From positions 1-20,996 of IMG/VR virus record IMGVR_UViG_3300042523_000711: a DNA stretch of 20,996 nucleotides. One strand, given 5' to 3'. Below, one piece after another: positions 1 through 20,996 of the stretch; within the stretch, counting starts at the first letter, position 1; the number at the start of each line of letters is the position of its first letter. The notes under the pieces were generated by a model. That model was not told where the DNA came from, ran no database searches, and saw nothing but the letters and a program-made list of their open reading frames with translations. The position numbers were made by a program, and so were the translations under genes. Source of the stretch: a virus.

Positions 1-566
1 CCACAAAACTTTGCACCATCACCGCTTGCTTCAGGTCCGTTACCCATTCTACCACCATATACTTTATTTGCAATCTTCTCCGGCTTTCTTTCGTAAGGTA
101 GAGCTGATTCTAAAGTTGGAAAATATTTCTTAAAGATACCATTTAAACCTTTAGCTGAATAGTTTAGATTTTCTTTTGTCAAACGGAATCCACCACTCTC
201 ATGTCCACATTGTGCTAAGAAGTGTGCTAATCTTAATGCCGAATCAATTTGAAACTTTTGTGCTACCGCAGGAATCATTGAGATAACTGCATCAGGAATA
301 TGTCCTTTTAGTTTTTCTAATTTTAATCCACCTACTGATGCTATTGGTGTAGATACGATTGGGGTAGGAGCTGCTGCAGATTCTCCCATAATCTTTGCCC
401 AAGTTGATGGTCCTACAATACCATCCGCAGTTAAACCATTCTTTGCCTGCCATTCTTTTACAGCTGCTTCAGTTTTTGGTCCAAAGTTAGTTACAGCCGG
501 TTCAATACCCAGCTTTTGTTGCATTAACTTTACGTTTTCGTTATTATCACCTTTTTTTAATAACAT
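1..566 (-). CDS. GH19 endolysin with N-terminal peptidoglycan-binding domain (3' end outside window)
   Basis: Predicted cell-wall hydrolase that opens peptidoglycan at the end of infection. Translating from the ATG at 566 gives 188 residues before the window edge. Residues 1-58 form a peptidoglycan-binding type 1 domain, with the pattern GDNNENVKLMQQKLG, FGPKTEAAVKEWQ and ADGIVGPSTW. An Ala/Pro/Ser linker follows at about 62-78. From about residue 85 the sequence matches glycoside hydrolase family 19 lysozymes: AHFLAQCGHESGGF, then ENLNYSA, then RMGNGPEASGDGAKF. E123 in GHES and E132 in KENLNYS are nine residues apart, the spacing of the two catalytic glutamates in phage GH19 endolysins such as SPN1S. 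No signal peptide is visible, so a holin or similar partner should be needed; none is seen here. The gene starts 8 bases after the stop of the upstream gene, so it is probably co-transcribed. The C-terminal part is not seen. Confidence 0.93.
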   Translation of the reverse strand, partial: MLLKKGDNNENVKLMQQKLGIEPAVTNFGPKTEAAVKEWQAKNGLTADGIVGPSTWAKIMGESAAAPTPIVSTPIASVGGLKLEKLKGHIPDAVISMIPAVAQKFQIDSALRLAHFLAQCGHESGGFRLTKENLNYSAKGLNGIFKKYFPTLESALPYERKPEKIANKVYGGRMGNGPEASGDGAKFC

Positions 567-574
567 AATAAAAA

Positions 575-1006
575 TTATTTAGATTGTTCTTCCGTAACTT
601 CTTTATTTCCTTGTCCGAAATCAATTACCTCAAAAACTCTTGTCTGAATTTTCTTAGTTCCTTCGGCGTTTGTTAATATGATTGAATTTTTGAACTTCTG
701 CCAATTGATGACAAAAGATGTATCTAATACCCCACCATTCTCCTCTTTAACTAATTCGTTAAGAGCATTGATAGTGTAAAGTGAGTTAGACTCTTTCTTT
801 CTATGTATTAAGATTGTATTTTCCAGCGGTGTTTCCGGTTGGAATTGCGTATCTATGTTATATGTCACAAACAATTCCTCTAAATTGGACTTGTTTTGTA
901 GTATATAGATATAATTGTAGACTATATGATAAGTCTCTCTAATTTGTTGTAGAGTGTTTTGTAACTCCTCCTTTGTTGTAAATGTACAAAGTAACTGTGT
1001 CTTCAT
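575..1006 (-). CDS. Conserved-looking hypothetical protein, 143 aa
   Basis: I do not recognise the function. It is a soluble, mixed alpha/beta type protein with no signal peptide or membrane segment. The N-terminal half, residues 1-55, has an LLCTFTTKEEL opening and a NYIYILQNK...EELFVTYNID stretch that looks like a compact fold with beta strands. The C-terminal half carries VINWQKFKNSIILT and ends in a charged tail. The ATG at 1006 is preceded by a purine-rich GAGGAAGA, a plausible Shine-Dalgarno site, and by the ATATTTATAG element 25 bases further up. It sits between the 1,440-aa protein and the endolysin and probably shares a transcript with the endolysin. By its look and place it may belong to the late virion or lysis group, but that is only a context argument. 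Confidence 0.75.
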   Translation of the reverse strand: MKTQLLCTFTTKEELQNTLQQIRETYHIVYNYIYILQNKSNLEELFVTYNIDTQFQPETPLENTILIHRKKESNSLYTINALNELVKEENGGVLDTSFVINWQKFKNSIILTNAEGTKKIQTRVFEVIDFGQGNKEVTEEQSK

Positions 1007-1031
1007 TCTTCCTCTTATTTCTTTTATTGTC

Positions 1032-1040
1032 TATAAATAT
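1032..1040 (-). promoter_or_regulatory. Putative phage promoter element ATATTTATA upstream of the 1006 gene
   Basis: On the coding strand this reads ATATTTATA and ends 25 bases before the ATG at 1006. It is one of seven near-identical elements in gaps ahead of genes in this window. The gap at 1007-1073 has no hairpin. The promoter role is inferred from recurrence and spacing. Confidence 0.5.
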
Positions 1041-1073
1041 CAAAAACCAAAAGGAAGGGTAAAAACCAGTTAA

Positions 1074-4000
1074 TTATTCCATATCTTTTCTAGCCGAATT
1101 ATATGAAGTAATCATACCACCCCCTCTCTCATCATATGCTCTGAATGAAAGTTTCCATAATTTTAAATTAGGAGAACCCGAATCGGTAGATGAGTGATAA
1201 ACCCCCTTATCATCAATTAATTGGTGATTATGCTCTATTGAATTCAATCCGTTTGAAGTATTTAATGTTGCCGCAAAACACATACCTGTCATTAAATTCA
1301 TAGGACCTCCTAACAATGCTGCTGAATTATCTTTGCCATATTCTTTAACAAATGAATTTACATTAAACAACTTTTGCATATCTTTTGCAAACTTTTCATT
1401 TAATGCTTTAACTTCTTTTAAATGTGGCACTAAATCTTTAAAGCTATTTACTTTATGTTTTTGTCTTAATTTTTCAATTGCTAATTTAGCTTTTTGCATT
1501 AAAGAATGAAAAGCTTCTATATCTTTTGGATTTTTTAAATGCTTAGCCATACCACTTTCTTTAAGCATTTTCATAAACTGCTTTTTATCATCTATTAAAT
1601 TATCCTTTATACCTAATGAATATCCATTAACACCAGGATGTGAATTATTTCTATCTCTATATTCAGGATTTGGGTGATAGTTTTGATATTGAGCACATTC
1701 ACCAGGGAATCCAAAGTTACCATATTTACCAGTGCTACCATACTTTACAGATACAGATGCTACCTTTTCTATTTTAGTTCCTTTTCTAGTTATTTTAATT
1801 TTATCACCGGATGGGAAATTTCCAACTGATGGTAAGTAACACTCATCACCTGCTGCTGTTTCCGTATCATACAATGCCATTTCTGCCCATTGTTTCATAA
1901 TTGAATTTGCAACTTGCTTATCCGAATTTTCTACTAAAGATTGTGCTACTTTAGAATAAGATGCACCTACTGCCGCTGATGCTTCTTTTGATGGAATTGT
2001 CATCTCATTTGCTATTCTTTGTAATTCCGCTTTATGAGTCTCAACCACTTTTCTAAGACCAGGTTTTACTTTTCCTTGTGATTCTAATATTTTTAAAAGT
2101 TCTATTGTTTTGTCTAATGCTTTATTTTTACTTACAGAATGTTGAAAATATACTTTTGCATTTTCACCACCAGCTCTACCTATTAATTTACCATCAGTAC
2201 CCAATGGACCATGTAGTTCATAAAATTTACCTTCCAAATAAGATAAGGGTTCTGTTTTAAATATATCAGCTACTAATGCATCATCTTTTGCTTTTGATTT
2301 ATCAGTTAAATCAGGTTTAGCTGAATCACCAAGCAATGCAGATACTTTAGCTCCACTTGCATCAGAACCACCTAATTTAACATTAGATGCTTTTTCTAAA
2401 TCACTTAATATAACAGAAGCAACGCCACCAACACCTAACATTTTTTTAGCTTCTTGATTAAAATCAAAAACACCAACATATAATTTTTGTTTATTATTAG
2501 ATCCTGATAATTTGTATTTTTCAATCAATGCCGTTGCTAACGCTGTTTTTTTCTTCTCATTAGTTTCTGCGTAAAATGAATTAATATCATCCATCATTGC
2601 ATTTGCTATTTTCTTTTGAGCTGGATTTAATGCTTTCATTCCTCTTTGATATGAAGATGATGCTTTAAGCTTATCTAAATTAGGTGATGTTGTTGCTTTA
2701 TTAATATTTTTTTCTTTATCCACTCTTGCTTTAGAATCCTTATCTTTAAACAAGCCAGCTCCCTTTATTGGCTCATCGGTTTTAGTATTGGTAGTATCTC
2801 CTTGTTTTGCTTTTAATTTTTTATCAACATCAACGTGAGAACCACTACTTATTGCAGCTTGCTTTTTCTCTTTACTACCAAAATATACTATCTTACCGTC
2901 TGGGCCACCTTTTCTTGCAGCCAATTTCCAATCACCAGTTGGTGTGGTTGCTTCATCAATAAACCCATAAATCATTTCTAACATTAACTCATGAGCTAAT
3001 TGCAAATTTTCTTCATTCATATAGTGTACATTTTCATTTTTCATCATGTTATTAACTAAATCAATATGCCCCTCACCTGCAATAGTAATTGGTATTTTAC
3101 CTTTTGCTTGCAATTCTTTTGTTTTCTCTAAAAGATTTTCATCTCTAGTCTCATTGAATGCAACTTGAATATCATTTATTTTAGTTTCTTTATCGCCCAT
3201 ATCGGCAGGGAATGATAATCTATAAAGGGTATCTACATCTTGGTCAGTTGGTTCATCCAAATTTTCTATCGGAGGGAACCCGGCTTCTTTAGCTGCATCT
3301 TGTAAGAATTGCTTACCACCTTCATCTAAGAATGTGCTAGGTTTCATAGTATCAGTCCACTCACCCTGTCCAATCATACTAGCCCAATTACCTGCATTAA
3401 TCTGTGATTGATTAAGACCAGTTTTCTCCATTTGTTTTTTATACAATTTAGATTCCGGTTTATGAACATCTAAATCATCACCATCCCATGTATCTATTTC
3501 CGCACCCAACTCCTTAAACTTTGGAGCTGCGTATTTCATTTCTTGATTAAATTCTAATTCACCTGTTTCTTTATTAGTTGCGCCACCTTCACCTACAAAT
3601 ACAATATCTTTCCATTTTTCTTGTGGTATCTTAGATTTAATATCATCTATTATATCATCAACCATTGCCGTATTGTCATGCTGCGTTCCATAAACCATAC
3701 CACCACCTTCCATTTCAATTGTTTGAATATCTTTGCCAGATTTCTTACCTTTAATAGTTTTTGATTCACCCTTCATACTTTTTATAGTTGATTTATCTTC
3801 GGTTGGGTTTGTGTTTGGTCTTGATGGTTCGTTTGCCGGTGGTTCTGCATTTGGCCCAGCTCCAGGTCCTGCTTGTTTACCACTTTTTGCTGCTACACCA
3901 AATTCACTTGCGAATTCATTTGATGTTTTTATAGCGTCATCAATTGGTTGGTCAATAATCATTACTTTCAATGGTATTGGCTTATCAGGATGCTCCATAT

Positions 4001-5396
4001 TATATCTTGTAATTGCTGCCCATCTATGATGCCCATCAACTACATATCCATCGTTACTTACAAAAATTGGTGCAAGTAAATTCTTTTTAGTTTTTTCATC
4101 TTTAACCTTTTGCTCTTCCGTTTTAGGAGAGCCATCAGGCATAGTATCTGCCATTGCTTCAGCTATTCCAGATTCCATACCCAATACTTTATCACCAACT
4201 AATTCATTTTGAGTTGCCTTTAAATTTTCAGATGGAACTTCTGCATCGGTTACTTTAATTCCTTTATCAGCCAACATTTGTCTAAAGTATGGTTCTCCCT
4301 CTGCTTCGGTAGCAGTTGGGTCTTTTTCTTTTGCTTTTTGTAACACATCCCATGCTTGAGAACCTTCAACAGGCTCACCTTTGAATTGTGGCATTTCTGC
4401 TCTTGGAATATTTTTGTTTCCATTACAAAACAAGTTTGAATTTGGAATTGATACTTTACATAAATTATATGTTGGTTGTTGATTCTTTTTTACTTCCTTA
4501 TCATATGCTGCTTTTTCTGGAGTACCTTTCTTCAATCCTTTAGCTTGCTCCTCACTATATCCCATTTTCTCTCTAGCAATACCTTCAGCCTTTTTTACAT
4601 CAGCTTTATGGTCCGCCCAATACTTATCCATTTCAGTAACCCTTTGCTTTAATAGATTACTATCAATATCATCCAGTCCAGGTTCGGTTTCAATTGTTGT
4701 TCCATCTACCTTACCATCTTTCTCAACACCCTTTTCATTTTGAGGTGGTGGGTTTGATGGTTCACTAAATTTACCATCTTCTTTTGGTACTTCTGCTGAT
4801 TTCTCTGCATCAGAATCTTCTTTATCTTTTTGTGCTAATTTATCATTTGCCGCTTTCTCTCTATCTAAACGAGCTCCCATAGCAGGGTCTACTTTTGGGT
4901 CAAACATAGCTTGTGCAGCTTTTGCTTTTTCTTCTTCACCACCTCCCGTTTCTCCTTCACCCTCTTTACCTTTCTCACCCTCTTTACCTTTCTCTTTATC
5001 ACCACCTGTACTCTTACCATCTTTCTCACTTCCTAAATCTTGCATTGCCGAATCTCTTTCTGGAGAACCTTCGGGTGGCATTAGTTTTTCAGCTGCTACT
5101 CTACCGGGACTATCTTTTGGTAATCTTAATAAGTTACCAACAATACCTGTTTTAGATGTACCATCTGCTCCTTTATATGGAATTTCTTTATTAAGAATTG
5201 GATTTGCAAATTTCTTATCAGCTTCTGTGATGTTTTCAAATAACTCATCTTTGATATTTGACAATCCCATTTCGGAAAGCACTATTGATAATTGGGCTAA
5301 ATGCTTTTTATTTTTTGGATTAGGTTGTCCATCATCCACTCTATAAGCCCATTCAAAAAGGATTTCGTTTATTAATTCAGATAAATTCATATTCAT
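1074..5396 (-). CDS. Giant multidomain phage protein (1,440 aa) with ParB/Srx-like and TraB/TIKI-like regions, probably virion-associated
   Basis: The N-terminus (residues 1-55) has EWAYRVDDGQPNPKNKKHL, a short module I recall from large proteins of marine tailed phages. Residues about 120-240 are low-complexity Glu/Lys/Gly linker. Residues 442-482 carry the ParB/sulfiredoxin-like signature GYVVDGHHRWAA. Residues about 562-790 look like the TraB/TIKI/EreA-ChaN fold, with VYGTQHDN, VFVGEGG and, after RDENLLEKTKELQAKGK, the motif GEGH at 774-777. The C-terminal third is Lys-rich and ends in a Cys/Gly/Tyr-containing globular region (about 1185-1440) that I cannot name. No signal peptide. The start ATG overlaps the stop of the nuclease gene by one base (TAATG), so the two are translationally coupled. 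Enzymatic activity of either domain is not shown. A structural or injected protein is the best guess from its size and its position between nuclease and lysis genes. Confidence 0.85.
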   Translation of the reverse strand: MNMNLSELINEILFEWAYRVDDGQPNPKNKKHLAQLSIVLSEMGLSNIKDELFENITEADKKFANPILNKEIPYKGADGTSKTGIVGNLLRLPKDSPGRVAAEKLMPPEGSPERDSAMQDLGSEKDGKSTGGDKEKGKEGEKGKEGEGETGGGEEEKAKAAQAMFDPKVDPAMGARLDREKAANDKLAQKDKEDSDAEKSAEVPKEDGKFSEPSNPPPQNEKGVEKDGKVDGTTIETEPGLDDIDSNLLKQRVTEMDKYWADHKADVKKAEGIAREKMGYSEEQAKGLKKGTPEKAAYDKEVKKNQQPTYNLCKVSIPNSNLFCNGNKNIPRAEMPQFKGEPVEGSQAWDVLQKAKEKDPTATEAEGEPYFRQMLADKGIKVTDAEVPSENLKATQNELVGDKVLGMESGIAEAMADTMPDGSPKTEEQKVKDEKTKKNLLAPIFVSNDGYVVDGHHRWAAITRYNMEHPDKPIPLKVMIIDQPIDDAIKTSNEFASEFGVAAKSGKQAGPGAGPNAEPPANEPSRPNTNPTEDKSTIKSMKGESKTIKGKKSGKDIQTIEMEGGGMVYGTQHDNTAMVDDIIDDIKSKIPQEKWKDIVFVGEGGATNKETGELEFNQEMKYAAPKFKELGAEIDTWDGDDLDVHKPESKLYKKQMEKTGLNQSQINAGNWASMIGQGEWTDTMKPSTFLDEGGKQFLQDAAKEAGFPPIENLDEPTDQDVDTLYRLSFPADMGDKETKINDIQVAFNETRDENLLEKTKELQAKGKIPITIAGEGHIDLVNNMMKNENVHYMNEENLQLAHELMLEMIYGFIDEATTPTGDWKLAARKGGPDGKIVYFGSKEKKQAAISSGSHVDVDKKLKAKQGDTTNTKTDEPIKGAGLFKDKDSKARVDKEKNINKATTSPNLDKLKASSSYQRGMKALNPAQKKIANAMMDDINSFYAETNEKKKTALATALIEKYKLSGSNNKQKLYVGVFDFNQEAKKMLGVGGVASVILSDLEKASNVKLGGSDASGAKVSALLGDSAKPDLTDKSKAKDDALVADIFKTEPLSYLEGKFYELHGPLGTDGKLIGRAGGENAKVYFQHSVSKNKALDKTIELLKILESQGKVKPGLRKVVETHKAELQRIANEMTIPSKEASAAVGASYSKVAQSLVENSDKQVANSIMKQWAEMALYDTETAAGDECYLPSVGNFPSGDKIKITRKGTKIEKVASVSVKYGSTGKYGNFGFPGECAQYQNYHPNPEYRDRNNSHPGVNGYSLGIKDNLIDDKKQFMKMLKESGMAKHLKNPKDIEAFHSLMQKAKLAIEKLRQKHKVNSFKDLVPHLKEVKALNEKFAKDMQKLFNVNSFVKEYGKDNSAALLGGPMNLMTGMCFAATLNTSNGLNSIEHNHQLIDDKGVYHSSTDSGSPNLKLWKLSFRAYDERGGGMITSYNSARKDME
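4958..4993 (-). repeat. Two perfect 18-bp tandem copies inside the giant gene
   Basis: Two exact copies of an 18-base unit (4958-4975 and 4976-4993) encode the repeated EKGKEG stretch of the low-complexity linker. The frame is kept, so copy number changes would only alter linker length. Confidence 0.8.
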
Positions 5397-5998
5397 TAAA
5401 ATTTGTGGTCTTTTGCTTCACATATCATTTCCAATTCTTCCCAAGAAAATTTAGGTTTTTCATTTAGAAATACATAACACTTCCATTTCTTTTGTTTTTC
5501 AAAATAGATGTGTTTTTGTAAGTGGGATGGAATTGCTGCTCCAGTTGCTACTTTTTTTACAGGTTTATCAAAGAATGTTTTTATTAGTACTGTAATATTT
5601 TCGGTATCATCCCATTTACGAATTTGTTCTTCCAACATTCTCCATTCACCTCTATTAAGATATTTGTCCTGCATTATACAATTTAGGTAAGAAAATGTTT
5701 GTTTTAGATTTACCATATTATCAGAAAATGTTGCCGCTGGTGCACCATGTCCTTTATCGTATATGTTTGCTTTGTAATCATCCGCATCTGATGTTTTGAT
5801 ATTTTCTTCTTTATAAAAATCCATTGTACCTCTATTCACATTTGTAGGACGGTTAATCGAACGGTATTTAATTATTAGGGGTTGTTCTAACGATTGTGAG
5901 TATAAAACCTCAAACACATCGTTTTTAATTCTTACATTCTGTCCAAAGGAAACCAAAGAAATGATTAAAAAACTAAAAAGAATAACGATTTTTTTCAT
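5396..5998 (-). CDS. Secreted DNA/RNA non-specific endonuclease (NUC1 / His-Me finger family)
   Basis: Predicted exported nuclease of 200 aa. Residues 1-20 are a signal peptide: MKK, a hydrophobic core, then SLVSFGQ, a form common in Bacteroidota. The mature part follows the NUC family: DKGHGAPAA at 81-89 is the DRGH motif with K for R, so H84 is the expected general base. Then come TFSYLNCIMQ with N106, a candidate metal ligand, and LNRGEWRMLEEQIRKW at 114-129. IPSHLQKHIYFE...WKCYVFLNE at 156-180 matches the family's substrate-side strand pair. The length is close to a minimal family member. The ATG at 5998 follows the ATATTTATA element by 24 bases, and its stop overlaps the start of the giant gene. 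The substrate is unknown: export suggests action in the periplasm or outside the cell, for example on incoming phage DNA. A virion role with a non-cleaved leader cannot be excluded. Confidence 0.9.
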   Translation of the reverse strand: MKKIVILFSFLIISLVSFGQNVRIKNDVFEVLYSQSLEQPLIIKYRSINRPTNVNRGTMDFYKEENIKTSDADDYKANIYDKGHGAPAATFSDNMVNLKQTFSYLNCIMQDKYLNRGEWRMLEEQIRKWDDTENITVLIKTFFDKPVKKVATGAAIPSHLQKHIYFEKQKKWKCYVFLNEKPKFSWEELEMICEAKDHKF

Positions 5999-6022
5999 AT
6001 TATAGCATGTTTTTGTATATAC

Positions 6023-6031
6023 TATAAATAT
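6023..6031 (-). promoter_or_regulatory. Putative phage promoter element ATATTTATA upstream of the nuclease gene
   Basis: The coding strand reads ATATTTATA, ending 24 bases before the ATG at 5998 and starting 6 bases after the polymerase stop codon. The spacing matches four other copies (23-26 bases), which supports a shared promoter role. No hairpin lies between the polymerase stop and this element. Confidence 0.5.
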
Positions 6032-6037
6032 GGGTTC

Positions 6038-7321
6038 TTATAGTTTTCCGTAATCCAAACCCCAACTTGCTTTTATCGGGAATCCACCATCCTCAATGAT
6101 TTCTTTCAATCCTTTAATCAATTCCTTATCAACATCAGTAGGAACATCAAAAAGAAATGAATCATATGTGTACAGGCAAAAGCTGATTCCGCTTCCTCCA
6201 ACATAATCCAATACCCGTTTCATCTTATCCACATTCATTTCAGTTTCTATCGCTTGAAGTAGATAGTTAAATACTTTTTGTGGGTTAGGTTGTTCTATCC
6301 AGCTCAATGGGATTTCTCTATGTGGTGTTTGTAAGTATCCGTTCTTTTGTGTTTCAATCCATAACTCATCAATGTAATCAGCTACCGCATTAAGATATGG
6401 AATTTGTCTGAAGTCATCATCAATACCACCATATAGTAAACGGAACGTAATTCCCTTTCCCTCATTCACATCACATCCATATTGTTCAGCTAACCACTCA
6501 TGCACATTACCTTCCGGCATATCGAACTTAATCAACTTACCAATCAATCTAGGGTGATATGCGTTATAATCCATTTGTAGGAATATCCCATCCGATACAA
6601 AACATTCTCTACTACCATCGGTTTTATTGAGGGCGGCATAGTTCACACCACCATGTCTATTGGATGGTCTACCTGTCACCGTAAATGGATTGTACTCCGT
6701 AAACACTAAGTTATCGGGTGAAAGCTGTTTGGAAGCTTGAGGCCATCTATCAATAAATTTTTTCCCATCGACACGGATTCCCATTTGTTCAATTCGGGCT
6801 AAGGTTGGTATGAATATATCATTATACCAATTATAAGTTTTAGATTTCTGATTGATGGATTTACCAAATTCGTTCTCAATTGCTTCACACAATTTGAGAA
6901 TGGGAATGGATTGAATGATGTTCTCTTTGTAACCCTTATGAATAAAGGGAGCCACTAAGTTTTGTATTGGTTGAGAATAGTCTATTGTTTTACCATGCTT
7001 TAAGAAGTAAGCAGTGTCAACATCATTCAAGCCTTCCCTTACATCCGTAAAAGATTGTAGTAGCTTTTTCTTTTGGAATACCCATTTTTCTCCGGCAGTA
7101 TTCAACACACTAGCTATTTGCTCATTAGAGAGTGATATAGCGTCTGTATGTTGTTGTGGTAGTATATACTTGTCCGATTGGGTTCTAACGAATATAAACG
7201 ATATATGAGTGTTATTAGGGTGATTATCATTATCTACCCACATAGGATACCAAATGGAAGCTTCGGTCTCCAGCTTTACACTCAATTCGTTTAATTCATC
7301 AATAGACTCAACAATTATCAT
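6038..7321 (-). CDS. Short family A DNA polymerase, 427 aa, without a recognisable proofreading motif
   Basis: Template-directed DNA polymerase of the PolA fold, probably the phage replication or repair enzyme. Numbering from the ATG at 7321: TVTGRPSN at 214-221 matches the TGRLSS thumb/palm motif. Motif A is MDYNAYHPRL, with D251 as metal ligand and H where Pol I has E710. Motif B is GKGITFRLLYGG, with K289, F293 and Y297 in the Pol I spacing but no Arg at the usual K-4 place. Motif C is TYDSFLFDVP, with D387 kept and S replacing the following Glu. The first 150 residues resemble a shrunken exonuclease region, but I see no DxE motif. At 427 aa it is well below the usual 600-900. A TTG nine bases upstream (7330) could extend it by three residues; ATG is preferred because the TTG lies in a likely promoter box. 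A PolA rather than PolB enzyme is unlike T4. Confidence 0.85.
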   Translation of the reverse strand: MIIVESIDELNELSVKLETEASIWYPMWVDNDNHPNNTHISFIFVRTQSDKYILPQQHTDAISLSNEQIASVLNTAGEKWVFQKKKLLQSFTDVREGLNDVDTAYFLKHGKTIDYSQPIQNLVAPFIHKGYKENIIQSIPILKLCEAIENEFGKSINQKSKTYNWYNDIFIPTLARIEQMGIRVDGKKFIDRWPQASKQLSPDNLVFTEYNPFTVTGRPSNRHGGVNYAALNKTDGSRECFVSDGIFLQMDYNAYHPRLIGKLIKFDMPEGNVHEWLAEQYGCDVNEGKGITFRLLYGGIDDDFRQIPYLNAVADYIDELWIETQKNGYLQTPHREIPLSWIEQPNPQKVFNYLLQAIETEMNVDKMKRVLDYVGGSGISFCLYTYDSFLFDVPTDVDKELIKGLKEIIEDGGFPIKASWGLDYGKL

Positions 7322-7327
7322 AGGATA

Positions 7328-7359
7328 CAAAGATACAAAAAAAATCCCAAACTACCAAA
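7328..7359 (-). promoter_or_regulatory. Possible Bacteroidota host-type promoter for the polymerase gene
   Basis: The coding strand holds TATCTTTG (7335-7328), a match to the Bacteroidota -7 box TAnnTTTG, and a TTTG (7359-7356) 20 bases upstream as a -33 box. Transcription would begin close to the ATG at 7321, giving little or no leader. It overlaps the tmRNA terminator. The sequence is short and T-rich, so chance is a real possibility. Confidence 0.35.
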
Positions 7360-7379
7360 TTAATGTAGAATGGGATTTT
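7337..7379 (-). terminator. Rho-independent terminator after the tmRNA
   Basis: The hairpin arms are AAAATCCCA (7379-7371) and TGGGATTTT (7349-7341), perfect over 9 bp. An inner CTAC/GTAG pairing lies in the loop, and an unbroken run of eight T covers 7344-7337. It begins at the last base of the encoded CCA of the tmRNA, so it should define the 3' precursor end. Confidence 0.85.
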
Positions 7380-7764
7380 GGTGGAGATGAGGGGAATCGA
7401 ACCCCTGTCTTACAAAGTAATCATAATACCAGCATATCACACGTTTAGGTAAAGTTTAATCTTATTCACTTTCCAAAATAATTGGGGCCGTATGGTTAGT
7501 ACAGCTTTCCACCAACCTATCAGTTTTTAAGAGCCGATAGGTAGAGCTCCGTTTTGTTCACTTCTATTTAAATGTTCCACGAGTGATGCGGAATGAACTA
7601 AGCAGCGTATGCGTACTCAGATGCACCAATGAATTCCATCATAGAATCAAAGGTCATAGTTGACATTTCGTCAGTTATTGTTTTGTACAGATTTAAAGAC
7701 ATCTAGCACTTCTGTCTACGTGTGGTACTACCATTCTCATTGCAATCAAGTCCATGGCATCCCC
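7379..7764 (-). ncRNA. ssrA: Transfer-messenger RNA (tmRNA), phage-encoded
   Basis: Rescues stalled ribosomes by acting first as a tRNA-Ala and then as an mRNA for a degradation tag. The 5' end GGGGATG (7764-7758) pairs with CATCTCC before ACCA at the 3' end, a 7-bp acceptor stem with a G-U at the third pair, the alanine identity element. The T arm AGGGG-TTCGATT-CCCCT is perfect, and CCA is encoded at 7381-7379. The middle has a tag reading frame ending TACGCATACGCTGCT then TAG, followed by hairpin-rich sequence as expected for the downstream pseudoknots (for example CCTATCGG...CTGATAGG). Length is 386 nt including CCA, normal for a one-piece tmRNA. It lies inside the phage gene cluster in the same direction as its neighbours, with its own upstream element and its own terminator. 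No SmpB gene is in the window, so host SmpB is presumably used. Confidence 0.95.
7598..7672 (-). other. tmRNA tag reading frame (about 24 codons plus TAG)
   Basis: The frame ends SEYAYAA then TAG at 7600-7598. The best resume codon is GAC at 7672-7670, because it follows PK1-like pairing and an A-rich CAAAACAATAACT in the place where other tmRNAs have the resume trigger. The tag would then begin DEMST, contain four Met, and end EYAYAA. Canonical tags are often 8-15 aa and end ALAA or similar. A shorter start at GGT (7627-7625) would give GASEYAYAA, closer to known Bacteroidota tags, but it lies far from PK1. The end of the tag is certain; the start is inferred. Confidence 0.7.
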
Positions 7765-7772
7765 ATATAATA

Positions 7773-7781
7773 TGTAAATAT
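7773..7781 (-). promoter_or_regulatory. Putative tmRNA promoter, one-mismatch copy of the ATATTTATA element
   Basis: The coding strand reads ATATTTACA, ending 8 bases before the mature 5' G of the tmRNA. If the element sets transcription start about 8-10 bases downstream, the tmRNA would start at or near its mature end. Confidence 0.45.
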
Positions 7782-7806
7782 ACGAATAATAATTTAGATT
7801 ACCAAA

Positions 7807-8166
7807 TTATTTTTTAAATTGTAAAAGGTATGGTAAATAAAGTTGAATCGCTGGTAATACCTTAGCTGCTCTTTTTACCGATTTTAAATTTGCTTCTTTT
7901 ATTTCTTCATCAGTACCAGACAATTTCCAATCCAATGCAACTACAATATAAAAGTTATTGTTTATAAATTCTTGATATCCCGTTTTTGATATCTCACGTA
8001 CAGCCGAATTTTTATCATTTGATTTTTGTATAAAATATCTAGTAATATATCCAGTTGTATAATCTGTATCTATTGGAGATGGGACATATGATGTTATAGT
8101 AGGAATTTCAAATTGATTTATTTTACTTCTATTAATTCTATTATATATTACATTATATATACTCAT
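7807..8166 (-). CDS. Small unknown protein at the end of the baseplate operon, 119 aa
   Basis: I do not recognise the family. The protein is basic, with no signal peptide or membrane helix. A mid-region YTTGYITRYFIQKSND...YQEFINNNFYIVVALDWKLSGT (about 36-85) looks like a small beta-rich fold, and the C-terminus SVKRAAKVLPAIQLYLPYLLQFKK is helical. The ATG at 8166 is one base after the stop of the hub-like gene, so it is the last gene of the operon running from the tape measure through the baseplate genes. That place suggests a baseplate or tail-tip component, or an assembly factor. No terminator is seen between its stop and the tmRNA. Confidence 0.75.
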   Translation of the reverse strand: MSIYNVIYNRINRSKINQFEIPTITSYVPSPIDTDYTTGYITRYFIQKSNDKNSAVREISKTGYQEFINNNFYIVVALDWKLSGTDEEIKEANLKSVKRAAKVLPAIQLYLPYLLQFKK

Positions 8167-8167
8167 A

Positions 8168-10738
8168 TTATTGTATTTGTCTATATTCTCCTTTTACTTC
8201 AGTAAACCAATTCATATTCTCAATAGTGTGTTCTACCTGTGTTATTTGAAACAATCCATATTTTGCGTATTTTGCAGGTATTCCAATTATATTAAACATA
8301 TCACCTCGTCTCAATCCACTTGTTCCTAATATTTTAAAACTATATTTTATTGGCAATGGTTGTGATAATCTCTTATCAACTCCTCCGTTTTCATTTACTA
8401 AATTATCTGTTGGTTTTTTTAAAAAGAAATTTTTATTTTTTATTTTATCAAAAAATGAAGTATCATTAAAACAATATATTATAAAATTCTTATTAAATTC
8501 ATCTTTAGCTGTAATACTACCATCTGTTAATGCTAATGGTGTATTTATGCTTGGATTTGGTACTACATCAAGTTTATCTAAATTTTTGGTAAGAGTTGTT
8601 TTTTGTAATTCTCCTGTTTCTTTTACCTTTGCGCTAATTTCCTTTTCTATTGCTTTGTATGCAGCCACAGATTCAGCTGATGCTGTACTTCCATCTTCAT
8701 TATAATATGCTGTTATTCCAGGAGAACCCACTCCAAACGATTCAGTTTTGGTAGTAATTTTTAAGTCTTCCTTTGCTTTTTTTAAGTCTTCTAGTGTTTT
8801 ATCTTCTTCAGGAGGAGGTGCACTAGCTGCATTTTCGGTAGTTGCCGGTCTGTCACTACCACCTGCTACTACTTCTTTTAAAAATAAATCTACACTTGCA
8901 TTAAAAAATCCACCAACATCGGTTATTGGTGTGTCAGGATTTGTTACTACATCTAATCTTCTAGAAACAATTTGATTAGTCATTTCACCCGGTATAGACA
9001 ATTCCAAATTTGATTCTAAAAATGTACAATTGGCACCATTGTGATAGAATGTACGAATTGGTTCTGCTGTTGATGGTTTTCCTATCCAATTTTCATCAAT
9101 AACTCCCAATCGTATAGTAGTTTTTGTACTTTCAAGTTGAGTTATTTTTATTGGATTTGTTATATTCATAGGATTTAGCATAGGAACTGAAAATGCGTTT
9201 ATTTCAATTTCTTTACTTATATTTCCATTTTCATCTTGCATTTCTACTATTTGAAAATTCCAATATGAATTAACTGCAGAAGACATTTCGTTTAAAATAT
9301 CTAAAAATATTTCTCTTATATTTTTATTTTTTTGTTCAATTTTATTTTTGAACATATCAAAATTTACATATAAGTTTTTTAAATACCCCCAATGTTCAGC
9401 CTCTTCACTATACCCTTTTACAATTTCAGAAGTTAATGCACTACTTTCAACAAATGGGACACCAAGTCCAATAAAGTTACTATCATATAACTCTTGTTGG
9501 CTTACATCATTTACATTTAAAAAATATTTACTAAATTCAGGTAAATTACCTGCTATTAAAAGTTTATCAGCTTTTGTTGAAAATATTTTTGGAAATGCAC
9601 CAATAACAGAATTTGAAATATCAATTCTTAAATCAATACTTTCGTTTCCCATTGTGTATGCTTCAATAACTCCAATTCTATTTAATATTGCTACAGCCAA
9701 TTCAAGTCTAATATATCTATTTGTTGAAAATAGCTTATCCTTTTCTAATGGAATATCACCGGCAACGGATTTTACATCAACTTCATCACTTTTCCAAAAT
9801 TTGTACCAGGCTGGTTTTGCAAATGAATTTACCGAATTACTAACTACTTTATCAAAATTTATAAAATCAAGCTCAGTTATCTTTACTTTACCATCCGTTA
9901 GTATATCTTTTACATTCTGGGTTTGTCTAAATGTTGGTAAATCATTGAACATTGCTTTAAATCTACGGTCTAATGCGGTTGCATCTTCATCTTCTGCTTC
10001 GCTTGATGGATATGGATATGGGCCTGTATTATTTGTTACTAAGTTAATATCTCCGTTACCATCTTGTTTTAATGGTAAATTATGCGATTGCATAAATGTA
10101 GGTAATGATGGAGACCCTCTTAAAGATACTTCTACATCATACGTCTCATCTGCATTATTAATATTACCGCCAACTATAAATCCTAAAAAAGAATCATAAT
10201 CACCATTTGATTTAATTCGTTTTTCATGTAATTTATTTTGGTTTAAATTAGAAGTAACACCATCGGATAATATTTTTTTTCTATCAATGATACCCCATGA
10301 TGCATTTGGAGTATTCCATCCAAATTCTATACAAAGAGTATAACCAGGCTCCATAAAATATTCTTGAATCAATTCTAATTGTTCTAATGTAAAACATTTT
10401 ATTTTTAAACTTACCTCTCTTGATATTTGGTCATGACCTTCTTTAACAGTCAAACCAGTTATAATTGGTCTTGGCCTTAATGCTCTACCAGCTTTAGTAG
10501 ATACTATTTTACCATTCCAATCACTTCCAACAGTTCCACTTGTATTTGAGTTTCCATAAACAGATGCTTCTCCATTTAATGAAAATATTGGATAATCGGG
10601 ATGAGATTCAAATATAAGCCCAGCATTTGCTCCAGAAATAACTCTCACCCAGCAATTCAATGTACTAGCTGCTACATTATTTCTATTCTTTATTTTGTAA
10701 GCGATATTTGCTTCTATGTTTGATAGCTTAGGCCACAT
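8168..10738 (-). CDS. Baseplate hub-like structural protein, 856 aa
   Basis: Large baseplate protein, probably part of the central hub under the tail tube. The N-terminal part (residues about 26-145) contains WVRVISGANAGLIFE and RPRPIITGLTVKEG, then a strand-helix block SREVSLKIKCFTLEQLELIQEYFMEPG followed by CIEFGWNTP, a pattern I associate with myovirus baseplate proteins. Residues about 640-740 are Ser/Thr/Glu/Lys-rich with a possible coiled coil. The C-terminus, GLRRGDMFNIIGIP...GLFQITQVEHTIENMNWFTEVKGEYR, resembles the closing beta domain of hub proteins of the T4 gp27 / gpD type. It lies between the gp53-like gene (one-base gap) and the 119-aa gene. A long antisense frame at 9348-10199 is a by-product of its composition. 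The exact T4 counterpart is not certain. Confidence 0.78.
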   Translation of the reverse strand: MWPKLSNIEANIAYKIKNRNNVAASTLNCWVRVISGANAGLIFESHPDYPIFSLNGEASVYGNSNTSGTVGSDWNGKIVSTKAGRALRPRPIITGLTVKEGHDQISREVSLKIKCFTLEQLELIQEYFMEPGYTLCIEFGWNTPNASWGIIDRKKILSDGVTSNLNQNKLHEKRIKSNGDYDSFLGFIVGGNINNADETYDVEVSLRGSPSLPTFMQSHNLPLKQDGNGDINLVTNNTGPYPYPSSEAEDEDATALDRRFKAMFNDLPTFRQTQNVKDILTDGKVKITELDFINFDKVVSNSVNSFAKPAWYKFWKSDEVDVKSVAGDIPLEKDKLFSTNRYIRLELAVAILNRIGVIEAYTMGNESIDLRIDISNSVIGAFPKIFSTKADKLLIAGNLPEFSKYFLNVNDVSQQELYDSNFIGLGVPFVESSALTSEIVKGYSEEAEHWGYLKNLYVNFDMFKNKIEQKNKNIREIFLDILNEMSSAVNSYWNFQIVEMQDENGNISKEIEINAFSVPMLNPMNITNPIKITQLESTKTTIRLGVIDENWIGKPSTAEPIRTFYHNGANCTFLESNLELSIPGEMTNQIVSRRLDVVTNPDTPITDVGGFFNASVDLFLKEVVAGGSDRPATTENAASAPPPEEDKTLEDLKKAKEDLKITTKTESFGVGSPGITAYYNEDGSTASAESVAAYKAIEKEISAKVKETGELQKTTLTKNLDKLDVVPNPSINTPLALTDGSITAKDEFNKNFIIYCFNDTSFFDKIKNKNFFLKKPTDNLVNENGGVDKRLSQPLPIKYSFKILGTSGLRRGDMFNIIGIPAKYAKYGLFQITQVEHTIENMNWFTEVKGEYRQIQ

Positions 10739-10739
10739 A

Positions 10740-11030
10740 TTATCTATTAAAATTATTTATTATTTCTAAATAGTTTTGTGGTATTCTTAATATTGTCCCA
10801 TCCTCAAAACCAAATACAGCATTGTGTATATTATTTGCAGTTGCAATAATCCACCAAAGAGATGCATCTTCATAGAATTGATATGCAAGTGAATCTAATC
10901 TATCACCAGTTTCAGTTGCTACATATATATCATCATCTCTTAATGGAATATTAGGATATATTTTTGATTGATATACCTCTCTGCCATCAATTGTTTTTTT
11001 AGTTCTATTATTTTGATATCTACCTGTCAT
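10740..11030 (-). CDS. gp53/LysM-like baseplate wedge protein, 96 aa
   Basis: Small baseplate protein. Residues about 37-86 form a LysM-like unit: VATETGDRLDSLAYQFYED, then ASLWWIIATANNI, then GTILRIPQNY. This is the arrangement in T4 gp53-type wedge proteins and phage tail X/LysM proteins, where the fold works as an assembly joint between baseplate parts and not as a wall binder. The first 35 residues are basic and polar, with a KIYPNIPLRDDDIY arm. The ATG at 11030 is 6 bases after the upstream stop, and its own stop is one base before the hub-like gene, consistent with one tight tail operon. Confidence 0.82.
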   Translation of the reverse strand: MTGRYQNNRTKKTIDGREVYQSKIYPNIPLRDDDIYVATETGDRLDSLAYQFYEDASLWWIIATANNIHNAVFGFEDGTILRIPQNYLEIINNFNR

Positions 11031-11036
11031 ATTCTA

Positions 11037-13043
11037 TTAATGTTTTATTCCTGCTGCTGTTTCTAAAAATAATTGACTAACTTGTTTACCATCTAAAATA
11101 TATTCTTTTTTACCAGTGGCAGTTTTTGTATCAACTTTAGTATTTGTCTGCTTAACAGGATTTTCTTTTTTAGCACCATCTTTAGCTTTTGGTTGAGATG
11201 CCGCTGTATTTGTTTTTGGATTACCTCCACTATCTATGTTCTTTTTTGCATCATCTGCTTTCTTACCATATGCATATAAATTACTTCCTGGATTAAATAT
11301 AGTTATATCCTTTCCATTGGAATCTTTTCCTTTTGTTTCACTACCATGAGATGCCGCAGATTCTACAAATTTTATAGATATATCAACATCTATAATCATT
11401 GGTAATTTATAATTTGTTAATTCCTTTTGTCCAATAGCTCCGTTTGCAGAATCACCAGGTATTGCATTAAGTCCGGTTTCCCAAGAATAATTATCATCTA
11501 CAGTATATGTTAATGATTCTATAAATCCTTCTTTTTTGTGATATAAATCTCCTAAAGTAAATTTTATAAATGGAGGTACTACATATTTGGCAGGACTATT
11601 ATATCCTTGTGGATATACTAATGATGTTAAGAATTTAATTCTTTGCCATGCTGCTATATGTTCACCAGCTGATAATGAATATATTTTAAATTTAAATGTT
11701 GCTGTTCTTTCTATTCCACTGTATGTGTAGTAATTGAATGGGTTTCCTACAAATTTGCCTGGCTCCCAAGTAGGTCTAAGTGTTTCACTAAATCCACTTA
11801 TTGTTGCTCTAAACATAACAAGCGATTTCTTTGCAACAGAATAAAATTTTAATGGTATAAAATCTATATTTTTTTCAAATAACGTTTGCTTAGCTTCATC
11901 AGCTTCACTAAAAGCTACTAAATTATTTAATGCATCCGCATAGTTACCAACCCTTGCTTTTATAACATTATCGTCAGTATCTTTATATAATTCGTTATAT
12001 GAAAATCCTCGTTTAGTACCTAATGAATTTTCCACTACATAGTCACCATACTCATTTTGAGTACCAATTACTCCATTTTTACCGGTTGAATATGGTGTAG
12101 CGGAATAATCATTTATATATTTTATTGCGGTTGGCTTTTTTGGTAAAATTGTAGTACTCAACGGAGTAAAATCTTTTTGTGCTTCCCCAACACCAACTTG
12201 CTCTAAATAGTGTTTTAAATAATCAGTTTCTGTGTCTACATAAAATTTAGCTGAGTATGGAGTATTTGAACTGTATTTATAACGAGTAAAATTAAATAGC
12301 TCAGTACTATTTTTTACATATGCTTTATTGCCTTGCTTATTTTTTCTAAAAACAATCAATTTACCATCTTCATTAACGCCTGTTGCCGTACCTCCAGTTG
12401 CCAATCCTATTGTTGATTCTCCAAATAATCCTTTTTTGATTTTATCTTTAACCATTTGAGTTGCCCCACCAATTAATTGATTACCCATTTGATTTGGAGT
12501 ACCTTTTGCAGCTTGATTTAAAAATTTTCCAAGTAAGCTACCTGCTGCATCTTTTTTTGCTTTGCTAAAATATTCCGAATATCCAAACGGAGTGGTGTAC
12601 TTAAACGTATCGGATTCTAATTTTAAATTACTTGGTATTAAACTGCTTGGTAATCCTAATTTGCTTGATACAAAACTTTTAATCTTATTTGCAAATGCAC
12701 TAAGAACACCACCAGCACCAGCTCCGTTTGCAACCGATTTCATTGTATCCAAATCCGTTGTAGTACGAGTTTTTAATCTAATAATATCAGTACCATATAT
12801 AATCGGAGATGCTACATTTTTTAATATTCGTAATCCAGTAATTCCTTCCTCAAATCTAGTTTCTCTACCTCTTGTAGATAAATTTCTTCTTGCTATTTGT
12901 TGTAATGGAAATGCCACTGCGTTCATCAATGGATTTGCAGAAGTAGGTTTATTCTCTTTGCTATTTTGAATATCATACTTTTGTTGAGCAGTTTGATTAT
13001 TGCTTAACTTTTTAGATTTAAATAATTCTTGTAATGATGGCAT
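11037..13043 (-). CDS. Baseplate / tail-tube cap-like protein, 668 aa
   Basis: Structural protein that probably closes or starts the tail tube on the baseplate. Residues 1-200 are variable, with a Gly/Ala-rich stretch. The C-terminal half has YSGIERTATFKFKIYSLSAG, then WQRIKFLTSLVYPQGY, then VPPFIKFTLGDLYHKKEGFIESLTYTVDDNYSWE. This pattern (a PPxIxxxxGDLY strand followed by gxixsltyt and W) fits T4 gp48/gp54-type tube-initiation proteins. After about residue 585 the tail is Lys/Asn/Thr-rich and probably disordered. T4 gp48 is about half this length, so the N-terminal half is extra. It starts 12 bases after the tape measure stop, in the usual place for such a protein. Family assignment rests on the C-terminal pattern and synteny. 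Confidence 0.7.
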   Translation of the reverse strand: MPSLQELFKSKKLSNNQTAQQKYDIQNSKENKPTSANPLMNAVAFPLQQIARRNLSTRGRETRFEEGITGLRILKNVASPIIYGTDIIRLKTRTTTDLDTMKSVANGAGAGGVLSAFANKIKSFVSSKLGLPSSLIPSNLKLESDTFKYTTPFGYSEYFSKAKKDAAGSLLGKFLNQAAKGTPNQMGNQLIGGATQMVKDKIKKGLFGESTIGLATGGTATGVNEDGKLIVFRKNKQGNKAYVKNSTELFNFTRYKYSSNTPYSAKFYVDTETDYLKHYLEQVGVGEAQKDFTPLSTTILPKKPTAIKYINDYSATPYSTGKNGVIGTQNEYGDYVVENSLGTKRGFSYNELYKDTDDNVIKARVGNYADALNNLVAFSEADEAKQTLFEKNIDFIPLKFYSVAKKSLVMFRATISGFSETLRPTWEPGKFVGNPFNYYTYSGIERTATFKFKIYSLSAGEHIAAWQRIKFLTSLVYPQGYNSPAKYVVPPFIKFTLGDLYHKKEGFIESLTYTVDDNYSWETGLNAIPGDSANGAIGQKELTNYKLPMIIDVDISIKFVESAASHGSETKGKDSNGKDITIFNPGSNLYAYGKKADDAKKNIDSGGNPKTNTAASQPKAKDGAKKENPVKQTNTKVDTKTATGKKEYILDGKQVSQLFLETAAGIKH

Positions 13044-13055
13044 GTTATTCTATGT

Positions 13056-15605
13056 TTACGCTAAATTAAAACTATTTCTACTTGTCTTTTCAACTTGCTT
13101 AGTAATTCCAGATGTAACTTTAGAACCATCCATATAAACAGATATCTTACCTGCATTTAAATCTGCTCTAAGTGCTTTTATTTCATTAATCATTGAGTTT
13201 AGTGGTGCTGATAATGCTGCTAAATTCATTTGTACACCACCTCCACCAGTACCACCAGATAATGCAGCTGCTGCACCAGGCGCTGCTACTAAATCATCAT
13301 TTGCAGATAATTCAAATAAACCACCCTCTTTAGTTGATACTACAGTTTTACCATCTGCCGGTGACATTACATCTCCCGCCTTACTTAAAGATGATGCTAA
13401 ATATCCAAGTATACCACCAATTGCCAATAAACCTAATGGTCCCATCCAGGCATTTCCAGCAAAAATAGATGCAATTGCACTTTGTTCTTTTATACCTGCC
13501 TCTGTAGCAGCTGCTCCTATTCTAGCGGGTGCACCTGCTAATTCTACACCAGATGCAACTACTCCAGCTTCTTTTGCAGCAGTTTTACTTACCTCAGCAC
13601 CTACTGCGGTTGTATTTAATGCTGCTTGACTTTCTGATAATAATAATTGTTCATATTGAGCTTTCAATATTGCACTTTGCATCGTTGCCTCCAACGCTTT
13701 TGCAGCTGCTGCTTTTTGTACGGATTGATAATAAAAATATGCACCAACTCCAAGAGCACCCATAAGTCCGTAAAGTACAGCAGAGTTTTGTGCTATAAAT
13801 TCAAATACATTTGCCAATAGTTGCATTGGTTTTAATAATAAACCACCAATTTGAGTACCAATTGCTTTCAATCCATTACTCATTTGGTCTTGAGATGATT
13901 GTATTTGTGTATTTAATGCAAATTCCTCTGTCTTTTGCTTTAATTGTTCTTCATTTAATTGAGTTATATCCAATCCTGCGTTTATAGCAGCTGTAGCTTT
14001 AGCTTTTTCATCATCACTAAGATTTGCTAATTTTTCTCTAATTGATAATTGCTTATTAATTTCTTCAACAGTCATATTAGATGCCTTAGCTAAAGCCTCT
14101 TGAGTGAATACACTTTGTTTTGTGAAATCACCACTTCTCTGAATTTGTTTTAATACTTCGTCTTGCGCTTCAACCATTTTACCTGCTGCGGCTAAACCTC
14201 TTGCTTGTGATAAATTAAATTGTCCACCAACAAAAGTTGCTGCTACTAATTCATCTCCAATATTTTCTTCAAAATTTAATAAGCCTTTAGCAGTCTTTTC
14301 AACATCTTCAAGTTCTTGTCCTAATTGATGTGCTTTTATTACTTGTTGTTTAAGTAAATTAACATCACCATGAAAATACTTTGATGTAATTCCAGCACTT
14401 TTTGAAATATCCTCCAATACTTCTTTAGGAGAAACACCAGCCATCTCTGCCATACTAGCTACTTGTAATCCTACACTAGCTGCCGTTTCTTGTGATAATC
14501 CAGATACTTGTTCAAATACCGATTGCACTTTAGCTGCCTCACTTTCGGATATACCTAAATTAGTTGTCATTATTGATAACGCTGCTACAGTACTTTCACT
14601 AAATTGAGCTATATCACTAAATTCATTCTTAAGTTGATTTGTTATTTCATATACCGTAGCAGCATGTACTCCCATCTTTCCATACTCTACTGCAATTACA
14701 TGGGCTGAATGTTCTATTTCATATGTTTGCTTTTTTGTATATCCAGTATCCTCTCTAAATTTGCCCGCTGCTTTATCTAATTCTAAAAAATCTTCAACTG
14801 CAAGTCCTATTGCCGTAAATAATAATAATATAGGAGAACCTGCTATAAGTGCACCCATTAATTTTTTTGCTGCATGTCCTGCAGATGTTAATGATTCTGG
14901 TAATTCTCCGGCTAAATCACTTGTTTCTTCTTCAATTTCCTTTAAACGTTCTAATTGATGTTCTTTCTTTTCTGCTAATTCAAATGATTTTTCTGCTGCT
15001 ATTCTTTCTTCTCCAGTTAAATCTTTTATTTTTGCTAACAATTGTACTCGTTCCATATCCACTTTCTTTATACCAAACATACTATTCAATTGTTCAATAT
15101 AATCAGAATTTACTTGTAATTGTTCTTCACTTACCTTACCCATTGTTTCAAGACGAATATCACTTGCTTTCTTTTCTTCTTCGGATAAATTTATTTCATT
15201 TTTTTTACGTTCTACCATTAATGCATTAAGTGTACCATATACTCCTTTTTGTTGAGTATTTATTTGTAAAGCTTTTTGGAGTTGAGGACTCATTTTTGAA
15301 ATGGATGTTGCATACTCATCAATCATATCATTAAGTTCCTTTTGATGAGCAGTTTCTTTTTCTTTTAATGCATTAATCTTAGCTTGTCTTTTTTCATTTT
15401 GGTCTAATGCTTTTTGTCTTTTTTTAGCTTCTTCTTCAGTTAATCCTAAAAGTATTTTAGTACTAGCTATTTTGTTTTCCATTTCTTGAGCTTCCCTACC
15501 ACTAAGAACTGCGGCAGCTTTTATTTGCTCATTTAAGCGAGTTTGAAGTTCTCCTTGCTGTTTAAGCAATTCGTTTAATTCTCTACTATTTTTGGAATCT
15601 GCCAT
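13056..15605 (-). CDS. Tail tape measure protein, 849 aa
   Basis: Sets tail length and is thought to leave with the DNA. Residues 1-230 are almost wholly charged coiled coil (KQQGELQTRLNEQIK, EEEAKKRQKALDQNEKRQAK, ERLKEIEEET). Hydrophobic segments follow at about 249-270 (LMGALIAGSPILLLFTAIGLAV), 610-626 and 719-740, the usual membrane-seeking parts. Residues 280-580 are mainly helical. The C-terminus has DGKTVVSTKEGGLFELSANDDLVAAPG (751-777), seen in Bacteroidota phage tape measures, and a last helix-strand segment. At about 0.15 nm per residue the tail would be near 127 nm, less if the protein is processed. The gene lies downstream of the tail chaperone, which supports the call. Several open frames on the other strand are shadows. 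Confidence 0.92.
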   Translation of the reverse strand: MADSKNSRELNELLKQQGELQTRLNEQIKAAAVLSGREAQEMENKIASTKILLGLTEEEAKKRQKALDQNEKRQAKINALKEKETAHQKELNDMIDEYATSISKMSPQLQKALQINTQQKGVYGTLNALMVERKKNEINLSEEEKKASDIRLETMGKVSEEQLQVNSDYIEQLNSMFGIKKVDMERVQLLAKIKDLTGEERIAAEKSFELAEKKEHQLERLKEIEEETSDLAGELPESLTSAGHAAKKLMGALIAGSPILLLFTAIGLAVEDFLELDKAAGKFREDTGYTKKQTYEIEHSAHVIAVEYGKMGVHAATVYEITNQLKNEFSDIAQFSESTVAALSIMTTNLGISESEAAKVQSVFEQVSGLSQETAASVGLQVASMAEMAGVSPKEVLEDISKSAGITSKYFHGDVNLLKQQVIKAHQLGQELEDVEKTAKGLLNFEENIGDELVAATFVGGQFNLSQARGLAAAGKMVEAQDEVLKQIQRSGDFTKQSVFTQEALAKASNMTVEEINKQLSIREKLANLSDDEKAKATAAINAGLDITQLNEEQLKQKTEEFALNTQIQSSQDQMSNGLKAIGTQIGGLLLKPMQLLANVFEFIAQNSAVLYGLMGALGVGAYFYYQSVQKAAAAKALEATMQSAILKAQYEQLLLSESQAALNTTAVGAEVSKTAAKEAGVVASGVELAGAPARIGAAATEAGIKEQSAIASIFAGNAWMGPLGLLAIGGILGYLASSLSKAGDVMSPADGKTVVSTKEGGLFELSANDDLVAAPGAAAALSGGTGGGGVQMNLAALSAPLNSMINEIKALRADLNAGKISVYMDGSKVTSGITKQVEKTSRNSFNLA

Positions 15606-15624
15606 TAATTATTCTTTAAATGGA

Positions 15625-15867
15625 TTATATATTTTTTGGTACTAATCCAATTTTAGCTAATTTATCATAAATTTCAGGATTTCTACTTTTGATATTATGT
15701 AATATAGGGCCAGTAGATGCATCAATTTTATCATAATCCGCTTGTAATTTTTTTAATATAGGGTCATTATCTACTATTTTTTGAATTTCATATGGAGTTT
15801 TTTTCTTTTTAAAAAATAATTCCCAAAATTCATTAATATTTCCCTCTGATAATTTGTATTTTTTCAT
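15625..15867 (-). CDS. Small unknown protein between tail chaperone and tape measure, 80 aa
   Basis: Not recognised. Highly charged and helical, with EFWELFFKKKKTPYEIQKIVDNDPILKKLQADYDKID (12-48) and a short C-terminal helix; no membrane segment. It starts 24 bases after the AATAAATAT-type element (ATATTTATT on the coding strand) and ends 19 bases before the tape measure start, so it opens the tape measure and baseplate operon. The position suggests a tail assembly helper, but nothing in the sequence proves it. Confidence 0.75.
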   Translation of the reverse strand: MKKYKLSEGNINEFWELFFKKKKTPYEIQKIVDNDPILKKLQADYDKIDASTGPILHNIKSRNPEIYDKLAKIGLVPKNI

Positions 15868-15891
15868 ATTGAATTTGTTTACTTATACGAT

Positions 15892-15900
15892 AATAAATAT
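15892..15900 (-). promoter_or_regulatory. Putative phage promoter element ATATTTATT opening the tape measure operon
   Basis: The coding strand reads ATATTTATT, 24 bases before the ATG at 15867 and 6 bases after the T run of the terminator at 15907-15954. The terminator-then-element layout is what a new transcription unit would show. Confidence 0.5.
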
Positions 15901-15906
15901 CCTATA

Positions 15907-15954
15907 AACGAAAAAGTTAGGATTTGGAGAAATTATCTCTTTATCCTAACTTTT
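15907..15954 (-). terminator. Terminator after the tail chaperone, containing the stop of the frameshift product
   Basis: A perfect 12-bp stem, AAAAGTTAGGAT (15954-15943) with ATCCTAACTTTT (15923-15912), has an extra GAGA/TCTC pairing inside the 19-base loop and a short T tract after it. The upstream arm is still coding for the frameshifted chaperone, and the TAA of that frame (15935-15933) falls in the loop. Confidence 0.8.
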
Positions 15955-16878
15955 GATTGTCTTTGTGATGATTTTATTTGTTCATTCTCTTTTTTCTTAG
16001 AATCCACCAGTTTATTGTAGTAAAATAACCTTAATCGGGTTGGCATTTTGTATAGTTCCATCATAGTAAATCCATTACCATAATTAACCATATCAAAAAT
16101 CTGCGAATGTAGATTTATACTATGATTGGTAGGAAGGCCAAAAAAACCCTACTCCTAATGAAATAGGCGCCTCCTCCACCTCACCATCTTCATGAGTATA
16201 TTCAAATTTCATATTCATATCAGGTGACATACTCTTAATATGCTCTCTTAATGCTCTACTATCTTTAGCTAACATATTGTTTACAAATTTGTTAATAGTT
16301 GCTAAATCATTCTTACCATCAACTGATTTAATCATATATCTCAATCTAGTACTAATCTCAGATGATACATCTTTATTTATTTTTTTAAGAGCCTCTACAT
16401 CTTTATCAATTAATCTTTCATCACCATGTGTTAATATCTTAAATGTTAATTTAGTACCACTTGGTGTTGTATAATCAAATTCATTTTTGTTTTTGAATAT
16501 TGAAAAATCAACCTCTTTAGTTTGAATTGTAGATAAATCAAAATTTACATTAATAGTTTCACCTTTTTTAGATGAAAAGAATTGTAAATTATATTCTGCA
16601 CCATATCCTAATAATCTAGTTGCTAAAAGGATAGCGTTTTTATCACCAATAATAATATCATCCGATTTTATACCATCTACTATAATAGATTCAAATAATG
16701 TATCAATTGCTAATCCTTTTTTAATAAGATTAGATGAAGAAAGAATATCTTCTTCCTTTGCAGTCATTAATTTAATTCTAATTTGCCCAGATGATAATGG
16801 ATGTTCTGGTGGATATACTTTACCTTGAGATGGAAGGTCTAATACTTCCGTTGGAAAATCATATACTTTGTCTGTCAT
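15933..16878 (-). CDS. Tail assembly chaperone, long form made by +1 (or -2) frameshift, about 314 aa
   Basis: Reading the zero frame from 16878 to the T run and then moving +1 at 16139 opens 68 further codons with a stop at 15935-15933. The extra frame is protein-like: it begins GLPTNHSINLHSQ, continues IFDMVNYGNGFTMMELYKMP and TRLRLFYYNKLVD, then a Lys-rich end. The product is 246 + 68 residues for +1, or one Phe more for -2. In many tailed phages the gene between tail tube and tape measure makes a short and a long chaperone through such a shift (lambda G and GT; Mu uses -2), and both load onto the tape measure. The position here is exactly that. A sequencing error in a 7-T run is the alternative. 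The downstream frame has internal ATGs but no clear ribosome site, so separate translation is less likely. Confidence 0.8.
16120..16878 (-). CDS. Tail assembly chaperone, short form (gp26/T4 baseplate-chaperone-like), 252 aa
   Basis: The zero-frame product ends WPSYQS then TAG at 16122-16120. The N-terminus EVLDLPSQGKVYPPEHPLSSGQIRIKLMTAKEEDIL and the following helix LIKKGLAIDTLFESIIVDGI match the T4 gp26/51-type baseplate protein family, whose members open with a short P-S-x-G-x-x-Y motif and a T-x-x-E-E motif. Residues 85-170 are beta-rich, and the last 60 residues hold TINKFVNNMLAKDSRALREHIKSMSPDMN. The protein should bind the tape measure during tail assembly. The gene is bounded upstream by the tail tube terminator and the GTATTTATA element and downstream by a terminator, so it looks like its own transcription unit. 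The ATG at 16878 lacks a clear Shine-Dalgarno. Confidence 0.85.
   Translation of the reverse strand: MTDKVYDFPTEVLDLPSQGKVYPPEHPLSSGQIRIKLMTAKEEDILSSSNLIKKGLAIDTLFESIIVDGIKSDDIIIGDKNAILLATRLLGYGAEYNLQFFSSKKGETINVNFDLSTIQTKEVDFSIFKNKNEFDYTTPSGTKLTFKILTHGDERLIDKDVEALKKINKDVSSEISTRLRYMIKSVDGKNDLATINKFVNNMLAKDSRALREHIKSMSPDMNMKFEYTHEDGEVEEAPISLGVGFFWPSYQS
16138..16149 (-). promoter_or_regulatory. Slippery site GGGTTTTTTTGG for programmed frameshifting
   Basis: The zero frame reads GGG TTT TTT TGG. The seven-T run lets the Phe tRNAs re-pair. A +1 move, or a -2 move that reads one more TTT, enters the long downstream frame; a -1 move stops after eight codons. The stop codon of the short form follows 15 bases later. 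Confidence 0.75.
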
Positions 16879-16904
16879 AACTTTACTTGTTTTAAGTTTG
16901 TATA

Positions 16905-16913
16905 TATAAATAC
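16905..16913 (-). promoter_or_regulatory. Putative phage promoter element GTATTTATA upstream of the tail chaperone
   Basis: The coding strand reads GTATTTATA, 26 bases before the ATG at 16878 and 26 bases after the tail tube terminator hairpin. It sits in an alternating TATATA context. Confidence 0.5.
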
Positions 16914-16939
16914 ATAGTTTTTAAAAAATTAGAAAGCAC

Positions 16940-16966
16940 AAAAAAGGGGATATTTTGGTATCCCCT
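16940..16966 (-). terminator. Terminator after the tail tube gene
   Basis: An 8-bp stem, AGGGGATA (16966-16959) with TATCCCCT (16952-16945), a 6-base loop and a six-T run (16945-16940). It lies 22 bases after the tail tube stop and ends the sheath/tube transcript. Confidence 0.88.
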
Positions 16967-16988
16967 GATTGTTTTTATTATTTTTAGA

Positions 16989-17477
16989 TTAGTATTCTAA
17001 GATAGCGTAATCATAAGATAATGTTAAAGTGATAGTTGCTACTTCGTTTGAAGTGAAATCTAAATCACCAAAGTTAGCTTGAAGAATGAAAGCTCCTTTA
17101 AGTTTCCATTGTTCTATTTTATCGCCGACTGGTCCCAACATATAGATATCGATATCCTTTTTGTAGAAATCAGCGTATCCATCTCTACCAGTAATAGATT
17201 CATGTGATAATCTCACCCACTCCATTACCGCTTGTGCTCCAGATGGAACGATTGGGTCATAAAGAGTGATTTCTAAATCTTGCCACTCACCTTTACCTTT
17301 CAACTGTCTTTTAACGTTGATATGGTCTAAAGTTACTTTCTCAAAGTTAATTTGAGGTCTGTTACCAGCTTTTACTAAATATGATTGAATACCATCAATT
17401 TCCATGATGTATCTGTTCTTCATTTTAGGTTCGAAGTTCGTATAGAACATCTTATCAAATTCTAATATTTCTGCCAT
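16989..17477 (-). CDS. Tail tube protein (gp19-like), 162 aa
   Basis: Major subunit of the inner tail tube. It has the length and layout of the T4 gp19 family: an N-terminal arm, then NRYIMEIDGIQSYLVKAGNRPQINFEKVTLDHINVKR (22-58), the GEWQDLEITLYDPIVPSGAQAVMEW block (63-87), and the C-terminal GAFILQANFGDLDFTSNEVATITLTLSYDYAIL. The beta-rich character fits a tube ring. AAGGAA lies 10 bases before the ATG at 17477. The gene follows the sheath with a 52-base gap holding its own ATATTTATT element but no terminator, so it may be made both from the sheath transcript and from its own start, which suits a protein needed in high copy. Confidence 0.93.
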   Translation of the reverse strand: MAEILEFDKMFYTNFEPKMKNRYIMEIDGIQSYLVKAGNRPQINFEKVTLDHINVKRQLKGKGEWQDLEITLYDPIVPSGAQAVMEWVRLSHESITGRDGYADFYKKDIDIYMLGPVGDKIEQWKLKGAFILQANFGDLDFTSNEVATITLTLSYDYAILEY

Positions 17478-17500
17478 TTTTGTTCCTTTTATTTTATATT

Positions 17501-17509
17501 AATAAATAT
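17501..17509 (-). promoter_or_regulatory. Putative phage promoter element ATATTTATT upstream of the tail tube gene
   Basis: The coding strand reads ATATTTATT, ending 23 bases before the ATG at 17477. It lies in the 52-base gap after the sheath stop. Confidence 0.5.
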
Positions 17510-17529
17510 CTAATTCCTTTATTTTCAAA

Positions 17530-19806
17530 TTATGCGTTGAAAGATGCTCCCGTTGGTAAGATGTTGAAATCAATTACGATGAATTCAGCCGTCTTTGCCG
17601 GTTGTAAGAACACTTGTCCTGCTAATACATTTCTATCGATTACATCCGGTGTGTTGTTAGTTTCATCCATTACAACTTTGAATGCGTATAAACCTTGTCT
17701 TTGTTGGATAGCCTCTAAATAAGGGTTTACAGTGTTTAAGAAACGAGTTCTAGTTGTAGATGTATTTTGTTCGAACACTAAATAACGAGATGTTGAAGCG
17801 ATGAACTTCTTCATTGTGATAAGTAATCTTCTTACATTGATTCTATCTAATGCTGAAGCCTTATCTTGCAATGTCTTCTGTCCGAATGCTACAATACCTT
17901 GTCCAGGGAATGCTGCGATTGGGTTTACTTTGTTCTCATATAGAGTGTCTCTCTCTGCATGTGTTAATCTATTCAATACACTAACTGCTCCAGTGATACC
18001 ACCTCTATTCAAACCAGCCGGTGCGAACCACTCTGCCGCCAATCTATCATTACTTGCGTAAACCGCTGGTAATAATACGGATGGAGGAACGATTGTTAAT
18101 TTGTTTGTATTTGTATCAATTGTTTTAATCCAAGGATAGTAAGTACCAACATAATTTGAATCTACTCCTTGTGCTTTTTCAGTTACATCTGCAATTGTTG
18201 CATCATAATCAGAAAATTCAGCTATGTAGAATGCATCTTGTCTATCTTCAACCATATCAATAACTGCTTGAACAGCTGCTGGATGGCTTTGATAGTTTAG
18301 ACCCGGTGTTACCACCATATTGATATCCCACTCATCAGGATTAGAAATTGCGTTAATTGCTTTTGTATATGCTGCTGAACCAGATGCTGCTGAAGTTGAA
18401 CAATTGAATCCTTGCTGATTTGCATTGTTCCAATTTGCATCACCAGCTTTAGCTATTGGTGTGATTGGGTTAGTACCATCAAAACCTTGTTGGAATGCTA
18501 ATACAAATTGTCTCTTAACCATATCAACTGCTTTTGAACCAGTCATTTGGTATGATAATTGAGAATCAAATCCGAAAACAACGTTTGAACCTGATACTGC
18601 TTCATTAGGAATTGGTTTTAAGTATTGAGCGTTATCAATTGATACACCCTCACCTTCAAAATCAAATCCACTATAATAGATTGGAGAACCAGCTGTGTTA
18701 GCTGCTGAACCTGTTTGATATACAACTGCAGGTACTTTAGTTACATCACCAGCTGCTGTTTCAATTGGATTTATATATGCGGCATGTCCGAATGGTGCTG
18801 CTGATATAGGATATGAACCAGCTATTGCTACGTCAACTCTTACATATTTTGATTTGTTAGCGTAATCACCATTTTGTGTGATTTTACCAGCAGCATCAAT
18901 TGTAATATAAGAATCACCCATTCTTCTAGCTATAAAGTTTGGAGAAGCAGGGTCTAAGTTTACATTGTTAAATGTTTCAACAACACTCTTTCTCTTATCA
19001 ATATCAGAATAACTTCTAATAGTTACAGTAAAAGTTGAATAATCAGTACCGCCATCTTCACCAGCTGCCTTTACATTAGAAATACCAACTTTAAATTTAG
19101 TATTATAATTTGCACCATCACCTAAAGTTACAAATTTGAAAAGGTCATATCTTACACCACTAATCAATTGAGAGGTAACCATTGGAGTTTGTGCAGGTTG
19201 TGCATCAAATGTATAAACCTGTGTAGGTAATACAATACTAGATATACTAGCGGTTGGTAAACTATTTGCTGCATTTTCAAAGTAAACATAAGTGTATGCT
19301 TCTTTTGGTCCAAGTGGAGATTCACCAAATACATCTGATAAATCATTTGTAGCTGATGTTACTGTTGATGCTGATACATTCGTTGCACTACCGGTTGCTC
19401 CAGTAATTACAAATGAACCAGATGTACCAGTTGCACTTCCTCCAGTAAAACCATAGTTTTGGAATCCGTTTGAAGTTGAGTATAATACACCAGCTATTTT
19501 ACCGCCAGCAACTATTGCCAATGGTGCTGCTTGGTAGTATCCTCCGATACCTGCAACTCTTACGATAGTAGCTTGTCCAGCTTCTCTTAAATAATTTTGT
19601 ACTGCGTATTCAGTATAATATGTTCCGTCTACTTTACCGAACTTTTCCTCAAATTCTGATTGAGTTGTTACGATTGTAGGTACAAATGCAGGTCCTTCTT
19701 TTAGAGGTCCTATAAATGCTGCTCCGATTTCACCGATTCCTTGAGAAAGGAATGATAAATCGTTTTCTCTAGTAAATACACCAGGGGATACAATTCTTTC
19801 TGCCAT
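17530..19806 (-). CDS. Contractile tail sheath protein (gp18-like), 758 aa
   Basis: Subunit of the contracting outer tail. The N-terminus RIVSPGVFTRENDLSFLSQG, then GAAFIGPLKEGPAFVPTIVTTQSEFEEKFG, is the sheath family opening. Residues about 100-430 are Ser/Thr/Gly-rich inserted, surface-type beta domains. The conserved C-terminal core has LNRLTHAERDTLYENKVNPIAAFPGQGIVAFGQKTLQ, then INVRRLLITMKKFIASTSRYLVFEQN, and ends GQVFLQPAKTAEFIVIDFNILPTGASF. It is about 100 residues longer than T4 gp18 (659). The frame is open up to a TTG at 19857, but the ATG at 19806 is chosen: it has GGAG at a good distance and gives the family's usual start (MAERIVSPG). It follows a terminator and an ATATTTATA element with a longer, roughly 60-base leader. 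Confidence 0.96.
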   Translation of the reverse strand: MAERIVSPGVFTRENDLSFLSQGIGEIGAAFIGPLKEGPAFVPTIVTTQSEFEEKFGKVDGTYYTEYAVQNYLREAGQATIVRVAGIGGYYQAAPLAIVAGGKIAGVLYSTSNGFQNYGFTGGSATGTSGSFVITGATGSATNVSASTVTSATNDLSDVFGESPLGPKEAYTYVYFENAANSLPTASISSIVLPTQVYTFDAQPAQTPMVTSQLISGVRYDLFKFVTLGDGANYNTKFKVGISNVKAAGEDGGTDYSTFTVTIRSYSDIDKRKSVVETFNNVNLDPASPNFIARRMGDSYITIDAAGKITQNGDYANKSKYVRVDVAIAGSYPISAAPFGHAAYINPIETAAGDVTKVPAVVYQTGSAANTAGSPIYYSGFDFEGEGVSIDNAQYLKPIPNEAVSGSNVVFGFDSQLSYQMTGSKAVDMVKRQFVLAFQQGFDGTNPITPIAKAGDANWNNANQQGFNCSTSAASGSAAYTKAINAISNPDEWDINMVVTPGLNYQSHPAAVQAVIDMVEDRQDAFYIAEFSDYDATIADVTEKAQGVDSNYVGTYYPWIKTIDTNTNKLTIVPPSVLLPAVYASNDRLAAEWFAPAGLNRGGITGAVSVLNRLTHAERDTLYENKVNPIAAFPGQGIVAFGQKTLQDKASALDRINVRRLLITMKKFIASTSRYLVFEQNTSTTRTRFLNTVNPYLEAIQQRQGLYAFKVVMDETNNTPDVIDRNVLAGQVFLQPAKTAEFIVIDFNILPTGASFNA

Positions 19807-19812
19807 GTTATT

Positions 19813-19818
19813 TCTCCG
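19813..19818 (-). promoter_or_regulatory. Ribosome binding site CGGAGA deciding the sheath start
   Basis: CGGAGA lies 6 bases before the ATG at 19806 and supports that start over the TTG at 19857. It is one of the few clear Shine-Dalgarno sites in the window, fitting a highly made protein. Confidence 0.65.
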
Positions 19819-19866
19819 ATTATTATGTTTTAAAATGCTAATATTGAGTATGTACAATATTACCTA

Positions 19867-19875
19867 TATAAATAT
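19867..19875 (-). promoter_or_regulatory. Putative phage promoter element ATATTTATA upstream of the sheath gene
   Basis: The coding strand reads ATATTTATA, 60 bases before the sheath ATG and 6 bases after the terminator stem at 19927-19882. It has the longest leader of the set. Confidence 0.5.
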
Positions 19876-19927
19876 AAAGAAAATGTCCAAAACATAATTT
19901 ATTTTATTAAACTATACTTTGGACATT
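19876..19927 (-). terminator. Terminator after the EF-hand protein gene
   Basis: A perfect 10-bp stem, AATGTCCAAA (19927-19918) with TTTGGACATT (19891-19882), a 26-base AT-rich loop, then TTTTCTTT. The T tract is broken and the loop is long, so it may be less efficient than the others. Confidence 0.7.
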
Positions 19928-19950
19928 CAAAATAATATATTTTTGGTATA

Positions 19951-20346
19951 TTATACAGGAGGTGCATCAGGTATATTACTACCAGATGCGTCAGACCAAG
20001 GAAAATTCTTAGGTCCAACTTCTTGCTTTTCCCATTTTATAGTATCGATATGCTTAGTTAATTGCTCATTTACATGCTGCCAATAATGAGGATGTGGTGA
20101 ATCTGAACCACTTACATATGATTTAACCCAACCCAATATTAGGTCTTCAGATAAATCTTTGTAATCAATGAATCCATCATGATTTAAATCTTGCACTTCA
20201 AAAGGAGTTCCTCCTGTAAATGTAGCTGTATATCCTTCTTCATCGGTAGCTTCAACTTTCCAATTCGTACCAACGATAACATCCGCTAAATCAGATGTAT
20301 TTTGTTTTCTAAGTCCTGTTAATGACCATTTGTATTCGAATGCCAT
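19951..20346 (-). CDS. Small phage protein with an EF-hand/dockerin-type calcium loop, 131 aa
   Basis: Resembles small proteins encoded near the tail genes of large marine myoviruses: a W-containing beta start (FEYKWSLTGLRKQ), NWKVEATDEEGYTATFTGG, then DLSEDLILGWVKSY, a helix pair and a closing NFPWSD. Within it residues 53-64, DLNHDGFIDYKD, are a perfect 12-residue EF-hand/dockerin loop, with D, N, D, G, I, D and D at positions 1, 3, 5, 6, 8, 9 and 12. Calcium binding is therefore likely, though only one loop is present. No signal peptide or membrane segment. It lies between the tail fibre and sheath genes, with its own upstream element and a terminator, so it is probably a single-gene unit. 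Its role in the virion is unknown. Confidence 0.8.
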   Translation of the reverse strand: MAFEYKWSLTGLRKQNTSDLADVIVGTNWKVEATDEEGYTATFTGGTPFEVQDLNHDGFIDYKDLSEDLILGWVKSYVSGSDSPHPHYWQHVNEQLTKHIDTIKWEKQEVGPKNFPWSDASGSNIPDAPPV

Positions 20347-20361
20347 AGTTTTGTTATTTTA

Positions 20362-20370
20362 TATAAATAT
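20362..20370 (-). promoter_or_regulatory. Putative phage promoter element ATATTTATA upstream of the EF-hand protein gene
   Basis: The coding strand reads ATATTTATA, starting one base after the tail fibre stop codon and ending 15 bases before the ATG at 20346. It is the copy closest to its start codon. Confidence 0.5.
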
Positions 20371-20371
20371 A

Positions 20372-20996
20372 TTAGTTTTTATTTTTCAACTCTCTAATCT
20401 CAGCTCTTGCCTCATCCAACTCAGCTTTTAGTTCTTTAACTGCCTCAACTAATAATGCTGTAATCTTATCGTATTTGATAGTTTTATACATTGGAGACAT
20501 TTCAGGAACAAAATCAACCGCATCCATTGCGTTTTTAGAATCTTGGTGAGTAAGTTGAGTTTGGTATTCCGTTGTTAATAATGGTTCAACTGCCTCAACC
20601 TCTTGTGCAATCAATCCAATATCTCTAGTTCCAGCACGCTTACTATTAATATTTACTTTTTCATCATTCCAATCATAAGTAACTCCTCTAAGCTTTTGGA
20701 TTTTTTCTAAAGCGTTAGGAATTGTTTCTATATTTTCTTTAAGTCTAATATCAGAATAATATGCAATTACGTTACCACTTGCTCTCAAATCACCACTAAT
20801 ATACAATCCCCAATCAGTAGTATATGCTCTCCAACCAGCTGCGTATGCTAAATAAACGTTACCATTACAATATGCTAAGAAAGACCAACCATATGAAGGA
20901 TGCCAGAATCCACAAGGTGCACCAGCACCAGCAGTATGTATCATCAATGCCATACTACCATCAACTCTCCATCCAGAATATCCATTATTAGAACCA
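20372..20996 (-). CDS. Tail fibre/spike C-terminus with S74 self-cleaving chaperone domain (5' end outside window)
   Basis: The frame is open to the window edge; the Met at 20953 is internal because GYSGWRVDGS and more precede it in frame. The visible part starts with an aromatic- and Gly-rich receptor-type region (FWHPSYGWSFLAYCNGNVYLAY). The S74 intramolecular chaperone follows: ASGNVIAYYSDIRLKENIE, then LRGVTYDWNDE, RDIGLIAQEVEAVEP, and TIKYDKITALLVEAVKELKAEL leading into a C-terminal coiled coil. The Ser of YYSD and the Lys of RLKEN are five residues apart, the same spacing as the Ser/Lys pair that cleaves phage endosialidase and other S74 proteins. The chaperone should therefore fold the trimer and then cut itself off. 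Host recognition is the expected role of the mature fibre. Confidence 0.9.
   Translation of the reverse strand, partial: GSNNGYSGWRVDGSMALMIHTAGAGAPCGFWHPSYGWSFLAYCNGNVYLAYAAGWRAYTTDWGLYISGDLRASGNVIAYYSDIRLKENIETIPNALEKIQKLRGVTYDWNDEKVNINSKRAGTRDIGLIAQEVEAVEPLLTTEYQTQLTHQDSKNAMDAVDFVPEMSPMYKTIKYDKITALLVEAVKELKAELDEARAEIRELKNKN

What the first reader, a model, noticed from the sequence alone, without database searches (positions are those of the whole stretch)
1074..5396. 1,440-aa protein joining ParB/Srx-like and TraB/TIKI-like regions
A GYVVDGHHRWAA block and a separate region with GTQH, VGEGG and GEGH motifs are joined by low-complexity linkers, with an unnamed C-terminal domain rich in conserved-looking Cys, Tyr and Gly. 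Such a combination suggests an injected effector or multifunctional virion protein and is not a standard structural subunit.
Basis: partly seen in the sequence, partly recalled or inferred. Interest (0 to 1): 0.6.

Follow-up and report, generated by a model that had tools for sequence, protein, structure and literature searches.

The report
Modular phage effector with swappable nuclease-like tail
This large protein of an uncultured T4-like phage looks like a multi-part cargo protein: a short front tag that probably loads it into the virus head, two conserved enzyme-like domains, and a rear part, probably a DNA-cutting domain, that is exchanged between otherwise near-identical phages; it may be injected into the host with the phage DNA, but packaging, injection and activity are all untested.

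Summary
The ORF and motifs are real: minus strand 5396..1074, 1,440 aa. It belongs to a family of modular phage proteins found in viral metagenomes; I collected about 100 relatives. Order in the window: N-terminal tag (1-45) in a conserved block (1-130), low-complexity linker, ParB/sulfiredoxin-like domain (315-514), TIKI/TraB-like domain (535-803), variable C-terminus (883-1440). ParB/Srx is supported by a confident AlphaFold2 model with sulfiredoxin, Noc and phage ParB/Srx matches. TIKI/TraB rests on His/Glu/Arg/His spacing, strand order and a weak profile match; no structure or family model confirms it. At least eight C-terminal clusters occur; several carry a D...SxK pattern resembling PD-(D/E)xK nucleases. 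N-termini, including unrelated tags on stand-alone versions, carry the L/I-x-E motif cut by T4 prohead protease (21/24 versus 26% of other ORFs), and 7 of 16 long relatives encode that protease. Best explanation: a head-packaged, probably protease-processed and injected effector with a swappable nuclease, like T4 internal proteins crossed with phage polymorphic toxins. Packaging, cleavage, injection and nuclease activity are inferred.

The parts
1074..5396 (-). 1,440-aa modular protein, ATG at 5396, stop 1074-1076
   Evidence: relatives
5262..5396 (-). N-terminal tag, residues 1-45 (SELINEIL.EWAYRVDDG.PNPKN..HL..L..VL.EMG), with L/I-x-E sites; capsid-targeting-like (inferred)
   Evidence: Conserved block (1-130) in 52 proteins; tag also in Flavobacterium phage immuto gp078, E 6e-10 with a profile lacking it, and in uncultured jumbo phage LR756508; L/I-x-E enrichment
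5007..5396 (-). Conserved N-terminal block, residues 1-130
   Evidence: 94-96% identical in L001/L002, 69% in L004
4455..5006 (-). Charged low-complexity linker, residues 131-314
   Evidence: Sequence; alignment
3855..4454 (-). ParB/sulfiredoxin-like domain, residues 315-514
   Evidence: conservation; AF2, most blocks pLDDT 75-93; human sulfiredoxin 3cyi prob 0.85, Noc 7ol9 prob 0.82; viral ParB/Sulfiredoxin E 9e-15; SerK motif match E 0.02
4014..4037 (-). DGHHRWAA motif, residues 454-461
   Evidence: D454-A460 invariant in 42 non-redundant members
2988..3794 (-). TIKI/TraB-like domain, residues 535-803
   Evidence: conservation; most blocks pLDDT 90-98; weak profile match to TraB/GumN family; TIKI 2His/2Glu description
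3678..3689 (-). GTQH, residues 570-573, candidate catalytic His573
   Evidence: G570 and H573 at 95% of 40 members
3582..3596 (-). VGEGG, residues 601-605, candidate catalytic Glu603, 30 residues after His573
   Evidence: G602-G605 at 100% of 40 members
3066..3077 (-). GEGH, residues 774-777, candidate catalytic His777, 26 residues after invariant Arg751
   Evidence: G774 and H777 at 100% of 40 members
2949..2960 (-). Candidate internal prohead-protease site IDE|A, residues 813-816, at the boundary between constant and variable parts
   Evidence: junction enrichment of [LI]xE[AGSD] (26 of 48 stretches, shuffled mean 8.9, maximum 18)
2736..2927 (-). Short boundary module, residues about 824-887 (KLAARK...GKIVYF...SGSH), also in other proteins of these phages
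   Evidence: (L001 alignment)
1077..2750 (-). Variable C-terminal region, residues 883-1440
   Evidence: Absent from relatives with near-identical flanks; only other copies found in L161/L193-L195, 48% identity
1743..1883 (-). PD-(D/E)xK-like core, residues 1172-1218: E1172, G1183, P1189, D1198, S1216, K1218
   Evidence: Invariant in the 17-row alignment with cluster-1 C-termini; profile match P 1.5e-5, Prob 79%; low-confidence model puts them in a helix-strand-strand-strand order

Best explanation
A head-packaged, multi-domain effector of a T4-like phage, probably infecting Bacteroidota. Proposed working: (1) the N-terminal tag recruits the protein into the prohead core, as the 10-residue capsid-targeting sequences of T4 internal proteins do; (2) a gp21-type prohead protease removes the tag and may cut at L/I-x-E sites between modules, so the protein acts as a polyprotein and the nuclease is released only inside the head, away from phage DNA replication; (3) the pieces are ejected with the DNA; (4) in the new host the ParB/Srx-like domain acts on nucleotides or DNA, the TIKI/TraB-like domain hydrolyses a peptide or ester target, and the C-terminal domain cuts nucleic acid. 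The C-terminus is a cassette exchanged by recombination, like the toxin domain of polymorphic toxins. Shown: modules, conservation, permutation, C-terminal replacement, ParB/Srx fold (model), protease gene in related genomes, statistical enrichment of the cleavage motif. Inferred: packaging, cleavage, ejection and all enzymatic activities.
For: C-terminal swap: L001/L002/L003 have flanking endonuclease, 143-aa and endolysin genes 83-99% identical, N-tag, linker and ParB 94-100%, TraB-like 86-87%, and no match to the window's C-terminus. 78 C-termini fall into 8 multi-member clusters plus 5 singletons. Modules are permuted (tag-ParB-TraB or tag-TraB-ParB), fused alone (L055) or single genes (L019, L051, L058, L073, L086). 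L/I-x-E in the first 20 residues: 21/24 non-redundant N-termini versus 57/221 other ORFs, Fisher p 4e-9, shuffles mean 11, maximum 18; motif and CTS biology from PMC9026906. Prohead protease Peptidase_S77 in 7 of 16 long relatives, 0 of 14 control genomes. Nuclease-like core shared with cluster-1 C-termini. Cultured Flavobacterium phage immuto has a tag protein, gp078, with an E..D..ExK pattern, three genes upstream of the terminase gene.
Against: No proteomics. The window fragment does not include head genes, and 9 of 16 relatives (fragments) showed no protease. The gene sits between tail and lysis genes, not in the head cluster. The C-terminal model is poor (pLDDT 52), its Foldseek matches are meaningless, and no Pfam, PHROG, NCBIfam or PADLOC model names any C-terminal cluster tested as a nuclease. 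The TIKI/TraB assignment lacks a fold match. The L/I-x-E tests do not fully correct for relatedness, and such short motifs are easily met. In jumbo phage LR756508 the tag protein at the same gene position has no ParB, TraB or evident nuclease part, so the tag may primarily be structural.
Confidence: 0.55

Rival explanations
1. A virion structural or prohead-core protein whose tag and acidic linker are the functional part; the ParB-like, TraB-like and C-terminal modules are accessory or relict and need not be injected.
For: In jumbo phage LR756508 the syntenic tag protein is tag plus acidic low-complexity tail only. Tag proteins vary from about 350 to 2,447 aa.
Against: Catalytic-type residues in the ParB-like and TraB-like modules are near-invariant over large divergence and dN/dS is low, not expected of relict domains. 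Stand-alone versions of both modules exist.
Confidence: 0.2
2. A cytoplasmic late or counter-defence protein, not packaged: the nuclease-like C-terminus acts in the producing cell against host DNA or co-infecting phages.
For: Nuclease-like motifs. Upstream gene is a separate Endonuclease_NS protein, so nuclease function is a local theme. Cassette exchange between phages fits phage-phage competition.
Against: N-terminal L/I-x-E tags of several unrelated sequences on fused and stand-alone versions, with the matching protease in related genomes, are unexplained. The neighbouring 143-aa gene is 97-99% conserved beside different C-termini in L001-L003, so it does not look like cognate immunity.
Confidence: 0.15
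3. The C-terminal exchange is driven by homing-type mobility of the nuclease module itself rather than selection for effector diversity.
For: C-termini look nuclease-like; one cluster (L146, L185) has an HNH-like motif by eye; sharp replacement between conserved flanks.
Against: The modules stay in frame at the end of the same conserved protein and replace one another; an empty form was not found among the full-length close relatives. No family match to homing endonucleases.
Confidence: 0.08

Closest known systems
Polyvalent proteins of phages and conjugative elements (Iyer et al. 2017, PMC5512222), DdrB-like ParB proteins in particular
   Same: Large multi-domain phage protein joining unrelated enzymatic domains including a ParB/Srx domain; predicted to be packaged and injected.
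   Different: That paper does not mention TraB, TIKI or EreA and states its proteins do not follow the constant-N / variable-C toxin layout, which this family does. No zincin metallopeptidase domain was found here.
MuF polymorphic toxins of temperate phages (Jamet et al. 2017, PMC5576092)
   Same: Phage-encoded protein with conserved virion-associated N-terminus and variable, often nuclease, C-terminus, proposed to be delivered by the phage.
   Different: No MuF domain hit; found here in T4-like phages with a gp21-type protease rather than Firmicutes temperate phages; no small cognate immunity ORF that changes with the C-terminus (89% of MuF toxins have a small downstream ORF).
T4 internal proteins IPI-IPIII and Alt with capsid-targeting sequences (PMC9026906, PMC9958956)
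   Same: Short N-terminal tag with L/I-x-E, gp21-type protease in related genomes, late gene, lineage-variable cargo.
   Different: Much larger, multi-domain; tag sequences differ from T4's; candidate cleavage sites also at internal module junctions; packaging not shown.
TIKI/TraB/EreA superfamily enzymes
   Same: GTxH...E (30 residues), long helix with Arg, then GxGH 26 residues after that Arg, the same Arg-His spacing as in a TraB/GumN protein counted by hand (L265).
   Different: Below detection for Pfam TraB (best member E 0.066), no listed PDB fold match, no cellular homologue found in the collection of 84,980 genomes.

Membership tests
ParB/sulfiredoxin superfamily | ParB/Srx alpha+beta fold | tested here: met
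   AF2 model with most blocks pLDDT 75-93; Foldseek: sulfiredoxin prob 0.85, Noc prob 0.82, though PDB E-values are 0.1-0.3; viral ParB/Sulfiredoxin E 9e-15
ParB/sulfiredoxin superfamily | Conserved active-site motif with Arg (here DGHHRWAA) | tested here: met
   D454-A460 invariant in 42 non-redundant members; ParBc_2 and DUF1015 weak hits in about half the members
TIKI/TraB/EreA superfamily | Catalytic 2His/2Glu-type residues in the common core | tested here: inconclusive
   H573, E603 and H777 near-invariant with fitting spacing; the Glu two residues before the first His in RRSP is Thr571 here, as in the TraB/GumN motif GTxH; description from PMC6254334
TIKI/TraB/EreA superfamily | Recognisable fold or profile match | tested here: inconclusive
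   No significant Pfam, PDB sequence or listed PDB fold match (top 50 shown); profile comparison P 0.009, above 31 controls
PD-(D/E)xK nucleases | Core helix with Glu, then strands with Asp and (E/D/Q/S)xK | tested here: inconclusive
   E1172, D1198, S1216-x-K1218 invariant in 17 sequences; order of elements seen only in a low-confidence model
PD-(D/E)xK nucleases | Nuclease activity | not testable with these tools
   Needs purified protein
Polyvalent proteins | Two or more unrelated catalytic-type domains in one phage polypeptide | tested here: met
   ParB/Srx-like plus TraB-like plus nuclease-like modules; activities inferred
Polyvalent proteins | Packaged and injected with DNA | not testable with these tools
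   Only indirect: tag motif, protease in relatives
Polymorphic toxins (MuF type) | Constant N-terminus with replaceable C-terminal domain | tested here: met
Polymorphic toxins (MuF type) | MuF domain next to portal gene | tested here: not met
   No MuF hit in Pfam; gene lies among tail and lysis genes
Polymorphic toxins (MuF type) | Adjacent immunity gene | tested here: not met
   Downstream 143-aa gene is conserved regardless of the C-terminal type in L001-L003
T4 CTS-bearing internal proteins | N-terminal L/I-x-E within the first residues | tested here: met
   21/24 versus 57/221 background
T4 CTS-bearing internal proteins | Prohead protease gp21 homologue in the same genome | tested here: inconclusive
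   Present in 7 of 16 related records and in immuto; the window fragment does not reach the head genes
T4 CTS-bearing internal proteins | Presence and cleavage in the virion | not testable with these tools
   Needs virion mass spectrometry

The most novel reading that the evidence does not exclude
T4-like phages of Bacteroidota run a capsid-delivered polymorphic effector system: a capsid-targeting tag and a ParB/Srx plus TIKI/TraB-like chassis carry interchangeable nucleases as a polyprotein that the prohead protease cuts into separate injected enzymes, with the first TIKI-superfamily hydrolase packaged in a phage head.
Probability: 0.3. Interest if true: 0.78.

Novelty: new variant of a known kind. 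Interest (0 to 1): 0.6.

Why it matters
Injected head proteins are well studied in only a few phages (T4, P1, N4 and some giants). This family gives a recognisable tag, present in at least one cultured phage, by which such cargo can be sought from sequence alone; a natural set of interchangeable C-terminal domains to screen; and a testable idea that the prohead protease activates effectors by cutting a polyprotein. The TraB-like domain was found in none of 50,697 phage records or the genome collection searched, so it may be an undescribed enzyme family.

Tried and rejected
(1) Pfam, PHROGs, NCBIfam and PADLOC on the whole protein: only phrog_2859 (unknown function, 366-498) and weak ParB-type hits. 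(2) Homologues of the window's C-terminus in viral contigs: none from the single sequence, only the L161 lineage with the alignment; none in phage records. (3) TraB-like homologues in bacterial genomes and phage records: none. (4) Pfam TraB by six-frame search in 28 records: none; single E. coli YbaP profile comparison: none. (5) A first comparison with TraB proteins used wrong frames; repeated correctly. (6) AF2 of the C-terminus: low confidence; Foldseek of it gave GPCR and 14-3-3 noise and was discarded. (7) Assembly chimera as the cause of the C-terminal swap: rejected, since several independent contigs carry each of the larger C-terminal clusters and the flanks are continuous. (8) The 143-aa neighbour as cognate immunity: rejected. 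(10) Profile comparison of the window C-terminus, or cluster 1, with cluster 0: no match, so common ancestry of all D..SxK C-termini is not shown.
Full report
Setting. The window is a 20,996-bp IMG/VR viral fragment. On the minus strand it runs from tail sheath (17530-19857) and tube through baseplate-type genes, a 430-aa DNA polymerase fragment, a secreted-looking Endonuclease_NS protein, the target, a 143-aa gene and an endolysin cut by the window edge. The closest annotated sheath proteins are from Microcystis phage Mel-JY01 and the T4-like Flavobacterium phage immuto. The immuto similarity and its Flavobacterium host suggest, but do not prove, a Bacteroidota host.

The observation. The ORF is real, 5396..1074 minus, 1,440 aa, and all quoted motifs are there. 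Homologue searches with the whole protein and with three module alignments gave about 100 distinct proteins. Module detection over them: 52 with the N-terminal block, 84 with the ParB-like, 62 with the TraB-like module, and only two (window, L161) with the window's C-terminus. The quoted motifs coincide with invariant columns, and simple Nei-Gojobori dN/dS between the window and L001, L145, L164 or L161 is 0.10-0.49 per module.

Modularity. The two central modules occur in both orders, fused to each other alone (L055, 573 aa), or as separate genes (L019, L051, L058-L060 TraB-like; L073, L086 ParB-like). Some proteins start with a nucleotidyltransferase-like domain instead of the EWAYR tag (L037: CTP_transf_like E 3.5e-6). 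Between the window and L001, L002 or L003, the flanking endonuclease gene is 91-94%, the 143-aa gene 97-99% and the endolysin 83-99% identical; N-block, linker and ParB are 94-100% and TraB-like 86-87%; residues 883-1440 have no counterpart. 78 C-termini form 8 multi-member clusters and 5 singletons. This is the constant-front, exchangeable-rear layout of polymorphic toxins.

ParB-like domain. AlphaFold2 of residues 315-803 with 49 sequences gave mean pLDDT 84, most ParB blocks 75-93 and TraB-like blocks 90-98. Foldseek finds human sulfiredoxin (prob 0.77-0.85) and the ParB-like Noc (prob 0.82), with PDB E-values that are not significant on their own (0.1-0.3), and many viral proteins named ParB/Sulfiredoxin (E down to 9e-15). 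By sequence the best PDB relative is free serine kinase SerK, also through DGHHRWA.

TraB-like domain. Order in the model: three strands ending in GTQH, helix, strand ending in VGEGG, helices, long helix with invariant R751, strand, GEGH, helix. H573 to E603 is 30 residues; the His-Glu pairs of the TIKI-superfamily proteins Bcr135 (His-85/Glu-113) and RRSP (His-3902/Glu-3930) are 28 apart (PMC6254334). R751 to H777 is 26, the same as in a genuine TraB/GumN protein (L265, sequence, counted by hand). Profile comparison with 36 TraB/GumN sequences aligns exactly this segment, P = 0.009, score 24.5, against at most 21.7 in 30 column shuffles and one reversal. Against this, Pfam TraB reaches only E 0.066 in 2 of 40 members, there is no PDB sequence match and no listed PDB fold match. 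I treat it as TIKI/TraB-like, not as a proven member. No homologue was found in 50,697 phage records or in the genome collection.

C-terminal domain. It matches cluster-1 C-termini by profile (P 1.5e-5, Prob 79%), and in the joint alignment E1172, G1183, P1189, D1198, S1216 and K1218 are invariant, the E...D...SxK pattern of PD-(D/E)xK nucleases. The model is weak (pLDDT 52) but places E in a helix and D and SxK on consecutive strands. Other clusters show similar D...SxK or SLK patterns by eye but are not demonstrably related to it. One cluster looks HNH-like by eye (L146). No database names any tested C-terminus a nuclease. Nuclease function is therefore a reasoned guess.

The tag and delivery. 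T4 gp21 cuts after L/I-x-E, and ten N-terminal residues of IPIII suffice for targeting to the head (PMC9026906). Among 24 non-redundant N-termini of this family, of several unrelated sequence types (EWAYR tag, MIKLKSLLKE type, nucleotidyltransferase type), 21 have L/I-x-E in the first 20 residues, against 57 of 221 other ORFs of two related genomes (p 4e-9) and at most 18 in 1,000 shuffles. Sites of the form [LI]xE[AGSD] follow the ParB or TraB-like modules in 26 of 48 junction stretches, shuffled mean 8.9, maximum 18 of 2,000; in the window this is IDE|A at 813-816. Some residual relatedness remains in both tests. Peptidase_S77 (gp21) is present in 7 of 16 related records. In immuto, gp078 bears the tag (E 6e-10), lies three genes upstream of the terminase gene, followed by portal, prohead protease and major capsid genes, and carries an E..D..ExK pattern. 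In jumbo phage LR756508 the gene at the same position has the tag and only an acidic tail, a reminder that the tag may be structural first.

Mechanism, with status. Recruitment to the prohead by the tag: inferred. Cleavage by gp21 and possible release of modules: inferred from motif statistics. Ejection: inferred by analogy with T4 IPs and Alt. ParB/Srx acting on nucleotides or DNA: from family knowledge (PMC5512222). TIKI/TraB-like hydrolysis: inferred. Nuclease: inferred. Cassette exchange: shown at sequence level.

Comparison. It works like polyvalent proteins and like MuF polymorphic toxins, and its delivery would be like T4 internal proteins. It lacks the MuF domain and a cognate immunity gene, and Iyer et al. 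state their polyvalent proteins do not follow the constant/variable toxin layout. I therefore call it a new variant of a known kind, interest 0.6.

Noticed in passing
window 6038-7330, minus strand: A 430-aa C-terminal-type fragment of family A DNA polymerase sits inside the tail/lysis gene cluster; a similar gene lies at the matching place in relatives and in jumbo phage LR756508, and a family A polymerase gene is also the first gene of the immuto record.
   Followed up: no
window 5396-5998, minus strand: Secreted-looking DNA/RNA non-specific endonuclease (Endonuclease_NS E 3e-18) directly upstream; replaced by a protein only 25-28% identical in L004 and L148 while other flanking genes stay conserved.
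   Followed up: partly
L002 14007-15902; L001 7294-8025; L003 14024-14860: The slot after the endolysin is a second variable cargo position: proteins starting with a short tag and a TGKLVYF-type module; the L002 one (632 aa) has ADP-ribosyltransferase-like motifs by eye, no Pfam hit.
   Followed up: partly
L037 4582-8661, L050, L067, L068, L116 and G011:90097-94566: Related proteins (in G011 and G013 just upstream of the terminase gene) start with L/I-x-E and a nucleotidyltransferase-like domain (GRFQPFHKGH) and can end in a ligase-like EKTDGQ motif (seen in L037), with ParB and sometimes TraB-like modules between.
   Followed up: partly
L146 8419-9963 and L185: C-terminal cluster with an HNH-like pattern (LDHHVPYS...SPENWDLMETPLNQLK), not recognised by Pfam.
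   Followed up: no
L010, L017, L041, L056 around locus position 6000: ParB and TraB-like ORFs are adjacent and appear separated by a frame change or internal start; could be a sequencing error or a programmed frameshift.
   Followed up: no
L295 4532-5593 (Flavobacterium phage immuto gp078, YP_010114605.1): Cultured-phage hypothetical protein with the same tag and a canonical-looking E..D..ExK nuclease motif; a laboratory-tractable member.
   Followed up: partly
L297 4337-5410 (uncultured jumbo phage LR756508): Tag protein at the same gene position with only a long acidic low-complexity tail.
   Followed up: partly
L058 1654-3849, L060 3195-5477: Phages with a stand-alone TraB-like gene carry a separate tag protein of over 700 aa just upstream, with SLK-type or YSLSNKK-type C-termini like those fused elsewhere.
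   Followed up: partly
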